Of a stretch of DNA of 64,000 nucleotides, positions 1-64,000 are shown in pieces. Under the pieces are notes generated by a model. The model was not told the origin of the DNA. It did not search any database and was given only the letters and a program-made list of their open reading frames with translations. This DNA is from Phycisphaeraceae bacterium. GTDB taxonomy: Bacteria; Planctomycetota; Phycisphaerae; Phycisphaerales; SM1A02. The first letter of the stretch is position 1. Each line of letters opens with the position of its first letter. A program made the translations under genes and the position numbers. The DNA lies in assembly GCA_015709595.1 (NCBI GenBank), contig CP054178.1, positions 2,237,205 through 2,301,204 on the forward strand, read 5' to 3'.

Positions 1-930
1 GGCGATCTGAAGGCGTCGCTGCGCGTCAGTGCGGACCAGAGCCCGCTGACCGTGACTGGCGGGCGTGTGGGCGGGCTGCTCACGCAGCGGACCGGGCACA
101 TCGAACCCGCCCTCGCCGCCCTCGACGACTTCGCCGGTCAGTTGATCGAGCAGGTCAACCGGCTGCACTCGCAGGGACAGGGCAAGCAGCCCTTCGCCTC
201 GCTGACAGGCACGACGCGGGTTCCGGACGCCACGGTCAACCTGAACCACGCCACCGTCCAGTTGCCATTCCGCATCGAGAACGGCAGTTTCCTCATTCAC
301 GTCACGCACGCGCAGACCGGCGCGCGAACCACGCACCGAATCGACGTGAACGGCGACGCCATGACGCTCAACGATCTGATGGCGGCGATCAACACGACCG
401 TGCCCAACGTCACCGCGGGACTGAACGCCGAGCGGCGCATGACGCTCGACGCGGCGACCGGCTACCGCATCTCGTTCTCGGACGATTCATCGGGAGCGCT
501 GGCGTCGCTGGGCATCAACACGTTCTTCTCCGGGCGTGACGCGACGGACATCGCCGTCAACGCCGCGCTCGAGAATGACCCCGGCCTGCTGGCGCTGGGC
601 AGCGGCCACGAGGATGGCTCCAACGGCGCCGCCCTGGCCATCGCCGGGCTGCAGGACGCGAAGGTGAGTCAGCTCGGCGGGCGCACACTGCGCGAGTTCT
701 GGCAGCAGACGCTCAGCGCCGAGGCCGTGAAGACCGCCGCCGCGGAATCCAAGGTGGAATCGACGCGCCTGGTGCGTCAGAGCATCGAGGCCCAGATGCA
801 GGCGGTCTCGGGCGTGTCGCTCGATGAGGAAGCGATCAACCTGATGGCCTTTCAGCGACAGTTTCAGGCGGCGGCCCGTTTCATCTCCGTGATCGACGAG
901 AGCATTCAGACGCTGCTGGCGATGGTGTGA
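1..930 (+). CDS. flgK: Flagellar hook-associated protein FlgK, C-terminal part
   Basis: The frame is open from base 1, so the N-terminus lies outside the window; 309 codons are visible. FlgK (HAP1) forms a junction ring between hook and filament, outside the cell, after export by the flagellar type III apparatus. The end of the protein carries the FlgK-type terminal helix with 'SLDEEAINLMAFQRQFQAA' near residue 285 of the visible part, the hallmark of this axial family. In the middle (about visible residues 85-180) is a beta-rich segment resembling the Flagellin_IN module that recurs in the flgL and flagellin genes downstream. flgL follows after 99 bases. The family call is firm; domain boundaries are approximate. 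Confidence 0.9.
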   Translation, partial: GDLKASLRVSADQSPLTVTGGRVGGLLTQRTGHIEPALAALDDFAGQLIEQVNRLHSQGQGKQPFASLTGTTRVPDATVNLNHATVQLPFRIENGSFLIHVTHAQTGARTTHRIDVNGDAMTLNDLMAAINTTVPNVTAGLNAERRMTLDAATGYRISFSDDSSGALASLGINTFFSGRDATDIAVNAALENDPGLLALGSGHEDGSNGAALAIAGLQDAKVSQLGGRTLREFWQQTLSAEAVKTAAAESKVESTRLVRQSIEAQMQAVSGVSLDEEAINLMAFQRQFQAAARFISVIDESIQTLLAMV

Positions 931-937
931 GGGGAGA

Positions 938-1029
938 GCAGGCACGAGATATCAGACACTGGGCAGTAGGCGATCGGAACCCGGAACTCGGAACGTCCTC
1001 AATCCTCAATCCTCAGCACTCCACTTCCC
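938..1029 (+). repeat. Degenerate intergenic repeat upstream of flgL
   Basis: The flgK-flgL spacer contains the ordered words GGCACGAG, CACTGGGCA, CGGAACCCGGAACT and TCAGCACT. The same words in the same order occur in the spacer before fliW (3046-3150). No Shine-Dalgarno sequence is visible just before flgL. The two spacers look like copies of a degenerate short-word repeat. Function unknown. Confidence 0.45.
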
Positions 1030-3033
1030 ATGACCTCCATCCCCTCCTCACTCGCGCGTGTGCCGAACCTGATGAGCAGCCAGGTGATGCTGGGCAATCT
1101 CACGCGCACCAGCAACCAGTTGCTGCGCACGCAGATCGAGCTGGCCACGGGGCGGACGATCAACAAGCCGTCCGACAACGCCGTGGGCGCCGGGCTGGTC
1201 GGCGTGCTGGATGACATCATCGAGCGACGGGATCAGCGGCTGCGCAATCTCTCCCACGCCGAGGCGGTGCTGGGCACGGTCGATCAGGCGCTGGCCGACG
1301 CCACCACCCTGATGCAGGAGGCGCGCGAGGTGGGGTTGAGCCAGATCGGCGTCGGCTCCGATGCGACGACCCGCGCCAATCAGGCCCGCGTCATCGACGC
1401 CATGCTGAATGAGATGATCAGCATCGCCAACCGCACCTTCCAGGATGTTCACCTGTTCGGCGGCTCGCGGACCGCCACGGCGCCGTTCGAGCGGCTGCTC
1501 ACCGGGCTGGCCTACCGGGGCAGCGGGTCAGGCATGGTCACCGACCTGGGCAACCCCACGCCGTTCGGCATCACGCTTTCCGGGGGCGAGGCGTTCGGAT
1601 CGCTCTCCAGCCGCGTGGAAGGGGCCCGCGACCTCGATCCCCGCATGGATGACTCGACGCGCCTGGTCCACCTGCAGGGCGCTCGCGGGTTGGGTGTCTC
1701 GCCGGGGACGATCCGACTGGATGTCAACGGCAACGACTACGAACTCGACCTGACCGGCGCCGAAACGATCGGCGATGTGGCCCGGCTGATCGAGGATTTC
1801 CTCAACGCCAATGAGCCGGGCGCGCTGGACGCAGGGGGCGTCACCATCGATTCCGCCACGGGCAATCGGCTCAACATCGACCTGAATGCTGGCTTCACGC
1901 TCACGTTTGGCGACGCGGGCGCCGGCACGATGGCGCAGGATCTCGGTCTGACCAGCGCCGCCTTCGAGGACGGCGTCAACGAAACGGGCGACGACCTCAA
2001 CCCCGTGCTGACCGACCTGACGCCCCTCTCGCTGCTCACCGGCGTCACCGTACCGCTGGGGACAATCCGGCTCACGAACATGGGGCAGTCGCGCGACCTG
2101 GACCTCTCCGGGGCGCAGACGATCCAGGACATCCGCAACGCGGTGGCGGCGCTGAACATCGGCATCCGTGTTGAGATCGCGCCGTCCGGCGATCGGCTCA
2201 ACTTCATCAACGAGCTTTCCGGCGGATTGATGAGCATCGCCGAGGTGGGCGGCGGGACCACCGCCACCGAGCTGGGCGCACGCTCGCTGGACTCCGGCAC
2301 CCGCCTGTCGGACTTCAACCAGGGGCGCGGCGTGCAGATTCGCTCCGGCAGCGTGGACCCGGTGACGGGTCTACCCGATCCGCAGAGGGATCTGGACTTC
2401 CGCGTGACGCTGAAGGATGGCCGCACGTTTGACGTGGACCTGGCGGGGTCGCAGACGGTGCAGGACGTACTGGACGCGATCAACGCGGCGGCGGCGAACG
2501 CCGGCATCGTCGTGCCCGGCGAGTTCGAGGCCGGGTTGGTCGGCGATGGGAACGGGTTGGCCCTGACGGACAACACGGTGGGGGCGGGCGCAACCTCGGT
2601 GACGGCGCTCAACGGCTCCTTCGCGGCTCACGATCTGGGGATTCTCGGTTCAACGACCGGCGCAGTTCTTGCCGGTTCGGATCGCGCAACAGTGGCCGTG
2701 GAGAGCGTCTTCGCCCACCTGATCGCCCTTCGGGACGCCCTGGATGCGAATGACGAGCGTGGCATCGAGTTTGCAACCGGGAAACTGTCCGGGGACATCG
2801 ACCGCCTCGCCCGCACCCGTGCGGACGTGGGGGTTCGAGCCCAGCGGGTGGTGCGCATGAGCGAACGCGAGCAGGACATGAAGATTCAGGACGCGGCGTT
2901 GAAGAGTTCGGTGCAGGACACGGATTTCGCGGAGGCCGCGAGTCGTTTCGCCAACCTTCAGACGCAGCTTCAGGCGGGATTGACAGGCACGAGTCGGGCG
3001 CTGTCGATCTCGCTGCTGGACTTTCTGAGGTAG
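1030..3033 (+). CDS. flgL: Flagellar hook-associated protein FlgL, oversized
   Basis: FlgL (HAP3) is the second hook-filament junction protein. The N-terminal helix region (residues about 10-150, with 'TGRTINKPSDNAVGAGLV') and the C-terminal helix region (about 590-667, with 'DTDFAEAASRFANLQTQLQA') are typical of FlgL and flagellins. At 667 residues it is about twice the usual length of roughly 300. The extra length is a central insert with three Flagellin_IN-like repeats, each containing a 'DLxGxxTIxDV' core, near residues 225-290, 343-407 and 455-540. These would form surface-exposed outer domains. The ATG is placed by homology of the N-terminus; no good ribosome site precedes it. It lies between flgK and fliW. 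Confidence 0.9.
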   Translation: MTSIPSSLARVPNLMSSQVMLGNLTRTSNQLLRTQIELATGRTINKPSDNAVGAGLVGVLDDIIERRDQRLRNLSHAEAVLGTVDQALADATTLMQEAREVGLSQIGVGSDATTRANQARVIDAMLNEMISIANRTFQDVHLFGGSRTATAPFERLLTGLAYRGSGSGMVTDLGNPTPFGITLSGGEAFGSLSSRVEGARDLDPRMDDSTRLVHLQGARGLGVSPGTIRLDVNGNDYELDLTGAETIGDVARLIEDFLNANEPGALDAGGVTIDSATGNRLNIDLNAGFTLTFGDAGAGTMAQDLGLTSAAFEDGVNETGDDLNPVLTDLTPLSLLTGVTVPLGTIRLTNMGQSRDLDLSGAQTIQDIRNAVAALNIGIRVEIAPSGDRLNFINELSGGLMSIAEVGGGTTATELGARSLDSGTRLSDFNQGRGVQIRSGSVDPVTGLPDPQRDLDFRVTLKDGRTFDVDLAGSQTVQDVLDAINAAAANAGIVVPGEFEAGLVGDGNGLALTDNTVGAGATSVTALNGSFAAHDLGILGSTTGAVLAGSDRATVAVESVFAHLIALRDALDANDERGIEFATGKLSGDIDRLARTRADVGVRAQRVVRMSEREQDMKIQDAALKSSVQDTDFAEAASRFANLQTQLQAGLTGTSRALSISLLDFLR

Positions 3034-3354
3034 GGAGAAGAGGCACGAGGCAGTTGGCAGCAGGCACTGGGCACGAGGCGCTCGAAGGCGGGCGATGGGG
3101 AGTCAGATCCCACTCGGAACCCGAAACTGGAAACTCACTCAGCACTCACATGACGCACACAACGCGGAAGCACGACACGACGGACACCCGACCGGCCAGG
3201 ACGCCGGCGGAGGCGTGGCGCGCGGTCCGCGAAGACGGTGATGGAGCGCAGGCCCCCGGCCGGGCCTTGGCTCCGGACAGGGAGGTCCCGCGCCATCATT
3301 GGTGATGGCGTAGATGACCCAGGACAGGGTCGGCCGGCTTTCAGGAGCGTTCCG
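3034..3354 (+). other. Intergenic region flgL-fliW with degenerate repeat
   Basis: 321 bases without a convincing gene. Bases 3046-3150 hold GGCACGAG, CACTGGGCA, CTCGGAACCCGAAACT and CAGCACTC, matching in order the spacer in front of flgL. The frame upstream of fliW is open through part of this stretch, but the predicted residues there do not resemble FliW and there is a better start at 3355. No promoter recognised. Confidence 0.4.
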
Positions 3355-3801
3355 ATGAACGTGCAGACGACTCGATTCGGCGTGGTGGAAGTGGACGATG
3401 CGAGGATCATCACCTTCCCGGCGGGGTTGCTGGGGTTCGCGTCGTACACGCGCTTCGTCCTGCTGCAGCCGGACGACGACGCGGTGTTCTTCTGGCTGCA
3501 GTCGCTTGACGCGCCGGAACTGGCGTTCGTCGTGACCGACCCCGGCGCGTGGGTGGAGCAGTACCAGGTGCCCATCCGGCGCGACCAGATGGGCGAACTG
3601 GGGCTGGATCGCCTGGAGGACGCCCAGGTGCTGGTGATCGTGAACAAGCGCGATCACGTCCTCACGGCCAACCTGCAGGGTCCGCTCGTCATCAATCTCA
3701 GGACCATGACCGGCCAGCAGCTGGTGCTGGCGGAGAAGCGCTGGACCACGAGGCATGCCATCCTCGAACTGAGGCAGCCCGTTCACGCGGCGATCGCCTG
3801 A
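3355..3801 (+). CDS. fliW: Flagellar assembly factor FliW
   Basis: FliW is a small cytoplasmic protein that binds flagellin and antagonises CsrA, linking flagellin synthesis to export. The 148-residue product has the family core: an N-terminal 'ITFPAGLLGF' motif near residue 20, 'FWLQSLDAPELAFVVTDP' around residue 45-62, and a C-terminal 'LVINLRTMTGQQLVL' stretch. The chosen ATG is preceded by CAGGAG at 3342-3347, seven bases upstream; the frame extends further upstream but without FliW-like residues. It sits immediately before csrA, the classic fliW-csrA pair. Length matches the family (about 130-150). Confidence 0.93.
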   Translation: MNVQTTRFGVVEVDDARIITFPAGLLGFASYTRFVLLQPDDDAVFFWLQSLDAPELAFVVTDPGAWVEQYQVPIRRDQMGELGLDRLEDAQVLVIVNKRDHVLTANLQGPLVINLRTMTGQQLVLAEKRWTTRHAILELRQPVHAAIA

Positions 3802-3957
3802 CCGACCGTGCGCCCCGCCCGGAACGGGTCGGGGTGCGACACAGACGTCATGCCGCGGCAAGGACGCCGCGGCGGCCCGTCGGAGCAGCCGCCCGCGCCC
3901 CCGCATCCCGCGCGGGCGGGCCGGAGTCCGACCGGGCGCCAGGGAAGGAGCCGATCC

Positions 3958-4305
3958 ATGCTGGTTCTTTCGCGACAGCGCGATGAGACGATCATGATCG
4001 GGGATGACATCGAACTGACGATCGTCGACATCCGAGGCGACAAGGTGCGCATCGGAATCAAGGCGCCGTCGGACGTCCCCGTTCACCGCAAGGAAGTGTA
4101 CGACGCCATCCGGAGGGAGAATGAGCAGGCGGCCCAGCTGGGGCGGACAGACGTGCCCTCGCTGGCCGACCGGGCGCGGACGCGCCCGCGACTGGCCGGG
4201 GCGGGACCGAACCCGTCCGCCTCGCCCGCCGTCACTCGACTCAATGGAAACGCCGCGGGCAAGACCCCGCGACTGTCCCGCCCCGCCGATCGGGAGATCG
4301 CCTGA
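3958..4305 (+). CDS. csrA: Carbon storage regulator CsrA with C-terminal extension
   Basis: CsrA is an RNA-binding dimer that blocks translation of target mRNAs, including flagellin, by binding ANGGA motifs near the ribosome site. The first 50 or so residues are canonical: '[20 protein letters not shown]' followed by '[19 protein letters not shown]'. The product is 115 residues, against 60-75 for most CsrA proteins; the extra 45-50 residues are Arg/Pro/Ala-rich with no recognisable fold. The start is fixed by GGAAGGAG at 3943-3950, seven bases before the ATG. It lies 156 bases after fliW and 125 bases before the first flagellin, so all components of the FliW-CsrA-flagellin switch are adjacent. 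Confidence 0.95.
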
Positions 4306-4371
4306 ACGAACGCACCCGACCGACTGGCCGGCGGGCCTGACGGTCACTCGGACATTCCGGCGCCACTCGCG

Positions 4372-4424
4372 AAGGAGCGCCACCGCCGGATGACCAGAAG
4401 ACATCCAGCCCTCAGTCAAGGAGG
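4372..4424 (+). promoter_or_regulatory. Putative CsrA sites and ribosome site of flagellin 1
   Basis: The leader of the first flagellin has AAGGA at 4372-4376 and AAGGA at 4418-4422. The latter is part of the AAGGAGG ribosome-binding site six bases before the ATG at 4431. Both fit the CsrA consensus ANGGA, and one overlaps the ribosome site as expected for repression. CsrA binding is inferred from motif and gene context only. Confidence 0.45.
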
Positions 4425-4430
4425 ATTGTC

Positions 4431-5909
4431 ATGGCTCGGATCAACACGAACGTTTCCTCGATGATCGCGCAGAGCAACCTGGCGCGATCGAACCAGGATC
4501 TCACCGTCCGCCTCCAGCGACTGTCCACGGGGCTGCGCATCAACCGCGGCGCGGACGATCCCGCCGGCCTGATCGCCTCCGAGCGTCTGCGGGCCGAGGC
4601 CCGCGGCATCGGGCAGGCGATCCGCAACTCCGAACGCGCCAGCTCGGTCATCGCCACGACGGAAGGCGCGCTGGCCGAGGTCGCCGATCTGCTCAACTCG
4701 ATCAAGGGATTGATCGTCGAGGCGTCGAACTCAGGCGGGCTGAGCCGCGAGGAGATCGAGGCCAACCAGCTTCAGATCGACAGCGCCATCGAGTCCATCA
4801 CCCGCATCTCCAACACGGCGTCATTCGCCGGGCTGCAGCTGCTCAACGGGTCGCTCGGATACCAGACATCGGTGCTGCCCGCCACGGAGATCGCCGGAGC
4901 CAGGATCCATTCCGCCGCCTTCAACGGCAACCCCACGGTGCCGGTGAGCGTGGAGGTCATCAGCTCCGCCCAGACGGCGCAGCTGTTCCTGTCAGGCAAC
5001 ACGGCGGGCGCGCCCGGGGCGCTGCTCAGTTCCGTGACGATCGAGATCGCCGGCAACCTCGGCGTCACCTCGCTCTCCTTCGTGTCGGGCACGGCGCTGA
5101 GCGCGGTGGTGGCGGCGGTCAACGCCGTCAAGTCCGCCACCGGTGTGAGCGCGACGCTCGTGGATCCCGCCGATCAGACCAGCGGCCTGGTGTTCAACTC
5201 CACCAACTACGGGTCGGATCAGTTCGTCTCCGTGCGCAAGCTCGGGTCGGGAGGCGAGTTCTTCGCCGTCGCCGACGCGCCGGGGGGCAACATCGTCAAC
5301 CGCGATGCCGGGCGCGACGTGGCCGCCATCGTCAACGGCTCGCTGGCGCGGGGCAAGGGGCTGACGGTCTCCACCAATACCCCCACGCTGGCGGTGGAAC
5401 TGGTCCTGACGCGGACCTTCGCCCAGACGCTCAACACGCCCGCGTCATTCGACATCACGGGGGGCGGAGCCACGTTCCAGATCGGACAGGCCGTCACGCC
5501 CACGCAGCAGGTCCACCTTGGCATCGCCTCCATCGCGGCCAGCCAGCTGGGCGGCACCATGATCGGCGACGTGCGTCACTTCCTCGATTCGCTCAAGACC
5601 GGCGGGGTCAACTCGCTCGTGGCGGGCTCCTTCGAGAACGCCTCGAAGATTCTCGACAGCGCCATCAGCGAAGTCGCGGTGACGCGGGGACGCCTGGGGG
5701 CCATCGAGCGAAACACCATCGACACCACCATCCGCTCCCTGCAGGTGGGACTGGAGAACATCACCTCCAGCGAGTCAAAGATCCGCGACGCGGACTTCGC
5801 GGCGGAGACGGCCAACCTGACGCGATCCCAGATTCTGGTGCAGGCGGGTACGTCGATCCTGGCGACCGCCAACACGACCAGCCAGAACGTGCTGGCGCTG
5901 CTGCAGTAA
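4431..5909 (+). CDS. fliC: Flagellin (first copy)
   Basis: Major filament subunit, exported through the flagellum and polymerised outside the cell. The conserved D0/D1 parts are clear at both ends: N-terminal 'INTNVSSMIAQSNLARSNQD' and 'LSTGLRINRGADDPAGLIAS', C-terminal 'RDADFAAETANLTRSQILVQ' with the usual 'SxNVLALLQ'-type end. Residues about 160-400 are a variable beta-rich region with a Flagellin_IN-like segment. The product has 492 residues. A strong AAGGAGG site precedes the ATG. A perfect 12-bp terminator follows at 5968. A second flagellin of exactly the same length lies downstream under its own leader. Confidence 0.95.
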   Translation: MARINTNVSSMIAQSNLARSNQDLTVRLQRLSTGLRINRGADDPAGLIASERLRAEARGIGQAIRNSERASSVIATTEGALAEVADLLNSIKGLIVEASNSGGLSREEIEANQLQIDSAIESITRISNTASFAGLQLLNGSLGYQTSVLPATEIAGARIHSAAFNGNPTVPVSVEVISSAQTAQLFLSGNTAGAPGALLSSVTIEIAGNLGVTSLSFVSGTALSAVVAAVNAVKSATGVSATLVDPADQTSGLVFNSTNYGSDQFVSVRKLGSGGEFFAVADAPGGNIVNRDAGRDVAAIVNGSLARGKGLTVSTNTPTLAVELVLTRTFAQTLNTPASFDITGGGATFQIGQAVTPTQQVHLGIASIAASQLGGTMIGDVRHFLDSLKTGGVNSLVAGSFENASKILDSAISEVAVTRGRLGAIERNTIDTTIRSLQVGLENITSSESKIRDADFAAETANLTRSQILVQAGTSILATANTTSQNVLALLQ

Positions 5910-5967
5910 TCCACTCTGGAAGATTATAGGACCGGCTTCTCCCATTCATCACGCTTCAACCTTCCGC

Positions 5968-5998
5968 AAAGGCCCGCAAACCTCGGTTGCGGGCCTTT
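5968..5998 (+). terminator. Intrinsic terminator after flagellin 1
   Basis: Perfect 12-bp inverted repeat AAAGGCCCGCAA / TTGCGGGCCTTT with a 7-base loop, 58 bases after the flagellin stop, followed by a short T-containing run (TTTCTTCG). The symmetric A/T ends suggest it can work in both directions. Confidence 0.85.
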
Positions 5999-6306
5999 CT
6001 TCGCGCGTCTGGTCTTATAACTTGTGAGGTTCCTTCGGGCTTCATTGGCGCTCCGATAAGCGGCGTCCCGACGTTGTTCGCGCGGCCTGGAGAACTTCGC
6101 TGAAGTGGGCAACCGAGGCGACCGATGAACGATGGCTGTCGGAACGTCCGCATCCGGTTGCTCGCCACTGTCGGCGAGCGGGGCGCGGGACCGAGGCGTC
6201 AGAAAGGCACGAATCGGGTCGCGTCGAAAACCACGATACCAGCCACGTCGGCGGAGCCGCTGGAACGGGTCGGATGATCACGCGAGTCAAATCTCACAGG
6301 GAGCCC

Positions 6307-6342
6307 AGGGATCGGGATCGCCGACCGGGGCCAGTTCACGGA
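6307..6342 (+). promoter_or_regulatory. Putative CsrA sites in flagellin 2 leader
   Basis: AGGGA at 6307-6311 and ACGGA at 6338-6342 both fit ANGGA. The second overlaps the GGAGGA ribosome site (6340-6345) of the flagellin whose ATG is at 6350. The arrangement mirrors that of flagellin 1. Binding by the csrA product encoded 2 kb upstream is inferred, not shown. Confidence 0.45.
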
Positions 6343-6349
6343 GGACACC

Positions 6350-7828
6350 ATGTCGCAGATCAACACGAACGTTTCATCGCTCCTGGCCCAGCGGATTCTG
6401 GGCGGGAACAACAACACGCTCAAGAAATCACTTGAGCGGTTGAGCACCGGCCTCGCGCTGAACCGCGGCGCCGACAACCCCGCCGGCCTGATCGCCAGCG
6501 AGAACCTGCGGGCCGAGAAGGCCGCCATCGCCAGCGCGGTCAAGAACGCGCAGCGGGCCGAGCAGGTCATCAACGTCGCCGAGGGCGGTCTGCAGGAAAT
6601 CAACAACCTGCTGGTTGAGCTCCAGGGCCTGGTGGGCGAGACGGCCAACGAGGCCGGCCTCTCCGCCGAGGAACGCGAGGCGAATCAGCTCCAGATCGAC
6701 TCGATTCTCCAGACCATCGACCGCATCGCCAACTCCACGTCGTTCCAGGGCACGAAGCTGCTGAACGGCAACTTCGACTACACCACCACGGGCGTGGCCT
6801 CGTCGCTTACCGATGTGACGATCAACTCGGCCCGCCTCAGCGACGCCGCGGGCGCCACGCTCAGCGTGACCGTTGACGTCGTCACCTCCGCCCAGACCGC
6901 CGAGGTGTATCTCTCCACGGGCGCGACGCTGGAGAACGGAGGCGGCGGCTCGATCACCATCGAGATCACCGGCAACAAGGGCATTCAGCAGTTCACCTTC
7001 GCCTCCGGCACCAGCCAGGCGGACATCATCAGCGCCATCAACAACTTCAAGGACGCCCTGGGCGTGTCGGCGGCCCAGAGCGGCGATGACGCCGCCCGCG
7101 TCGAGATCCGCTCCACCGGCTTCGGCGCCACGCAGTTCGTGCGGGCCCGCGAGATTGAGGGCGCCTCGTCCGGAGCCGGCGAGATCATCTTCGATACCGC
7201 GGCCAGCAACTCCGCTACGGGCGACTACAAGGACACCGGGCGCGACGCCACGCTGCTCATCAACGGCATCCAGGCCACTACGAACGGCCTGAAGGCCCGG
7301 GTCGCCACCGATGGGTTTGACGTGAGCGTCACGGTGGACGGCACCTCGGCCCTCAACGTGGACGGCGCCTCGACCTCCTTCACCATCACCGGCGGCGGCG
7401 CCAACTTCAACCTCTCCCCGCGCGTCTCGCTGGCGGGCAAGGTGTCACTGGGCATCAAGACCGTCACCACCGGCAACCTGGGCACGGGTGAGAACGGCTT
7501 CCTCGCCGAACTCAAGTCGGGCGGCTCGGGCAACGTGGTCAACGGCGACCTGTCCAAGGCGCAGCTGATTGTTGAGGACGCCATCAAGCAGGTGTCGCAG
7601 CTCCGCGGTCGTCTGGGCTCGTTCCAGAAGAACACCGTCGGTTCGACGATCAACTCGCTGGGCGTGGCCTTCGAGAACACGTCGGCCGCCGAGTCCGCCA
7701 TCCGCGACACCGACTTCGCCGCCGAGACCGCGAACCTCACCCGTTCGCAGATCCTGGTGCAGGCCGCGACGCAGGTGCTCGCCATTGCGAACTCTTCGCC
7801 CCAGTCGGTGCTGGCGCTGCTCGGCTAA
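6350..7828 (+). CDS. fliC: Flagellin (second copy)
   Basis: Paralogue of the preceding flagellin, also 492 residues. N-terminus 'MSQINTNVSSLLAQRILGGN' and 'LSTGLALNRGADNPAGLIAS' and C-terminus 'RDTDFAAETANLTRSQILVQ' are typical D0/D1 sequences. The central region contains a Flagellin_IN-like beta segment (about residues 205-290) and differs clearly from copy 1, so the copies are diverged rather than recent duplicates. GGAGGA at 6340-6345 supports the start. It is followed by a terminator with a UUCG loop at 7859. Having its own leader and terminator, it is probably transcribed separately from copy 1, which allows filaments of mixed composition. Confidence 0.95.
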   Translation: MSQINTNVSSLLAQRILGGNNNTLKKSLERLSTGLALNRGADNPAGLIASENLRAEKAAIASAVKNAQRAEQVINVAEGGLQEINNLLVELQGLVGETANEAGLSAEEREANQLQIDSILQTIDRIANSTSFQGTKLLNGNFDYTTTGVASSLTDVTINSARLSDAAGATLSVTVDVVTSAQTAEVYLSTGATLENGGGGSITIEITGNKGIQQFTFASGTSQADIISAINNFKDALGVSAAQSGDDAARVEIRSTGFGATQFVRAREIEGASSGAGEIIFDTAASNSATGDYKDTGRDATLLINGIQATTNGLKARVATDGFDVSVTVDGTSALNVDGASTSFTITGGGANFNLSPRVSLAGKVSLGIKTVTTGNLGTGENGFLAELKSGGSGNVVNGDLSKAQLIVEDAIKQVSQLRGRLGSFQKNTVGSTINSLGVAFENTSAAESAIRDTDFAAETANLTRSQILVQAATQVLAIANSSPQSVLALLG

Positions 7829-7858
7829 GTCCAGCCGCCGGAACCTCGCCAATCCCAC

Positions 7859-7892
7859 CCGCGTCCGGTTCGCCGGACGCGGTTTTTCTTTT
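7859..7892 (+). terminator. Intrinsic terminator after flagellin 2 (UUCG loop)
   Basis: Perfect 10-bp stem CCGCGTCCGG / CCGGACGCGG closed by the very stable tetraloop TTCG, followed directly by TTTTTCTTTT. It starts 30 bases after the flagellin stop. A textbook intrinsic terminator. Confidence 0.95.
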
Positions 7893-7968
7893 GCCCGGGC
7901 TGCCCGTGCTCCACCGCGCCGATGTGCCGTTCATTCCGGCGACGCTGACCCTGTTCCCCTCATCTCAC

Positions 7969-8193
7969 TCAGTGGCCGCATGGACCGTGGGGATTGCCGC
8001 AGGCGCACCCGCCTCCCCCGGTGGGGAGCGAAACCGTTCGCCCCGACTCCGTCACGGCGAAGGTGCTGTGTCGCCTGATGAACCGGCGACCTTTTCCGGT
8101 CGGGTCCGGCACGGGAGCGTCCGCCTCACGCATGGGGCGAAGCAGGGTGATGACCTCGCCGTCCTCCTCGCAGATGTACTCGTACTGGGGCAT
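7969..8193 (-). CDS. FmdB-like small zinc-ribbon protein
   Basis: A 74-residue protein starting 'MPQYEYICEEDGEVITLLRP', the typical N-terminus of the FmdB/CxxC_CxxC_SSSS putative regulatory family. The usual N-terminal CxxC is reduced to one cysteine (CEED). The C-terminus ends in a Cys/His/Gly-rich tail (CACGNPHGPCGH) that could supply metal ligands. Family members are small putative regulatory or metal-binding proteins of unsettled function. The frame is open further upstream, but the family N-terminus fixes the ATG at 8193. It lies 155 bases downstream of pgi on the same strand. Confidence 0.75.
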   Translation of the reverse strand: MPQYEYICEEDGEVITLLRPMREADAPVPDPTGKGRRFIRRHSTFAVTESGRTVSLPTGGGGCACGNPHGPCGH

Positions 8194-8285
8194 GTCGCAA
8201 GGGCTCCGGGACGAATCAGATGATGATACGGGGATCCCGCTGCACGATTCAAGGACGCAGGGCGCCCTCCCGAAGCAGGATGACG

Positions 8286-8302
8286 CAGGCAAGACGCCTG
8301 TG
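8286..8302. repeat. Palindromic element related to one at 58343
   Basis: CAGGC-AAGAC-GCCTG followed by TGCCGCC. It closely resembles CACAGGCG-GGGA-CGCCTGTGCCAC at 58343-58366. It lies in the 155-base gap between pgi and the FmdB-like gene. Possibly a dispersed REP-like intergenic palindrome; only two copies are in the window. Confidence 0.4.
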
Positions 8303-8348
8303 CCGCCGTGAAGGTCGAGCAGGGTGCGATCGCGGCCGGAGCAGCGCG

Positions 8349-9761
8349 TCACATCCGCCACGTCGTCGGCTTGAGCGCCTGCTCCACCTTCGTTCGCCAC
8401 TCGTCGTAGCCCGCCCGGCCCATCAATCCGAACGTCGCCACCTTGCCGGTCTCGACGGCCGGCTGGTCGTAGGCGTCGATATTCAGCATCAACCCCGCAT
8501 ACGCCGTGGCGACCTCCCACATCTGGATGAACTGGCCCACCGCGTGGGCGGTGATGGCGGGAAAGCGGATCGTGAAGTTGGGCCGCCTGCTCTCGACGAG
8601 CGCGTACTCCGTCGCCCGCTTTTCGGCGTTGAGCAGACCGCCCAGCGAGGCCCCGTGGAGGTATCGCAGGTTTTCGACGGGCAGGTCGCCCGGAATCGTC
8701 ACGTCGTGGTCGAACCGTTCCACTTCCACCAGACAGAACACCTTGTCGTTCGGCCCCTCGCGGTAGAGTTGCACCTGGCTGTGCTGGTCGGTCGTGCCGA
8801 GGGCCTTGATGGGCGTGGCGCCGGCGAACACTTCACGTCCGTGGCGATCGACTCGCTTGCCCAGCGACTCGGCCCACAACTGGCGATACCAGTCGGCCAG
8901 CAGGTACAGGGCGTTCGAGTAGGGCATCATCACGTGATTGCGCTTGCCTCGCGCCGTGAACTCCATCAGCAGGAAGGCGATCATGGCCGCGGGGTTGCGC
9001 GTCAGGTCGGGGTCGCTGCACCGTTTGTCCATGTCCGCCGCCCCGTCGAGCAGACCGTCGATGTCGATGCCGCACATGGCGGCGCTGAACAGACCCACCG
9101 GCGAAAGCACGCTGAATCGCCCGCCCACGCCTTCGGGCACCGGCAGGGTGGCGTAGCCCTCCGCGTCGCAGATTGAGCGCATCGTACCCCTGGCCGGGTC
9201 GGTGACCGCCACGATATGCTCGGCGTAGCCCGTGCCGAGCGCCTGGCGGAGCATCGACCGCGCGATCATGAACTGCGCCGCCGTTTCCGCCGTCTCGCCC
9301 GACTTGGAGATGACGTTGATGACGGTGCGCTCAAAGCGGGGGTCGCTGCGCCGCACTTCCTCCAGCGTCTGACCGACGAAATGCGGATCCACGTTGTCCA
9401 GCACGAAGAGTCGCGGGCCGCCGCGCTGCTCGCGGGGCATCAGGTTGTACGTAACGGGGTTGAGCGCCGCCTGCAGGGCGATGTTGCCCAGCGCGCTGCC
9501 CCCAATGCCCAGCACCACGAGGTTGTCCGTGCGAGGCCGCAGCCGATCGGCGAGGGCGCGCACCGCTTGCAGATGCTCCGAGCGCATGGGGTCGAACGGC
9601 AGTTGGCGCCATCGCTCCCACCCCGTGCCGCGCGTGCGCGAAAGTGACGTCGTCAACTCAGCCGCACGGGGCCTGGTGCGGTCCAGCAACGCCGGTTCGA
9701 GTCCATGCTCGCCCACGCGGAGTGAAAGACAGTTGGCGTAGTCGAGGGAAAGGTTGCTCAT
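8349..9761 (-). CDS. pgi: Glucose-6-phosphate isomerase
   Basis: Cytoplasmic enzyme interconverting glucose 6-phosphate and fructose 6-phosphate in glycolysis and gluconeogenesis. Family motifs are present: 'VVLGIGGSALGNIALQAAL' near residue 85, 'VINVISKSGETAETAAQF' near 150 (the phosphate-binding SKSGxTxE signature), and a downstream 'GTTDQHSQVQLYREG' segment with the conserved His near residue 333. The 470-residue length fits the shorter bacterial PGI form. The ATG at 9761 ('MSNLSLDYANC') is preferred over an upstream in-frame start because the extra 20 residues look like leader sequence. It is followed on the same strand by the FmdB-like gene. Confidence 0.93.
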   Translation of the reverse strand: MSNLSLDYANCLSLRVGEHGLEPALLDRTRPRAAELTTSLSRTRGTGWERWRQLPFDPMRSEHLQAVRALADRLRPRTDNLVVLGIGGSALGNIALQAALNPVTYNLMPREQRGGPRLFVLDNVDPHFVGQTLEEVRRSDPRFERTVINVISKSGETAETAAQFMIARSMLRQALGTGYAEHIVAVTDPARGTMRSICDAEGYATLPVPEGVGGRFSVLSPVGLFSAAMCGIDIDGLLDGAADMDKRCSDPDLTRNPAAMIAFLLMEFTARGKRNHVMMPYSNALYLLADWYRQLWAESLGKRVDRHGREVFAGATPIKALGTTDQHSQVQLYREGPNDKVFCLVEVERFDHDVTIPGDLPVENLRYLHGASLGGLLNAEKRATEYALVESRRPNFTIRFPAITAHAVGQFIQMWEVATAYAGLMLNIDAYDQPAVETGKVATFGLMGRAGYDEWRTKVEQALKPTTWRM

Positions 9762-9859
9762 GCGGTGAGGATACCGCGTCGATGGTCGAGCGGGGGTGGA
9801 GACGACAGCGCGACCGAACAAGCCGGTCGCGCCGTCTCTCCTCAGCCGCCTCGGGGCGA

Positions 9860-10675
9860 TCAGCCGCCCCGGTATTGTTCAAGCACGTACTCCCACAGCC
9901 GCTTCTGCTGCTCGGGCGTGAGCACAGCCCGCACCTCGAGGAACACCCTGGTGCGCTCCAGGGCGGTGGCCTTGCCCTGGAACTCCTTGATCGCCACCTC
10001 CTGCACGATGGCGCGAATCTTCGAGTCCTGCTCCGGGGTCAGCGAAAGCCGCGCGAGGAGCTGTTCGAACGCCTCGGCCCGCAGCCCCACCTGCCGCTCG
10101 ATCGACTGACGGATCATCTGCCCGAACGACTCCAGCCGCCAGCGCGTGAGCAACTGGGCGCGGGGCGCGTCGGGGTTCATGAGTTCACGGCGCATGTCAG
10201 CGAGCTTGGCCTCGGCGTACTCGACGACCAGCCGCTCCACCTCGGCCCGCTGTTCGGAAGTGAGCAGGTCGCGCATCTCATCCAGCATGGTGCCGCGGTC
10301 GATGAACGGTTTGAAGGCCTGCGTCACCTTGCCCAGCAGCGTCACACGCTCGGCGACCGGCTTCTGTTCGATGCCGGTGAGCTCGACGATCAGCCCGTAG
10401 TGCTTCCGCAGCGCCTGGTCGAACGTGAGAAGCCGCTCGTTGAGCGCCTTCTCCAGGGCGTCCTTCTGATCGTCCGTCAGGTCCAGCAGTCGGATGGCGG
10501 CCAGATGGGCCTCTTCCTCCAACTCGATCAGGTCGCCGTCGAACGTGTGCTTCACCAGGGTGGCCCTGGCGGCCTTCGCCTCCACCTCGGGTCCGCCGAG
10601 AAGTTCCTTCTTCGGCGGCTCGGCAGCGGGACAGCCGACCAGGGTGACGGAAACCAATGCGGCGACGAACAGCAT
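9860..10675 (-). CDS. Spy/CpxP-like exported lipoprotein
   Basis: A 271-residue protein with a lipoprotein signal peptide: a short hydrophobic core and lipobox LVGC with Cys15, followed by 'PAAEPPKKELL'. The rest is predominantly helical and highly charged, with three recurrences of an LTxxQ motif ('LDLTDDQKDALEKAL', 'LLTSEQRAEVERLV', 'LSLTPEQDSKIRAI', 'VLTPEQQKRLWEYV') typical of Spy/CpxP/LTXXQ periplasmic proteins. Those bind misfolded proteins or sense envelope stress; the role here is inferred. GGGAG about 12 bases before the ATG supports the start. It stands between pgi and the transsulfuration genes with no obvious functional link. Confidence 0.7.
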   Translation of the reverse strand: MLFVAALVSVTLVGCPAAEPPKKELLGGPEVEAKAARATLVKHTFDGDLIELEEEAHLAAIRLLDLTDDQKDALEKALNERLLTFDQALRKHYGLIVELTGIEQKPVAERVTLLGKVTQAFKPFIDRGTMLDEMRDLLTSEQRAEVERLVVEYAEAKLADMRRELMNPDAPRAQLLTRWRLESFGQMIRQSIERQVGLRAEAFEQLLARLSLTPEQDSKIRAIVQEVAIKEFQGKATALERTRVFLEVRAVLTPEQQKRLWEYVLEQYRGG

Positions 10676-10775
10676 GGAATCGACTCCCGTGGGAATGACT
10701 CAACGAGCGGAACTTTCCGGTATTGCGGCATCCGGGGACTCGGTTGAGGCGTTTCGAGGGTGGGGGCGCATCCCA

Positions 10776-11981
10776 TTACACCTTCGCCAGCGCCTGCTCC
10801 AGATCGTGGATCAGGTCGTCCGCGTCTTCGATACCCGCCGAGATGCGCACCAGCGTATCGCTGATGCCCAGTTCCGCCCGCTTGTCGGGCGGCACGCTGG
10901 CGTGGGTCATGATGGCGGGGTGTTCGATGAGCGACTCCACGCCGCCCAGCGATTCGGCCAGAGCGAAGATGCGCACGTTTTCCAGGAACCGCCGCGACTC
11001 CGGGAGCCCGCCCTTCAGGAAGATGGTGATCATCCCCCCGCCCGCGGGTCGGCCGTCCAGCCGCATCTGCCTCTGGGCCAGCGCGTGCTGCGGATGCGAT
11101 GGAAGCCCGGGGTACACCACGCGTTCGACCTTGGGATGCTTCTCCAGCCACGCGGCCAGCCGATGCGCGTTGGCGCAGTGCTGGCGCATGCGCACCGCGA
11201 GCGTCTTGGCGCCGCGCAGGGCCAGGTACGAATCGAGCGGCGCATGCACCGACCCGATGGCGTTCTGCAGGAAGCGCAATCGCTCCGCCAGGTCGGCGCG
11301 GCCTGTCACCAGCACGCCGCCCAGCACGTCGCTGTGACCGCCGAGGTACTTGGTGGCTGAATGGTGCACGATGTCGAACCCCATCGCGAGCGGTCGCTGG
11401 AGCATGGGCGTGGCGAAGGTGTTGTCGCATACGGTGATAAGCCGGTGCTTGCGCCCGATGGCCGCCACCGCCTCCAGGTCAACCAGTTTCAGCGTTGGAT
11501 TCGTCGGCGTTTCCACCCAGATCATGCGGGTGCGCGGCGTGATGGCGCGCTCGATGCGCGAGGCGTCCGTCATGTCCACGTACGTCACCTTCAGTCCCAT
11601 TGATCGTTCGCGCACGCGCGTCATCAGTCGGTACGACCCGCCGTACAGGTCATCCATGGCGATCACATGGTCGCCCGAGTCAAGGAGCTCCAGTGCGGTG
11701 GCCATGGCGGCCAGCCCTGACGAAAACGCGAACCCGCCGCACGTGCGATCCTGCTGTTCGGTGAGTATGGACCCTTCCAGCGAGGCGATCAGCCGCTCCC
11801 ACGCGAATCGCGTGGGGTTGTGGCTGCGCGTGTACTCGAACCCGAGGTGCTCTCCAGGCGAGGACTGCGCGTAGGTGCTCGACAGCGAGATGGGCGGCAT
11901 GACCGCGCCGGTGGCCGGGTCGGGCCGCTGGCCGCCGTGGATGCAGAGGGAGGAAAGTGCAAGTGTATTGGAGTGGGTCAT
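10776..11981 (-). CDS. PLP-dependent cystathionine gamma-synthase/lyase
   Basis: Cys/Met metabolism PLP enzyme of 401 residues. The PLP-binding lysine is K211 in 'HHSATKYLGGHSDVLGG'. Other family motifs are 'FEYTRSHNPTRFAWERLIAS' near residue 49, 'FAFSSGLAAMATALELLDSG' near 84 and 'WVETPTNPTLKLVD' near 155. Family enzymes are cystathionine gamma-synthases, gamma-lyases or beta-lyases and are hard to separate by motif. The cystathionine beta-synthase gene 68 bases upstream on the same strand argues for a cystathionine gamma-lyase role in reverse transsulfuration (homocysteine to cysteine). The start is the only ATG fitting the family N-terminus. Confidence 0.88.
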   Translation of the reverse strand: MTHSNTLALSSLCIHGGQRPDPATGAVMPPISLSSTYAQSSPGEHLGFEYTRSHNPTRFAWERLIASLEGSILTEQQDRTCGGFAFSSGLAAMATALELLDSGDHVIAMDDLYGGSYRLMTRVRERSMGLKVTYVDMTDASRIERAITPRTRMIWVETPTNPTLKLVDLEAVAAIGRKHRLITVCDNTFATPMLQRPLAMGFDIVHHSATKYLGGHSDVLGGVLVTGRADLAERLRFLQNAIGSVHAPLDSYLALRGAKTLAVRMRQHCANAHRLAAWLEKHPKVERVVYPGLPSHPQHALAQRQMRLDGRPAGGGMITIFLKGGLPESRRFLENVRIFALAESLGGVESLIEHPAIMTHASVPPDKRAELGISDTLVRISAGIEDADDLIHDLEQALAKV

Positions 11982-12049
11982 GTGGAATGTGTTGTGAAGG
12001 TGTGAAGCACGGTGATCGCGCTCCTTCGCGTCCTCCGCGTTTCATCATT

Positions 12050-13468
12050 TCAAGGCAACTGCTTCCGCAGGTAGTTGATCAGGTCCACCTTGGTGATGAT
12101 GCCGTGAAAACCGGATTCATCCGCCACGATCGCCACGCGGTCGGCGCGGAAAATGGGGATCAGGTCGTTGACGCTGGCCGTGGGGCGGATCGTCTCCAGT
12201 CGTCGCGTCATGAAGTCGCTGACGGGTCGCCTGAAGCTGGCCATGTCGTGGGTGACGGCGAGCAGCACGTCGCTCTCATCGATGATGCCGACCACCGCGT
12301 CGTGCTCGTCGAGCACCACCATCTGGCTGATGTCGTACAGGCGCATCTGCTTGAAGGCCTGTCCGACCGGGGTGGCGGGTTTGAGCGTGTAGTCCTGCCG
12401 CTCGGTGTGGCGACGGGCGATCAGGTCGCGCAGGTCGCCGTACGTTCGTCGTTCGATGAAGCCCTGGTCCATCATCCAGAAGTCGTTGAACATCTTGGAC
12501 AGGTACTTCGAGCCGTTGTCGCAGACGAAGGTGACGACGCGCCTGGGCTGCCGCTGTTCGCGGCAGTATCGCAAGGCCGCGCCGACCAGTGTGCCGGTGG
12601 ATGACCCGGCCAGCACCCCCTCCTTGCGCAGAAGTTCGCGAGCCACCAGAAACGCCTCGCGGTCGGGGATGGTGTACGCCTTGTTGACCAGCTGCAGGTC
12701 GAGGATATCGGGTACGAAGTCCTCGCCGATGCCTTCCACCAGCCACGACCCGGCCTCGACGGCGCGGCCTTCGTTGACCAGCGGCGCCAGCACCGAGCCC
12801 TCCGGGTCGGCGAGAACGATGTCGATGGCGGGGTGACGCTCCCGCAGGAATCGTCCGCAGCCGCTCACGGTGCCGCCGCTGCCCACGCCGGCCACGAAGG
12901 CGTCGATCCGGCCCTCCATCTGCTCCCAGATTTCCGGCCCGGTCGTGGTGTAGTGCGCCCTCGGGTTGGCGGCGTTGCCGAACTGGTTGACGTAGAACGC
13001 GCCGGTTTCCCTGGCGATTCGCTGGGCGATGTCCTGGTAGTACTCCGGGTGCCCCTTGTTCACGTCCGACCGCGTCAGCACCACCTTGGCGCCCATGGCC
13101 CGCAGGTGAGAGATCTTCTCGTCGCTCATCTTGTCGGGCATCACCACCGTGACCTGGTACCCCTTCTGTGAAGCGACCAGCGCCAGGGCGATTCCGGTGT
13201 TGCCCGCCGTGGCCTCGACGAGGTGGCCACCCGGCTTGAGCAGGCCGTCCTGCTCCGCCTGCGCGATCATGGACACGGCGATTCGATCCTTGATCGAGTT
13301 GCCGGGGTTCAGCGATTCCAGTTTCAGGAACAGCGTGCAGGGACCGGTGTCGATGTGGCGCACCTGCACCATGGGGGTGCGGCCGATCATGTCCAGCACG
13401 CCCGCGTAAACGGCATTGGGGGGCGGAAAGGTCGGAGCAGCGGGGGGCGTCACGGAAGTCGCGGGCAT
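12050..13468 (-). CDS. cbs: Cystathionine beta-synthase with C-terminal CBS domains
   Basis: Fold-type II PLP enzyme condensing serine with homocysteine (or, in related forms, making cysteine from O-acetylserine). The PLP lysine is K60 in 'LESLNPGNSIKDRIA'; the cofactor-binding loop 'EATAGNTGIALALVA' and Gly-rich 'AGVGSGGTVSGCGR' follow. Residues about 350-470 form two tandem CBS domains ('VVLDEHDAVVGIIDESDVLL', 'VAIVADESGFHGIITKVDLI'), the regulatory module of eukaryotic-type CBS. The 472-residue architecture matches bacterial CBS rather than CysK. AGAGGA upstream supports the ATG. It forms a probable operon with the gamma-enzyme gene that follows. Confidence 0.9.
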   Translation of the reverse strand: MPATSVTPPAAPTFPPPNAVYAGVLDMIGRTPMVQVRHIDTGPCTLFLKLESLNPGNSIKDRIAVSMIAQAEQDGLLKPGGHLVEATAGNTGIALALVASQKGYQVTVVMPDKMSDEKISHLRAMGAKVVLTRSDVNKGHPEYYQDIAQRIARETGAFYVNQFGNAANPRAHYTTTGPEIWEQMEGRIDAFVAGVGSGGTVSGCGRFLRERHPAIDIVLADPEGSVLAPLVNEGRAVEAGSWLVEGIGEDFVPDILDLQLVNKAYTIPDREAFLVARELLRKEGVLAGSSTGTLVGAALRYCREQRQPRRVVTFVCDNGSKYLSKMFNDFWMMDQGFIERRTYGDLRDLIARRHTERQDYTLKPATPVGQAFKQMRLYDISQMVVLDEHDAVVGIIDESDVLLAVTHDMASFRRPVSDFMTRRLETIRPTASVNDLIPIFRADRVAIVADESGFHGIITKVDLINYLRKQLP

Positions 13469-13530
13469 GGTGAGGCGTTCCTCTCGTCAGGGTGAAGCAT
13501 GGTACGGCGAAACAGCGCTTCGGCGCGGCA

Positions 13531-13559
13531 CAAGGCCCGCGAAACCGTCGCGGGCCTTG
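13531..13559 (-). terminator. Intrinsic terminator after prepilin 1
   Basis: Perfect 11-bp stem CAAGGCCCGCG / CGCGGGCCTTG with a 7-base loop, 39 bases downstream of the first prepilin stop. The U-tract on the minus strand is poor. It separates the prepilin cluster from cbs. Confidence 0.7.
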
Positions 13560-13597
13560 GCCAAGGAGCAAGTGTCTCGGGATAGCGCCGGGGTGCG

Positions 13598-14629
13598 TCA
13601 CCCGCTGCCGATGGTGTCGCGGCCCTTGATGCCGTCGCGCGTGAACACGTGGTACGAGTTGATCTCGCCGCGACCGTTGGCGCCTGAGTAGCCGTACGAC
13701 TGGAAGTAGCCGCCCGAGCCGAAGCACGCCGGGTCGTTGGCGTCGAGTTTGTCGCCCCCCTGGGCCACCACGCGGCGGCTGGAGGCCACCGCCTCGCGCA
13801 CGCTCATCATGCGCACGTGGCCGTCGAAGAAGAGCGTGGCAGGCGTGGAATCAGGCCCCATGTTGAAGAACCACGGCACGCCCGCGGTGCCGGGGATCGA
13901 TTCCGAGGGGTTATTCTGGAGCCAGTAGTGCTCCAGCATGTGGGTCTTCAGGTCGGGGAAGGTGGCGCTGGACAGGTTGGGAGACCGGAAGCCCGCCGGC
14001 AGCGCATCGGGCCGCTGGGAGAACCCCTGCGTCGCGCCGCGGTACACGTCGGGACTCACCTGGGCGGCGATCGAGGTGCAGTAGGTGGACTTGTAGAAGT
14101 AGGGGTTGACGCTCGGCCACTCGCCCGGATCTTCCATGAACTGGAAGATGCGGTCCTGGATCGTGTAGTCCTTCGGCGCCCAGAAGATCGGGTCGTAGAT
14201 CTTCTTGTTCACGTACTGGTTGAACGGCTTGGTGTGGAAGGCGCGGAATGACCCCAGAGAACAGTTGCCCGGCCACCACATGGGCGTGATGAACTGACCG
14301 TCGGTGGACTGGTGATGCACGCCGAACTTGTCGTACCCGAAGGGCACGGGCGGCACGCGCGTTCCGGCGTAGTCGCTGCGGATCACGGGCGCCGGCACCA
14401 TCACCGTCAGGTCATCGGGGCAGACTGTCCACTGCCGCCCGTTCCACTCCGAGGCGTAGGTGGCGTGGGCTGCTCCGAAGTTGCGCAGGTTGCTCATCGA
14501 GATCGCCACCTTGGCCGAGTCGCGCGACTTGCCGATGGCCGGCAGCAGCAGCCCCATCAGCAGGGCCACGATCGAAATGACCACCAGCAGCTCGATGAGC
14601 GTGAAGCCACGATTCCTTCCACGTTGCAT
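13598..14629 (-). CDS. Prepilin-like (type II/IV pseudopilin) protein 1
   Basis: A 343-residue protein with a class III prepilin leader: 'MQRGRNRGFTLIELLVVISI', cleavage expected before FTLIE by prepilin peptidase, then a hydrophobic helix and 'LPAIGKSRDSAKVAISMSNL'. The globular part is Trp/Pro/Gly-rich and ends with 'STPATLFFDGHVRMMSVREA' and a Gly/Ser tail 'RDTIGSG'. This N-terminus and the DGH motif are typical of the large planctomycete family of PulG-like/DUF1559-type exported proteins. Function in that family is unknown. It is the most diverged of three tandem paralogues. AAAGGGG before the ATG supports the start; the frame upstream of it is non-homologous. Confidence 0.85.
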   Translation of the reverse strand: MQRGRNRGFTLIELLVVISIVALLMGLLLPAIGKSRDSAKVAISMSNLRNFGAAHATYASEWNGRQWTVCPDDLTVMVPAPVIRSDYAGTRVPPVPFGYDKFGVHHQSTDGQFITPMWWPGNCSLGSFRAFHTKPFNQYVNKKIYDPIFWAPKDYTIQDRIFQFMEDPGEWPSVNPYFYKSTYCTSIAAQVSPDVYRGATQGFSQRPDALPAGFRSPNLSSATFPDLKTHMLEHYWLQNNPSESIPGTAGVPWFFNMGPDSTPATLFFDGHVRMMSVREAVASSRRVVAQGGDKLDANDPACFGSGGYFQSYGYSGANGRGEINSYHVFTRDGIKGRDTIGSG

Positions 14630-14773
14630 GGGTCGTCCCCTTTCTGCGTTGAAACCCCGGAGAGAGAGAAGCGGGTCGGGATTCACGAAAGGTTCCGAGC
14701 GCCCATGTTGTAACGCGCCCGGGGCGGCCGTGGAAGGCCGAACGCCGGAGTTTCCCGCGGTTTTCTTGGCAAT

Positions 14774-14886
14774 GACAAGGCCCGTGGGCAAGCCCACGGG
14801 CCTTGGGTGATCGCGTGGCGATCAGGCGTTGGATGATCGCGGGATCAGCCGCTGCCGATGGTGTCGCGGCCCTTGATGCCGTCGCG
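14774..14886. repeat. 113-bp perfect duplicate, copy A (with 16190-16302)
   Basis: Bases 14774-14886 are identical to 16190-16302. The block covers the terminator, the 3' untranslated stretch and the last 13 codons plus stop of prepilin 2 and prepilin 3. The paired sequences first differ at 14773/16189 and 14887/16303, and high similarity continues into the coding regions. This indicates recent tandem duplication or gene conversion. Confidence 0.95.
14777..14804 (-). terminator. Intrinsic terminator after prepilin 2
   Basis: AAGGCCCGTGGGC-AA-GCCCACGGGCCTT, effectively a 12-bp stem with a CAAG-type loop, 41 bases after the stop codon of prepilin 2. Read leftwards it is followed by GTCATTGCC, so the U-tract is weak here, unlike the identical hairpin after prepilin 3. 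Confidence 0.8.
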
Positions 14887-15867
14887 CGTGAACACGTGGT
14901 ACGAGTTGATCTCGCCACGGGTGTTGGCGCCGGCGTAGCCGAACGACTGGAAGTAGCCGCCCGCGCCGAAGCAGCCGGGATCCTGAGCATCCAGGCGCTC
15001 GCCGCCCTGAGCGATGACGCGGTTGCTGGAGGCGACCGCCTCACGCACGCTCATCATGCGGGTGTGCCCGTCGAAGAAGAGCGTGGCGGGAGTCGAGTCC
15101 GGGCCGAGGTTGAAGAACCACGCCACACCGCCCGTGCCGGGGATCGACTCCGAGGGGTTGTTCTGGAGCCAGTAGTGCTCCAGCATGTGGGTCTTCAGGT
15201 CCGGGTAGGTCGCGCTGGACAGGTTGGGCGACCGGTGACCGGCGGGAAGGATGTCCGCCCGCTGGGCGCCGCCCTGGTTCACGCCGCGGTACACGTCGGG
15301 GCTGACCTGGGCCGCCACCGAGGTGCAGTACGTGGAGAAGAAGAACGAAGCGCCGTTGACCCACTCGCCCGGATCATCCTGCCACTGGTAGATCAGGTCG
15401 TTGGTGGTGTAATCCTTCGGCGCCCAGAAGATCGGGTCGTAGACCTTCTTGTTGATGTACTGGTTGAAGGGCTTGGTGTGGAAGGCGCGGAACGAGCCCA
15501 GCGAGCAGTTGCCCGGCCACCACATGGGGATGATCGCCCAGCCGCTGGTGGTCTGGAAGTGCAGACCGTTCTTGTCGAACCCCAGCGGAACCGGGGGCAC
15601 CGGGGTGCCGGCGTAGGAAGACTTCCACACGGGCGCCGTCACCATGACGGTGAGGTCATCCGGGCAGGTGGTCCACTGACGCCCGTTCCACTCCGAGGCG
15701 TAGGTGGCGTGAGCGGCTCCGAAGTTGCGGAGGTTGCTCAGGGAGATGGTGACCTTGGCCGAGTCACGCGCCTTGCCGATGGCGGGCAGCAGAAGCCCGA
15801 TCAGCAGGGCGATGATCGAGATCACCACCAGCAGTTCGATGAGGGTGAAGCCACGATTCCTTGTCAT
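14845..15867 (-). CDS. Prepilin-like (type II/IV pseudopilin) protein 2
   Basis: Second of three tandem paralogues, 340 residues. Prepilin leader 'MTRNRGFTLIELLVVISIIA' is cleaved before FTLIE; the following segment 'LPAIGKARDSAKVTISLSNL' is identical to copy 3. The central core 'GNCSLGSFRAFHTKPFNQY' is shared by all three copies, and the C-terminus 'FFDGHTRMMSVREAVASSNR' is near identical. Variable positions cluster around residues 75-90 and 165-210. GGAAAGGA before the ATG supports this start. A strong terminator follows. Such proteins are exported through type II-like or pilus-like machinery, none of which is encoded nearby. Confidence 0.88.
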   Translation of the reverse strand: MTRNRGFTLIELLVVISIIALLIGLLLPAIGKARDSAKVTISLSNLRNFGAAHATYASEWNGRQWTTCPDDLTVMVTAPVWKSSYAGTPVPPVPLGFDKNGLHFQTTSGWAIIPMWWPGNCSLGSFRAFHTKPFNQYINKKVYDPIFWAPKDYTTNDLIYQWQDDPGEWVNGASFFFSTYCTSVAAQVSPDVYRGVNQGGAQRADILPAGHRSPNLSSATYPDLKTHMLEHYWLQNNPSESIPGTGGVAWFFNLGPDSTPATLFFDGHTRMMSVREAVASSNRVIAQGGERLDAQDPGCFGAGGYFQSFGYAGANTRGEINSYHVFTRDGIKGRDTIGSG

Positions 15868-16260
15868 GCGATTCCTTTCCGAGCGATGTGGACAAAGAGA
15901 TGACGTGGGCCGCACGCGCGGCCGATGCCACGGGACATGACGCGATCGCTTCATGCTCGCCGTCTGCGGCGGGAGCGCGATCAACCGCTCTGATCCACTC
16001 TGACGAGCGCGGCGGACGGTTCACACCCCGGAGAACCCGCCCGATTCCGGCCGGTCGCCTTCCGCGAGACATGAGCGCGAAAGAACTTCGGCGTCGTCAT
16101 GTTCATATACGCCTTGCCGTGGCGACGGTTGCACAACCCCGCACTTTTTTCGGACGAGCGCCAGTTCGTCGGCGATGTGCGACAAAAAAGACAAGGCCCG
16201 TGGGCAAGCCCACGGGCCTTGGGTGATCGCGTGGCGATCAGGCGTTGGATGATCGCGGGA
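15868..16260 (-). other. Intergenic region between prepilins 2 and 3
   Basis: 393 bases holding the terminator of prepilin 3 (16193-16220) and the upstream region of prepilin 2. Minus-strand A-tracts near 16140-16190 could be promoter-linked, but no convincing -35/-10 pair was found. No gene supported on either strand. Confidence 0.4.
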
Positions 16261-16302
16261 TCAGCCGCTGCCGATGGTGTCGCGGCCCTTGATGCCGTCG
16301 CG
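16190..16302. repeat. 113-bp perfect duplicate, copy B (with 14774-14886)
   Basis: Second copy of the exact 113-bp duplication; see the block at 14774-14886. It begins just inside the T-rich tail of the terminator and ends within the last codons of prepilin 3. Confidence 0.95.
16193..16220 (-). terminator. Intrinsic terminator after prepilin 3
   Basis: Same hairpin as at 14777-14804 (AAGGCCCGTGGGC / GCCCACGGGCCTT), but here followed on the minus strand by GTCTTTTTTGTC, giving a proper U-tract. It starts 41 bases after the prepilin 3 stop. Confidence 0.9.
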
Positions 16303-17274
16303 GGTGAACACGTGGTACGAGTTGATCTCGCCACGGGTGTTGGCGCCGGCGTAGCCGTACGACTGGAAGTAGCCGCCCGAGCCGAAGCAGCCGGGATCGG
16401 ACGCGTCGAGACGCGCACCGCCCTGGGAGACGACGCGGCGGCTGGAGGCGACCGCCTCACGCACGCTCATCATGCGGGTGTGCCCGTCGAAGAAGAGCGT
16501 GGCGGGGGTGGAGTCCGGTCCCATGTTGAAGAACCACGGCACGCCCGCGGTGCCGGGGATCGACTCCGAGGGGTTGTTCTGGAGCCAGTAGTGCTCCAGC
16601 ATGTGGGTCTTCAGGTCCGGGTAGGTCGCGCTGGACAGGTTGGGCGACCGGTGACCGGCGGGCAGCTGATCGGCTCGCTGCGAGCCCTGGGCGTCGCTGC
16701 GGTACACGTCGGGGCTGACCTGGGCCGCCACCGAGGTGCAGTACGACGAGAAGTAGAACGAAGCGCCGTTGACCCACTCGCCCGGATCATCCTGCCACTG
16801 GTAGATCTTGTCGTTGATCGTGTAGTCCTTCGGGCACCAGAAGATCGGGTCGTAGACCTTCTTGTTGATGTACTGGTTGAAGGGCTTGGTGTGGAAGGCG
16901 CGGAACGAGCCCAGCGAGCAGTTGCCCGGCCACCACATGGGGATGATCGCCCAGCCGCTGGTGGTCTGGAAGTGCAGACCGTTCTTGTCGAACCCCAGCG
17001 GAACCGGAGGCACCGGCTGGCCGTAGGCGGATGCCCAGACCGGGGAGTGGATGACCGTCAGGTCGTCGGGGCAGGTGGTCCACTGACGCCCGTTCCACTC
17101 CGAGGCGTAGGTGGCGTGAGCGGCTCCGAAGTTGCGGAGGTTGCTCAGGGAGATGGTGACCTTGGCCGAGTCACGCGCCTTGCCGATGGCGGGCAGCAGA
17201 AGCCCGATCAGCAGGGCGATGATCGAGATCACCACCAGCAGTTCGATGAGGGTGAAGCCACGCTTGCGTTGCAT
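16261..17274 (-). CDS. Prepilin-like (type II/IV pseudopilin) protein 3
   Basis: Third tandem paralogue, 337 residues, starting 'MQRKRGFTLIELLVVISIIA'. The prepilin peptidase site before FTLIE, the hydrophobic helix and the 'KARDSAKVTISLSNLRNFGA' segment match copy 2. The C-terminus 'STPATLFFDGHTRMMSVREA' to 'RDTIGSG' is shared with both others, with 'SSRRVV' as in copy 1. So copies 1 and 3 agree in places where copy 2 differs, which hints at mosaic exchange. AGGAAAGGA precedes the ATG. Cell-surface or periplasmic location is inferred from the prepilin leader; function is unknown. Confidence 0.88.
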   Translation of the reverse strand: MQRKRGFTLIELLVVISIIALLIGLLLPAIGKARDSAKVTISLSNLRNFGAAHATYASEWNGRQWTTCPDDLTVIHSPVWASAYGQPVPPVPLGFDKNGLHFQTTSGWAIIPMWWPGNCSLGSFRAFHTKPFNQYINKKVYDPIFWCPKDYTINDKIYQWQDDPGEWVNGASFYFSSYCTSVAAQVSPDVYRSDAQGSQRADQLPAGHRSPNLSSATYPDLKTHMLEHYWLQNNPSESIPGTAGVPWFFNMGPDSTPATLFFDGHTRMMSVREAVASSRRVVSQGGARLDASDPGCFGSGGYFQSYGYAGANTRGEINSYHVFTRDGIKGRDTIGSG

Positions 17275-17705
17275 TTTCGATCCTTTCCTGCACAGAGGAC
17301 ATCACAGCCGGCCGGCCGGAACGCCCGGGGCAAGGTTCGACGCGACCACCGCGCTCCCTGCGAGGAGCCACGACGGTCATCCACGATCCCACTCTGCACA
17401 GGAACCCGGAAGACCCGAAAGTTTCCCCCCGGAAACCCCATTGGGTGACCCCAAGCCACCCATCATGCCCGCCAAAGACGTGAGCGGGCAGTCGAACCCC
17501 GGCTGCCGTGAGACATGCCAAGGAACTCGATCAACGTACCACGAACCAATCTGCTGTCCAGACATTCTCGGACAAGTTGCACGATTTTTTTGCGTTTTTT
17601 GGGGAACCCGGTTTTTGCTGGTCCCAGGGCCGCCCCGTCGTGACTCCGGGCGACCTCCATGAACGGATTCCCGGCGTGGACATGACGCAACGTATTCATG
17701 TGCAA
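17275..17705. other. Intergenic region upstream of prepilin 3
   Basis: 431 bases between prepilin 3 and the CorC-like gene, both on the minus strand. On that strand there are two A-tracts (near 17583-17601, CAAAAAACGCAAAAAAATC) that could be an UP-like element, followed by TTGTCC and an imperfect inverted repeat TGTCC/GGACA. No complete promoter or terminator could be assigned, and no gene is supported. Confidence 0.35.
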
Positions 17706-19004
17706 TCACTTAGGGCCGGCATCCCCGTTTCCGGGAGGGACCGTTTCGGGTGCTGACGTGAGCAGTTCGATCGCCACACGCTTCACATGCGTGCGACTGG
17801 CCGACAGCACCTTGAAGCGGACCTGCGGGGTTTCGATCACTTCCCCCGTCTCCGGAACGCGCCCCGCCTGGGCCAGCAGAAACCCGGCCAGGGTGTCGAA
17901 GTCGTCATCCTCGGGGAGAGTCAGTCCCAAACGTTCGTTGAGATCGTAAATGTAGAAGCGCCCGTCGGCTTCGGCATGCCGCTCATCCAAGACGGTGAGC
18001 GTGGGCAGTTGATCGCTCTCCGGCTCGTGCTCGTCGTGAATCTCGCCCACGATTTCCTCCAGCACGTCTTCAATGGTCACCAGCCCGGACGTGCCGCCGT
18101 ACTCGTCGATCACGATCGCCAGGTGCACCTCGCTGCGCTGGAAGTCGGAGAGCAGCTCCGCCACGGGTTTCGTTTCGGGAACGATGATCGGCTTCCGCAG
18201 CAGGGGAGTGAGTGAAAAGTTCTCGGGCTCCTCGCCAAGGTATCGCACCAGGTCCTTCACATAGAGAATGCCGACGATGTGGTCGAGCGATCCCTGGTAG
18301 ACGGGAATTCTCGAGTGCCCCGCCTTGCGGATGAAGGCGCGGATGGTGACGAGGTCATCGGTCATTTCGATCCCCTCGATGTCGGTGCGAGGGGTCATGA
18401 TCTCCGAGACTTCCGTGGAGCGGAACTCCACCACGTTCTCAAGCATGGCGGCGGCCTGGGGTTCGAGCGCGCCTTCCAGGTGGGTGTCCTCGATGGAGCG
18501 CAGCAGCTCCGCCTCGGCCTCGTCGGGTCGCGGCGTGGCGCCGCTGAGCCGGCGCACCGCCTCATCAACGAATGAGAGAATCCGCGAGGCGGGACGGCCG
18601 ACCCACGCCGCTAGCCGCAGCATCGGCAGGGCGCCGATGATCATCCCCACTCCCGCGTGCTCGGCCAGGGCGAGCGCCAGCACCGTGGTGAAGAGCCAGA
18701 TGCACACCACCGAGACGGCGCCGGCGATGAGCAGTCCTCTCACCTCCAGCACGGCGCCCTCACCGACGCCCACCACGTCCACCAGCACCAGGGCGAAGAA
18801 GCCGACGCGACAGCATGCCCGCAGGAACGACAGCGTCATCAGCATCGATCCCCGCTGTCGGATCACCCACTCCGCCCGTTCCGGCGTGCCGCGGGCTTCA
18901 AGCCGCTCCGCCAGCGCGGCGCGGCGCTTGGTCTGCAGCGCCAGCACCAGGGCGGCCAGATAGGTGCCCAACGCGAGCGTCAGGATGGTCGCAAACATGA
19001 GCAT
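17706..19004 (-). CDS. CorC/HlyC-type membrane protein with CBS domains
   Basis: A 432-residue hemolysin-like/CNNM-type protein of the YbeX-CorC-TlyC group, linked in other bacteria to Mg2+/Co2+ transport or resistance. The N-terminal part (residues 1-130) has about three hydrophobic segments. 'SEIMTPRTDIEGIEM' near residue 205 opens a CBS-domain pair that includes 'SRIPVYQGSLDHIVGILYVK' and 'VIDEYGGTSGLVTIEDVLEE'. The C-terminal CorC_HlyC domain carries 'GRFYIYDLNERLGLTLPEDD' and 'DFDTLAGFLL'. It starts 6 bases after ybeY stops, the classic ybeY-ybeX pairing, with its ribosome site inside the end of ybeY. Confidence 0.9.
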   Translation of the reverse strand: MLMFATILTLALGTYLAALVLALQTKRRAALAERLEARGTPERAEWVIRQRGSMLMTLSFLRACCRVGFFALVLVDVVGVGEGAVLEVRGLLIAGAVSVVCIWLFTTVLALALAEHAGVGMIIGALPMLRLAAWVGRPASRILSFVDEAVRRLSGATPRPDEAEAELLRSIEDTHLEGALEPQAAAMLENVVEFRSTEVSEIMTPRTDIEGIEMTDDLVTIRAFIRKAGHSRIPVYQGSLDHIVGILYVKDLVRYLGEEPENFSLTPLLRKPIIVPETKPVAELLSDFQRSEVHLAIVIDEYGGTSGLVTIEDVLEEIVGEIHDEHEPESDQLPTLTVLDERHAEADGRFYIYDLNERLGLTLPEDDDFDTLAGFLLAQAGRVPETGEVIETPQVRFKVLSASRTHVKRVAIELLTSAPETVPPGNGDAGPK

Positions 19005-19010
19005 GAACGG

Positions 19011-19649
19011 TCACTTCCGAGCGCCGCGCCCCCGGCGACGCGAACCGTCCGCCGGGCCATCGGCCCCCTCCGGGCGGTAAATCGCGCCCACGCCGATGGC
19101 CCGCAGCACGCGGTCCTCCTCTTCGTGCATGGCGGCGGCTCCGGACTCGGTGCGGTCATCAAAATCCCCGCAGTGGAGCAGCCCATGCACCGCGTAGAGA
19201 AGCAGCTCCCGGTTCAGGTCATGCCCGATTTCGGCAGAGCGACGGGCGGCCTCGTCCGCACAGACGACGATCTCCACCTCAATGGCGATATCCTCGGCGG
19301 GTGTGCCGGACGACCGCTCCGTCAGGTCGAACGTCAGGACATCCGTGGTGGTAGGGTCGTTCAGATGCGCCTGATGCAGATCGCGCATCAACTCGTCGCC
19401 GATGATGAACACGTGAACCGACCCGAATCGCTCCGGCCGCGTCATCACCGCCGCCTTCAGGCGATCGCCAAGCCAAGCCGCGTTGACCGCATGAGCCAGC
19501 CCAGGCGCCACGGTGATCTGCACGATGTCCGACTCCCTTTCGACGGAACTCGAAGGGTCGGGATCCGCGGCGTCGGATGAGCCATCCAGCCCCGTCGAGG
19601 ACAGGGATGCGGCGGACTGGATCGAGGATGGCGAGGTTCCTTCAGGCAT
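19011..19649 (-). CDS. ybeY: Endoribonuclease YbeY
   Basis: YbeY is a zinc-dependent single-strand endoribonuclease needed for 16S rRNA 3'-end maturation and ribosome quality control. The core 'TTTDVLTFDLTE' and the metal motif 'YAVHGLLHCGDFDD' followed by 'MHEEEDRVL' are recognisable. The third zinc-ligand His of the HGxLHxxGxDH signature is Asp here. An N-terminal low-complexity stretch of about 45 residues precedes the fold, so the true start may be further in; the ATG at 19649 is preferred over an in-frame TTG six bases upstream. The product is 212 residues against about 155 usually. It is coupled to the CorC-like gene. Confidence 0.82.
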   Translation of the reverse strand: MPEGTSPSSIQSAASLSSTGLDGSSDAADPDPSSSVERESDIVQITVAPGLAHAVNAAWLGDRLKAAVMTRPERFGSVHVFIIGDELMRDLHQAHLNDPTTTDVLTFDLTERSSGTPAEDIAIEVEIVVCADEAARRSAEIGHDLNRELLLYAVHGLLHCGDFDDRTESGAAAMHEEEDRVLRAIGVGAIYRPEGADGPADGSRRRGRGARK

Positions 19650-19757
19650 GGTCAAGCTGCGCTGCGGCGAATCCGCCGCCGGTCAGCGCACCATGATACA
19701 GGAGGTGTCAGACCCGGTAAACAACGGGTGACGATCCCTTCCCTTCACGTGGGAGCG

Positions 19758-22046
19758 TTACCACCCCAGCGCCCCCAGCACGTTGCTGTAATCGTCGGTC
19801 CAGACTCGTCCCGGCTCGGATCGAGGCGTGCTCCAGGCCCAGCCGAATCGCCTCGATCGCAGGAATGACAGGTCGTCCGGCTCGGCGGCGAGCGCCATCC
19901 AGGTCGATGACAGGCGCGCCGGCTGCTGAGGGCCTTTCAGTTGATCGACCAGGTCCTCACGCGTCAGGCACGCCAGCCCCAGCGACCGGGCGGCCCGCTC
20001 CACGACCGGTTCGAGATCGAAGTGGCGGCTGGAGATGTGCAGCAGCAGCACGCCGTCGGGCTTGAGGCGGGACCGGTAGAGCTCGATCGCCTCGCGCGTG
20101 ATGAGATGGATGGGAATGGAATCGCTGCTGAAGGCGTCGATCACCAGCAGGTCGAAGTGCGCCTCGGGCGAACGTGCGAGCGTCCGACGTGCGTCGCCCA
20201 TGACGATCTCGATGGCGGCGCCGCGATTCCGGGCCTCGCGCAGGTAGGTGAAATACCGCGTGTTCTCCGCCAGCCGCTTCACGGCAGGGTCGATCTCGAA
20301 GAAGGTGATGTGCTGACCGGATTCGGCGTGGGCGGCCAGGCCGCCGGTTCCCAGTCCCACGATGCCGATGCGCGCCTCGGGCTTCAACTCCGCCATGGCG
20401 CGGAAGACCTGTCCCGCTGGTCCCGCCACCGAGTAGTAGGATCGCGGGCGGCGCGGTGAAACCGGCTCGTTCGTATCCGGATCGATCTCCTGCCGTCCGT
20501 GCAGCGTGGTGCCGTGGTACAGCTCGTTGAAGGGTCTCAGCCCGCCCCCCTCGTCCTCGTCGATTTCCAGTATGGTGCGGTGAATGGTGTGAACGCCGAA
20601 GAAACTGCGTTCATACTCCACGGCCTTGCCGTGGCTCGCCACGTCGAAGGTAGTGACGGCCATGACCGCGCCAAGCGCCAGTCCGAAGCGCAGCGGACGG
20701 TTGGCGAACAGGTAGCAGGCCATGATGGGCAGCCCGACGATGACCCAGGATCGCGCCGGGCCCCGCGGAAGCTGGACCGCGTCGGCGACCACGATAAGCC
20801 CCCAGACCGCGACGGCCACCGCCAGACCCGTGAGCACGTCGCGCCCCGCGGACATCCACGCGGACCGGGCCAGCACCCGGGCCGGCGGCGGCAGCACCGG
20901 ACCTACGGCCGCCACGCCCAGCACCACGATGATGGGATACTCATACAGACCGGCGAACAGGAGCGGGGCGATCAGGGCGTTGAACACGCCTCCCAGCGCA
21001 CCGCCGACGCTCATCATCAGGTAGAACAGCGTCAGCTGACCCGCCGGCGGGCGCGTGGCGACCAGTTCGCCGTGGCACGCCATGCAGGCGATGAAGAACG
21101 CCAACAGGTGCATGGACACGACCACGATCACCGGCTGGGCCGATTCCGTCGCCAGGAGCAGCACCAGCAGCAGCGCCGAAGGGGGGAAAATCCGCTTCAT
21201 CCATCGATGGGGCAGCCAGGGACGCCGCGCGAACACCAGAATGAACGACAGCAGGTACAGCGCCAGGGGAATCACCCAGAACAGCGGAACCGACGCGAGG
21301 TCGGCCGTGATGTAGGTAGTGACCGCCAGCATCCACGCGGACGGGATGAAGGCCAGAAGCACCCACCGCAGGGCCTGTCGTCCGGACGTTCCGGCGAAGG
21401 TCGCGCCGTCAGCGGCGGGGCGCGCGTCCGCCTCTCTGGCGGGTTCGTCGGGTCGGCTTCGTCGTCTCGTCGCGATGGCGCAGCCGACGGTGAGCGCCGT
21501 CAGCCCGACGTAGCCCGCGCTCCAGCCGACGGACTGCTGAGCCAGCGTGAACAGGGGCTCCACGACGACGGGGTAGGCGAAGAGCGCCAACATGCTCCCC
21601 GCGTTGCTGGCGACATACAGAAAATAGGGATCCTTCGCACGCGGATGATCGGTCGCGCTGAACCATCGCTGGAGCAGGGGCGCGCCCGCGGAGAGGGCGA
21701 AGAACGGTCCGCCGATCATCACCGTCAGCGCCCCGAGCAGCCACCAGATGGGGGTGCCCTCGACGGGCGGATTCCACGCCGCATCCACCGCCGGGGGCAG
21801 GAGCAGCAGGGGAGCGCCCAGAACGGCCAGATGCACCAGTGGCTGGCGTCGGACGCCCAGGCGGCGGGTGCTCTCGTGGGCGTAGAGGTATCCGCCCAGC
21901 AGGGCCGCCTGGAAGAACATCATGCAGGTGATCCAGACCGCCGGCGTGCCGCCCAGCACCGGCAGCAGTTGCCGCGCGATGAGCGGCTGCACCAGGAAGA
22001 GCAGGAACGAGCCGAGGAACACCGTCACCGTGAACAGCGCGAGCAC
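19758..22046 (-). CDS. Fused membrane transporter/spermidine synthase-like protein
   Basis: A 762-residue protein with an N-terminal membrane half of many hydrophobic segments (residues 1 to about 500) and a C-terminal Rossmann methyltransferase-like domain typical of spermidine synthase: 'IGIVGLGTGGLAAHAESGQH', 'TFFEIDPAVKRLAENTRYFT', 'FDLLVIDAFSSDSIPIHLIT'. Such fused MFS/spermidine-synthase-like proteins are widespread, but their substrate is not established. GTG at 22046 is chosen because GGAGGATTC precedes it and it begins directly with the first membrane helix ('LALFTVTVFLGSFLLFLVQP'); an upstream TTG would add 25 arginine-rich residues. No polyamine gene lies nearby. Confidence 0.8.
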   Translation of the reverse strand: MLALFTVTVFLGSFLLFLVQPLIARQLLPVLGGTPAVWITCMMFFQAALLGGYLYAHESTRRLGVRRQPLVHLAVLGAPLLLLPPAVDAAWNPPVEGTPIWWLLGALTVMIGGPFFALSAGAPLLQRWFSATDHPRAKDPYFLYVASNAGSMLALFAYPVVVEPLFTLAQQSVGWSAGYVGLTALTVGCAIATRRRSRPDEPAREADARPAADGATFAGTSGRQALRWVLLAFIPSAWMLAVTTYITADLASVPLFWVIPLALYLLSFILVFARRPWLPHRWMKRIFPPSALLLVLLLATESAQPVIVVVSMHLLAFFIACMACHGELVATRPPAGQLTLFYLMMSVGGALGGVFNALIAPLLFAGLYEYPIIVVLGVAAVGPVLPPPARVLARSAWMSAGRDVLTGLAVAVAVWGLIVVADAVQLPRGPARSWVIVGLPIMACYLFANRPLRFGLALGAVMAVTTFDVASHGKAVEYERSFFGVHTIHRTILEIDEDEGGGLRPFNELYHGTTLHGRQEIDPDTNEPVSPRRPRSYYSVAGPAGQVFRAMAELKPEARIGIVGLGTGGLAAHAESGQHITFFEIDPAVKRLAENTRYFTYLREARNRGAAIEIVMGDARRTLARSPEAHFDLLVIDAFSSDSIPIHLITREAIELYRSRLKPDGVLLLHISSRHFDLEPVVERAARSLGLACLTREDLVDQLKGPQQPARLSSTWMALAAEPDDLSFLRSRRFGWAWSTPRSEPGRVWTDDYSNVLGALGW

Positions 22047-22205
22047 GAATCCTCCGAACCTCCTACGGGGGCAGACCCCGGCGAAACACACGAAAGCCGG
22101 GCGAGAGGATATGCGAGGCAACGCTCCTGTCCTGAGAATCCCGACATGAGGGGGATGGGCTCTGGGGCTTCAGAAACGGGCCCCGTAGACGTGGAGGGTG
22201 GTTAT

Positions 22206-22240
22206 TGGACTCAGAAAGCGCCTGGATTCTGATAGGTCCA
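22206..22240. other. Bulged stem-loop
   Basis: TGGAC-TCAGAA, a 10-base loop, then TTCTGA-TAG-GTCCA: 11 base pairs with a 3-base bulge. It lies between divergent genes and upstream of the promoter at 22284, so it is not a terminator of a visible plus-strand gene. It may be a regulatory or repeat element. Confidence 0.35.
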
Positions 22241-22261
22241 GATCACTCCAGTGGAACCTCG

Positions 22262-22295
22262 CCAGATTTCAGTCGGACCTCGGTTGAAAATCTGG
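22262..22295. promoter_or_regulatory. Inverted repeat overlapping the -35 box (possible operator)
   Basis: CCAGATTT at 22262-22269 and AAATCTGG at 22288-22295 are perfect inverted half-sites spaced by 18 bases; the right half overlaps the last two bases of the TTGAAA -35 box. The position is suitable for a dimeric regulator. Confidence 0.4.
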
Positions 22296-22311
22296 TAGGA
22301 ACGGGTATAGT
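22284..22311 (+). promoter_or_regulatory. Sigma-70-type promoter of PEP-CTERM-like gene
   Basis: TTGAAA (5/6 match to TTGACA) at 22284-22289, 16-base spacer, TATAGT (5/6 match to TATAAT) at 22306-22311, about 80 bases upstream of the ATG at 22394. Confidence 0.6.
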
Positions 22312-22393
22312 CCTGTACGGAGATCCCTGACTGCGTGTGCTTGTCGCCATGCGGAGGGGGAGAGAGGCGACTCAGTCAGGGAGAAAGATCACC

Positions 22394-23173
22394 ATGGCTT
22401 CTGTTCGGGGATGGATGTCGGCAGCGGCGGTTGCGGCCGTCACCACGGTGTCGATGCCGTCGGTTGCCGGCACCGTGTCGTTCACATCGGCGGCCAACAC
22501 GTTCGATGGTCAGCTGCGTCACGCCAACGCGGTGTTCAATCACAGCGGGACGTCGCTGAAAGTGACGCTCTCGAACATCGGCGGCGACGTCACCAAGCCG
22601 GTCGGCATTCTGACCGCGCTGTTCTTCGACTACACCGGTCCTGGCTCGATCACCAAGGTGACCAACGGCGCGACCGTGGCGCCGGGCTCGAGCGTCGTCC
22701 ACTTCACGTCGAATCCGAGCAACGTGTCGGGCGAGTGGGCGTTTCGCAGTGACCTGGCTCCCTCGACCGATCGACCCCAGTTCGGCATCAGCTCCGCGGG
22801 GTTCGGTCTGTTCGGCCCCGGCGATCGGTTCGGCACGACGAACCTGCAAGGGCCCGCTTCTCCCAACGGCCTTCAGTTCGGCATCACCTCGATCAACGAC
22901 AACATCAACACAGGCAATACGCCCGTGACCGGCGCGAATGCGCTGATCAAGCACGCCGTGGTCTTTGAGTTCACGGTGTCCACGCTCTTTGACCTGACGA
23001 AGATTCTGAACGTCGGGTTCCAGTACGGCACCGCGCTGAACGAGGGATACAACCCGGGCGAGCCGGACAATCCACCTCCGCCTCCGGTGGTTCCCGTTCC
23101 GCCGGCCTTCGGGCTCGGCGTGCTGGGTCTGCTGGGCGTCGGTCTGGCTCGTCGGCGGCTGTCAAAGCGCTGA
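22394..23173 (+). CDS. Secreted protein with PEP-CTERM-like sorting signal (1)
   Basis: A 259-residue exported protein. An N-terminal signal peptide ('SAAAVAAVTTVSMPSVAG') is followed by a beta-rich body without recognised catalytic motifs. The C-terminus has the tripartite sorting pattern: 'PVVPVPPAF', a hydrophobic helix 'GLGVLGLLGVGLA', and a basic end 'RRRLSKR'. Proteins with this tail are usually processed by an exosortase and become surface or extracellular; no exosortase gene is in the window. The start is set by the signal peptide and a GGGAG-type ribosome site; the preceding frame reads as non-signal residues. A good promoter and inverted repeat lie upstream. Confidence 0.72.
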   Translation: MASVRGWMSAAAVAAVTTVSMPSVAGTVSFTSAANTFDGQLRHANAVFNHSGTSLKVTLSNIGGDVTKPVGILTALFFDYTGPGSITKVTNGATVAPGSSVVHFTSNPSNVSGEWAFRSDLAPSTDRPQFGISSAGFGLFGPGDRFGTTNLQGPASPNGLQFGITSINDNINTGNTPVTGANALIKHAVVFEFTVSTLFDLTKILNVGFQYGTALNEGYNPGEPDNPPPPPVVPVPPAFGLGVLGLLGVGLARRRLSKR

Positions 23174-23398
23174 TCGGGCTGTTGATCGGCCTTCATTTCG
23201 TCACCATTCCGGCGTGTCGGCACGGGCGATCCGTGTGACGGGCTGCGCCTTGGGTGATGGTCGTCGGTCTGTGCGACGGGCCGCCTGCGGGGTCGGCCAT
23301 CATCTCGACGTTTCCTGTATACTCGCCCTGCCGGTAGCCCGTCGGGACGGGGTCCGGCCACGGAGGGGCCGACTGCTCCTGAGGGTTGTTGTTCGCGC

Positions 23399-25156
23399 AT
23401 GGAAGTGGTCAAGGGCATTCCGGTCTCGCCCGGCGTGGTCATCGGCAAGGCGTTCATCCTCGACTACGCGGATGAACGGGTGCCCTATCGCACGGTACCG
23501 GCCGGCGACGTCCCCCGCGAGCTGAATCGACTGGCCAAAGCCCTCCGAGACGCCGCGGACGAGTTGACCGTGCTCCGCGATCGAACCGCCGCGGAACTGG
23601 GCAAGGAGCCGGCCCGCATCTTCGAGTTCCATCTCGGCCTGCTCAACGATGTCTCCCTCATCGGTCCCATCCGCGACCGGATCGAGAAGGAGCGGGTGAC
23701 GGCGGAGTTCGCGGTGGCCGACGCCTTCCGACGACTGGCCGAGCAGTTCCGCGGCATGGGCAGTGAGGTGTTTCGCCAGAAGGCGAATGACGTGCTTGAC
23801 CTGGATCGCCGGGTGCTGGGCAAGCTGCTGGGGCAGTCGGAGAGCCGGGTGCAGCACCTGTCCGAGCCGGTGGTGATCGTCGCGCACGAACTCACACCCT
23901 CGCAGGCGGCTTCGCTGGAGCGTTCAAAGATACTGGCGTTCGCGACCGATGCCGGCGGACGCACCAGCCACACATCCATCGTGGCCAAGGCGATGGAGAT
24001 TCCCGCGGTGGTGGGCTGCCAGAACGTGTCGCTCAACGTCAACGAGGGCGATTCCATCATCGTGGACGGCGATCGCGGGCTGGTCATTCTGCGTCCGGAC
24101 CCTGAGACGCTGGTTCAGTACGAGGCGTTCCAGCGGCAGATGGCGGATTTTCGGGTGGGAATGCGCGAGTTCGCCGCGCTCGAACCGACCACGCGGGACG
24201 GAACGCGCATCTCGCTCATGGGCAACATCGAGTTCCCCGAGGAAGTGGAGGCCCTGGTGCGCAACGGCGCGGACGGGGTCGGGCTGTACCGCACCGAGTT
24301 CCTGTACCTGACCGCCCACGAGGATCCCACCGAGGACACGCAGTACAGGGCCTATCGCCAGTGCGTGGATCTGCTCAAGGGCCGACCGCTGACGATCCGC
24401 ACCCTCGATCTGGGAGCGGACAAGTACACGCAGGAGCAGCAGGTGGAGCCGGAGCGGAATCCCGCCTTGGGCTGCCGGGGGGTGCGCTACTGCCTGCGTC
24501 ACCTGGGCGTCTTCAAGCGTCAGTTGCGGGCCATCCTGCGAGCCAGCGCGTTCGGCCCGATCAAGGTGATGTTCCCCCTGGTCACGAACGTGCTGGAGCT
24601 GCGTCACGCTCGCATGGTGGTGAACGACGTGATGGAGGAACTGTCGGAGGAGGGCGTACCCTACGACAAGGATCTGAAACTGGGCATCATGATCGAGGTG
24701 CCCAGCGCCGCGCTCATGGCCAAGACGCTGGCGCGGGAGGTATCGTTCATGTCCATCGGGACAAACGACCTCATTCAGTACACCCTGGCGGTGGACCGGG
24801 GCAACGAGCGCGTGGCCAACCTGTACTCGGCGGCCAATCCGGCGGTGCTGCAGCTGGTCAAGCAGACGGTGCGGGCAGGCAAGCACTACGGCATCGAAAC
24901 GAGCATCTGCGGCGAGATCGCGGGTGAGGTCACCTACACCATGTTGCTGATCGGGTTCGGCCTGCGTACACTATCGCTTGTGCCGTCCCAGATTCCGCAG
25001 GTCAAGCGATTGATCCGTTCGGTCGATATAGGTACCTGTGAGCGCCTCGCCCGCAAGGTCGGGTCGTTCGAGTCTGAGCGGCAGATCGTGAACTTTCTGC
25101 GTGAGCAGACACGGAAGGTCTTTCCCGAGGCGTTCGGCGGTTGGTCCGCCGAGTGA
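23399..25156 (+). CDS. ptsI: Phosphoenolpyruvate-protein phosphotransferase (enzyme I)
   Basis: Enzyme I transfers phosphate from PEP to HPr at the head of the PTS. The phosphohistidine is H191 in 'GGRTSHTSIVAKAMEIPAVV' (E. coli H189) and the catalytic Cys is C504 in 'SICGEIAGE' (E. coli C502). The N-terminal HPr-binding helices, the 'GVGLYRTEFLYL' barrel motif near residue 295 and 'SIGTNDLIQYTLAVDRGNE' near 452 are all present. The 585-residue length is normal; it lacks the N-terminal GAF domain of the nitrogen-type paralogue PtsP. No HPr or EII gene is adjacent. A TATACT at 23318-23323 may be the -10 box, but its -35 is poor. Confidence 0.95.
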   Translation: MEVVKGIPVSPGVVIGKAFILDYADERVPYRTVPAGDVPRELNRLAKALRDAADELTVLRDRTAAELGKEPARIFEFHLGLLNDVSLIGPIRDRIEKERVTAEFAVADAFRRLAEQFRGMGSEVFRQKANDVLDLDRRVLGKLLGQSESRVQHLSEPVVIVAHELTPSQAASLERSKILAFATDAGGRTSHTSIVAKAMEIPAVVGCQNVSLNVNEGDSIIVDGDRGLVILRPDPETLVQYEAFQRQMADFRVGMREFAALEPTTRDGTRISLMGNIEFPEEVEALVRNGADGVGLYRTEFLYLTAHEDPTEDTQYRAYRQCVDLLKGRPLTIRTLDLGADKYTQEQQVEPERNPALGCRGVRYCLRHLGVFKRQLRAILRASAFGPIKVMFPLVTNVLELRHARMVVNDVMEELSEEGVPYDKDLKLGIMIEVPSAALMAKTLAREVSFMSIGTNDLIQYTLAVDRGNERVANLYSAANPAVLQLVKQTVRAGKHYGIETSICGEIAGEVTYTMLLIGFGLRTLSLVPSQIPQVKRLIRSVDIGTCERLARKVGSFESERQIVNFLREQTRKVFPEAFGGWSAE

Positions 25157-25496
25157 CTCGGTGTTCGTGCGGCCTCGCGGCGCCGCCTCTGGGCGGGCGC
25201 GACGGCCCGCGGCGCCGATGACGACCTCGGAACAAACGAACAGGCCGCCGCGCCGTCGTCGGGACGGTTGCCCGGATGAGCCCCCGCCTCGCGGGAGAGC
25301 CCCGGGTGGACCGAAACGCGGGCCGGCGTGCGGCATCCGCGAAGCATCGCCCTCGTGAGGAATCTCAGAACCCCGACACCCCGTCGGCAGACCAGCAGCC
25401 AGCCCCCGCCCCGCGCCACGTCGCGGTCGGCGGGCGCGGTCGGCTTGTCCACTCACAGCGGTCGATCTCGCGGCGCACTCATGGAGTACGCATCGC
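25157..25496 (+). other. Long GC-rich leader between ptsI and rne
   Basis: 340 bases, very GC-rich, with no gene supported on either strand and no clear terminator or promoter. It probably contains the long 5' leader of the RNase E/G gene; in enterobacteria the RNase E leader mediates autoregulation, but no comparable structure was established here. Confidence 0.35.
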
Positions 25497-28151
25497 GTGG
25501 TCAGCAAGAACACCCCCACGACGAACCGGATCATGGTCGTCAACGACGTGCCCGGCGAGGAATGCCGGATCGCCATTCTTGACAACGGGCGCCTCGACGA
25601 GCTCTACGCCGAACGAACCGCCACGGCGACCAACGTCGGCAACATCTACAAGGGACGCGTCATCAACGTCGAGCCCGCCATCCAGGCGGCGTTTATCGAC
25701 TTCGGCGAGGGTCAGAACGGCTTCCTGCACATCTCCGACCTGCACCCGCGATACTTTCCCGGCGAGGAGAAGACCGAGAGCGTGGGCAAGAAGATCCCGC
25801 GCCGTGACCGCCCCATGATGCAGGAGGCCCTCAAGCGCGGCGACTCCGTGCTCGTGCAGGTCATCAAGGAAGGCATCGGCACCAAGGGTCCGACGCTCAC
25901 CAGCTACATTTCCATCCCCGGGCGGCTGATGGTGATGATGCCCGACATGGACCGCGTGGGCGTGTCGCGCAAGATCGAGGACGAGGACAAACGCCGCGAG
26001 ATGCGCGAGATTCTCGACACCCTCGACCTGCCCGAGGGGCTGGGCTTCATCCTGCGCACCGCAGGGTTCGGACGATCCAAGACCGAACTGAAGCGCGACC
26101 TGGCGTACCTCACCCGCCTGTGGAAGCAGATGGAGAAGCGCATCCAGTCGGTGCAGGCGCCCTGCCCGCTGTACGTCGAGTCCGATCTGCTGATCCGCAC
26201 CATCCGCGACATCCTGGCGCCGGACATCTCCGCGATCATCGTGGACAGCGAGTCCGGCTTCGAGCGCGCCACGGACTTCCTGCGCGTGATCGCGCCGCGC
26301 TCCGCGCCGCGCGTGCTGCGGTACCGCAGGCCCGTGCCGATCTTCCACGCCTTCGACATCGAGAAGCAGATCGCCATGATCCACGAGCGCGAGGTGCCGC
26401 TGCCCTCGGGTGGAGCGATCGTCATCGACCAGACCGAGGCGCTGGTGGCCATCGACGTGAACTCCGGCAAGAGCCGCAGCGCCCGCGACAGCGAGACCAA
26501 CGCCTATCGCACCAACTGCGAGGCCGTGGATGAGATCTGCCGCCAGCTTCGGCTTCGCGACCTGGGCGGACTGGTCATCAACGATCTGATCGACATGGTG
26601 CGCGTCGATCACCGCCGCGCCATCGAAAAGCGCTTCAAGGACAATCTGGCCCGCGACCGCGCCAAGACCACCATCACCCGCATCAGCGAGTTCGGCATCC
26701 TGGAGATGACCCGGCAGCGCATGCGCCCCAGCATGCGCAAGACGCACTACCACACCTGCGCGGTGTGCAGCGGGCGGGGCGAGGTCCGCACGCCCGAGTC
26801 GCTCGCCGCCGACGCCGTGCGCAGCATCGCCTACCTGCTGCAGTTCGAGCGCGTGCAGACAGTGGAGATCGTGGTCTCGCCGCGGCTGGCCTCGGCGTTC
26901 CTCTCCTCGCGCCGCCGCGACCTGGTGGACCTGGAGGACGAGTTCGGCAAGACCGTGAAGGTGCGGGTCAGCGACGCCATCCCCACCGATCGCATCGACT
27001 ACTACGCCTACGACGACCGCAGCGCGGACATCGACATCACCCGCCTGCCGGCGCCCAAGGCGCCGGACCTGTCCGAGCTGGAGGCCGCCGACCTGCCGCT
27101 GCCTGAACCGGCGCCGGAGGAGGACGCCGCGGCGACCCAGCCGGAGGCCGGCGCCGCAGGTCGCAAGCGTCGTCGTCGTCGGGGCAAGCCGGTGGCGGGC
27201 ATCGAGACGGGCGCGCTCAAGAATCTGGCCGCCGAACTCGACCGCATGGAGCAGGAGATCGACGAGCAACTGGCCGAGGCGGACTCGGAACGTGAAACAC
27301 CTGCCGAACCCCCGTCCGCGCCCGGGTCGGATGATGGCGGCGTGACCGCCGGGCACGGTTCTCCCGCATCGGGCAAGAAGAAACGCCGCCGTCGTCGCCG
27401 TCGTGGTCGCGGTGGGGCCGCTGGGGAGAACTCGGCGCCGCCGGGGCAGCCCGGGCAACCCGTCGATGGGGAAGCGGCCGTGGACGGCGAGGATTCGGCG
27501 CAGGCCGTCGCCCCGCCTGCGGAGGAGGCGAACGTCGCCGCGGAATCCGTGGATGGTCCAGGTCTGGCGCCGGTCAGCGTGAATGGTCAGGCGACCGGGG
27601 ATGCGGCCGCTGGTGGAAAGCGCCGTCGTCGCCGTCGTCGTCGAAGGCGGGGGAGTGGTGCTGGCGACGCCGCGCCGGCCTTGGCGCGGTCCGAGGGTCC
27701 GGTCGGCCGCTCGCCCGCAACGTCCGAGGATGAGGCGTCCTTCGAGGACTCCAACGCACCGCCCCAGGCCCGCGGATCGGAGCAGTCCGATGCGGACGAG
27801 TCGGCGGAGTCGGCGGCCTCCGCGTCGTCCCCCGCGGCGGACGAGTCATCCCTCGAATCCGGGGGTCGTCGGCGTCGTCGTCGCCGTCGCGGGCGGGGCG
27901 GCAAGAACGCGGGCGCCGAGATGCGCCCATCTGGCGACGGGGTCGCCTCGACTCCCGCGACGCCTTCAATGAGGGGACCGGCGGGAGAAACCCTCGCGGC
28001 GTCGACGCCCGCACAGCCGGCGATGTCGGTATCGGCGCCTGCGGCATCGGCGTCCGCGGCTCGCCCGCGCCGCACGCTCTACCGCTTCCGCAAGAAGGCC
28101 GCCCCAGGCGTGGGGCGCGGAGGCGAGGAAGACGGCGGCTCGGACGAGTGA
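25497..28151 (+). CDS. rne: Ribonuclease E/G family protein with Arg-tract tail
   Basis: Endoribonuclease of the RNase E/G family, initiating mRNA decay and rRNA processing. Residues 1-500 are the catalytic half: N-terminal 'VGNIYKGRVINVEPAIQAAF' S1-type start, DNase I-like region with 'ALVAIDVNSGKS' and 'LGGLVINDLIDMVR' carrying the metal-binding Asp residues, and the Zn-link Cys pair C421/C424 in 'CAVCSGRG'. From about residue 520 to 884 the tail is disordered, Ala/Glu/Pro/Ser-rich, with four Arg/Lys clusters near 557, 627, 707 (K followed by ten R) and 790. Such tails usually bind RNA or degradosome partners. The GTG start gives the fullest product; an ATG 36 bases on would also keep the fold. 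Confidence 0.92.
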   Translation: MVSKNTPTTNRIMVVNDVPGEECRIAILDNGRLDELYAERTATATNVGNIYKGRVINVEPAIQAAFIDFGEGQNGFLHISDLHPRYFPGEEKTESVGKKIPRRDRPMMQEALKRGDSVLVQVIKEGIGTKGPTLTSYISIPGRLMVMMPDMDRVGVSRKIEDEDKRREMREILDTLDLPEGLGFILRTAGFGRSKTELKRDLAYLTRLWKQMEKRIQSVQAPCPLYVESDLLIRTIRDILAPDISAIIVDSESGFERATDFLRVIAPRSAPRVLRYRRPVPIFHAFDIEKQIAMIHEREVPLPSGGAIVIDQTEALVAIDVNSGKSRSARDSETNAYRTNCEAVDEICRQLRLRDLGGLVINDLIDMVRVDHRRAIEKRFKDNLARDRAKTTITRISEFGILEMTRQRMRPSMRKTHYHTCAVCSGRGEVRTPESLAADAVRSIAYLLQFERVQTVEIVVSPRLASAFLSSRRRDLVDLEDEFGKTVKVRVSDAIPTDRIDYYAYDDRSADIDITRLPAPKAPDLSELEAADLPLPEPAPEEDAAATQPEAGAAGRKRRRRRGKPVAGIETGALKNLAAELDRMEQEIDEQLAEADSERETPAEPPSAPGSDDGGVTAGHGSPASGKKKRRRRRRRGRGGAAGENSAPPGQPGQPVDGEAAVDGEDSAQAVAPPAEEANVAAESVDGPGLAPVSVNGQATGDAAAGGKRRRRRRRRRRGSGAGDAAPALARSEGPVGRSPATSEDEASFEDSNAPPQARGSEQSDADESAESAASASSPAADESSLESGGRRRRRRRRGRGGKNAGAEMRPSGDGVASTPATPSMRGPAGETLAASTPAQPAMSVSAPAASASAARPRRTLYRFRKKAAPGVGRGGEEDGGSDE

Positions 28152-28292
28152 TTCGCCGCGAAACACCCAGGCGGCGGGGGAACCGGTCACGAGCGGTGGA
28201 GTCCCGGCGATTGGTCGATTACGATGGACCGGCTGGGCCGGCGGTAGCCGGGTTCACCCCCGATTCGTGGCCGTGTCCAGCCGGAGCACTCA

Positions 28293-28850
28293 ATGACCAT
28301 TCGCGAAGAAGACATCGTCCCCATCCACTCGCCGAAACTCTCGCGCGGCGACACCCTGTTCCTGCCCGCCATCTTTCGCGGGTTGGGGACGACCATGCGC
28401 CACTGCTTCGAAAACGTGGGCCGCAACGGCAGCGTCAAGAAGAACGTGTGGGTGGTGCAGTACCCCGAGCAGCGCCGCGAGCAGCGGGACGTGCTCGACG
28501 GCGGCAGCGAGCCGAAGACCTTCCGCGGCGTCCACCGCCTCAACCGCGATGAGGACGGCCGCGTCCGCTGCGTGGCCTGCATGATGTGCTCCACCGCCTG
28601 CCCGGCCAACTGCATCCACATCGTGGCCGAGGAATCCCCCTGGCCCGACCGCGAGAAGTATCCCAAGCAGTTCGACATCGATGAACTGCGCTGCATCTTC
28701 TGCGGCATGTGCGAGGAGGCCTGCCCCTGCGACGCCATCGAACTCACCCCCGAGTACGACGTGGTGGGTCTGTCGCGGCAGGAAATGATCTTCGACAAGC
28801 AGAAACTGCTGTCGGTGTACGACGAGACGATCGGCGTGAAGCCGATGTGA
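28293..28850 (+). CDS. nuoI: NADH-quinone oxidoreductase subunit I (orphan NuoI)
   Basis: A ferredoxin-like subunit that carries two [4Fe-4S] clusters in the electron-transfer arm of complex I. Both motifs are complete: 'CVACMMCSTACPANC' near residue 93 and 'CIFCGMCEEACPCDAI' near 133. The N-terminal helix and 'YPEQRREQRDVLDGG' region are compatible with NuoI, and 185 residues is normal. It is alone here: no other nuo gene occurs within the window. So it may belong to a split complex I or to another electron-transfer partner. GGAG precedes the ATG. A bidirectional terminator lies downstream. Confidence 0.88.
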   Translation: MTIREEDIVPIHSPKLSRGDTLFLPAIFRGLGTTMRHCFENVGRNGSVKKNVWVVQYPEQRREQRDVLDGGSEPKTFRGVHRLNRDEDGRVRCVACMMCSTACPANCIHIVAEESPWPDREKYPKQFDIDELRCIFCGMCEEACPCDAIELTPEYDVVGLSRQEMIFDKQKLLSVYDETIGVKPM

Positions 28851-28915
28851 GCATGGCGGGCGTTTCGTTGTTCCGATCAGGAACGTCGCGCGGCAGCATG
28901 CGGGAACAAGAACAA

Positions 28916-28939
28916 GGGCCGGGCGATCTCGCCCGGCCC
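28916..28939. terminator. Bidirectional terminator between nuoI and PEP-CTERM gene
   Basis: GGGCCGGGC-GATCTC-GCCCGGCCC, a 9-bp stem (11 bp with the inner pairs), placed between two convergent genes. On the minus strand it is followed by TTGTTCTTGTT; on the plus strand the U-tract is poor. Confidence 0.75.
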
Positions 28940-28975
28940 CTGTCGCGTGTCGATGCAAGGCGTGAAGTCAGCCGA

Positions 28976-29698
28976 TCACGCCCGGCGACGCCGCCGCCCG
29001 CCCATCACCAGGCCCGCGCCCAGCAGCGCCAGGGCGCCCGGAGCGGGGACTTCGTTGGCCGTAAGGCGGGTCACGAAGAAGTTGCCCGCGCCGCCCGTGG
29101 TGCCGTTGTAGGTGCCGGTCCACAGGGCGCTGAAGCGGGTGCCGTAGCCCGACGTGGTGGTGCTCAGCGCGTTGAAGCTGGTCGTCGTCGTGTTGCCGGT
29201 CATGCCGGAGTGACGAATCTCGATGGTCAGGTGGCCGCCCGTGTACAGGTACTCGTTGAAGGTGATTTCAACACCCCAGGGGGCCGGTGAGCCGGCGCCT
29301 TGGAACGAGCCGGCCGCGAAGGTGAGCGGGCCGGAACGAACCTGCGTCGGTGCGCTCGTGAAATTGTTGGCGAACGTGGTGCTGCGAGCCGCGGGATCGA
29401 CGCCCGGGCCGATGTAGATGTCGAAATTGGCGAAATCCGCGTTGACGGACGGCGGCCAGTTCGCCGCGTTGGCGTTCAGACGCCACGTCAGTCCCGTCAG
29501 GTTCTTGCCCACGAACTGCGTCAGTTCGCTGGCGTTGATCTGCATCTGGTAGGTGCGGCCCGTCGTCACCATGTACAGGAAACTGGATGTCCCGTTGGTG
29601 TTGGCGTACTCAGCCGGCACCACGCCGTATTCCTGCGCCCACGCCCCCCCCCCCCCAAGCACCGCGGCGGCGGCGCACACGCTCATCACTCTCCTCAT
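28976..29698 (-). CDS. Secreted PEP-CTERM-like protein (2) with G13 tract
   Basis: A 240-residue exported protein. The signal peptide 'MRRVMSVCAAAAVLGGGGAW' contains four glycines encoded by a run of 13 identical bases. The mature part is Thr/Asn/Gly-rich and beta-like. The C-terminal sorting signal is 'EVPAPGALALLGAGLVMGG' plus the basic end 'RRRRRA', the common planctomycete variant of PEP-CTERM. GGAGG before the ATG supports the start at 29698. A well-spaced sigma-70 promoter lies at 29794-29822. A slip in the homopolymer would shift the frame inside the signal peptide, so expression may be phase-variable. Confidence 0.75.
   Translation of the reverse strand: MRRVMSVCAAAAVLGGGGAWAQEYGVVPAEYANTNGTSSFLYMVTTGRTYQMQINASELTQFVGKNLTGLTWRLNANAANWPPSVNADFANFDIYIGPGVDPAARSTTFANNFTSAPTQVRSGPLTFAAGSFQGAGSPAPWGVEITFNEYLYTGGHLTIEIRHSGMTGNTTTTSFNALSTTTSGYGTRFSALWTGTYNGTTGGAGNFFVTRLTANEVPAPGALALLGAGLVMGGRRRRRA
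29644..29656 (+). repeat. Homopolymer run C13 (G13 on the coding strand)
   Basis: Thirteen consecutive C on the plus strand, reading as four Gly codons plus the first base of the next codon in the signal peptide of the PEP-CTERM-like protein 2. It is the longest homopolymer noticed in the window. Runs of this length are prone to slipped-strand length change. Confidence 0.95.
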
Positions 29699-30051
29699 GA
29701 CTTGCTCCTCCGGTTTGAATCCAGTCGAATCGCATGAACCCGAACATCGGGTTCGCGTACCCACATGCCTCTGGTCCCCGGAAGTACATCACCGTTGTAC
29801 CAGAGCCAGACAGGAATGCCAAGCGGTTTTTTGATGTTCGTCGCGAGACCCATCGGCGTGACAGCACGGATGTCAAATTGGGAAGTCCTGGTAAAAATGA
29901 GAACGGGTGCGCGAAAGAACAGGGTGAATCCTTGGTTTTTGGCTCGTCCAGCAGTGGTCGGTTTGATATGGTGGCGTCTTTCCGGGCGTCGAGGCCTGCG
30001 GCGCCGGGACGCAGAGGTCTGGCAGGCCGTCTTTGTCGGGAGAGATGAACC
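29699..30051. other. Divergent intergenic region between two PEP-CTERM-like genes
   Basis: 353 bases. They contain the minus-strand promoter (29794-29822) and a 7-bp inverted repeat CTCTGGT/ACCAGAG at 29769-29805 that overlaps its -10 box. The plus-strand gene start at 30052 must have its promoter here too; a TTGGCT and a TGATAT are visible, but at 19-base spacing, so it is only a candidate. No gene. Confidence 0.5.
29794..29822 (-). promoter_or_regulatory. Sigma-70-type promoter of PEP-CTERM-like protein 2
   Basis: On the minus strand TTGGCA (29822-29817), 17-base spacer, TACAAC (29799-29794), about 96 bases upstream of the ATG. Matches are 5/6 and 4/6. The -10 box overlaps the inverted repeat CTCTGGT/ACCAGAG. 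Confidence 0.55.
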
Positions 30052-30945
30052 ATGATTCGATCCACCATTCTGGCGGCTGCGGTCGCCGCGGGTCTGGCGG
30101 CTTCGTCGTCCAGCGCCCAGTACGTGATGATGCCGGACTCGACCAACAACCGCCTGGTCCTGTTCGACCCGCAGACCGGCGCGCTGGTGAACAGCAACTA
30201 CTTCGCCCTGCAGTCCGGCGTCACGCCCATCCATGCCATGCAGGTGGGGCAGGAAATCTGGATCTCCGAGCAGGTCGGCGACAAGCTGGCCCGTTTCGAC
30301 CTGGTCGGCAACTCACTGGGCGCGGTGACCGGCGGCATGGACAACATCCGCGGCATGGGCCTGGTGAACGGACGGGTCTACGTGACCAACGCCGGCACCG
30401 CCAATGGCGCGCCGGGCGCGGCGGTCATCATGTTCGATACCGCGGGCAACAACCTGGGCTTCTTCGCCACGCCCAATGCGCCCAGCCCCTTCGGCATCCT
30501 CAATCACCAGGGCGGCATCCTGGTCTCGTCCAGCAGCGCCAACGACGACATCCACCGCTACAGCATCTCCGGCGTGTCCCAGGGCACGTTCCACAACTCC
30601 ACCTCGCTCAACTTCGCCGAGCAGATGGATCACGATCACAGCGGCAACGTGCTGGTGGCTGGGTTCTCCTCGCCCGCCGGCATCTACACGCTCGACGCCA
30701 ACACCGGCGCCATTCTCAGCTCCTTCACCGCGTCGGGAGCGCGCGGCGTGTTCCAACTGGGCAACGGCAACATCCTCTGGAGCAACAGCGCCGGCGCCCA
30801 CGTCTACGACGTGAACACCCAGATCAGCACCCAGGTCTACGCCGGCGGCGGGCGCTACTTTGACCTGCTCGTCATCCCCGCGCCCGGTGCGGCGGCCCTG
30901 CTCGGCCTGGGCGCCCTGGTCGGCGGTCGGCGACGAAGACGCTGA
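30052..30945 (+). CDS. Secreted PEP-CTERM-like protein (3), propeller-like
   Basis: A 297-residue exported protein with a clear signal peptide ('STILAAAVAAGLAASSSSAQ'). The body has repeated strands such as 'STNNRLVLFDPQTGALVN', 'GDKLARFDLVGNSLGAVTGG' and 'GIYTLDANTGAILSSF', which recall beta-propeller (NHL/SMP-30-like) blades. The C-terminal sorting signal is 'VIPAPGAAALLGLGALVGG' plus RRRRR. It is probably anchored at or released from the cell surface after exosortase-type cleavage (inferred). The ATG is preceded by GGGAGAGA. An intrinsic terminator follows 29 bases after the stop. Confidence 0.75.
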   Translation: MIRSTILAAAVAAGLAASSSSAQYVMMPDSTNNRLVLFDPQTGALVNSNYFALQSGVTPIHAMQVGQEIWISEQVGDKLARFDLVGNSLGAVTGGMDNIRGMGLVNGRVYVTNAGTANGAPGAAVIMFDTAGNNLGFFATPNAPSPFGILNHQGGILVSSSSANDDIHRYSISGVSQGTFHNSTSLNFAEQMDHDHSGNVLVAGFSSPAGIYTLDANTGAILSSFTASGARGVFQLGNGNILWSNSAGAHVYDVNTQISTQVYAGGGRYFDLLVIPAPGAAALLGLGALVGGRRRRR

Positions 30946-30973
30946 ATCACGCGACGCCAACAAGAACCCCTGT

Positions 30974-31002
30974 GCCCCGACCTTGCGTCGGGGCTTTTCT
31001 TT
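30974..31002 (+). terminator. Intrinsic terminator after PEP-CTERM-like protein 3
   Basis: GCCCCGAC-CTTGC-GTCGGGGC, 8-bp stem and 5-base loop, followed by TTTTCTTT. Confidence 0.9.
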
Positions 31003-31069
31003 GAATGGAGTCGGATCACCGATCCGGGCAAGAAGCGAGCGAGGACGACACGTCCGCGCCCAAGGTTCA

Positions 31070-31768
31070 TCATCGCTCGCGTTTCACTTCGACGCCCTGC
31101 ACGCCGTCCAGCGCGTGGAGTGAGGCGAGCAGCGCTCCCGCCGCGGCTTCATCCGGCAGACGGACCACCCACGTGGTTTCCACCGACGCGCCCTGACGGG
31201 TGGTGCCGATCGACTCCATGCGGAGGGCCTCATCGTGTCGGGAGATCACTTGGCGCAGCACGGCGTCGGTCACCAGTCCGGCGCCGGTGCGCACCGTGAC
31301 GCGGAAGGGGATTCCCATGCCGTTCGGGCCGGGTCGGCGGGCCTCGCGATCCGCTTCGCGCGGGCGGAAGAGGTACGCCGCCGCGCCAGCCACGGGAATC
31401 GCCATGAGCGGAATCATCAGGAACCCCGCCCCCAGCGCCATGCCCACCGCGACGGCGAAGATGACGAAGGCCACGTCGCGCGTGTCCTCCACCACGGTGC
31501 GGAAGCGCACGATCGCCAGCGCGCCCACCAGCGAGAACGCCCGCGCCACGTTGTTGCCGATCACCAGCGTCATCATGGCGATCAGCACCGTCAGCAGCAC
31601 CAGCGTGGCCATCATCTGGCGCGACTGCTCATCGGGCCTGCCGTGCGTGAAGCGGAATACGCCCGCCACGACCATGCCCAGCACCAGCGCGCAGCCCAGA
31701 CGCACCGCCACGACATGGACGGTCAGATCGGGGTCGCCCTGAAACGGGGAGTGCAGCCACTCAGGCAC
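31070..31768 (-). CDS. DUF4956 membrane protein
   Basis: A 232-residue membrane protein with about four hydrophobic segments in the first 130 residues and a soluble C-terminus. The segment 'GNNVARAFSLVGALAIVRFR' with the following 'DTRDVAFVIFAVAVGMALGA' is the signature of the DUF4956 family. The C-terminal 75 residues resemble a small alpha/beta regulatory fold ('SVETTWVVRLPDEAAAGALL'). The GTG start at 31768 overlaps the stop of the VTC-domain gene by 8 bases and has GAGGTGG just upstream, so the two are translationally coupled. DUF4956 proteins often lie beside VTC-domain polyphosphate polymerases; their role is unknown, possibly a membrane channel or anchor for the polymerase (inference). 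Confidence 0.82.
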   Translation of the reverse strand: MPEWLHSPFQGDPDLTVHVVAVRLGCALVLGMVVAGVFRFTHGRPDEQSRQMMATLVLLTVLIAMMTLVIGNNVARAFSLVGALAIVRFRTVVEDTRDVAFVIFAVAVGMALGAGFLMIPLMAIPVAGAAAYLFRPREADREARRPGPNGMGIPFRVTVRTGAGLVTDAVLRQVISRHDEALRMESIGTTRQGASVETTWVVRLPDEAAAGALLASLHALDGVQGVEVKRER

Positions 31769-32663
31769 GGACCACCTCGGACGCGGAGGTCGCCGCGCCC
31801 CAGGCATCGCGGCACAACCGGTACTTCGATACGGGGGTCGGACTCAGCCGAAACCTCGTGAGCGCTTCGCGGAACAGGTGAGGAACCGCGTCAAGGAACT
31901 TCATCTCCACGATGACCCGACCCTGCAACAGCGGACGAACGACGACGGTGCCGTCAGTGCCTCCGGCGGCGCAGGCGTCCGCGCCGGCCCTCACCATCGA
32001 CGGGACTGGCGTCTGCCCCGCCTGATCGCTCAGCAACCATCCGCTCGCCGGCGTTCCTCGCATGTCCCGATCAAACGTGAGCCGCACCGGTGCCTCGTTC
32101 ACCGAGGCGAAGAAGGCCGTTCGCTCATAGGCGATGCCGCACGCGGGCAGCAGCCCCCGGGTCGCGGTCTGTCGCCGGAACCACTCGCCCGCCCACTCGG
32201 CCGCGGCGTGACCATTGGAAGCCGCTCCGTTCAACTGGGCGGCCGGGTCAAGTCGGTTGATCAGCGTCGGCTGCGCCAGGCGGGCCAGTTCCTCAAGCGG
32301 CACGCTCGTGCGTCGTTTCGACACGCGGTCGCCGCGCCGCGACTTGCGCTCGAGAAACACCCAGGGCAACGCGCCGTAGCGGCGGACTCGGTACTTTCGC
32401 CTGGTGTATCCCGGCGTGCGGCGATACACGTCCATCGCGGGCGTATCGAGGTAGAGCGACGCGATGTGGTACGCGCCGTCGAGCGCCGCGTCGCCGTGCG
32501 GGTCGAGCGTCAGACGTTCGCGCGCCCACATCCGCAGCTCGGCGGCGCGCGTCTCGTCCAGCAGGAACTTCATCTCGAAGGCCTGGCGGGCGGGATCGCG
32601 CCGCGCAATGAGGGATGGTGAATCGCTGGCCGATGGCTGGCCGCTCAAGCCGGGTGTCGTCAC
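31761..32663 (-). CDS. VTC-domain (polyphosphate polymerase-like) protein
   Basis: A 300-residue soluble protein matching the VTC/CYTH-like tunnel fold: 'FEMKFLLDETRAAELRMWAR' at the start, 'YHIASLYLDTPAMDVYRR' near 65, basic strand 'YTRRKYRVRRYG' near 86, 'WVFLERKSRRGDRVSKRR' near 100, 'RLTFDRDMRG' near 200, 'VIVEMKFLDAVPHLFREALT' near 255 and 'SKYRLC' near the end. In yeast VTC4 the basic and acidic tunnel residues polymerise ATP phosphate into polyphosphate. Activity here is inferred. GTG at 32663 has AGGAGCAATGAG upstream, and the CotH stop lies one base before it. It is the middle gene of a three-gene operon. Confidence 0.85.
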   Translation of the reverse strand: MTTPGLSGQPSASDSPSLIARRDPARQAFEMKFLLDETRAAELRMWARERLTLDPHGDAALDGAYHIASLYLDTPAMDVYRRTPGYTRRKYRVRRYGALPWVFLERKSRRGDRVSKRRTSVPLEELARLAQPTLINRLDPAAQLNGAASNGHAAAEWAGEWFRRQTATRGLLPACGIAYERTAFFASVNEAPVRLTFDRDMRGTPASGWLLSDQAGQTPVPSMVRAGADACAAGGTDGTVVVRPLLQGRVIVEMKFLDAVPHLFREALTRFRLSPTPVSKYRLCRDAWGAATSASEVVRA

Positions 32664-32664
32664 C

Positions 32665-34635
32665 TCATTGCTCCTGGGCCGGTGCGATGGGGTCGGTCGC
32701 GGGCTGGTTCAGCGCGGGATGATTGAGCAGGAAGCGCCGGCGCTGCTCGAAGAACAGCCGCAGCGTCATCCCGCCGCCCGGCGCTGCACCGGGGCCGGCG
32801 GGCGGCGCGTCGGCCTCGCCCGCGCCTCCGCCTGGCTGGGGCATGGGCGGCAGTTGATCCGACGTGACGCGTCGGAACTGCTCGAGCGAGGAGAGTTTCT
32901 TCGTGTCCTCCGCGATGGCCTGCTCGATGAGCGTCCGCTGCCGCGCGATGAACGGGCCGATGACGCTCCAATCCAGCGACTTCTCCGCCAGCGTGCGCAC
33001 GTTGTCGAGGTATTTCGCCCGCAGCGACGGTACGGCGAGCAGGCGGCTGCGCAGGGGTTTGCGGAGATCATCCATGCCGATCAACGGGTCGAGGTTGACA
33101 CCCCCGCCTCGCTGCCCGCGCTGAACGCCCCCCGGATTCCCCGGCCCGCCCGGCGCCGCGCCGCCGGGCGGGAGTTGCCCTCCGGGAGGCGCGCCGGTCC
33201 CGCCAGGAGGCGGTTGCGGTGGACGATCCTGACCCTGTCCACCGATGCCCGCGCCTCCGGGTCCGATGGGTACGGGTCCGCCGCCGCCCGCGCCGGGGGG
33301 GGCGCCTGGTCCGCCTCGTCCACCGCCACCGGGGGGAGCGCCGCCCGGGAATCCGCCGCCGCCCAGTGCGAACGACTCGTTCATGTCATGCGGGATGAGG
33401 TGGAACATGCCCTTCTCATCCTTGTAGAGGTTGTAATCACTGGCCCGCACCCAGTAGCCGTCGCTGTTCACCAGCACGTTGTCCAGCGCCAGGAACCAGA
33501 GAGCGCCGTCGATGTCGAGGATCGGCCTGAGCGCTTCTTCCAGATGCTCCGTCGGCGTGGTGCTCAGGACGCGGCAGAGGTTGACCAGATCACGCCAGTC
33601 CTTCTCGTCATCCTTGGACTTGATCTGGTAGCGGCGGCGGTACTCGGCCAGATCATCGCCCACGTAATCCAGACCCGACTGGCCGTTGGGGCTGCCGCTC
33701 ACCTTCCACCGCGCCCCCTTGCCCCCGTCGAAGTGTTCGGCGACGAAGTCCCGGTTGAACTGCTCCACGCTCACGTACACGCCCCACGACTCGCCGTTGA
33801 CCACCACGCGCACCAGGTTGGCGCGCGGCGCGGCGATGTGCTCCCGCGCCATGTTGGAATACAGAATCGTGCTGAGGAACGACGGATCGCCGTTGGAGTT
33901 GAGCAGGTTCAGCGTCTTGTGCCCGTACAAGCGCTGCTGGGGATTCACAAGGTCAAGCGACACGTTGAACGATCGCTTGTGCCCGGCGGGAATCATGAAG
34001 TACGACGATGCGCCGCGAAAGCTCACGCCGACCTGCGGATAGGTTTCGCCGTCCACGGTCAGCGTGGCGGGCACTTCGACGTCGGTGTTGTAGAAGTCGG
34101 CCAGCTCGGCTTCCCACTCCGCGCTCTCGAAGTCGATGAAGATGGTCCGCAGAATGGTCTGGTCGTAGAGCGGGGCATCGGGATGGTTGGTCACGTCGGC
34201 GGGCGTCACGCGCGGGCCCGGCGCGGCCGGCTCGCGCTGCGGCCTGGCCCGCCCCCCCGGACCTGCCCCCGGACCACCCCCCGGACCTGCCCCCGGACCT
34301 CGCTGATTGCCGGGATTCTGCCTGAGGAACTCCCGCGCGGCGGCTCGTTCTTCGGCATTGAGCCAGCCATCGCCGCTCACATCGAACTGCTTGACGAGTT
34401 GGCGTTCCACGCCCCCCGGACCACCCGGCCCCCCCGGCATGCCCATGCCTCCCGGCCCTCCGGGTCCGCTGGGGGGTCGCAGCACGTCCTGCCCGCCTCC
34501 AGGCCGCCCCCCCGCGCCTCCGGGTGGGGGCGGGGGCTCCTGAGCGGCCAAGGCCGGAATCGTCAGTCCAGCCGCGAGGGGAAAGCAGACCAGGGGATGA
34601 GACAGGCGACGCCAACCGAACGAGCGAAGGGGCAT
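32665..34635 (-). CDS. CotH-family kinase-like exported protein with EF-hand
   Basis: A 656-residue protein with a signal peptide (to about residue 32), a Pro/Gly-rich linker, an EF-hand loop 'DVSGDGWLNAEE' near residue 86, a second Gly-rich linker, then a CotH domain. CotH proteins are atypical protein kinases of spore coats. Conserved CotH stretches include 'GVSFRGASSYFMIPAGHKRS', 'YGHKTLNLLNSNGDPSFLS', 'NVLVNSDGYWVRASDYNLYK' and 'FHLIPHDMNESFALGGG' (metal-binding Asp). A roughly 110-residue Gly/Pro tract interrupts the domain just after this motif. AAGGA precedes the ATG. It is the first gene of the CotH-VTC-DUF4956 operon; export places it in the periplasm or at the surface. Confidence 0.85.
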   Translation of the reverse strand: MPLRSFGWRRLSHPLVCFPLAAGLTIPALAAQEPPPPPGGAGGRPGGGQDVLRPPSGPGGPGGMGMPGGPGGPGGVERQLVKQFDVSGDGWLNAEERAAAREFLRQNPGNQRGPGAGPGGGPGAGPGGRARPQREPAAPGPRVTPADVTNHPDAPLYDQTILRTIFIDFESAEWEAELADFYNTDVEVPATLTVDGETYPQVGVSFRGASSYFMIPAGHKRSFNVSLDLVNPQQRLYGHKTLNLLNSNGDPSFLSTILYSNMAREHIAAPRANLVRVVVNGESWGVYVSVEQFNRDFVAEHFDGGKGARWKVSGSPNGQSGLDYVGDDLAEYRRRYQIKSKDDEKDWRDLVNLCRVLSTTPTEHLEEALRPILDIDGALWFLALDNVLVNSDGYWVRASDYNLYKDEKGMFHLIPHDMNESFALGGGGFPGGAPPGGGGRGGPGAPPGAGGGGPVPIGPGGAGIGGQGQDRPPQPPPGGTGAPPGGQLPPGGAAPGGPGNPGGVQRGQRGGGVNLDPLIGMDDLRKPLRSRLLAVPSLRAKYLDNVRTLAEKSLDWSVIGPFIARQRTLIEQAIAEDTKKLSSLEQFRRVTSDQLPPMPQPGGGAGEADAPPAGPGAAPGGGMTLRLFFEQRRRFLLNHPALNQPATDPIAPAQEQ

Positions 34636-34776
34636 GGGGAATCCTTCACGGGTCGTGAATCGATCCTGAACAGCCGCACAACAACGGATAGGTACGGGAC
34701 CGTATTGCCCCGCGCCCCCGGAGATGACAGCGGCTGCGGTTGGTGGACAGGCCGGTTCTGCATCGGTTGGTGGCTC

Positions 34777-34805
34777 TTGGCTCGTGGCTGATAGCCGAGA
34801 GCCAA
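34777..34805 (-). repeat. Hairpin formed by heptamer-like repeat
   Basis: TTGGCTC-GT-GGCT-GAT-AGCC-GA-GAGCCAA forms a 7-bp plus 4-bp stem. It sits in a stretch of GGCTNNT-like words (34764-34830) 31 bases beyond the stop of the minus-strand DUF6958-like gene. It could act as a terminator or belong to a degenerate heptamer repeat. Confidence 0.5.
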
Positions 34806-34836
34806 CAGCCGATCGCCGATCGCCATCGGCCCCTTC

Positions 34837-35160
34837 CTACCCCTTCCTCAGCCGCTGCGGCTTCGACCCCTCGATCCGCGCGATCTCGCCCTTCGCCTCC
34901 AGGTCCAGTTTCACCGTCGTCACGTACCACGACACCGAGCCGGACCAGTCCCGCGGCAGGTGGGGCTTGACGGCCCGCACCAGGTCGCGGAAGGCGATGC
35001 CCTCCTTTGAGCGCGGCATGGCCTTGAGAATGGCGGTGCGCATCGCCTCGTACTTGCGGTCATTGATGCGCGTGCCGCCCTGGCCCTTGGGGTAGTTGAT
35101 GTTTTCGGTGAGGATGGTGGTGGAGGCGGGACGACGTGAACGCGCCTTCTTCTTCGCCAT
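34837..35160 (-). CDS. Small DUF6958-like protein
   Basis: A 107-residue basic protein, 'MAKKKARSRRPASTTILTEN' at the start, then 'INDRKYEAMRTAILKAMP', 'GIAFRDLVRAVKPHLPRD' and 'SVSWYVTTVKLDLEAKGEIA'. This resembles the DUF6958 family, whose last part looks like a winged-helix (reads as LDLEAKG). It may bind nucleic acid (inferred from the basic N-terminus). The ATG at 35160 is preferred because the residues upstream in the frame are not similar. It is divergent from mdh. The family assignment is from memory and should be treated as tentative. Confidence 0.6.
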   Translation of the reverse strand: MAKKKARSRRPASTTILTENINYPKGQGGTRINDRKYEAMRTAILKAMPRSKEGIAFRDLVRAVKPHLPRDWSGSVSWYVTTVKLDLEAKGEIARIEGSKPQRLRKG

Positions 35161-35195
35161 GACGCCGCGTGCCTCGAAAGAGGGAATGGTGCTCG

Positions 35196-35223
35196 TTGCC
35201 CGGATTCGGGCCACTTCTATCAT
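35196..35223 (+). promoter_or_regulatory. Putative sigma-70 promoter of mdh
   Basis: TTGCCC (4/6) at 35196-35201, 16-base spacer, TATCAT (5/6) at 35218-35223, 78 bases before the ATG. The spacer includes the inverted repeat GCCCG-GATT-CGGGC. Confidence 0.45.
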
Positions 35224-35246
35224 CACGACCCTTGCGAGATTCCGCA

Positions 35247-35279
35247 ATGCCCCGCCGCGCCCGATGGCGTCCGGGGCAT
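35247..35279 (+). other. Hairpin in the mdh leader
   Basis: ATGCCCCG and CGGGGCAT form an 8-bp stem; inside, CGCC-CGAT-GGCG can pair to a small inner stem. It ends 21 bases before the mdh ATG and just before the AAAGGA ribosome site. It could affect translation or stability of the transcript. Confidence 0.4.
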
Positions 35280-35300
35280 CCCTGAAAGGACGATGAGGAC

Positions 35301-36299
35301 ATGCGACGAGCGAAGATTTCGGTCATTGGCGCGGGCGGCAACGTCGGAGCGACCGTGGCTCTCTGGTGCGCCATCAAGGAACTGGGCGACATCGTCGCCA
35401 TCGACATCCGCCTTCCCAAGGCAGGCGGGAAAGAAGGTGAAACCTTCCTCCCCGTCGAAGGCCGCATGCTCGACCTGGCCCAGTGCGGCCCGCTGGAGCG
35501 TTTCGACTCATCCATCACCGCCACCGATGACTACGCCGCCATCACCGGCAGCGACGTGGTGGTGGTCACCGCAGGTCTGCCGCGCAAGCCGGGTATGAGC
35601 CGCGACGACCTGATTCAGACCAACGTCAAGATCGTCAAGCAGGTGGCGGAGAACGTGGCGAAGAACGCGCCCGAGGCGGTGATGATCATCGTCTCCAACC
35701 CGCTGGACGCCATGGTCTACACCGCGTGGAAGGCGAGCAGGTTCCCCACGCATCGCATCCTCGGCCAGGCAGGCGCGCTGGATGTGGCCCGCTTCAAGAC
35801 GTTCATCGCCATGGAGACCGGCTTCAGCGTCGAGGACATCAACGCCCTGCTGCTGGGCGGGCACGGCGACGACATGGTCCCGCTGCCCCGCTACACCAAC
35901 ATCGCGGGCATCCCCGTCACGCAGTTCATCAGCGAAGCGCGGCTGGCGGAACTGGTGCAGCGGGCCAAGGTGGGCGGCGGCGAGATCGTCAACAAGATGG
36001 GCACCAGCGCCTACTACGCCCCGGCCCTGGGCACCACCGACATGGTGGAGGCCATCATCAAGGACAAGAAGCGCATCATCCCCTGCGCCGCCTACTGCGA
36101 GAACGAGTATGGCGTCGCGCCCGGCCAGAAGGGCCAGGGCTACTTCGTCGGCGTGCCGGTGGTGCTGGGAACGCGCGGCGTGGAGAAGGTCATCGAGATT
36201 CCGCTCGACGGCGCCGAGCGGAAACTGATGGATGAGTCCATCAGCCACGTGAAGGATCTGGTGAAGGTGGTGCGCGGGCTGTTCCCCGAGCTGGGGTGA
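35301..36299 (+). CDS. mdh: Malate dehydrogenase
   Basis: NAD-dependent (S)-malate dehydrogenase of the LDH-like type, interconverting malate and oxaloacetate in the TCA cycle. 332 residues. The Rossmann start is 'ISVIGAGGNVGATVALW'. The substrate loop 'AGLPRKPGMSRDDLIQTN' has Arg at the position that selects malate over lactate. 'MIIVSNPLDAMVYTAWKAS' and the catalytic His in 'LLGGHGDDMVPLPRYTNIAG' follow. A putative promoter and leader hairpin precede it; a weak hairpin CGTTCGT/ACGAACG at 36359-36378 follows. It is transcribed away from the DUF6958-like gene. Confidence 0.95.
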   Translation: MRRAKISVIGAGGNVGATVALWCAIKELGDIVAIDIRLPKAGGKEGETFLPVEGRMLDLAQCGPLERFDSSITATDDYAAITGSDVVVVTAGLPRKPGMSRDDLIQTNVKIVKQVAENVAKNAPEAVMIIVSNPLDAMVYTAWKASRFPTHRILGQAGALDVARFKTFIAMETGFSVEDINALLLGGHGDDMVPLPRYTNIAGIPVTQFISEARLAELVQRAKVGGGEIVNKMGTSAYYAPALGTTDMVEAIIKDKKRIIPCAAYCENEYGVAPGQKGQGYFVGVPVVLGTRGVEKVIEIPLDGAERKLMDESISHVKDLVKVVRGLFPELG

Positions 36300-36633
36300 C
36301 TCGGCTGACAGGACAAGCGTGGTGGGGCGGGCGTCCCCGCCTGCCTTTCCTGCGACTTCGTTCGTGAAAGAACGAACGATCTATTTTCGCGCGATTGTTG
36401 AACACAGCCGCCCCGTAGTCGTTATGCTCGATATGGAGAGCGCGTCGGCGCCGCGCACGCGCCGTGCGATCGTGGGCGGGTGAAGGGAGCGGTCGGGTGA
36501 ACGCCTGATCGCGGCGCTGCGGCGGGGCGAGAGTATTCCGGGGTTCCGAGCTTCCGGGGCGGATGTCCGACAACGTCTGACCATCCGGCATGGCTTGCCG
36601 ACCGATCGAGGTCACCTCTCGAAGGAGCACATC
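36300..36633 (+). other. Intergenic region mdh to membrane protein gene
   Basis: 334 bases. Near the start there is a hairpin CGTTCGT/ACGAACG at 36359-36378 followed by ATCTATTTT, a weak terminator candidate for mdh. A TTGAAC near 36398 with TATGCT about 19 bases later is a weak promoter candidate. The rest is GC-rich without a supported gene. Confidence 0.35.
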
Positions 36634-37281
36634 ATGGGATTCCCCGCTCAACTGGACGAGAACGATCCGGCGTTCCCCCACGATGACACCGTGAGCCACT
36701 TCGCGGCGAAGGAGCTGCTCATCCTGCTGCGCATCAGCGTGGCCCTTGGTATTGCAGCGACCGCGGTGACCATGGCCACCTTCTGGTTCTGGGCGTGGGT
36801 GCCGGCGGTGATTCTGCTGGTGTGCTTCGGCGCGCTGCTGCTGTGCCACAACGTGGAGCAGCGTACGCGCCGCGAGAAGTTCGAGCAGGAGCTGGCCGTG
36901 TGGCGCGAGCGCGAGGCGGAGTTGCGCATGACGCAACTCGCCGACCCCGCCGCGCCGCCCGAGGCCGGTCACTCGCCCGATGAAGCGGCGCCGACCTCCG
37001 AACTCGACATCGTGCCCATGCCAGTCCTCAAGCGCGAGATGTGGATGGGCGTGGAGATCGTCGTGGGCCTCGGTCTGGCGGCGGTGGGGGTGGTCATCGC
37101 CGGACTGGTCACGGGCCATCTGGAGCGCGATCTGGTGCTGCTGGCCACGGGCCTGTTCGTGGTCTACGGCGCGTTCGTGATGGGTCCGGTCTGGCTGGGA
37201 TGGTTCGGCGACGTGGACGAGGCCGAGCGCCGCAAGGAGCAGCCGGAGCGAACGCCCGTGGCGCGGGCGCAGTTCAGGTGA
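36634..37281 (+). CDS. Hypothetical membrane protein (four TM segments)
   Basis: A 215-residue protein with two hydrophobic hairpins. Residues about 26-70 contain 'LRISVALGIAATAVTMATFW' and a second helix. After a charged, Arg/Glu-rich loop, residues about 140-190 contain 'IVVGLGLAAVGVVIAGLVTG' and 'LLATGLFVVYGAFVMGPVWL'. Four membrane spans in two hairpins are predicted. No family was recognised. The ATG at 36634 has GAAGGAG at 36621-36627, a strong ribosome site, so the frame upstream is not used. It lies alone between mdh and an oppositely oriented membrane protein gene. Confidence 0.7.
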   Translation: MGFPAQLDENDPAFPHDDTVSHFAAKELLILLRISVALGIAATAVTMATFWFWAWVPAVILLVCFGALLLCHNVEQRTRREKFEQELAVWREREAELRMTQLADPAAPPEAGHSPDEAAPTSELDIVPMPVLKREMWMGVEIVVGLGLAAVGVVIAGLVTGHLERDLVLLATGLFVVYGAFVMGPVWLGWFGDVDEAERRKEQPERTPVARAQFR

Positions 37282-37289
37282 GGCGTCAG

Positions 37290-37350
37290 GCATCGAGCGC
37301 CGGGACTCGGTTGTCGGGAGTCGGGTTCCACCCGGGCCTCGGAACTCACG
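37290..37350 (+). repeat. Degenerate GC-rich direct repeat
   Basis: The stretch after the membrane protein gene contains GGGACTCGG and GGGAGTCGG as near-identical direct repeats, with GGGTTCC and CCCGGGCC words nearby. It recalls the short-word repeats before flgL and fliW, without a fixed unit. Function unknown. Confidence 0.3.
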
Positions 37351-37404
37351 CGGCGCAGCCGCCCCGCGCGCCAATGGCTCGTGCCTCAGCCCACCATCTG
37401 TCGC

Positions 37405-37992
37405 CTAGTTCCTCTCATCCCCCTCCTCCCCCTCGAACTCCTCATCCGCAACATCGGCGGGCGAGAGAGGCGAGACGCACTTGGCCGCGTGGGCCACGGC
37501 CTGGTCGGGGTCGCCGCCGCACGGCAGCCCCGGGCCGCGCCAGCGATCACCGTCGTAGGGGAAGGCGACGTAGCCGAGCCCCTGCCGGTCGGTGTGGTTG
37601 TCGAGAATGATCACCGGCACGAAGCCCAGCGTGATGCTGTTGACCTCGGTGGTGAAGCACGCCCGGTCAGAACGGTCGAAGCGGATCGAGTAGCGGTACC
37701 TCATGTCGCGCAGGTGCATCGACGTGCCGCGGATCAGCTCGTTGCGACGCTGCTCGGGCAGCCGCTCGATGCGGTCGGGCTCGCGGCCGGTCGCGTCCGG
37801 CTCCGGATCGTCGTCAACCGCACCATGGTCGCGTGACTGCACCAGCAGGGCGATCATCTGCGCCGCGCCGAGAACGATGAGCGTGATTCCCGTCGCGCGG
37901 GCGGAATACGCCACCCAGACCCAGACGCCGGCGGCCATGCAGATGAGGCAGGCCGCGAACGAGATGAACCGCCATGCGCTGGAAGGCAGCAT
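37405..37992 (-). CDS. Hypothetical membrane protein (two TM segments)
   Basis: A 195-residue protein starting 'MLPSSAWRFISFAACLICMA', with two N-terminal membrane helices ('FAACLICMAAGVWVWVAY' and 'GITLIVLGAAQMIALLV') followed by a charged soluble domain. The second half has a strand-rich segment 'YRYSIRFDRSDRACFTTEVN' and an acidic tail 'EEFEGEEGDE'. No family was recognised. The ATG at 37992 is chosen over a TTG six bases upstream; no strong ribosome site is visible. It is divergent from the FG-GAP protein gene. Confidence 0.6.
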   Translation of the reverse strand: MLPSSAWRFISFAACLICMAAGVWVWVAYSARATGITLIVLGAAQMIALLVQSRDHGAVDDDPEPDATGREPDRIERLPEQRRNELIRGTSMHLRDMRYRYSIRFDRSDRACFTTEVNSITLGFVPVIILDNHTDRQGLGYVAFPYDGDRWRGPGLPCGGDPDQAVAHAAKCVSPLSPADVADEEFEGEEGDERN

Positions 37993-38331
37993 GCCCAAGT
38001 GTACCGCTGCCGACGCCCACGACGGCGCGGTTCACCGATCCACTACCATGATCTGATCCAGTCGCTTGCGGCGGATGTCCGGCGCCACGCAGTCCGCCGC
38101 GTGACGACGTGAACCGGGGGAGCCGCTGTGATGCGGGTGAACGTGCGGAAGGGTGCGAGCGGTCATTCGAGCCATCGTTCGAATCACTCGGCACTGGGTA
38201 TCACGGCGCACCGAAGGGTGTCCGCTCGCACACGGCGTGGCCCTGCACCCGATCCATCCGCGCCTGGCGGGTTGGCATGGTTGTTGTGGCACGTCCAGAG
38301 CCGGGCCTGTCCGCAAAGAAGGAGTGTGGCC
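37993..38331. other. Divergent intergenic region before FG-GAP gene
   Basis: 339 bases. It contains an inverted repeat ATTCGA/TCGAAT at 38165-38184, which could be an operator, and the AAGGAG ribosome site of the next gene at 38318-38323. The frame before 38332 is open, but its residues do not resemble the FG-GAP protein. No clear promoter. Confidence 0.35.
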
Positions 38332-39936
38332 ATGTGCGTGCGACTCGTTCAAACCAATGACGTTTCTTTCCTGCTCGCGGGTGTGATCGGCCTCGTCCTC
38401 TCCGGCGGCGCGGCAGCGCTGCCCGGCGGCGACTTCAACGGCGACGGGTTTGACGACCTGGCGATTGGCGTGCCTGACGAAGATGTGGGACTGAGGGTGG
38501 ATGCGGGGGCCGTGCATGTTCTGTACGGTTCGGTTGGCGGACTGCGCGCCACGATCGCGTCGGGCGCGCCCATCGATGCGCGGCTGTTCACCGAGTCCGC
38601 CACGTGGTGGGCCGGGGTGTCGCCGCAGGCGGGTTCGAGGTTCGGCGAGGCGCTCGCCATCGGCGACTTCAACGATGACGGATTCGATGACCTGGCGATC
38701 AGCGCGCCGGGGCGCGACATCGTCGCCGTCGCGGACGCCGGTCGGGTGTACGTTGTCTACGGCGGGCACGCGGGTCTGGGGTCGGGTGGATCGTGGATCA
38801 TCAGCGAGGCAAGCTACGCCCGTGCGGTCGGCGCCGGCGACCGATTCGGGCTCTCTCTTGCCAGCGGTGATTTCGATGGCGATGGCGCCGACGACCTGGT
38901 GATCGGCGCGCCGCTGGACGACCTTGATGCGGCGGATGCCGGCGTGGCGTGGCTGGCGTATGGAGCACCGGGCGGGCTCATGCTCATCCCGCGCCGCGCG
39001 CCGCTTCATCTGGTCCACTGGGGGATGACGCCGGGGCCGGGTGACATGTTCGGCTGGTCGCTGGCGGTGGGGAACTTCGACAGCGACGGGTACGACGACC
39101 TGATCGTCGGTGCGCCCGGCTTCGATCGCCTCGGCGTGGTCAATTGCGGTCAGGCCTTCGCCTTTCACGGCGGGCCGCGCGGCACGGAGTTCGGCGGCAT
39201 CGTGCTCCTCACGCAGTCCATCTTTCCGGGCGGCGACGTGGAGGAGGTCGGCGATCAACTGGGTTGGTCCGTGGCCGCGGGCGATTTCGACGGCAACTGG
39301 GCCGACGACGTGGCCATCGGCGCACCCCTTGAGGATCTCGGCGGAATCATGAACGCGGGGTCAGTGTTCGTGACCGGCGGAATACCGGGTGCGGGATTGA
39401 CCTTCGGCTGGCACCCGGATCAGAGCTTCGAGCAGGATCGCTTCGGGCTGGATGGAAATGAGCCCGATGACCAGTACGGCGTGGCGGTGATCACGGGCGA
39501 CTGGAACGGCGACGGCTGTGATGACCTGGTCATCGGCATGCCCGAGCAGTCAATCGGCGCCGCGGTCTCCGCGGGCGTGATCCACGTGCTGCCCGGCGAT
39601 CTTGGCTTCGGGCCGGGCTTGGGCGCGTTCCCCGCGTTCCGGTGGCATCAGAACACCACGGGAGTGCTGGATGTTGCGGAGTCGGATGACCGGTTCGGCG
39701 CCGCACTGGGCAAGGGGGACTACAACGGCGACGGGTTCGACGACCTGGTGGTGGGCGTCCCGGGCGAGGATGTGGGAGGCGTGGCCGATTGCGGCTGCGT
39801 GCAGGTGTTCTATGGGTCCGCGGCGGGCCTGAGCGCTGCGGCCGATCAGGTCTGGCATCAGGGCAGCAGGGGCGTGCGAGACGCCAACGAAGCGGGCGAC
39901 GCCTTCGGATCGGTCATCGGTTTCAAGCGCTGGTAA
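38332..39936 (+). CDS. Exported seven-repeat FG-GAP (integrin-like) protein
   Basis: A 534-residue exported protein. The N-terminal hydrophobic segment 'SFLLAGVIGLVLSGGAAALP' is a signal peptide. Seven copies of the FG-GAP/integrin-alpha repeat follow, each with a Ca2+-binding loop of the type DFNGDGFDDL and ending in 'IGxP': DFNGDGFDDL, DFNDDGFDDL, DFDGDGADDL, NFDSDGYDDL, DFDGNWADDV, DWNGDGCDDL and DYNGDGFDDL. Seven repeats are the number for a complete beta-propeller. Such proteins are typically adhesive or extracellular. The start at 38332 is set by AAGAAGGAG upstream and the signal peptide. Confidence 0.88.
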   Translation: MCVRLVQTNDVSFLLAGVIGLVLSGGAAALPGGDFNGDGFDDLAIGVPDEDVGLRVDAGAVHVLYGSVGGLRATIASGAPIDARLFTESATWWAGVSPQAGSRFGEALAIGDFNDDGFDDLAISAPGRDIVAVADAGRVYVVYGGHAGLGSGGSWIISEASYARAVGAGDRFGLSLASGDFDGDGADDLVIGAPLDDLDAADAGVAWLAYGAPGGLMLIPRRAPLHLVHWGMTPGPGDMFGWSLAVGNFDSDGYDDLIVGAPGFDRLGVVNCGQAFAFHGGPRGTEFGGIVLLTQSIFPGGDVEEVGDQLGWSVAAGDFDGNWADDVAIGAPLEDLGGIMNAGSVFVTGGIPGAGLTFGWHPDQSFEQDRFGLDGNEPDDQYGVAVITGDWNGDGCDDLVIGMPEQSIGAAVSAGVIHVLPGDLGFGPGLGAFPAFRWHQNTTGVLDVAESDDRFGAALGKGDYNGDGFDDLVVGVPGEDVGGVADCGCVQVFYGSAAGLSAAADQVWHQGSRGVRDANEAGDAFGSVIGFKRW

Positions 39937-39949
39937 GAAATCGCTGGCG

Positions 39950-40570
39950 TCACTGAATGCCCGCGCGGAAGGCGTTGTTCATCCGCACCAGCACTTCACC
40001 GGTGATATCGCGTTTCCCGCTGGCGAACAGCATGCGACGGGTGAACATCTGCGGAATCACCTCGTCGGGCGTGCCCGGCTGAATGCGGATGTCGGTGTCA
40101 TCCAGCAGCACGTACTCATACCCCTGGGCTTCGGCCAGCTCCTTCACCGCCTTGAGCACCTTGTCGTACATGCGCATGTACTCGATGGATTCCTCGAGAT
40201 TGCGCAGGTTCGACTTCACTTCCATCCATGACTTGAAGTCCGCCGCCTTGATGAGCAGCTGCTCCTGCAGCCCCCGGGTGCGATCCGAGCCCGCCGGCAG
40301 CGCGTCGAGTTCGTCGCGCATCTGCTGAATCTCCGACTGGCGGCTCTCCTGCTCCTTGCGCATGTCGGCGGCCAGGGTGTTGAGCCGCGTGCGGATGGCG
40401 GCCGTCTCCTCCAGGTCGTTGAGCAGCCGCGTCAGGTTGACGGAGACGATCCTCTGATCAGTCGCCTGCGACTGCGGCGCGGCGGGGCTGGTCAGGGCGC
40501 CGGTCACCATTGTTCCGGCGGCGAGGGAAAGGGCGGCGATGACGACCGCGGATGAATGGCGAAGGGACAT
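39950..40570 (-). CDS. OmpH/Skp-like periplasmic chaperone
   Basis: A 206-residue exported protein of the OmpH/Skp type. A signal peptide ('VIAALSLAAGTMVTGALTSP') is followed by 'RIVSVNLTRLLNDLEETAAI' (OmpH proteins begin their mature part with an 'AvVDxqrl' style strand), then a long charged coiled-coil ('RKEQESRQSEIQQMRDELDA') and a C-terminal strand-helix with 'GYEYVLLDDTD'. Skp holds unfolded outer-membrane proteins in the periplasm. AGGAG precedes the ATG. It lies convergent with the FG-GAP gene with only 13 bases between stops. Confidence 0.78.
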   Translation of the reverse strand: MSLRHSSAVVIAALSLAAGTMVTGALTSPAAPQSQATDQRIVSVNLTRLLNDLEETAAIRTRLNTLAADMRKEQESRQSEIQQMRDELDALPAGSDRTRGLQEQLLIKAADFKSWMEVKSNLRNLEESIEYMRMYDKVLKAVKELAEAQGYEYVLLDDTDIRIQPGTPDEVIPQMFTRRMLFASGKRDITGEVLVRMNNAFRAGIQ

Positions 40571-40649
40571 GAGCCGCTCCTGGCTGGGGATCGGTGGGAT
40601 CGAAGCACGAGACAGGAATGATACCGATCCGCTTCAGACAGGCCGCGAG

Positions 40650-42701
40650 TCAGCGCACGTCGGGCGGGCGGGCGAACATCGCCTCGGGCACGATGTTGAC
40701 CTCGTAGCCGGCATACCGCAGCGCCGCCTGTCCGCCTTCGTGTCGCGGCAGATCGAGCGTGGCGGCGACGGGCCACGTGAACTCGCCCCGGGTGAGCCAT
40801 TCGTCCAGGCGCAGGGTGCGACCGGCGCCGTCGATGATGCCGCTGAATCGCCCGCTCCTGGCGTCGATCAGCAGCGTACAGGTGAAATCGCCCGATTCGG
40901 CGCGAATCCGCCTCACGGCGTCGTCACCAGGCGTCTCAATGAAGGTGTAGGTCGGCTTGAGGGCGCGCACCGTCAGCAGATAGGCGGCGGGCGAAAGGGC
41001 GGGCTCGAAGTCAAGGAAGAGGTCCGGCGGATTGCGTCGCCACCCGCCCCGGCCTTCCCAGCGCATCCACGCGATCTCGCCGTCGTAGACCTGCGTGATC
41101 GAGCCGAGTCGGGCGTCGTTGGTCGCGCAGAGCAGACGGTGCGGCGGGCGGGCGGCGACGTTCACCCGCTCCGTCAGGCGTGTGCGGGCGGCGAACCAGG
41201 CCGGCGGCATGAACTGATGCGACAGCGTGCTCACCGCGTCGAGCGACGCGGCGGAACCCATCAGCCCGAACGCCCCATCAACCAGGGCGGCCGGTCCGTT
41301 CGCCGCCGAAGTGGTGGTCGTGGACGCTCGGCTCGGCCCTGAGCCCCCCGGGGGTGACTTCGATGCTTCCGGAGCGCCGAATGTGACCTGTTTGTACACG
41401 ACGTTCATCTCTTCATCCGACCACTGATCTCCCCAGACGGCCTTGCTGATCACGCGGACGCCGTCCTGCTCGCGCCACTCCGTCACGTCCAGATAGAAGA
41501 ACTCGGTCTCGATGCCGATGAGTTCGCCGTCGGGCTTTATCCCCAGCGCAACTTCGAGGTCGTCTTCGGGATGCTCCAGCCAGAGGACGACGATCGGTTC
41601 CTCGCCTTGCTTTTCGTCCAGTTCGACGTCGGCGACGACCCATTCCTGCAGCGTCCGCAGAAACTCCATGGGGTTGAGCCCGAGACAAACCTCACGGTCC
41701 GCGGCGATCTGCTCGGGCTTGACGCCCAGCACCTGCATCCAGTCTTCCGGCAGCGTGGCGGTCGTGGTGACAGGCCCGGCCTGCGCCAGCCGCCCCAGCC
41801 GGCCCTGAATCGTGCGGATGGCGGCGCGTCCCTGCCAGCGGCGTGGATCGAGCGTGTGATCCTGCATCCACATTGCATGCACCGCGTCTGGCATGACGCG
41901 GATCGACTCGGGCACGACGTTGGGGGTGTAGTCCGCGTACGTCGTCTCCAGACGCACGCCGTCGCCCGACACCGAGGCGCGCGTGGGGACGCGAACTCCC
42001 TGGACGGTCTCCCATGCTTCGATGACGACGGGCAGAGTCGTATCGATCCGGCGCAGCACAAACGCGTCGGCGTCGATCAGCAGCGCGAACCTGGCGACGT
42101 CCCTGTCCAGGTGGGGACGCTCGATCAGGATGCGGTGGCAATCGCGCTCCCCGACCTTCTCACGTCCGCCATCGCTGATGAGTGACGGCGTGGCGTGAAG
42201 ATCCAGAAGGACGGACATGGGTGAGAACCAGCGGAGCGCGTTGATGTAGTCCGATTTCTTCTCGATGACCCATGTCTTTCCGCCATCCTCCGTGCTCCAG
42301 CCCAATCCCTCCCAGTACGTTCCCCACATGGCGTCGCGTTTCTCGCCGGTGCCGCGCAGCTCGATGGCGTCGGCACGCAGCCAGGAGAGCTGGAGAAGCC
42401 GCGGCATGCTGGTCGCATCCGCCAGTTCCTGCGGGATCGCGGTGGTGTGCCGCAGCGACTGGATGGAGGACAGGTCGCCCAAGCGCCTGAGCATCTCCTG
42501 GACGATGGCGCGGGCGTCCGGCTTGTCCTGAATGGGTGGCTCGCCCGGCGCCTTGGGCGCCGGCGCCTGGCCGCTGGGAGGCGGGAGACCGGGATCCTGC
42601 CCCGACACCCGTCCACCAGGCATGGCGCCCAGAATCACGACGCCTGCCATGATCCAGCTCGTTCGGACACGGCGTGACCAGCGCACGTTTCGATATGACA
42701 T
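40650..42701 (-). CDS. Large exported protein of unknown function
   Basis: A 683-residue exported protein with signal peptide 'WIMAGVVILGAMPGGRVSGQ' and a Pro-rich linker. It appears to contain two similar beta-rich halves: residues about 60-300 have 'GGREKVGERDCHRILIE' and 'FVLRRIDTTLPVVIEAWETV' and the C-terminal third has 'ITQVYDGEIAWMRWEGRGGW' and 'TCTLLIDARSGRFSGIIDGA'. This pattern recalls LolA/LolB-like or DUF2092-like half-barrels that carry lipids, but I could not assign a family. The ATG at 42701 has an AGGGAGAGA site; the frame upstream is not signal-like. It is followed by OmpH on the same strand after 79 bases. Confidence 0.65.
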   Translation of the reverse strand: MSYRNVRWSRRVRTSWIMAGVVILGAMPGGRVSGQDPGLPPPSGQAPAPKAPGEPPIQDKPDARAIVQEMLRRLGDLSSIQSLRHTTAIPQELADATSMPRLLQLSWLRADAIELRGTGEKRDAMWGTYWEGLGWSTEDGGKTWVIEKKSDYINALRWFSPMSVLLDLHATPSLISDGGREKVGERDCHRILIERPHLDRDVARFALLIDADAFVLRRIDTTLPVVIEAWETVQGVRVPTRASVSGDGVRLETTYADYTPNVVPESIRVMPDAVHAMWMQDHTLDPRRWQGRAAIRTIQGRLGRLAQAGPVTTTATLPEDWMQVLGVKPEQIAADREVCLGLNPMEFLRTLQEWVVADVELDEKQGEEPIVVLWLEHPEDDLEVALGIKPDGELIGIETEFFYLDVTEWREQDGVRVISKAVWGDQWSDEEMNVVYKQVTFGAPEASKSPPGGSGPSRASTTTTSAANGPAALVDGAFGLMGSAASLDAVSTLSHQFMPPAWFAARTRLTERVNVAARPPHRLLCATNDARLGSITQVYDGEIAWMRWEGRGGWRRNPPDLFLDFEPALSPAAYLLTVRALKPTYTFIETPGDDAVRRIRAESGDFTCTLLIDARSGRFSGIIDGAGRTLRLDEWLTRGEFTWPVAATLDLPRHEGGQAALRYAGYEVNIVPEAMFARPPDVR

Positions 42702-42853
42702 GGACTTGTCTCTCCCTGAGGTTGCCGACGTGCATTGTCGCCGCGTCGTTTCCCGGACACAAGGAGGACCAGCCATCCCCGCGAAGTGTTCCATTCTCAG
42801 GGAGGTTGTGCGATGGATGTGGTGGAGAAGCGAAGCGGTTCGATCCGCCGTGG

Positions 42854-43786
42854 TCAGGCGATCTTGCGCTGCTTCTGGCGGCCGCCTTCATGCACGCGGA
42901 CGCTGTTGCGTCCACCTTGCTTGGCGTCATACAGGGCCTCGTCGGCGGCCTGGACCAGCGAAGCCGGGGTGGCGGGATGCATCGACCGCAGGTCGGCTAC
43001 GCCGAAGGAGGCCGTCACGACCACTTCGCGGTGCAGGGGCCAGCGGCGATTCTCGATGGCCTGACGGCAGCGCTCCGCCACGATGGCGGCGCCCGAGGCG
43101 CTCTCGCGGGGCAGGATCAGCGCGAACTCCTCGCCTCCGTAGCGGCACACGATGTCGGTGACGCGGTTCTCCGACAGCGCTCTCCCCACGTCCTCCAGGA
43201 TGGTGTCGCCGAACGGGTGCCCGAAGCGATCGTTGATCGACTTGAAGTGGTCAATGTCCGCCAGGATCAGGGACAGGTCGGTGCGGTGCCGGACGGCCTC
43301 GGCGAACTCCTGATGCAGGCGCTCGTCGAAGTAGGCCCGGTTCCACAGCCCGGTCATGCCGTCCAGGTGGGCGCGGGCGGCCAACATGCGGATCAGGCGG
43401 GTCATGCGCACGGCGGAGCGCACGCGGGCCTTCAGTTCGGCGATCTCGAAGGGCTTGAGAATAAAGTCCACGGCGCCCAGATCCAGCCCGCGCACCCGGT
43501 CGTTGGTGTCGCAGCTGCCCGAGACGAACAGCACCGGCGTCTGATGCGTGATCGGGTCGGCCTTCAGCGCCGACAGCACCTCGAATCCGGTCATGTCGCC
43601 GATGTCCACGTCCAGCAGGATGGCGTCGGGGTTCAGCGCGCGGGCCATCTGCAGCCCGTCGGCGCCCGAGGTGGCGGAGTGCAGCTCCACGGCCTCGTCG
43701 CGCAGATGGGCCTTGAGCAGCCGATGGATCAGCACCGAATCATCGATGGCCAGCAGCCGCGCGGGATGGTGTCCGGTTGTCGTCAT
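42854..43786 (-). CDS. Response regulator with GGDEF diguanylate cyclase domain
   Basis: A 310-residue PleD-like single-receiver protein. The N-terminal receiver domain starts 'ARLLAIDDSVLIHRLLKAH' with phospho-acceptor Asp in 'DAILLDVDIGDMTGFEVLS' and ends with 'VDFILKPFEIAELKARVRSA'. The GGDEF domain has 'DGMTGLWNRAYFDERL', 'ADIDHFKSINDRFGHPFGD' and the active-site 'YGGEEFALILP'. The RVTD inhibitory-site motif lies five residues before GGEEF. It should make cyclic di-GMP under phosphorelay and product feedback control. The ATG at 43786 is the family start. The HPt-domain gene ends 53 bases upstream on the same strand. Confidence 0.92.
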   Translation of the reverse strand: MTTTGHHPARLLAIDDSVLIHRLLKAHLRDEAVELHSATSGADGLQMARALNPDAILLDVDIGDMTGFEVLSALKADPITHQTPVLFVSGSCDTNDRVRGLDLGAVDFILKPFEIAELKARVRSAVRMTRLIRMLAARAHLDGMTGLWNRAYFDERLHQEFAEAVRHRTDLSLILADIDHFKSINDRFGHPFGDTILEDVGRALSENRVTDIVCRYGGEEFALILPRESASGAAIVAERCRQAIENRRWPLHREVVVTASFGVADLRSMHPATPASLVQAADEALYDAKQGGRNSVRVHEGGRQKQRKIA

Positions 43787-43839
43787 GCCCGCTGAGCACT
43801 CCCGATCCTCCGACCTTCCCCCGGACGCTCGCCGACCCG

Positions 43840-44193
43840 TCAGGCCGGCTCGGCCGTCACGCGACGACACAGGTCGATGAGATCCTCCGTCAATTCCCTG
43901 ACCGCGCTGAGATCGGCCTCGTCGGCGAGGGTGGCGTCTTCAAGACGCGAGGCGGCGTGTCCGATCACGTCAAAGCCGTATCCTCCGGCCGCCCCCTTGA
44001 GCTGGTGAGCGATCCGCCGAAGGGTGGTCCGGTCCTCCATCTCGAGCGCCTTCGAGATGGCGTCCACCCGTTCACCCAGTTCGGAAACGAAGTACTCGAC
44101 CAGGTCGGCCATGTCCGGGGTTCCAGCCAGACGGCTGTGAACCAGCCCGTCTGGACGGTTGGATGAACTGCCTCGATGAGCCATACCGGTCAT
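43840..44193 (-). CDS. HPt domain protein
   Basis: A 117-residue histidine phosphotransfer protein. 'MADLVEYFVSELGERVDAI' leads into 'LRRIAHQLKGAAGGYGFDV', where His in the HxLKG motif is the phospho-acceptor, then an amphipathic helix bundle to the end. HPt proteins relay phosphate from hybrid kinases to response regulators. It is followed by the receiver-GGDEF gene on the same strand, so it may feed that protein. No histidine kinase gene is in the window. The start is ATG at 44193, nine bases upstream of another ATG; either would give an intact domain. Confidence 0.85.
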   Translation of the reverse strand: MTGMAHRGSSSNRPDGLVHSRLAGTPDMADLVEYFVSELGERVDAISKALEMEDRTTLRRIAHQLKGAAGGYGFDVIGHAASRLEDATLADEADLSAVRELTEDLIDLCRRVTAEPA

Positions 44194-44979
44194 ATCGACG
44201 CGTCCGGCGCGCGACTGTGGTCGCTTCGACAGCAGAGGGCTGAGGAACCTGCGGCGACGAACGTCCAATCCAACGGGGCAGGTCGGTGGAGGGGGGCGGT
44301 TCAGGTCGGTGGAGGGGTCCAGGCAGGAGGCGCGAACCGTACGACGGCGACGATAACACCCAGCCGGATGGAACCATGATCGCGAATCCACAAGGCATCC
44401 ACACCCGATGCACACGCCTGTCCCATCCCGATCGGCAGGGTTATTCGCCAACCTTCCTCGATCGCGACTGGGGGTGGGGGATCAGCAGGAATCACGGACC
44501 AGGACTGTGCTGGACCGCGTTGCCCGGCTTGCCATGCAGCGATGAGACGCGGGATTGCATCCCCGCTGTACCCGCTCAAAGCCCGGTTGAGTATCCCCGA
44601 AGCGTGTTCTCGGACGTTGGGTTCCGACATGAACGGAATGTGGGAAAGGAGATTCCCAACCCGTCGAGCGTAGGGGCGTGTCGTTTGGCGACAATGCGGG
44701 TATCATCACGGGCCGCGCGCCCGCACAGCGCGACACGGGGGATGGGCCGGCAAGGCGCTGTCCCGAATGAGGAACCGGTGGTGGATGGACCTGCAAACCG
44801 CTGAGGAATCGCTATCCTGATGCCCCACGGGACGTGCTACGCGGATGGTGCGGTCATCCATCGGCGTAGGCCAAGCCCGTTGCCGTTCCGCGTCAGGGTC
44901 GGCTTGGGGCGAGGGGGTCGGACTGAATGCCCCGCTCGCCTCGCAGGCGGCGATCGTCAGCACGTGAGATAAACCAACG
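44194..44979. other. Poorly coding region upstream of HPt and GNAT-fusion genes
   Basis: About 785 bases between the divergent HPt and GNAT-aminotransferase genes. A weak minus-strand open frame at 44301-44630 is listed separately. A small hairpin GGGAA/TTCCC occurs near 44642-44656, and a TATCAT at 44701-44706 may be a -10 box without a good -35. I see no RNA gene and no repeat of note. The region is long for this compact genome, so it may hold undetected regulatory sequence. Confidence 0.35.
44301..44630 (-). CDS. Possible small hypothetical protein
   Basis: A 109-codon open frame starting ATG at 44630, located upstream of the HPt gene on the same strand. Its residues ('HASGILNRALSGYSGDAIPR', 'WRITLPIGMGQACASGVDAL') are protein-like but match no family I know, and no ribosome site is evident. 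It could be a real gene of the same operon or a chance frame in GC-rich DNA; I lean slightly to chance. Confidence 0.3.
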   Translation of the reverse strand: MSEPNVREHASGILNRALSGYSGDAIPRLIAAWQAGQRGPAQSWSVIPADPPPPVAIEEGWRITLPIGMGQACASGVDALWIRDHGSIRLGVIVAVVRFAPPAWTPPPT

Positions 44980-46797
44980 ATGATTTCGTCGAACGGAATC
45001 AACGGCGCAGCCGGAATCGAGATGGCGGAAGGGCTGGACGAGGAAGTCGTTCACCTGGTCGGCGTTCTGGACCGCGATCAGCGCGGCCTTCGAGTGGACC
45101 TGGGCCCTTACACCTTCAAGACCGCTGAAACGCCCGATGAACTGGACCAGGTTCACGAACTGAACCATCGCACCTTCGTCCGCGAGATCGGCCAATACGC
45201 CGACAACGGGCTGGGGCGCCTGGTGGACAAGTTCCACGACAAGAATCGCTATTTCATCGCCCTGCAGGATGGGCGGGTGATCGGCATGATCGCCTCCCAC
45301 GACCAGCCGCCCTTCTCCGTGGCCGACCGGCTGGCTGACCCCTCCATTCTGGACCACCTGCCCCGCATCATGGAGGTCCGGCTGTTCGCAGTGGAGCAGG
45401 AAAAGCGCTTCGGTCCGGTGGCCCGCGGACTCCTCTGGCTGCTGTTCGAGTACTGCCAGGCGCACGGCTATTCGCACATGGTGATCTCGGGCATCGACTC
45501 CAAGCGCGACATGTACGAGCGCATGGGGTTCCGTCCGCTGGGGCCGGCGGTGGGACAGGGCGAGGCGCGGTTCATTCCGATGGCCCTCTCGCTGGCCAAC
45601 CTGCCCGAGAACATCCGTCGGGACGCGCGACGCTGCCGCAACCGGGTGATCGAGGAGGTGGCGGAAGGGCCCATCCGCACGGTTTCGCTGCTGCCCGGGC
45701 CGGTGCAGCTGTCCGATGAGATCCGCCGCGTTCTCTCGGAGCGTCCCGTGTCGCATCGCGGACCGGGCTTCATTGAGCGATACGAGCGCATCCGCGGCAT
45801 CCTCAGCGACATGACGGGCGGGCTGAAGTGCGCCATCATGGTGGGCAGCGGCACGCTCGCCAACGAAGTGGTGGGCGCGACCATCGCCGCCGACCGATCC
45901 CTCAAACGCGGTCTGGTGCTGGTCAACGGCGAGTTCGGGCGTCGGCTTTCGGCCCAGGCGAAGCGCTACGACATGGATTACCAGATCGTGGAATGGCCCT
46001 GGGGCACCCCGTGGGATCTGGACCGGGTGCGGGCCGCCCTCGACGCCGACCCCGACATCAACTGGGTCTGGGCCGCCCACCTCGAAACCTCCACCGGCAT
46101 GGTCAACAAGGTGGACCAGCTGCTCGATATGGCCGAAGCCCGCGGCGTCAAGGTGTGCCTTGACTGCGTCAGCAGTCTGGGCGGATTCGAGATGGACATC
46201 TCCCGTGCTCATCTGGCCTCGGGGGTGAGCGGCAAGTCCATCGGCGCCATCGCTGGGCTGGCGTTCGTCTTCGCCCGCGAGGGCGCCCTGGACCACGTCG
46301 ACGCCTCCCGCGTGCCCACCTACCTCGACCTGCGCGAAACAATGGCGACCATCGGGCCGCGCTTCACCGTGTCATCCCCCGTGCTGCTGGCGCTGGACTC
46401 CGCCTTGTCCCGCTTTGACACGGTCGAGAAGCGCCGGGCCCGGTTCGAGGCCCATGCCGCCATGGGCGACTACGTGCGGCGTCGCCTGAAGTCGCTGGGC
46501 TTCCGCATCATGGTGGATGGTCCGGACGCGGCGCCGGTCATCACGTCGTTCACACCGCCTCCCGGGCTGTCATCCAAGGAGTTCTGCGAACTCTGCCTCG
46601 GCTGGGGCTTTGAGCTGTCTGGATTGAGCGGCTACCTGCTCGACCGGGGCATCGTGCAGATCGCCACCATGGGCGCGGTGACCCAGCGGGATTGCGCTCT
46701 GCTCTTCGCGCGGATGCGGGCGTTTCTGAACGACCGCGTGCCGCTCAACGGTTCGCGCTCGAAGTCGGTCGCGGCTTCGAGCAACGGACGGCACTGA
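44980..46797 (+). CDS. GNAT-type acyltransferase fused to class V aminotransferase
   Basis: A 605-residue fusion. Residues about 40-210 form a GNAT-like domain ('YFIALQDGRVIGMIASHD', 'RLFAVEQEKRFGPVARGLLW', 'DSKRDMYERMGFRPLG'). Residues about 230-590 form a class V PLP aminotransferase-like domain with 'VSLLPGPVQLSDEIRRVLSE' at the start, as in alanine-glyoxylate or phosphonate transaminases, and 'WVWAAHLETSTGMVNKVDQ', 'VCLDCVSSLGGFEMDISR' and a candidate PLP lysine K419 in 'ASGVSGKSIGAIAG'. The combination suggests acylation and transamination of one product, but neither substrate is known. No biosynthetic partner adjoins. The start ATG has only a weak ribosome site. Confidence 0.8.
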   Translation: MISSNGINGAAGIEMAEGLDEEVVHLVGVLDRDQRGLRVDLGPYTFKTAETPDELDQVHELNHRTFVREIGQYADNGLGRLVDKFHDKNRYFIALQDGRVIGMIASHDQPPFSVADRLADPSILDHLPRIMEVRLFAVEQEKRFGPVARGLLWLLFEYCQAHGYSHMVISGIDSKRDMYERMGFRPLGPAVGQGEARFIPMALSLANLPENIRRDARRCRNRVIEEVAEGPIRTVSLLPGPVQLSDEIRRVLSERPVSHRGPGFIERYERIRGILSDMTGGLKCAIMVGSGTLANEVVGATIAADRSLKRGLVLVNGEFGRRLSAQAKRYDMDYQIVEWPWGTPWDLDRVRAALDADPDINWVWAAHLETSTGMVNKVDQLLDMAEARGVKVCLDCVSSLGGFEMDISRAHLASGVSGKSIGAIAGLAFVFAREGALDHVDASRVPTYLDLRETMATIGPRFTVSSPVLLALDSALSRFDTVEKRRARFEAHAAMGDYVRRRLKSLGFRIMVDGPDAAPVITSFTPPPGLSSKEFCELCLGWGFELSGLSGYLLDRGIVQIATMGAVTQRDCALLFARMRAFLNDRVPLNGSRSKSVAASSNGRH

Positions 46798-46846
46798 CAC
46801 CAGTCAGGACTGGCGGTTCGATTCAAGGCGTCTCGTGTCCGCCGAT

Positions 46847-47929
46847 TCACCCGCCGATGTAGCGGTCAAAGACCGCCCGCGCCTGCGCCGGATGCTCGAC
46901 GCCCGCCACCAGCGTCCGCCCGTCGGCGAACACGGTCAGTTCGATCGGCGCGCCGTTGTCGCCCGCTTCGGTTCGCAGGCGGCCGCGCAGCAGGTGGTCA
47001 TTGACGCGGAACTCGCCGTGGGGCGCGAGACGCGCCGCCAGGACGCGCAGATCGATGGAGGCGTCGCCCTCGCGCCGCCCCGCGCCGTCCAGTCGCGGGT
47101 TGATCTGCACCGCCCCGCGGCCGCACAGGGTGGTGACGCTCGACCCAGCCGCGCCGTGCAGGTACTCGAAGCGCCGCTGCCCGCAGCAGGGGCATGCGCC
47201 GTCCCGCCTGGCGCCGGCAATGTCCAGCCGACGGAACTCGTTGCGCCACGCATCGAAGGTGATGAGCGATCGGTCCACCGCCTCGGCGTTCCCGGTGAGA
47301 AATTTGATCGCCTGAATCGCCTGATGGTGCGCCACCCACGCCACCGCGCCGGCCAGCACGCCCGCGGTATCGCACGTGGGCGTCGATCCGGGCGGGGGCG
47401 GCTCGGGGAAGACGCATCGCAGGCAGGGCGTCGGGACCGTGGGCAGGAACGCGCAGGCCATGCCCGTCACCCCCACCGCGCCGCCGTAGAAATAGGGGAT
47501 GCCGCGGCTGACGGACAGGTCGTTGAGCAGGTAGCGCGTCTGGAAGTTGTCCAGACCGTCGAGCAGCGCGTCCGCGCCCTCCGCCAGCCGCTCGGCGTTG
47601 GTGTGATTGAAATCCTCGACCACCGCGTGAACCCGTGCCTGCGAGTTGACGCGGGCGAGCCGGTCACGCGCCGCGATGGCCTTGGGTCGGCCTTCGCGCA
47701 CGTCATCCTCGTCGAACAGCACCTGGCGCTGGAGATTGGTGAGTTCAACTACGTCCCGATCAACCAGGGTGAGGGCGCCGACGCCGGCGCGGGCCAGTGC
47801 GTCAGCGATGACGGTGCCCAGCGCGCCGCACCCCACGATCAGCACGCGCGAGTCCAGCAGCCGCCTCTGCCCGTCGGGGCCGATGCCGGGCAGGAGCATC
47901 TGTCGGTGATAGCGGGCCAGGTCGTTCAT
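46847..47929 (-). CDS. ThiF/MoeB-family E1-like adenylyltransferase
   Basis: A 360-residue E1-like enzyme that adenylates the C-terminus of a ubiquitin-like sulfur carrier (ThiS, MoaD) or related protein. The ATP loop is 'VLIVGCGALGTVIADALARA' near residue 30, followed by 'LTLVDRDVVELTNLQRQVLF' and the Arg-finger region. The CxxC zinc ligands appear in 'PCLRCVFPE' and 'CPCCGQRRF', and 'CDTAGVLAGAVAWVAHHQA' corresponds to the catalytic-Cys/cap helix. A C-terminal 100-residue extension is of unknown fold. ATG at 47929 is chosen over GTG at 47980. No sulfur-carrier gene lies next to it. Confidence 0.82.
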   Translation of the reverse strand: MNDLARYHRQMLLPGIGPDGQRRLLDSRVLIVGCGALGTVIADALARAGVGALTLVDRDVVELTNLQRQVLFDEDDVREGRPKAIAARDRLARVNSQARVHAVVEDFNHTNAERLAEGADALLDGLDNFQTRYLLNDLSVSRGIPYFYGGAVGVTGMACAFLPTVPTPCLRCVFPEPPPPGSTPTCDTAGVLAGAVAWVAHHQAIQAIKFLTGNAEAVDRSLITFDAWRNEFRRLDIAGARRDGACPCCGQRRFEYLHGAAGSSVTTLCGRGAVQINPRLDGAGRREGDASIDLRVLAARLAPHGEFRVNDHLLRGRLRTEAGDNGAPIELTVFADGRTLVAGVEHPAQARAVFDRYIGG

Positions 47930-48022
47930 GGTGTCGCCGGCGCGGCGGTTGGCGTCATCGAATGAGACACGATTCGGCACGACCCCCGCCGGGCGGCGGC
48001 TGCTGGTCGGTCGAATGGGTAA

Positions 48023-48424
48023 TCACCCGCCCAGCCGCGCCTTCATTTTCTCGTAGACCGACATCGACACCGCCTCGTCGCCGAAGGTGCCCACGCGGAT
48101 GCTCGACTTGCTGGAGTTCTCCCCCAGCGCCTTGATCTTGATGGTGATCTTCTTGTCCTGAGCGGTGCGGCCGACCACCTCGCCGTCCACGGATGTGGAC
48201 GCGGACGAGATGACGGTGACGCCCAGTTCTTCCAGCGCGCCCTTGCCCGCCTCCGCCACCGCGGGCGGCGCGGCATCGAACGTCACTTCCAGATCACCCA
48301 TGACGTAGGCCACACCCACGCCGGTTCCAGCCGCTGCGGCCACGGCCAGACAGCCCCCCAGCGTCGTAACGGACGCCCCCAGCAGAGCGCACAGGCCGAG
48401 GAATCGAGTCGTGCTGTTCATCAT
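48023..48424 (-). CDS. DUF3568-type lipoprotein
   Basis: A 133-residue predicted lipoprotein: a hydrophobic signal with lipobox 'TTLGGC', then 'AGTGVGVAYVMGDLEVTFDA' and a C-terminal core 'IRVGTFGDEAVSMSVYEKMK'. This pattern (Gly-rich start, then 'EELGVTVIS', 'VDGEVVGRTA', and the terminal IRVGTFGD) matches the DUF3568 family of small bacterial lipoproteins. CCAGGAG lies a few bases before the ATG at 48424; another ATG directly follows at 48421. Role unknown; probably attached to a membrane. Confidence 0.78.
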   Translation of the reverse strand: MMNSTTRFLGLCALLGASVTTLGGCLAVAAAAGTGVGVAYVMGDLEVTFDAAPPAVAEAGKGALEELGVTVISSASTSVDGEVVGRTAQDKKITIKIKALGENSSKSSIRVGTFGDEAVSMSVYEKMKARLGG

Positions 48425-48626
48425 GAGACTCCTGGAAGGCAGGATGCGGCGGACGGGGACGGACCCCGACCGGTCATTTCCCATGCCCCGCGACACCCTC
48501 CATTCTACGACGCGCCGAGCCCGGTTGTGCGGATCACGGGCACAGCTGCCGGCCGCCAGTCGGGGCATCCGACAGGTGTTCGCATGCGAGCGCCGGAGAG
48601 GATCGCGCTGCGGATGGCGACGTCCG

Positions 48627-49415
48627 TCAGCGCGTCCATCGCAGCGGGTCGAGACGCAACGACCACGGCTGATCGGGGTTTCTTCGTTCCACGAACGCCC
48701 GCTGTCCGACGACTCGGCCATCCGGGGACGTGACCACCAGTTCCGCGGCGACTTCCGTCCACCGGGCGTCCAGCCGTCGATAGGAAAGGATGTCCACGCG
48801 GATGGTCGTGGCCGGCTCGCGCGTGCCCGGCAGCGACGCGGGGTCGGAGGCGTCGCGATCCACCCAAGCCAGTTCGCCCGGCTCGCCGACGAGTGAGGCC
48901 AGCACGCGGAGGTAGTATTCCCGCGGCGAAACCCCGCCCGAGACCAGCAGTGGAGGCCGCAGCGCGAACCGGCGGGCGTCGAACCCGCTCCGGCGCGACA
49001 AGTCCATCGCCGCGGCGAGCAGCGCCTGGTGGGCCGCCAGTTCATCGGACGCGGGTGGGGGAGGTGCGTTGGCCATCAGGGCCACGGCCTGGGCCGCGGC
49101 GCGGGGAGAGTTCTGGTCGGGCGGAATGGCGCGACTCGGCGGCGAGCCGATCAGCACGTCGCTGGTGAAACCGGCCAGCGACGTCACCTCTCCCGGTGGT
49201 GATGATGGCGAATCGAGATCCTCCGGCGTCGCCTTGATCGCTGGGTCATCTCCGGGGTCCACGTCCTCGCCGCCGTTGCGGCATCCCGTCAGGATCACCG
49301 CGCCGACCATTCCGAGCACCAGAAGGCGCGGCACGGCGCCGGATCGATTGACGCACCGGGCCAGGCGAGCGCGACGCGGGCATTCCTTGGTCTGATGAGT
49401 GATCTGGGGGGGCAT
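48627..49415 (-). CDS. Hypothetical lipoprotein
   Basis: A 262-residue protein. A hydrophobic stretch 'LLVLGMVGAVILTGCRNGGE' has a lipobox ILTGC with Cys45, an unusually late position, so the true start may be a GTG at 49334 or nearby. Downstream is an acidic/Pro-rich linker and a folded C-terminal half: 'AAAMDLSRRSGFDARRFALR', 'TIRVDILSYRRLDARWTEVA', 'DGRVVGQRAFVERRNPDQ'. No family was recognised. AGGAA precedes the upstream ATG. It precedes the DUF3568 gene on the same strand after about 200 bases. Confidence 0.6.
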   Translation of the reverse strand: MPPQITHQTKECPRRARLARCVNRSGAVPRLLVLGMVGAVILTGCRNGGEDVDPGDDPAIKATPEDLDSPSSPPGEVTSLAGFTSDVLIGSPPSRAIPPDQNSPRAAAQAVALMANAPPPPASDELAAHQALLAAAMDLSRRSGFDARRFALRPPLLVSGGVSPREYYLRVLASLVGEPGELAWVDRDASDPASLPGTREPATTIRVDILSYRRLDARWTEVAAELVVTSPDGRVVGQRAFVERRNPDQPWSLRLDPLRWTR

Positions 49416-49555
49416 CGATCCGTCTTCCTGACACGTGGGACGGTTCGGATGCGGCGGTCCGTCACGAAACCACGGATGGCCCGCATCAACCGACGCCGCG
49501 TGTCATGGAGAGCATAGGGAATCCCGCCCGATCGGTCGCATGCATTGGCGGAAGC

Positions 49556-49585
49556 ATCGCCGCCCCCGGAGGCGGGGGCGGCGAT
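49556..49585 (-). terminator. Intrinsic terminator after fibro-slime protein 1
   Basis: Perfect 13-bp stem ATCGCCGCCCCCG / CGGGGGCGGCGAT with a 4-base loop, 50 bases beyond the stop codon on the minus strand. U-tract absent, but the stem is very stable. Confidence 0.7.
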
Positions 49586-49635
49586 GGGCAAACAGCGGAT
49601 GCCTGATCCAGGTGATGAGGGTCAGCCGGAAGAGC

Positions 49636-50556
49636 TCAGTCGAAGACCGGCGACATGGTGGCGGGAGGCGTCGGGGGGGCCTGCAGCCGCAGGTTGGTCA
49701 CCACGCGGAAGTTGGACTGGGTGCGGTGACGCTCGGCGAAGAAGAAGTCGAGGTTGTAGGTCTGGCCGTCCACCAGCCCCAGCCGGTTGAGGTCCACGTA
49801 CTGCGAGGTGGCGCCGTGAACGCCGCCGAGGTCGATGACGAGACGACCGTCGATGAATACCCACACGTCGTCGTCGCCGATGAACTGGAACACCTGGGCC
49901 CCGTCGGCCTTGTAGGTGAACTGGGTGTGGAGTTCAAAGGTGAAGTGGAAGTTGCGGTTGGGTGAGCCGCCGGGGTTGCCGAACAGCTGATGTTCGATGG
50001 GGAAGAAGCCGCCCAGCGACTGATAGGTCGCATCTTCCTTGTCGTCGAAGACGTAGGAACCGTCCTGCTGGCGGACGAATCGCAGCGTGACGGTCTTGGA
50101 GATGGACAGATTGGTGCCAAGTTCGTCACGGAACCACGACCGGAACGAATCCGCGGAGGTGATGCCGCCCTTGTCCGCGACGCCCCAGGCGCCGGCCACG
50201 TCGCCCAGAGCCGGGTTGTACAGCGTGTAGCAAATGGGTCGGCCGGCTGAGTCCTTCCACTGCGAAGTCACCTTCTTGCCGGTCCCGGTGAAGACCGGCT
50301 TGCCGTCCTCGCCCAGGTAGGGCGAGACGTTGCCGCAGTAGAGTCCAAAGCCATTGGCCGGCTTGCGCTCGAAGTCCGGATGCCCGCCCGCCACGGTGCG
50401 CTCCTTGAAGTCGCGCACCAGGCCCGTGAGTTCAATGTAGGGCGGGGGATCTTCCTCGAGGGTCGCAAGGGGCTCGATCGGCTCCGCGGCGGTCATGGCG
50501 AGAAGACCGGCGCTTCCGATGGTCAGCCCGAGGGCAAGAGTGGATCGACGCTTCAT
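49636..50556 (-). CDS. Fibro-slime domain exported protein 1
   Basis: A 306-residue exported protein with signal peptide 'STLALGLTIGSAGLLAMTAA'. The mature part is a fibro-slime domain: 'YIELTGLVRDFKERTVAGGH', 'HPDFERKPANGF', 'YLGEDGKPVFTGTG', and the hallmark 'GDDDVWVFIDGRLVIDLGGV' near residue 235 followed by 'RLGLVDGQTYNLDFFFAERH'. Fibro-slime domains, related to PA14-like folds, occur in fibrous slime and adhesion proteins. GAAGGAG before the ATG fixes the start. It is a paralogue of the gene 280 bases upstream on the same strand. Confidence 0.85.
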   Translation of the reverse strand: MKRRSTLALGLTIGSAGLLAMTAAEPIEPLATLEEDPPPYIELTGLVRDFKERTVAGGHPDFERKPANGFGLYCGNVSPYLGEDGKPVFTGTGKKVTSQWKDSAGRPICYTLYNPALGDVAGAWGVADKGGITSADSFRSWFRDELGTNLSISKTVTLRFVRQQDGSYVFDDKEDATYQSLGGFFPIEHQLFGNPGGSPNRNFHFTFELHTQFTYKADGAQVFQFIGDDDVWVFIDGRLVIDLGGVHGATSQYVDLNRLGLVDGQTYNLDFFFAERHRTQSNFRVVTNLRLQAPPTPPATMSPVFD

Positions 50557-50763
50557 GGTGTTTCTCCTTCCCATCCCGTTCCGGGATGTCCCCTGGGTCC
50601 ACGCTCAACCGTACGATTCCACTGAATCATTGCATGCGGAACGACTGCCCAAGTTCCGCCAAAGGTCCGTTTGTCACGACTGGGAAACGGCACATGTCGC
50701 GTCTGGAGATGCCCGATCGGACCAGGGGAGAAATGTTCCGGCGGCATGGGTGATGTCAAAGCA

Positions 50764-50792
50764 CGAACGCCGCCCGGAGTGGGCGGCGTTCG
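50764..50792 (-). terminator. Intrinsic terminator after fibro-slime protein 2
   Basis: CGAACGCCGCCC-GGAGT-GGGCGGCGTTCG, a perfect 12-bp stem with a 5-base loop, 43 bases after the stop on the minus strand. Followed by TGCTTTG, so the U-tract is weak. Confidence 0.75.
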
Positions 50793-50834
50793 CAGGGTTT
50801 CATGCGCCATCACTGGAGCGTGATGCGTGTTCAC

Positions 50835-51746
50835 TCAGTCAGACACCGGGCTGACGTTGATCTGGGCCTGACCCGTCACGGGTCGGAAGGGCACGTTGGT
50901 CCACAAGTGGAACTGCGACTGGGGCTGCTTGCGGTCGGCGTGGAAGAACCGCATGTCATACGTCTGTCCGTGGGTCAGCCCGAGCCGGTCGAACTTGACG
51001 AAATATTCGCGCGAGCCGGCGATGCCGCCGTGGTCCATGACCAGCTTGCCGTCGATGAAGATCCAGGTGTCATCATCGCCCTTGAAGCGGATGAACTGCC
51101 CGGCGTCCTGCTGGTAGGTGAACTCGGCCACCAGCTCATAGGTGAAGAACCAGTTGTGCTGATCATTGCCGTTGCCATGAAGCTTGTGTTCGATGGGCAG
51201 GAACGGATGGAAGTCGTTGGTCTCGAACGACCAGCACCCGGCGTACGGCCCGTTGGGGATCTTGGTCAGCACCAGGTCGTACCAGGTGGCGAGGTTCACG
51301 TCCTTCACGTCGCGGAACCACTGAGCGAACGTCTCAGCGGATGTGACGGCGCCGTTGCTGGCGGCTCCCCATGTCCCCGCACTGTCGCCCTTGGTGGGGT
51401 CGTAGAGGCACCAGGCGATCTTGTTGTTGTCGCTGTCGCGCCATTCCTTGCTGACGCGATATCCGGTGCCGGGTGAGTATTCCGGCTTGCCGTCCGCGTC
51501 GAGGGTCAGCTTCACATAGCGGCAGTAGGGGCCGTTGAGGGCCGGATTGTTGAAGTCCGGATGGGGCACGCCGGACGAGATGGGACGGAAGTCACGCACC
51601 TTGCCCGGAAGAACGATCGTGTCGGGCGAGAAGTCGCTCTCCAGGACCGCGCTGGTCATCGGTGCGGGCAAGGCCGGTGAGTACAGCCCGAGCGCGCCCG
51701 TGGCGAGCAGCAGTCCGGCGCAACCTGCGGTCATGGCAATGTGCAT
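50835..51746 (-). CDS. Fibro-slime domain exported protein 2
   Basis: A 303-residue paralogue of fibro-slime protein 1. Signal peptide 'TAGCAGLLLATGALGLYSPA' precedes 'IVLPGKVRDFRPISSGVPHP', 'PDFNNPALNGPYCRY', 'YSPGTGYRVSKEWRDSDNN', and the hallmark 'GDDDTWIFIDGKLVMDHGGI' near residue 226 followed by 'RLGLTHGQTYDMRFFHADRK'. The same block order appears in both proteins; identity is moderate, so the duplication is old. GGGAGGAGG upstream of the ATG supports the start. Both end in a similar 'SPVxD' tail. Confidence 0.85.
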   Translation of the reverse strand: MHIAMTAGCAGLLLATGALGLYSPALPAPMTSAVLESDFSPDTIVLPGKVRDFRPISSGVPHPDFNNPALNGPYCRYVKLTLDADGKPEYSPGTGYRVSKEWRDSDNNKIAWCLYDPTKGDSAGTWGAASNGAVTSAETFAQWFRDVKDVNLATWYDLVLTKIPNGPYAGCWSFETNDFHPFLPIEHKLHGNGNDQHNWFFTYELVAEFTYQQDAGQFIRFKGDDDTWIFIDGKLVMDHGGIAGSREYFVKFDRLGLTHGQTYDMRFFHADRKQPQSQFHLWTNVPFRPVTGQAQINVSPVSD

Positions 51747-52068
51747 CGTGACGATCCTCCTCCCGCCGGCGCGGCGGGCTCATGGTCGAACGTACGATTC
51801 AGGTCCACCCGGCCAACCGGATCGGTCGCCAATCGCGCCGAAGGGGGCCACCTGCGACGATCCGGGCGACTCTGCGGCCTGTGCGGTCCATTCCTGCGGG
51901 TGGAAGCCGCTTCCTGCCGATCCATTACCTCGGCGGACAAACTGTCATCTACCCCAGATCCCGCCCGGCATCGGTTCTCCTGTCAGGCGGCGACTGCCGC
52001 TCCCTCGACCGACCCGGGGCGGCAGTCGTCGCGCGGTCTTTCACGGAAGATTCACGAGACACCCACTC
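51747..52068. other. Divergent region between fibro-slime protein 2 and murA
   Basis: 322 bases between divergent genes, so promoters of both must lie here. I found no convincing -35/-10 pair and no gene. The frame upstream of the murA start is open but lacks MurA similarity. Confidence 0.35.
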
Positions 52069-53409
52069 ATGGACGCATTTCGGATTCAGGGAGGAACCCG
52101 GCTCGCGGGCCGGATCGCGGTGGACGGCTCCAAGAACGCGGCGCTGCCCCTGATGGCGGCCGCTCTGCTCACGGATGAGCCGATCACCCTGCGCCGCGTA
52201 CCCGACCTGTCGGACATCGCCAACATGTCCCGCCTGCTCGACGAGCTGGGCTGCGCCGCATCCGGGACGCACGGCACCATCACGCTGCGAACGCAGGACA
52301 CCAGCGCCACCCGCGCCCGGTACGACATCGTGAAGACCATGCGGGCCAGCATCTGCGTCCTCGGGCCACTGCTGGCCCGGCGCGGAAGGGCGGAGATCTC
52401 CATGCCCGGCGGCTGCGTGTTCGGCGACCGACCCGTGGACCTGCATCTGCGCGGGCTGGAGGCCCTTGGCGCCAAGGTCGAACTGCAGAGCGGCTACATC
52501 ATCGCCACCGCCGACCGCCTGCGGGGCAACACCATCTTCCTGGGCGGACCGATGGGTCCCACGGTGCTGGGCACCGCCAACGTGATGAGCGCGGCCGCCC
52601 TGGCCGAGGGAACCACCATCATCGAGTCCGCCGCCTGCGAGCCGGAGATCGTGTGCCTCGCGGAACTTCTCAACGCCATGGGCGCGAGGATTCGGGGCGC
52701 GGGCTCGCCGCGCATCATCATCGAGGGGGTGGAGCAGCTGGGAGGGGCTGATCACGTCGTCATTCCCGACCGCATCGTGGCGGGCACCTACGCCATCGCC
52801 GCCGCCATCACCAACGGCGACGTCACCATCGACGACTACCCGCTGGACAGCATGATCGCCTTCCTCGACCGAATGAACGAGATCGGGGTGAACTTCGAGC
52901 GCGTGAACCTGGACGAAGACCCGCGCTGCTGCACCGTGCGCGTGACCAGTCAGCGCGTGCTGCGGCCCGTCACCATCACCACGCAGCCGCACCCCGGCTT
53001 CCCCACCGATCTGCAGGCCCAGATGATGGCCCTGCTCTGCCTGGCCAGCGGCAACAGCATCATCACCGAGAAGATCTACACCGAGCGATTCATGCACGTG
53101 GCCGAGCTGGGCCGCATGGGCGCCCGGCTCTATCGCCAGGGTCCGACGGTCATCGTGCAGGGAGTGCCGCACCTGGTGGGCGCGCCGGTGATGGCCAGCG
53201 ACCTGAGGGGGAGCGCGTGCCTCGTTCTCGCCGGACTGGCCGCCCAGGGGGAGACGGTCGTCAGCCGCGTCTACCACCTCGACCGGGGCTACTCGCGCAT
53301 GGATGAGACGCTGGCCCTGCTGGGCGCGAGGATCGAGCGTTTCAACCCCGACCGCCGGGAGGACGGCGTGGGAGCGGGGGTCGCCCACGAGGTCGCCGCG
53401 GGCGTGTGA
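52069..53409 (+). CDS. murA: UDP-N-acetylglucosamine 1-carboxyvinyltransferase
   Basis: First committed enzyme of peptidoglycan synthesis, transferring enolpyruvate from PEP to UDP-GlcNAc. 446 residues. '[20 protein letters not shown]' contains the conserved Lys-Asn pair (K22/N23 of E. coli). The catalytic Cys is C116 in '[20 protein letters not shown]' (E. coli C115). '[20 protein letters not shown]' and the '[20 protein letters not shown]' domain-2 motif also fit. The start at 52069 ('[14 protein letters not shown]') is the usual MurA N-terminus; the frame runs further upstream without similarity. The presence of murA suggests the organism makes peptidoglycan. Confidence 0.95.
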
Positions 53410-53464
53410 CCGGTCACTCAGTCGGCGGAGCGGACGAGGGGCCCAGAACATCCATAGTTCCCAG

Positions 53465-53490
53465 GCGGGTCGTGGCGCCAACCCGCGATT
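53465..53490 (+). terminator. Weak terminator after murA
   Basis: GCGGGT and ACCCGC form a 6-bp stem around a loop containing the palindrome TGGCGCCA, followed by GATTTTCCC. It lies 56 bases after the murA stop and just before the promoter of the cytochrome operon. Confidence 0.4.
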
Positions 53491-53496
53491 TTCCCA

Positions 53497-53524
53497 TTGA
53501 CAGCGATCCGGCGCGTGGTAGGGT
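53497..53524 (+). promoter_or_regulatory. Promoter of the cytochrome operon
   Basis: A perfect -35 box TTGACA at 53497-53502, 16-base spacer, then a poor -10 TAGGGT at 53519-53524, 63 bases before the ATG at 53587. The perfect -35 with weak -10 could indicate activator dependence. Confidence 0.4.
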
Positions 53525-53586
53525 ACCGCTATACCGGATATGTCGATCCAAATATACGGTGTCTGCCATTCGCGCCGGAGCACGCC

Positions 53587-55275
53587 ATGTCCGCCCACTC
53601 TCCACGACGATCCAGCCGCCTTCCCATCCGCCTCGCCGCCGCTGGGCTGGTGCTGAGCTTCGCCGCCGCCGCCGTCGCGGCGATCTTCAACATGACGCTC
53701 GAGGACTTCCACCTCTCCGGCACCCAGATCGGCGATGTCTCCGCCGAGTCGATCTGGACCAGCCACAGCTGCATGTACTGCCACGGGCCGTACTACGAGT
53801 ATCGTCCCGAGCCGACCGAGCCCTACTCCGCCTGGAAGAGCAGTCTCATGGGCAACGCGGGGCGCGACCCGCTCTTCTACGCGCAGCTCGCCACCGCCAA
53901 CCAGGACGTGGCCAACGCCGGTTACTTCTGCCTGCGCTGCCATGTCCCGCTGTCGATGGTCTCGGGTCATGCGTACGACGCCAGCGGCCAGTCGCTGACC
54001 GACTACGACCGTGACGGCGTCTCCTGCCACTTCTGCCATTCGATGGTGGACCCGATCTACAAGAAGGGCGTCAGCCCGCCGGAGGACGTGCCCATCCTGC
54101 AGGGTCTGGAGCACGTTCCCCAGTTCTACGCCAACGCCATGTTCGTGCTCGACCCCTCGGGCGCTCGGCGCGGGCCGCGCTCCGACGCCGAGCCCATGCA
54201 CGAGTTCATCCAGTCCGCCTTTCACCGCACGGGCGAGTTCTGCGGCACCTGTCACGACGTGGGGAACGTGGCCGTGACGCGGCAGTCCGACGGCACCTAC
54301 CGCTACAACGCCATTGACAAGCGCACGCCCGACGAGAACCCGTGGATGCAGTTCCCGCTTGAGCGCACCTATACCGAATGGAAGCTCAGCGCCTTCGCCA
54401 ACGGCGGGGTGGACATGGGAGGCCGCTTCGGCGGACAGGGCGTGACGGTGGTCTCCACCTGCCAGGACTGCCACATGCCGCGCACCTCGGACAGGGCCTG
54501 CTACTTCGGCCCCAACCGCGAGGACATGGCGACGCACGACTTCGCCGGCTCGGCGGCATGGGTGCTGGAGATCATCGGGCTGCACTATGAACACGACCCC
54601 GAGGTGGACCAGGAGGCGCTCAAGTGGGGCCGCGTCAAGGCGATCGAGATGCTCCGACGCGCCGCCTCGCTCGAGCTCGAACAGCGGGGGAGCGACCTGG
54701 GCGTGCGCGTCATCAACGAAACCGGCCACAAGCTGCCCACCGGGCATATCGAGGGGCGGCGCGTCTTCCTCAACGTGCGCTTCTTCGACGCCCAGGGCAA
54801 CCTGGTCCACGAGCACGGGCGCTACAACCGGCGTCAGGCGCGGCTGGATGAACGCTCCACGCGCCTCTACGAGATGAAGGTGGGGCTGAGCGCCCGCGCC
54901 GCGCGGGCCACGGGGCTGCCGCGGGGCGTCACCACGCACATGGCCCTGGCCGACACGATCATGAAGGACACGCGCATCCCGCCGCGCGGCTTCAGCAACG
55001 CCGCCTTCGAGCAGGGGGGCGCGCCCGTCGTCGGGACCGCCTACGCCGACGGTCAGCACTGGGACGACGCGGCCTTCCCCATTCCCGTCGGCGCCGTCTC
55101 CGCCACCGTCACGCTCTACTACCAGGTCGTCACCCGTCACTACATCGAAGCCCTGCGCGACGGCAATCACACCGACGACTGGGGCGAGATTCTCCACGAC
55201 CTGTGGCTGCGCACCGACAAGGCCCCGCCCATCGAGATGGTCAGCGCCACGATTTCCTTCGGCGCGCCGCAGTAG
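53587..55275 (+). CDS. Penta-heme cytochrome c family protein
   Basis: A 562-residue exported c-type cytochrome with signal/anchor helix 'AAAGLVLSFAAAAVAAIFNM'. Five CxxCH haem-binding motifs: CMYCH near residue 63, CLRCH near 119, CHFCH near 150, CGTCH near 220 and CQDCH near 294. The last 200 residues lack haem motifs and look beta-rich, with 'INETGHKLPTGHIEGRRVFL', a motif seen in multihaem cytochromes of the c554/NrfA-like superfamily. GGAG before ATG 53587 and the promoter upstream support this start. It is followed 6 bases later by the polyferredoxin membrane gene. Function: electron transfer in the periplasm, partner inferred. Confidence 0.85.
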   Translation: MSAHSPRRSSRLPIRLAAAGLVLSFAAAAVAAIFNMTLEDFHLSGTQIGDVSAESIWTSHSCMYCHGPYYEYRPEPTEPYSAWKSSLMGNAGRDPLFYAQLATANQDVANAGYFCLRCHVPLSMVSGHAYDASGQSLTDYDRDGVSCHFCHSMVDPIYKKGVSPPEDVPILQGLEHVPQFYANAMFVLDPSGARRGPRSDAEPMHEFIQSAFHRTGEFCGTCHDVGNVAVTRQSDGTYRYNAIDKRTPDENPWMQFPLERTYTEWKLSAFANGGVDMGGRFGGQGVTVVSTCQDCHMPRTSDRACYFGPNREDMATHDFAGSAAWVLEIIGLHYEHDPEVDQEALKWGRVKAIEMLRRAASLELEQRGSDLGVRVINETGHKLPTGHIEGRRVFLNVRFFDAQGNLVHEHGRYNRRQARLDERSTRLYEMKVGLSARAARATGLPRGVTTHMALADTIMKDTRIPPRGFSNAAFEQGGAPVVGTAYADGQHWDDAAFPIPVGAVSATVTLYYQVVTRHYIEALRDGNHTDDWGEILHDLWLRTDKAPPIEMVSATISFGAPQ

Positions 55276-55281
55276 CGAGTC

Positions 55282-56883
55282 ATGCGTGCGACGCCGATAC
55301 TCCCTGCCCCCGCGCCCGCCGACCGACCGCGATCGTTTGGTCGGCGGCGCGCGGGGTGTCTGATCGCGGTTCACCTGCTCATCGCGGCTCACATCGTCCA
55401 CTGGCGTCTGGCCGGGCGCACCCTGGCCCCGCTGGAACTGAACGAGGTCGTGTACACGCTGGAGCTCGGCATCCTCACCGCCGGGTTCGTGTTCATGGTG
55501 CTCATCACGCTGTCCGTGCTGCTGTTCGGACGGTTCTTCTGCTCGTGGGGCTGCCACATTCTGGCCCTTCAGGACCTGTGCGCCTGGCTGCTGGAGAAGG
55601 TCCACATCCGCCCCAAGCCGGTGCGCTCCCGCGCCATGCTGCTCACACCGCTGGGGGTGATGGGGCTGATGTTCCTCTGGCCGACGGCGCAGCGTCTGCT
55701 CGCCGGTGAGCCCCTGCCCACCTGGCGCGTGATGCGGCCTGAAGACCCGTGGGGCTCGTTCGTCACCGACGACTTCTGGCGCAACCTGCCCGGACCGTGG
55801 ATCGCGGGGCTGACGTTCCTCATCTGCGGCTTCGTGATCGTGTACGCGCTGGGGTCGCGCTCGTTCTGCCGCTACGGCTGCCCGTACGGCGCGGTCTTCG
55901 GGCTGATGGACCGCCTGGCCCCGGGGCGCATCGTGGCGCGGGGCGACTGCTCCCAGTGCGGCGCCTGCACCGCCGCGTGCCAGTCGCACATCCGGGTGCA
56001 TTCGGAGTTGACGGTTTTCGGCCGCGTGGTGGACCCGCAGTGTCTGAAGGACCTGGACTGCGTCGCCGCCTGTCCGGAGGGGGCGATCGGCTACGGTATC
56101 GCTGCGCCGGCGCTCTTCGCCTCGTGGAAGCGCGGCGCCGTGCGCCGCCCGCGCGCGGATTATTCCTGGGGCGAGGAACTGGCCATCGCCGCGATCATCG
56201 TGCTCGGCGTGCTGATCTTCCGCGGGCTGTACGACGCCCTGCCGCTGCTGCTTTCGGTGGCGCTGGCCACGCTGCTGGCGTGGATCGCCCTCACCACCTG
56301 GCGCGTGATCGGCGGCGTGCCGGTGCGCGCCGTCCGGCTGACGCTGGCGCGACAGGGCGCGGTCACGCTGGCCGGCTGGGGCTGGCTGACCGGGGCTTTC
56401 ATGGTGCTGCTGCTCACGCTGCACAGCGCCTCGATGCGGCTGCACGAGGTCGCCCTGAACCGCGCCTACGACGCCACTGAGCAGGCCCTGGCGCGGGGGG
56501 ATGAACCGGCGGCGGAGCGCCACGCCGCCACGGGTGTCGGCCACGCCCTGGCGCTCCACCGCTGGGGGCTGATCCGCCCGGACGGGCTGCTGCTGCGGAC
56601 GGCATCGCTGCTGGAGTGGACGCCGCATCCCCGCCTCGCCGAGCCGTTCCTGCGTGAACTCATCGATCGGGGCGCCCACGAGCCCGAGGCCCGCCTGCGG
56701 CTTGCGGCGCTGCTGGCGCGGGATCGCCGCTCCGCTCAGGCCATCGAGCAGCTGGAGTTGGCGAGGCGATTGATCCCGGCGATGCCGCGGGAAACCGGCG
56801 AGCGATACCAGCAGCGACTCGACCAGGTGGCTGCGATGATCGCCGACACGCCGGAATACTCGCCCGGCGGAGGCGCTGGGTGA
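55282..56883 (+). CDS. NapH-like polyferredoxin membrane protein
   Basis: A 533-residue membrane protein of the NapH/NosR/CcoG type. Residues about 18-400 contain about seven membrane spans (e.g. 'LTAGFVFMVLITLSVLLFG'). Cys motifs 'FFCSWGCHI' near residue 78 and 'FCRYGCPYGAV' near 197 are characteristic. Two ferredoxin clusters are 'CSQCGACTAACQSHI' and 'CLKDLDCVAACPEGAI'. The C-terminal 130 residues form TPR-like helices ('EPEARLRLAALLARDRRSAQ'). It would pass electrons from the quinone pool to the penta-haem cytochrome encoded just upstream, an inference from operon coupling. The ATG is 6 bases after the upstream stop. Confidence 0.85.
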   Translation: MRATPILPAPAPADRPRSFGRRRAGCLIAVHLLIAAHIVHWRLAGRTLAPLELNEVVYTLELGILTAGFVFMVLITLSVLLFGRFFCSWGCHILALQDLCAWLLEKVHIRPKPVRSRAMLLTPLGVMGLMFLWPTAQRLLAGEPLPTWRVMRPEDPWGSFVTDDFWRNLPGPWIAGLTFLICGFVIVYALGSRSFCRYGCPYGAVFGLMDRLAPGRIVARGDCSQCGACTAACQSHIRVHSELTVFGRVVDPQCLKDLDCVAACPEGAIGYGIAAPALFASWKRGAVRRPRADYSWGEELAIAAIIVLGVLIFRGLYDALPLLLSVALATLLAWIALTTWRVIGGVPVRAVRLTLARQGAVTLAGWGWLTGAFMVLLLTLHSASMRLHEVALNRAYDATEQALARGDEPAAERHAATGVGHALALHRWGLIRPDGLLLRTASLLEWTPHPRLAEPFLRELIDRGAHEPEARLRLAALLARDRRSAQAIEQLELARRLIPAMPRETGERYQQRLDQVAAMIADTPEYSPGGGAG

Positions 56884-56896
56884 GTGCGACCGCTTG

Positions 56897-58303
56897 CTAC
56901 AGAACGCCGTTGCTATCCCCGAACGACGGCGTGTCCAGCCCCATCCGCCGCAGCATCCCCAGGTGCAGGTTGCACATGGGCGTCTCGTGTTTGAGCACGC
57001 GGTGCTCGCCCAGTTCCACACCGCACCGGCGGCCTCCGGCCACGATGACGGGGAGCTGGTCGTGGTTGTGGCGGTTGCCGTCGCTGATGGCCCCGCCCCA
57101 GACGATCATGGTCGAGTCGAGCAGCGAGGCGCCTTCCGGGTCGGTCTCATCCTTCACCTGCTTGAACTTGTCGAGCACGCGGGCGAAGGCCTCGCTCTGG
57201 AAGCGGTTGATCTGGCGGATCTTCTCGACCATGCCGCCGTCCCCGCCGTGGTGCGAGAGGTGATGGTGCCCGTCGGCGATGTTGAGGAAGGGGAAGGGCC
57301 GGTTGGAGCCCTCGTTGGCGATCATGAAGGTGCAGACCCGCGTCAGGTCCAGCCGCAGAGCGAGCACCATCAGGTCGGCCATCAGGTCCAGGTGTTCGCG
57401 GTAGTCGCGCGGCGTGCCGGTGGGGCGCGGGAAGCCGGCGATGGCGTCCGGGTCGTCGCGGAGCCGCTCCGCCTGCTCCACGCGGGTTTCGATGGCGCGC
57501 ACGCTGTCGAAGTATTCCTCGAGTTTGCGGCGGTCGCGGTCGCCCAGTTTGCGCTCCAGTTTGCGGGCGTCGTCGCGCACGTAGTCGAGAATGCTCCTGC
57601 GGCGGGCGATGCGCTCGGTGCGGTGCTGGGGCGATTCATTCTCATCGCCCAGCATGAAGAGCCGCTCGAAGACCAGGCGCGGGTTGATCTCCTTGAGGTT
57701 GGGCGTATTGGGCGTGCGCCAGGAGATGTTGGAGGAGTAGGCGCAGGAATAGCCCGAGTCGCAGTTGCCCGATTGCATGGCCGGCTCGCAGCCCAGCTCG
57801 AGCGAGGCGAAGCGGGTGCGCCCTTCGAGCGCCCTGGCGGCGACCTGATCGACGCTGACACCGGCTTCGATATCCGCCCCAGCGGTCTTGACGGGGTGCG
57901 CCCCGGTCAGGAAGCACGCCGCCGAGCGGGCATGATCGCCCGGTCCGTCGCCCAGCGCCTTGGCGTTGTGGTGCGCCAGCCCGGAGATGATGAGCATGTC
58001 ATCCCTGTGGCGGGCCAGCGGCTCAAGCAGCGGGGAGAGGGTGTAGTCGCGGCCTGAGCCAATGGGTTTCCAGTCCTCGTAATGCACGCCGTTGGGGAAG
58101 AAGATGTAGCAGAGACGCGGGACTGCTTGCGACCCGCCCGCGACCCCGGACGCGCCAAGCGGATCCGCGGCGGCCTGGGCCAGGCGTGCCAGCGGCGTCA
58201 TCGCTTCCAGCAGGGGCAGGGCCATGGCCGCCCCCACGCCGCGCAGCACGGTGCGGCGGTTGATCTGGACGCGGCCGTCACGATGGATGGGGCGATGGGT
58301 CAT
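56897..58303 (-). CDS. DUF1552 protein with Tat-like signal
   Basis: A 468-residue protein of the DUF1552 family. The N-terminus 'INRRTVLRGVGAAMALPLLE' is a twin-arginine-like export signal. The body shows the family blocks 'PRLCYIFFPNGVHYEDWKP', 'MLIISGLAHHNAKALGDGPG', 'SLELGCEPAMQSGNCDSGYS' and 'HHHLSHHGGDGGMVEKIRQI'. DUF1552 genes regularly follow DUF1592-type genes, as here. Predicted to act in the periplasm. The ATG at 58303 has GAAGGTGA upstream; an open extension upstream crosses a tandem 15-bp repeat and is not counted. Confidence 0.85.
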   Translation of the reverse strand: MTHRPIHRDGRVQINRRTVLRGVGAAMALPLLEAMTPLARLAQAAADPLGASGVAGGSQAVPRLCYIFFPNGVHYEDWKPIGSGRDYTLSPLLEPLARHRDDMLIISGLAHHNAKALGDGPGDHARSAACFLTGAHPVKTAGADIEAGVSVDQVAARALEGRTRFASLELGCEPAMQSGNCDSGYSCAYSSNISWRTPNTPNLKEINPRLVFERLFMLGDENESPQHRTERIARRRSILDYVRDDARKLERKLGDRDRRKLEEYFDSVRAIETRVEQAERLRDDPDAIAGFPRPTGTPRDYREHLDLMADLMVLALRLDLTRVCTFMIANEGSNRPFPFLNIADGHHHLSHHGGDGGMVEKIRQINRFQSEAFARVLDKFKQVKDETDPEGASLLDSTMIVWGGAISDGNRHNHDQLPVIVAGGRRCGVELGEHRVLKHETPMCNLHLGMLRRMGLDTPSFGDSNGVL

Positions 58304-58342
58304 GGGGTCACCTTCAAGAATGTCGATGCGTGCTGGGATGGT

Positions 58343-58362
58343 CACAGGCGGGGACGCCTGTG
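58343..58362. repeat. Perfect palindrome CACAGGCG-GGGA-CGCCTGTG
   Basis: Eight-bp perfect inverted repeat with a 4-base spacer, followed by CCACT. A degenerate relative occurs at 8286-8302. It lies between the DUF1592 and DUF1552 genes. The type resembles dispersed palindromic intergenic repeats. Confidence 0.55.
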
Positions 58363-58400
58363 CCACTGATGCGTGCGCCACAGATGCCTGTGCCACTGTT
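58356..58400. repeat. Three tandem 15-bp repeats
   Basis: Units GCCTGTGCCACTGAT (58356-58370), GCGTGCGCCACAGAT (58371-58385) and GCCTGTGCCACTGTT (58386-58400). Read on the minus strand in frame with the DUF1552 gene they would give a pentapeptide repeat AQASV/AHASV. They overlap the palindrome at 58343. Confidence 0.8.
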
Positions 58401-58408
58401 GAAGTTCA

Positions 58409-60706
58409 TCATCCGCCGCTCCTCTCCCCGCCGCCTCGGCGGAAGGCATCGGACCGCACGATCGCGCGCACGAGCGAGGCGACCGTCGGCTCCTGCTCCA
58501 GCGCTTCGACCAGGCGCGCGACGAGCGGCTCATCCGCATCCATCACGCCGCGCCCCAGCGCGTAGGTAAGCAGGTGTCTGGCCAGCGAACGAAGATAGGC
58601 CTGATCGGTGAGCAGGAGTTTCTGCAGGTCATCCATGCCGCGCAGGGTCCGCCCGTCGGGCAGTTCGCCCAGCGAATCGACGGGAAGTCCGCTGTCGGTG
58701 GCGCGGTAGCGTCCCACGGGGTCGAAGTGCTCCAGCGCGAAGCCCAGGGCGTCCATGCGTCGGTGGCAGACGGAGCAGTTGGGGTCGGCGCGGTGCTGGG
58801 CCAGCACCTCGCGCACGGTGCGGGCCCGGGTCTTGTCCCTGGCCGCCTCGAAACTGTCGGCGCCGGGGGGCGGGGGCGGTGGGGCGTCATCCAGCAGGGC
58901 TTCCAGCACCCACTTGCCGCGCTTCACCGGGCTCGTGCGCGTGGGGTTGCTGGTGGCGGTGAGCACGCCCGCGTGGGCGATGACGCCGCCCGTCATGCCG
59001 CGCGGCAGCCGCACGCGGCGCATGTGCTCGCCGCGCACGCCGGGGATGCCGTAGTGCCTGGCCAGCCGCTCGTTGAGGAAGGTGAAGTCGCAGGCGAGCA
59101 GGTCGCGCACGCTGCGGTTCTCGCGCAGCACGGCGTCGAAGAGCAGGATCGTCTCCGCCTGCATGGCGCTCAGCAGCGACGCATCCACACCCGGAAAACG
59201 CGCCGGGTCGGGCGAGCGCTGCGGCAGGTCGCGGATCTGCAGCCACTGAGTGGCGAAGTTCTCCGCCAGGGCGATCGAGCGCGGGTCCGCCAGCAGGCGC
59301 GTCGCGTGCTGCTCCAGCCCCTGCGGCGAGTTCAGTTCCCCCGAGCCGGCGGCCTTGAGCAGTTCCTCATCCGGTCCGCTGCTCCACAGGAAGTACGAGA
59401 GCCGCGTCGCCAGTTCGTAGCCGTCCAGATCGCGCGGCCGCCCGCTGCTGGGCTCCGGGCGATAGAGGAATCGCGGCGAGACGAGCATCGCCGTCACCGC
59501 GGTGCGCACGCGCGACTCGGGCGTGCCCTCGGTTCCGGCCACGTCGAGCAGATCCTTCACGTCGGCCTGCGAGACCGGGCGGCGGAAGGCGCTGGTCGCC
59601 AGCCGGGCGACGGTGTCGCGCACCCATCGTTCCGGGTCGCGCTGGCGCAGTGCGTCGCGGTTGGCGGCGGCGCGCTGGGCGGCCCCGCCCACGCCGGCGT
59701 CGAGCGGACCCTCGATGCTGATGGCGATGATCGCCGCGTTGCGGTCGCGGTTGCGCGGATCGGGGTCATCCGCCTTGTAGTAGTCATTGGTGAATGCCGC
59801 CCCGAGGCGGCGAGCGCCCGCGTTGACCACCACCTCGGCGGTGAACGCGCCAGGCGCATCGAGCGGGTTGGGCACGTCGAACGTCCTGACGGCGCGGCCG
59901 TCCACCTGCAGGGCGATCTTGACCGGTTCGGGACCGGCCTGCTGACCTGCGGCCTCGATGGTGATGCGATACAGCCCGTTCATCGGAAAGTCATGCCGCG
60001 CGATCACCGTGGCGTTGGTGGACAGGTGCTGCACGCCGCCGCGCAGCGACGCCCCGCGCCCATCGACGCGCAACTCGCCGGCGGGCACGCGGCGGACCTG
60101 AGGCGTCTCGGGCAGCGGATCGGGAAACGCCTCGGAGGCGATGCGCTCCGCCGCGTCGAAGTACTTTTCCAGCAGCAGGGGCGGCATGGTGAGCACATCG
60201 CCGATCACGTCGAAGCCGTGGCCGACTTCGTCCGCCGGCAGGAACCGCGCCGCGTCGAAGTCCACGCCCAGCAGGTCGCGGATGGTGTTGGCGTACTCCA
60301 CGCGGTTGAGCCGCCGCATCACCACGCGGCCCGGGTCGACGGGTCCATCGACGGGGGCGGCCGCGCGGGCGCGGATCAGGTCATCCAGCATGATGACCGC
60401 CGCGGCCAGGTGCGCCGGGTCGGGGCGCGGCTCACCCTCTGGCGGCATGTCGCCATGCACCAGAACATTCCGCAGTGAACGAAGCGTCCTGAGGTCGATC
60501 GAGTCGGGTTCAACCGACAGCAGGGCCTTGAGATCAACTCGGCCCTTCGGGCGTGGCGGCTGATGACACGAGAGGCAGCTCGCTTCGAGAAGCGTCGCCA
60601 GTGCGTCGTTCGTCGCCGCGCCCGCGCCTTGCGCGAACGAAGTCCCGCCGGTCAGCATCGCCAGCGTGAAGGTCGTGGCCAACGGAATCTTCCGTGATTT
60701 CTTCAT
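58409..60706 (-). CDS. DUF1592-type cytochrome-containing protein (PSD/PSCyt domains)
   Basis: A 765-residue exported protein with the domain order typical of planctomycetes: signal peptide, a PSCyt1 haem motif 'ASCLSCHQPPRPKGRVDLKA' near residue 45, a DUF1587 segment ('RRLNRVEYANTIRDLLGVDF') near 130, DUF1595, DUF1592 ('LDGYELATRLSYFLWSSGPD') near 420, DUF1588 ('EHMRRVRLPRGMTGGVIAHA') near 560 and DUF1585 with 'CSVCHRRMDALGFALEHFDP' near 640. Such proteins are abundant in planctomycetes, of unknown function. ATG at 60706 has a weak CGAGGTCGC site. It precedes the DUF1552 gene after a 105-base gap. Confidence 0.9.
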   Translation of the reverse strand: MKKSRKIPLATTFTLAMLTGGTSFAQGAGAATNDALATLLEASCLSCHQPPRPKGRVDLKALLSVEPDSIDLRTLRSLRNVLVHGDMPPEGEPRPDPAHLAAAVIMLDDLIRARAAAPVDGPVDPGRVVMRRLNRVEYANTIRDLLGVDFDAARFLPADEVGHGFDVIGDVLTMPPLLLEKYFDAAERIASEAFPDPLPETPQVRRVPAGELRVDGRGASLRGGVQHLSTNATVIARHDFPMNGLYRITIEAAGQQAGPEPVKIALQVDGRAVRTFDVPNPLDAPGAFTAEVVVNAGARRLGAAFTNDYYKADDPDPRNRDRNAAIIAISIEGPLDAGVGGAAQRAAANRDALRQRDPERWVRDTVARLATSAFRRPVSQADVKDLLDVAGTEGTPESRVRTAVTAMLVSPRFLYRPEPSSGRPRDLDGYELATRLSYFLWSSGPDEELLKAAGSGELNSPQGLEQHATRLLADPRSIALAENFATQWLQIRDLPQRSPDPARFPGVDASLLSAMQAETILLFDAVLRENRSVRDLLACDFTFLNERLARHYGIPGVRGEHMRRVRLPRGMTGGVIAHAGVLTATSNPTRTSPVKRGKWVLEALLDDAPPPPPPGADSFEAARDKTRARTVREVLAQHRADPNCSVCHRRMDALGFALEHFDPVGRYRATDSGLPVDSLGELPDGRTLRGMDDLQKLLLTDQAYLRSLARHLLTYALGRGVMDADEPLVARLVEALEQEPTVASLVRAIVRSDAFRRGGGERSGG

Positions 60707-60827
60707 GCGACCTCGTTGTGGACCTGAGGCGCGCCCAAGGCCCGTCCATCCCTTTATATCGGAAGGATGCCCGAAGCGCAACGGGGAATCCGGAGCATTG
60801 CGGGAACCTTGTGAAGCACCCTCGCCT

Positions 60828-62045
60828 TCAGCACCCGGCGCTCGGCACATGCTCGGCCGCCTCTTCCACCAGTCGATCGACGTGTCGTCGCGCCAGATCG
60901 TCCGCCCGCATCACATCGTTCAGCGAGCACACGGGCGCCGCGGGCAGGGCTTGGAGCGTCATCGCCACCAGTTCGAAGATGCGTCCGAACGGGATGCGAC
61001 GATCGAGAAACGCGCCGACCGCCGCTTCGTTGGCGGCGTTGAAGACCGCCCCGGCGGCGCCTCCCCGGCGGATCACCTCCCAGGCCATGCGAATGGCGGG
61101 GAAGCGATCGTGATCCACCGGCTCGAAGGCCAATGATCGGAACGCGCCCCAGTCGAGCCGGCGCGAGCATCCCTCGGCGCGATGGGGCCACGTGAGCGCG
61201 TACTGGATCGGCGATTTCATGTCGGGCGGGCTGAGCTGCGCGAAGACCGAACCATCGCGGAACTCGACGAATGAATGCACGATGGATTGCGGGTGAACGA
61301 TCGCCTCGATGCGCCCGGGCTCAAGCCCGAAGAGGTGATGCGCTTCGATGACTTCCAGGGCCTTGTTCATCAGCGTGGCCGAGTCGATCGTCACCTTGGC
61401 GCCCATGTTCCACGTAGGGTGCCGCAGCGCCTCTTCCACCGTGGCGCGGTACGTTTCCTCCGCCCCGCGCGTGCGGAATGGTCCGCCCGAGGCGGTGAGC
61501 ACCACGCGGGCGACCTCGTCGGTGCTTCGCCCCGCCTGCAGGCACTGGAAGATGGCGCTGTGCTCCGAATCGACGGGCAGCAGGTTGATTCCCTTGGCGC
61601 GGACCAGGGGCATGACGATCTCGCCCGCGGCGACCAGCGTCTCCTTGTTGGCCAGCGCGATGTCGCAGCCGCGCTCGATGGCGGCGAGAATCGCCGGCAA
61701 CCCCGCGCTGCCCACCATGGCGCCGACGACGAGGTCGCCTGGACGGGCGGTCGACTCGATCAGATCCCGCGCCGCGTCCGGACCGGCGAACATGGTCCGC
61801 CCGTGGTAACTGCCTCGACCCGCGCTTCCGTCGCCATCGGCGATCGCCACCGCGCCCACGTTGAACCGCGACGCCTGCTCCAGCGCCAGCGACTCGTTCC
61901 GCCCCGCAGCCAGCCCGACCACCTCGAAGCGATGCGGCGTGCGGGCGTGCAGATGCTCCACCGCCGCCAGCGTATTGACGCCGATCGATCCCGTGGAGCC
62001 GAGAACGATGAGACGACGGGGGGATGTGGAACCGTGGTGTGGCAT
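60828..62045 (-). CDS. dxr: 1-deoxy-D-xylulose 5-phosphate reductoisomerase
   Basis: Second enzyme of the MEP isoprenoid pathway, converting DXP to MEP with NADPH. 405 residues. 'IVLGSTGSIGVNTLAAVEHL' is the NADPH loop; 'IALANKETLVAAGEIVMPLV' near 125, the metal/substrate motif 'LPVDSEHSAIFQCLQAG' near 155, 'LTASGGPFRTR' and 'KVTIDSATLMNKALEVIEA' follow, all as in Dxr. ATG at 62045 is preferred over a GTG 33 bases upstream. The gene ends 121 bases before the DUF1592 gene on the same strand, with no clear functional link. Confidence 0.95.
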   Translation of the reverse strand: MPHHGSTSPRRLIVLGSTGSIGVNTLAAVEHLHARTPHRFEVVGLAAGRNESLALEQASRFNVGAVAIADGDGSAGRGSYHGRTMFAGPDAARDLIESTARPGDLVVGAMVGSAGLPAILAAIERGCDIALANKETLVAAGEIVMPLVRAKGINLLPVDSEHSAIFQCLQAGRSTDEVARVVLTASGGPFRTRGAEETYRATVEEALRHPTWNMGAKVTIDSATLMNKALEVIEAHHLFGLEPGRIEAIVHPQSIVHSFVEFRDGSVFAQLSPPDMKSPIQYALTWPHRAEGCSRRLDWGAFRSLAFEPVDHDRFPAIRMAWEVIRRGGAAGAVFNAANEAAVGAFLDRRIPFGRIFELVAMTLQALPAAPVCSLNDVMRADDLARRHVDRLVEEAAEHVPSAGC

Positions 62046-62147
62046 GATCTGGGTCGGACGCGGCGGAGAATGAGTCACCCGCGAGGAACAGCGACTCCCA
62101 TCAGGGTATCGAACAAGCCGGCGCCGGGTCGTCCTTGCCGACGCGCT

Positions 62148-62528
62148 TCATCGCATCTCCGCCTCCTGCTCGTCGATCGCCTCCACCAGCCGCTTCGGCG
62201 CGGCGGCGCGCCAGGCGGTCTGAAGAAGCCCGCGGACAAGCCCTTGCCGGGCTTTCGACAGCGTAATGATCGTGCATCCCTGACGTCCCCACGCGCCGCT
62301 GGCGGGAGCGAGCGCCTCCGGGTGACTGGCGATGGCGGCGGCCTGTTGCGCGGGGCCGAGTTTCACCATCGCCCAGGTGGTGCGCCCCCGGGGTCCATCG
62401 GGCGGACCCAGTGAGGCGAAGATCCGACCCTTGGACGCCGGGACGCGAAAATCCGGGTGACCCATGTGGGCGGATTCGATCGTGTCTGGAAGGGCGAGAG
62501 CCAGGCGTCGAAAGGCATCGGCGGTCAT
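62148..62528 (-). CDS. MmcQ/YjbR family protein
   Basis: A 126-residue small protein with the YjbR-type fold: 'FRRLALALPDTIESAHMGHP' leading to 'DFRVPASKGRIFASLG' and a C-terminal 'GLLQTAWRAAAPKRLVEAID'. YjbR proteins have a CyaY-like, DNA-binding-like fold, but their function is not established. The ATG at 62528 ('MTADAFRRLAL') matches the usual family N-terminus; an upstream GTG at 62594 would add 22 residues. It is divergent from the pyruvate phosphate dikinase gene. Confidence 0.82.
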   Translation of the reverse strand: MTADAFRRLALALPDTIESAHMGHPDFRVPASKGRIFASLGPPDGPRGRTTWAMVKLGPAQQAAAIASHPEALAPASGAWGRQGCTIITLSKARQGLVRGLLQTAWRAAAPKRLVEAIDEQEAEMR

Positions 62529-62678
62529 GCCTGACGGTAGGCGGATGTCCGGTGCTTCGTCTCGAATCCGCGAGGCGATCGTCCATTGATCCACGGCTCC
62601 GGGCGCTTACGATTGAACTTCCCCGAAACCGCCGCGACAGTGCTCAAAAACCGCGGTGAACCCCCAAGGACAACCCTG

Positions 62679-64000
62679 ATGCCCGCCGGAACGATTGACC
62701 GCCCCCGCTCCCGCAAATCGAACGTTTCGTCCGCCTCCGGCGCCCTCGCCGCTCCCGCCAAGATGTGCTACTCCTTCGGGCGGCTGAAGACCGAGGGCAA
62801 GGGCGATCAGAAGAAACTGCTGGGCGGCAAGGGGGCCAACCTGGCGGAGATGTCGTCGATCGGGCTGCCCGTTCCCCCCGGCTTCACCATCACCACCGAC
62901 GTGTGCGCCGCGTATTACGCCAATGGCGAGCGGCTCCCCGCCGGGCTGATGGACGAGGTGCGATCGTGCATCGCCCTGCTGGAGAAGGAAACCGGCAAGA
63001 CCTTCGGGTCGAACGAGAACCCGCTGCTGGTCTCCGTGCGGTCGGGCGCGGCGGTTTCCATGCCGGGCATGATGGACACGGTGCTCAACCTCGGACTGAC
63101 GGATGATGCGCTGGCCGGGCTGATTCACGCCACCGGCAACGTGCGCTTCGCGTACGACGCCTACCGCCGCCTCATCAACATGTTCGGCGACGTGGTCATG
63201 GGCGTGCATCACGATCACTTCGAGGAGGCGTTCGACAGGGTCAAGCGGAAGTACGGCGCCAAGGAAGACACCGACGTGCCCATCGAGGGCATGCAGCAAC
63301 TGTGCGAGGCGTACAAGAAGGTCTACCGCGACCACGTGGGCGAGCCGTTCCCGCAGGACCCGTATCGCCAGCTGGAGCTGTCCATCGAGGCGGTGTTCAA
63401 GTCGTGGAACGCCCCGCGCGCCATCGCCTATCGGCGCATCAACGAGATTTCCGGCCTCAACGGCACCGCCGTCAACGTGCAGACGATGGTGTTCGGCAAC
63501 ATGGGGCAGGACTCGGGCACCGGCGTGGCCTTCACGCGCAATCCGTCCACGGGCGACAACACCTTCTACGGCGAGTTCCTCATCAACGCGCAGGGTGAGG
63601 ACGTGGTCGCCGGCATCCGCACGCCCCAGCCGGTGGCGGAGATGCCCCGGTGGAACAAGCAGGTCCACAAGCAACTTCTCGAAATCAAGGACATCCTCGA
63701 GAAGCACTACCGCGAGATGCAGGACATCGAGTTCACCATCGAGCGCGGCACGCTCTACATGCTGCAGACGCGCACCGGCAAGCGAACCGGCGCGGCGGCG
63801 GTCAAGATCGCCGTGGACATGGTGAAGGAAGGGTTGATCGATGAGAAACTGGCCCTCAAGCGCATTCCCGCCAACGACCTGACGCAACTGCTGCTGCCCA
63901 GCTTCTCCGAGTCGGACAAGAAGGGCGCCACCGTGCTGGCCAAGGGTCTGCCCGCCTCGCCCGGCGCGGCCACGGGCAAACTGGCGTTCACCGCCGATGA
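62679..64000 (+). CDS. ppdK: Pyruvate phosphate dikinase, N-terminal part
   Basis: The frame runs off the right end; 440 codons are visible of roughly 880-900. PPDK interconverts pyruvate, ATP and Pi with PEP, AMP and PPi. Visible parts are the ATP-grasp nucleotide domain: 'LLGGKGANLAEMSSIGLPVP' near residue 48, 'SVRSGAAVSMPGMMDTVLNL' near 120 and 'GTGVAFTRNPSTGDNTFYGE' near 285. The last residues 'LPASPGAATGKLAF' open the phosphohistidine domain, whose catalytic His lies beyond the window. An extra 28-residue N-terminal stretch precedes the family start 'MCYSFG' (ATG at 62763). AAGGA precedes ATG 62679. Confidence 0.93.
   Translation, partial: MPAGTIDRPRSRKSNVSSASGALAAPAKMCYSFGRLKTEGKGDQKKLLGGKGANLAEMSSIGLPVPPGFTITTDVCAAYYANGERLPAGLMDEVRSCIALLEKETGKTFGSNENPLLVSVRSGAAVSMPGMMDTVLNLGLTDDALAGLIHATGNVRFAYDAYRRLINMFGDVVMGVHHDHFEEAFDRVKRKYGAKEDTDVPIEGMQQLCEAYKKVYRDHVGEPFPQDPYRQLELSIEAVFKSWNAPRAIAYRRINEISGLNGTAVNVQTMVFGNMGQDSGTGVAFTRNPSTGDNTFYGEFLINAQGEDVVAGIRTPQPVAEMPRWNKQVHKQLLEIKDILEKHYREMQDIEFTIERGTLYMLQTRTGKRTGAAAVKIAVDMVKEGLIDEKLALKRIPANDLTQLLLPSFSESDKKGATVLAKGLPASPGAATGKLAFTAD

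Follow-up and report, generated by a model that had tools for sequence, protein, structure and literature searches.

Organization of the locus

Three genes in tandem on the minus strand of the window (i.e., the whole 64,000-nucleotide stretch of Phycisphaeraceae bacterium contig CP054178.1 that was analysed) encode a CotH-family kinase that is probably exported (32665–34635, 656 amino acids, ATG start), a soluble VTC-domain protein that is a candidate polyphosphate polymerase (31761–32663, 300 amino acids, GTG start) and a DUF4956 membrane protein (31070–31768). The tight packing claimed for these genes in an earlier, sequence-only reading agreed with the coordinates of the open reading frames, which leave a gap of 1 base between the CotH stop and the VTC GTG start and give an overlap of 8 bases between VTC and DUF4956 if the latter starts from GTG 31768, or of 47 bases if it starts from the in-frame ATG at 31807. 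Shine-Dalgarno-like sequences (AGGAG and GAGG) were noted upstream of the VTC and DUF4956 GTG starts, and the only minus-strand terminator-like site between 30900 and 35350 was inside CotH. An Rfam search of the window gave no match.

The CotH-family protein

Assignment of the first protein to the CotH kinase family was indicated by both domain score (Pfam PF08757, E=1.1e-36, 127.4 bits against a curated cut-off of 23.8) and predicted catalytic positions. Thus, the region of kinase homology, residues 204–423 (33367–34026, minus strand), contains K220, E291, D392 and D417, corresponding to the Lys, Glu and two Asp that we take to be the catalytic residues of this family, and spore coat protein H (5jd9) aligned with the window protein at E=3.5e-6. 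Among the 43 same-group members aligned, 25 had Asn and 17 had Asp at position 400, which is Asp in the window protein, and in a beta-helix branch of the family the presumed catalytic Asp was replaced by His in 9/10 and 25/56 sequences. After a PHDMNESF motif, about 90 residues rich in Gly and Pro break up the homology (approximately residues 424–512; 33100–33366, minus strand). The sequence-only reading had described an exported CotH that carried an EF-hand. Export is supported by a hydrophobic N-terminal segment (residues 15–31), and a loop of EF-hand type (DVSGDGWLNAEE, residues 85–96; 34348–34383, minus strand) is present as a sequence motif, but no match to the Pfam EF-hand was found in this protein at E up to 1.

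The VTC-domain protein

The VTC domain (Pfam PF09359, E=8e-28, 98 bits against a curated cut-off of 23) was the only domain detected in the second protein at E up to 1, i.e., no SPX or fused membrane domain was present, and no hydrophobic segment was found at the threshold used. A profile of 27 VTC sequences matched yeast VTC4 chains at 5.9e-30 to 6.4e-23 and VTC2/VTC3 more weakly, at 6.9e-15 to 1.3e-12. Ten charged residues (K32, R92, R94, K107, K116, R181, R194, E253, K255 and K280) were invariant in all 27 sequences, including that of the window, and were identical with their VTC4 counterparts (K200, R264, R266, K281, K294, R361, R373, E426, K428 and K458) as paired by profile alignment with positions counted by hand. 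Among these counterparts, K200, K281, R361 and K458 are presumably active-site residues. Two further residues, E30 and K90, were invariant among the bacterial sequences yet lay opposite T198 and A262 in yeast. In published work, a catalytically impaired yeast VTC complex was made by changing R264, R266 and E426 (PMC9911596). Retention of the charged residues rules out a decayed VTC active site, the loss of conserved Arg, Lys and Glu that had been named as a way in which the sequence-only reading could fail.

The predicted structure of the window protein (pLDDT 79.9) had VTC4 as its top Foldseek match (E=3.8e-14) and aligned with VTC4 at Z 18.5 over 230 residues (rmsd 3.8), compared with Z 13.9 for the best non-VTC chain. 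Chains of VTC3 (Z 17.9) and VTC2 (Z 17.6) were less than 1 Z from VTC4, so VTC4 cannot be told from these two by fold. The model thereby predicts the triphosphate-tunnel fold of VTC type, and it is likely that the protein polymerises phosphate into polyphosphate. PPK has been described as the prokaryotic and VTC as the eukaryotic type of polyphosphate maker (PMC12526157). Since PPK1 was also found in the genome of the window, VTC is not the only candidate polyphosphate maker there; with PPK1 in 34/58 VTC-bearing genomes of the same phylum (this genome and 33 others), the idea that VTC simply stands in for PPK was rejected.

The DUF4956 protein

The third protein matched Pfam PF16316 (E=1.4e-10, 41.6 bits against a curated cut-off of 30.6) and contains an invariant R-x-R pair, R88 and R90 when the protein is numbered as 232 amino acids. 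Contrary to the four helices formerly attributed to it, the structure model had five helices that look hydrophobic, plus a short sixth one, and at the C terminus an ACT-like domain, which probably sits in the cytosol. The top Foldseek match was the C-terminal domain of MgtC (2lqj, E=1.3e-3), a result to be read with the similar scores of many ACT-like folds, and the ACT-like half likewise matched many unrelated ACT and ferredoxin-like domains; MgtC was absent from the 50 rows obtained with a second structure aligner. No fold match was obtained for the membrane half, because the ACT-like half filled the result list, and an alignment-based profile of the family searched against solved structures matched only a designed protein (E=0.015). 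With Pfam MgtC (PF02308), 10 of 33 DUF4956 members matched at E<0.01 (best 1.2e-6), and the window protein scored 14.2 bits, under the cut-off of 31.4.

Co-occurrence of the three families

The association of the three families was evident in samples from two phyla. Among 199 genomes of the same phylum, VTC was present in 58 (including that of the window), DUF4956 in 60 and both in 56, compared with 17.5 expected; CotH was present in 53 of the 58 VTC genomes as opposed to 18.7 expected. Among 246 genomes of the Actinomycetota phylum, VTC and DUF4956 were found in the same 25, which included 18 of the 19 CotH genomes. Corresponding p values for VTC with DUF4956 were 5e-42 and 9e-35, with genomes treated as independent though related; 3/60 and 1/25 of the DUF4956 genomes, respectively, matched only below the Pfam cut-off. 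Adjacency was also noted, DUF4956 being at most 500 bases from VTC, in either gene order, at 27 of 28 VTC places in the Actinomycetota phylum (counted after merging two split matches). In a wider scan, VTC was within 6 kb at 70 of the 80 DUF4956 loci kept and the full trio was present at 58. Both VTC and DUF4956 matched in the same 3 of 14 control genomes, one of which was without CotH; in Corynebacterium glutamicum, another of these genomes, matches to CotH, VTC and DUF4956 were all obtained.

There were exceptions to the VTC-DUF4956 pairing. VTC occurred without DUF4956 in 2/199 same-phylum genomes (G105 and G117), and DUF4956 occurred near CotH with no VTC match in 4/199 (G137, G147, G162 and G194). 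CotH was absent within 8 kb at 14/57 same-phylum and 20/80 wider-scan loci, some of these absences being due to contig ends. The combination of co-occurrence and adjacency in both phylum samples and the wider scan ruled out a chance neighbourhood, and bore out the expectation of the sequence-only reading that the families would be found together beyond this genome. The recurrence of the trio in many unrelated bacteria suggests a genuine surface machine. Elsewhere in the literature, as far as the available text of each source shows, DUF4956 has been noted beside DUF2490 in Bacteroides (PMC10434189), a bifidobacterial DUF4956 gene has been recorded (PMC6848847) and CotH and polyphosphate polymerase are both named in PMC11677781.

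Occurrence outside Pel loci

The set of cotH, polyphosphate polymerase and DUF4956 genes has already been published as a group of accessory genes belonging to the pel loci of Gram-positive bacteria (PMC7112168; PMC12345266), where it is contiguous with pel genes (PMC7112168), and the analyses of the 2025 study, according to its available text, failed to detect the trio outside Pel (PMC12345266). With PelG as a stand-in for the entire pel locus, the trio was found outside Pel in the genome of the window, in many other VTC genomes and in the wider scan. Thus, no match to PelG was obtained in the genome of the window, for which dependence of the trio on Pel was rejected, and PelG was missing from 50 of the 58 VTC-bearing same-phylum genomes (the former included) and from all 30 of the wider-scan genomes tested. 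Among the eight genomes that contained PelG, only G188 had it on the VTC contig, approximately 16 kb away, separate contigs proving little about distance between PelG and VTC in fragmented assemblies. None of eight neighbour genes scanned around the window operon was a polysaccharide gene; a PEP-CTERM-type gene lies two genes away. On a Pseudobutyrivibrio plasmid the trio was among glycosyltransferases, and on a Planococcus plasmid it was near a chitin-synthase-like glycosyltransferase.

Export-like neighbours

Genes that may point to export accompanied the trio in certain lineages. At 16 of the 57 loci in the same phylum, spread over 14 genomes and 10 family labels, DUF4956 was followed by an HlyD-type gene at a distance of 3–138 bases as measured from one profile match to the next, and four TolC-like neighbours were noted, only two of them in line with the operon. 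Neither HlyD nor TolC-like neighbours were seen at any of the 80 wider-scan loci, where a porin-like gene instead lay directly before VTC at 18, overlapping VTC by 1–4 bases in 16 of these. This partner was confined to Fermentibacteria-type records; Porin_O_P was matched by 4 of 14 such genes scanned, and a search of solved structures with this family gave no match up to E=0.1. The export proposed from the sequence thus gained some support from these lineages but none from the window operon itself, for which no HlyD or TolC-like partner was found in 20 kb.

Possible functions of the trio

The reading that we prefer, while giving it slightly less than an even chance, is an envelope module: polyphosphate made by VTC within the cell would be passed through the membrane by DUF4956, and surface-located CotH would act outside. 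The soluble triphosphate-tunnel enzyme would polymerise phosphate from ATP at the cytosolic face, and DUF4956 would take the chain and move it through the inner membrane, serving the detached bacterial VTC domain as VTC membrane domains serve the yeast enzyme. CotH, exported by its signal peptide, would work on a surface protein or glycan, the exported chain perhaps being its substrate, scaffold or phosphate donor. Taken separately, chain translocation by DUF4956 stands at about even, and use of the polymer by CotH is a minority bet. Such a joint function, proposed in the sequence-only reading, fits with the retained VTC residues, the co-occurrence and some of the neighbours; on the other hand, a Streptococcus intermedius mutant with VTC (SIR_1593) deleted still aggregated and made Pel, as reported in the available text of PMC12345266, which argues against the simplest version of the export module. 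The best Foldseek match of DUF4956 also counts against export, MgtC being no known channel.

Results with other S. intermedius mutants bear on an alternative that we regard as unlikely, namely, that the trio regulates assembly of surface polysaccharide or matrix, with CotH phosphorylating surface or synthase proteins with ATP, VTC-DUF4956 sensing or tuning phosphate or energy, and no polymer exported. Deletion of CotH or DUF4956 altered the amount of Pel and, in one medium, cut aggregation to less than half (PMC12345266, available text), effects in line with regulation, as are the survival of both traits without VTC, the adjacency to pel genes in Gram-positives, the glycosyltransferase neighbours on both plasmids and the PEP-CTERM-type gene in the window. 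Regulation of this kind is harder to reconcile with the genomes that are without PelG or with the absence of polysaccharide genes among the window neighbours, and, taken as the sole role, leaves the kept polymerase residues and the HlyD and porin partners unexplained.

A fuller form of the export module, in which VTC-DUF4956 is a polyphosphate synthase-translocase, surface CotH kinases draw their phosphate from exported polyphosphate and, in some Gram-negatives, an HlyD/TolC or porin partner takes the chain across the outer membrane, appears quite unlikely. Less probable again is an inner-membrane pair of VTC and DUF4956 that handles polyphosphate or phosphate, the polymer staying inside and CotH being merely co-transcribed. 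The tighter link of VTC with DUF4956 than with CotH (56/58 versus 53/58 same-phylum and 25/25 versus 18/25 Actinomycetota-phylum VTC genomes), together with the control genome that had only the pair, would suit this arrangement, but the excess of CotH in VTC genomes over expectation would not, nor would the presence of PPK1, the usual store enzyme, in over half of them. Finally, the MgtC family matches and first Foldseek rank might suggest that DUF4956, perhaps under the control of the VTC product, modulates ATP synthase or phosphate uptake in the manner of MgtC and transports nothing. This reading is the least probable of those considered, and against it stand the sub-threshold score of the window protein, the many unrelated domains matched by the ACT-like half, the absence of MgtC from the 50 rows of the second aligner and the adjacency of HlyD, which it leaves unexplained.

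If the envelope module is correct, bacteria would have a second, envelope-directed route to polyphosphate, built on a widespread VTC-type enzyme that goes with a dedicated membrane protein and with a kinase at the surface, and the exported polymer could explain how secreted kinases are supplied with phosphate where ATP is scarce. The survey shows that the trio is not restricted to Pel, the sole setting for which mutant data were found, and DUF4956, HlyD and the porin are simple partners for direct tests of export. What is added here to the published role as a Pel accessory is the life of the trio outside Pel and its export-like partners.

Comparison with known systems

The closest counterpart, S. 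intermedius SIR_1594-1593-1592, consists of the same three families, contiguous as in the window; in the available description of that pel accessory set, CotH is secreted and SIR_1592 has membrane segments and an ACT domain. Unlike Gram-positive pel loci, the window lies in a genome without PelG, and at other loci the genes vary in order and copy number, with HlyD, porin-like or beta-helix parts present in addition. The Clostridium perfringens NELoc-2 list, which includes VTC, an adjacent membrane-located "tubulin-like" protein, CotH, a HEAT-repeat protein and a chitin-synthase-like glycosyltransferase (PMC2879425), resembles the Planococcus plasmid as compared through the table of that paper.

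Compared with spore coat protein H (5jd9/5jda), presumably from Bacillus, the window CotH aligns over residues 184–423 with the Lys/Glu/Asp/Asp positions kept but differs in its N-terminal hydrophobic segment, EF-hand-type loop and Gly/Pro-rich stretch and in Asp rather than Asn at position 400. Compared with the eukaryotic VTC complex (yeast Vtc4/Vtc3/Vtc1), the bacterial enzyme is without SPX domain or membrane segment and its membrane partner is DUF4956, whereas the ten mapped charged residues are identical, the predicted fold is of the same VTC type and, in both systems, the enzyme has genetic ties to a membrane partner.

Results

Three genes called as open reading frames with clear Pfam scores make up the operon, all on the minus strand: CotH (34635-32665), VTC (32663-31761) and DUF4956 (31768-31070, with an alternative ATG start at 31807). 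The tight packing described in the sequence-only reading was confirmed, with a gap of 1 base between CotH and VTC and an overlap of 8 bases between VTC and DUF4956, and a Shine-Dalgarno-like sequence precedes both the VTC and the DUF4956 start. These were the single VTC and single CotH matches in the genome (one 3.84 Mb contig), which is probably that of a planctomycete, judging from domains of planctomycete type in a relative. The operon is flanked upstream by a DUF6958 gene and malate dehydrogenase and on the other side by a 297-aa gene (30052-30945, plus strand), a PEP-CTERM-type gene (28976-29764, minus strand), and genes for a NuoI-like protein and RNase E/G; none of eight scanned neighbors was a polysaccharide gene. 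The proteins of 30052-30945 and 28976-29764 both carry PEP-CTERM-like tails, the former unmatched in NCBIfam at an E limit of 0.01 and the latter scoring 18.9 against a cut-off of 16 bits and also exceeding one MYXO-CTERM cut-off; both could be surface targets of CotH. A plus-strand gene at 38128-39936 encodes a 602-aa protein with repeats that resemble GDFNGDGFDDLAIG and look FG-GAP-like by eye; NCBIfam gave no match within the same E limit of 0.01.

The association of the three families, proposed from this one operon, held in two phylum samples and a wider scan. Among 199 genomes of the same phylum, VTC was present in 58, DUF4956 in 60 (57 over the cut-off) and CotH in 64; VTC and DUF4956 occurred together in 56, as opposed to 17.5 expected, and the full trio in 52. 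DUF4956 lay within 10 kb of 60 of the 74 VTC match rows and within 1 kb of 49, while VTC was near 52, CotH near 43 and the trio complete at 38 of all 57 same-phylum DUF4956 loci. Two genomes (G105 and G117) contained VTC without DUF4956, and four (G137, G147, G162 and G194) contained DUF4956 near CotH without VTC. Close to home VTC was patchy, being present in 3 of 12 other genomes of the family and 0 of 8 of the order. In a second sample of 246 genomes, from the phylum of an Actinomycetota record (L169), VTC and DUF4956 occurred in the identical 25 genomes (DUF4956 over the cut-off in 24), which included 18 of the 19 with CotH. DUF4956 preceded VTC in some of these genomes whereas VTC came first in all 86 directly adjacent pairs from the loci collected for this analysis; adjacency outlasts gene order.

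A search of further genome contigs with a DUF4956 alignment left 80 loci, with VTC within 6 kb in 70 and the trio in 58. When only loci flanked by 6 kb on either side of DUF4956 were counted, 29/30 wider loci and 26/36 same-phylum loci contained the trio. Titles of trio records included Planctomycetes, Alpha-, Gamma- and Deltaproteobacteria, Bacteriovoracales, Campylobacterales, Fermentibacteria, Gemmatimonadota, Actinomycetota and Aminicenantes, and the trio also occurred on two annotated Bacillota plasmids. The order in small Pelagibacteraceae genomes (0.7-1.0 Mb of available sequence; L119, L135 and L147) was DUF4956, anchored protein, CotH, VTC.

A 27-sequence VTC profile matched yeast VTC4 chains with E values of 5.9e-30 to 6.4e-23 and, more weakly (6.9e-15 to 1.3e-12), VTC2 and VTC3, which are non-catalytic. 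Residues invariant in a second alignment (27 sequences, 9 from the wider scan) included E30, K32, K90, R92, R94, Y96, E105, K107, K116, R118, R181, R194, D198, E253, K255 and K280. In the first profile alignment K32, R92, R94, K107 and K116 of the window protein stood opposite identical VTC4 residues K200, R264, R266, K281 and K294, as did R181, R194, E253, K255 and K280 opposite R361, R373, E426, K428 and K458; the Arg, Lys and Glu residues expected of a VTC enzyme are kept at ten invariant charged positions. Invariant E30 and K90 differ from VTC4, lying opposite T198 and A262. Replacement of R264/R266/E426 is described as impairing the yeast enzyme (PMC9911596). The predicted structure (pLDDT 79.9) has a VTC-like fold, with Z scores of 18.5 for VTC4, 17.9 for VTC3, 17.6 for VTC2 and 13.9 for the best other chain. 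Neither an SPX domain nor a hydrophobic segment was found in domain and sequence scans of the window protein.

The DUF4956 model (pLDDT 87.8, built with 33 sequences) contains helices at 17-42, 47-70, 74-89, 96-113, 118-133 and 137-144, and an ACT-like domain follows them. Its top Foldseek match, the MgtC C-terminal domain (E=1.3e-3), stands among many matching ACT-like folds; MgtC matched 10 of 33 DUF4956 members at E<0.01, and the window protein fell below the MgtC cut-off. R88 and R90 were the sole invariant residues (33/33 aligned members). Because the yeast VTC channel is described as lined by basic residues (PMC9911596), this pair fits, rather than shows, a putative polyanion path.

The core of the window CotH aligns with spore coat protein H and keeps K220, E291, D392 and D417, with Asp at position 400 as opposed to Asn in the solved structure, 5jd9. 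A PHDxNE-type motif followed by a Gly/Pro/Gln/Asn-rich stretch is also present in L043, L049, L052 and L053; the search pattern matched 14 of 50 CotH members. A right-handed beta helix is fused to CotH in another branch (2/10 scanned), represented by L041, L042, L057, L058, L061, L067, L071, L074, L080 and L085 and by many wider loci. With His replacing D392, the presumed catalytic Asp, in 9 of these 10 and in 25 of 56 wider relatives, such proteins may not be ordinary kinases.

Export-like genes were restricted in distribution. An HlyD-type gene lay directly downstream of DUF4956, at 3-138 bases between profile matches, in 16/57 same-phylum loci (L038-L040, L045-L048, L062, L063, L068, L073, L076, L083, L086, L088 and L090; 14 genomes, 10 family labels), its identity being confirmed by Pfam in the 2 genes scanned. 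At 4/57 loci a TolC-like gene was present within 8 kb, and two of these four genes lay in line with the operon. No gene of either type was found next to DUF4956 at the 80 loci of the wider scan, or in 20 kb at the window operon. In 18 wider loci (among L133-L158), all Fermentibacteria-type records, a porin-like gene precedes VTC, and in 16 of them the two genes share 1-4 bases at the VTC start. Matches to phosphate-selective porin O/P (4/14 scanned) and BBP2 (2) were noted; belonging to a family with phosphate in its name is no more than suggestive. A protein of three further clusters, mostly encoded just before CotH in 29/80 wider loci, has an N-terminal start resembling a membrane anchor and, in a minority of 23 scanned, weak TPR matches. 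In L035, L036, L044 and L078 a protein of ~550 aa directly follows VTC; its N-terminus is thymidylate-kinase-like in L036, the one scanned. One or several copies of CotH lie close by in these loci.

Discussion

From the genomics, VTC and DUF4956 very likely work together. That the window-type VTC is a polyphosphate maker is a putative but probable assignment, passage of polyphosphate across the membrane by DUF4956 is a putative role for which the chances are about even, and use of polyphosphate by CotH is an unlikely one, held as a minority bet. These readings are restrained because aggregation of Streptococcus intermedius is reported to persist after VTC deletion (PMC12345266) and VTC-less loci exist, and also because the export partners are lineage-bound and one CotH branch bears His.

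Streptococci, clostridia and bifidobacteria are described as carrying the trio next to pelDEADAFG (PMC7112168). In S. intermedius, aggregation in one medium reportedly fell by over half when CotH or DUF4956 was deleted, and the amount of Pel was altered; the trio outside Pel was not found in the analyses described in that study (PMC12345266). PelG, taken as marker of the pel locus, had no match in the genome of the window and was missing from 50/58 VTC genomes, this one included, and from 30/30 wider-scan genomes tested; therefore, Pel is only one host context of the trio. Other glycan contexts were seen on plasmids, with glycosyltransferases and pyruvyl transferases in Pseudobutyrivibrio and with a HEAT protein and a chitin-synthase-like glycosyltransferase in Planococcus, where the trio region resembles the gene list described for C. 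perfringens NELoc-2 (PMC2879425).
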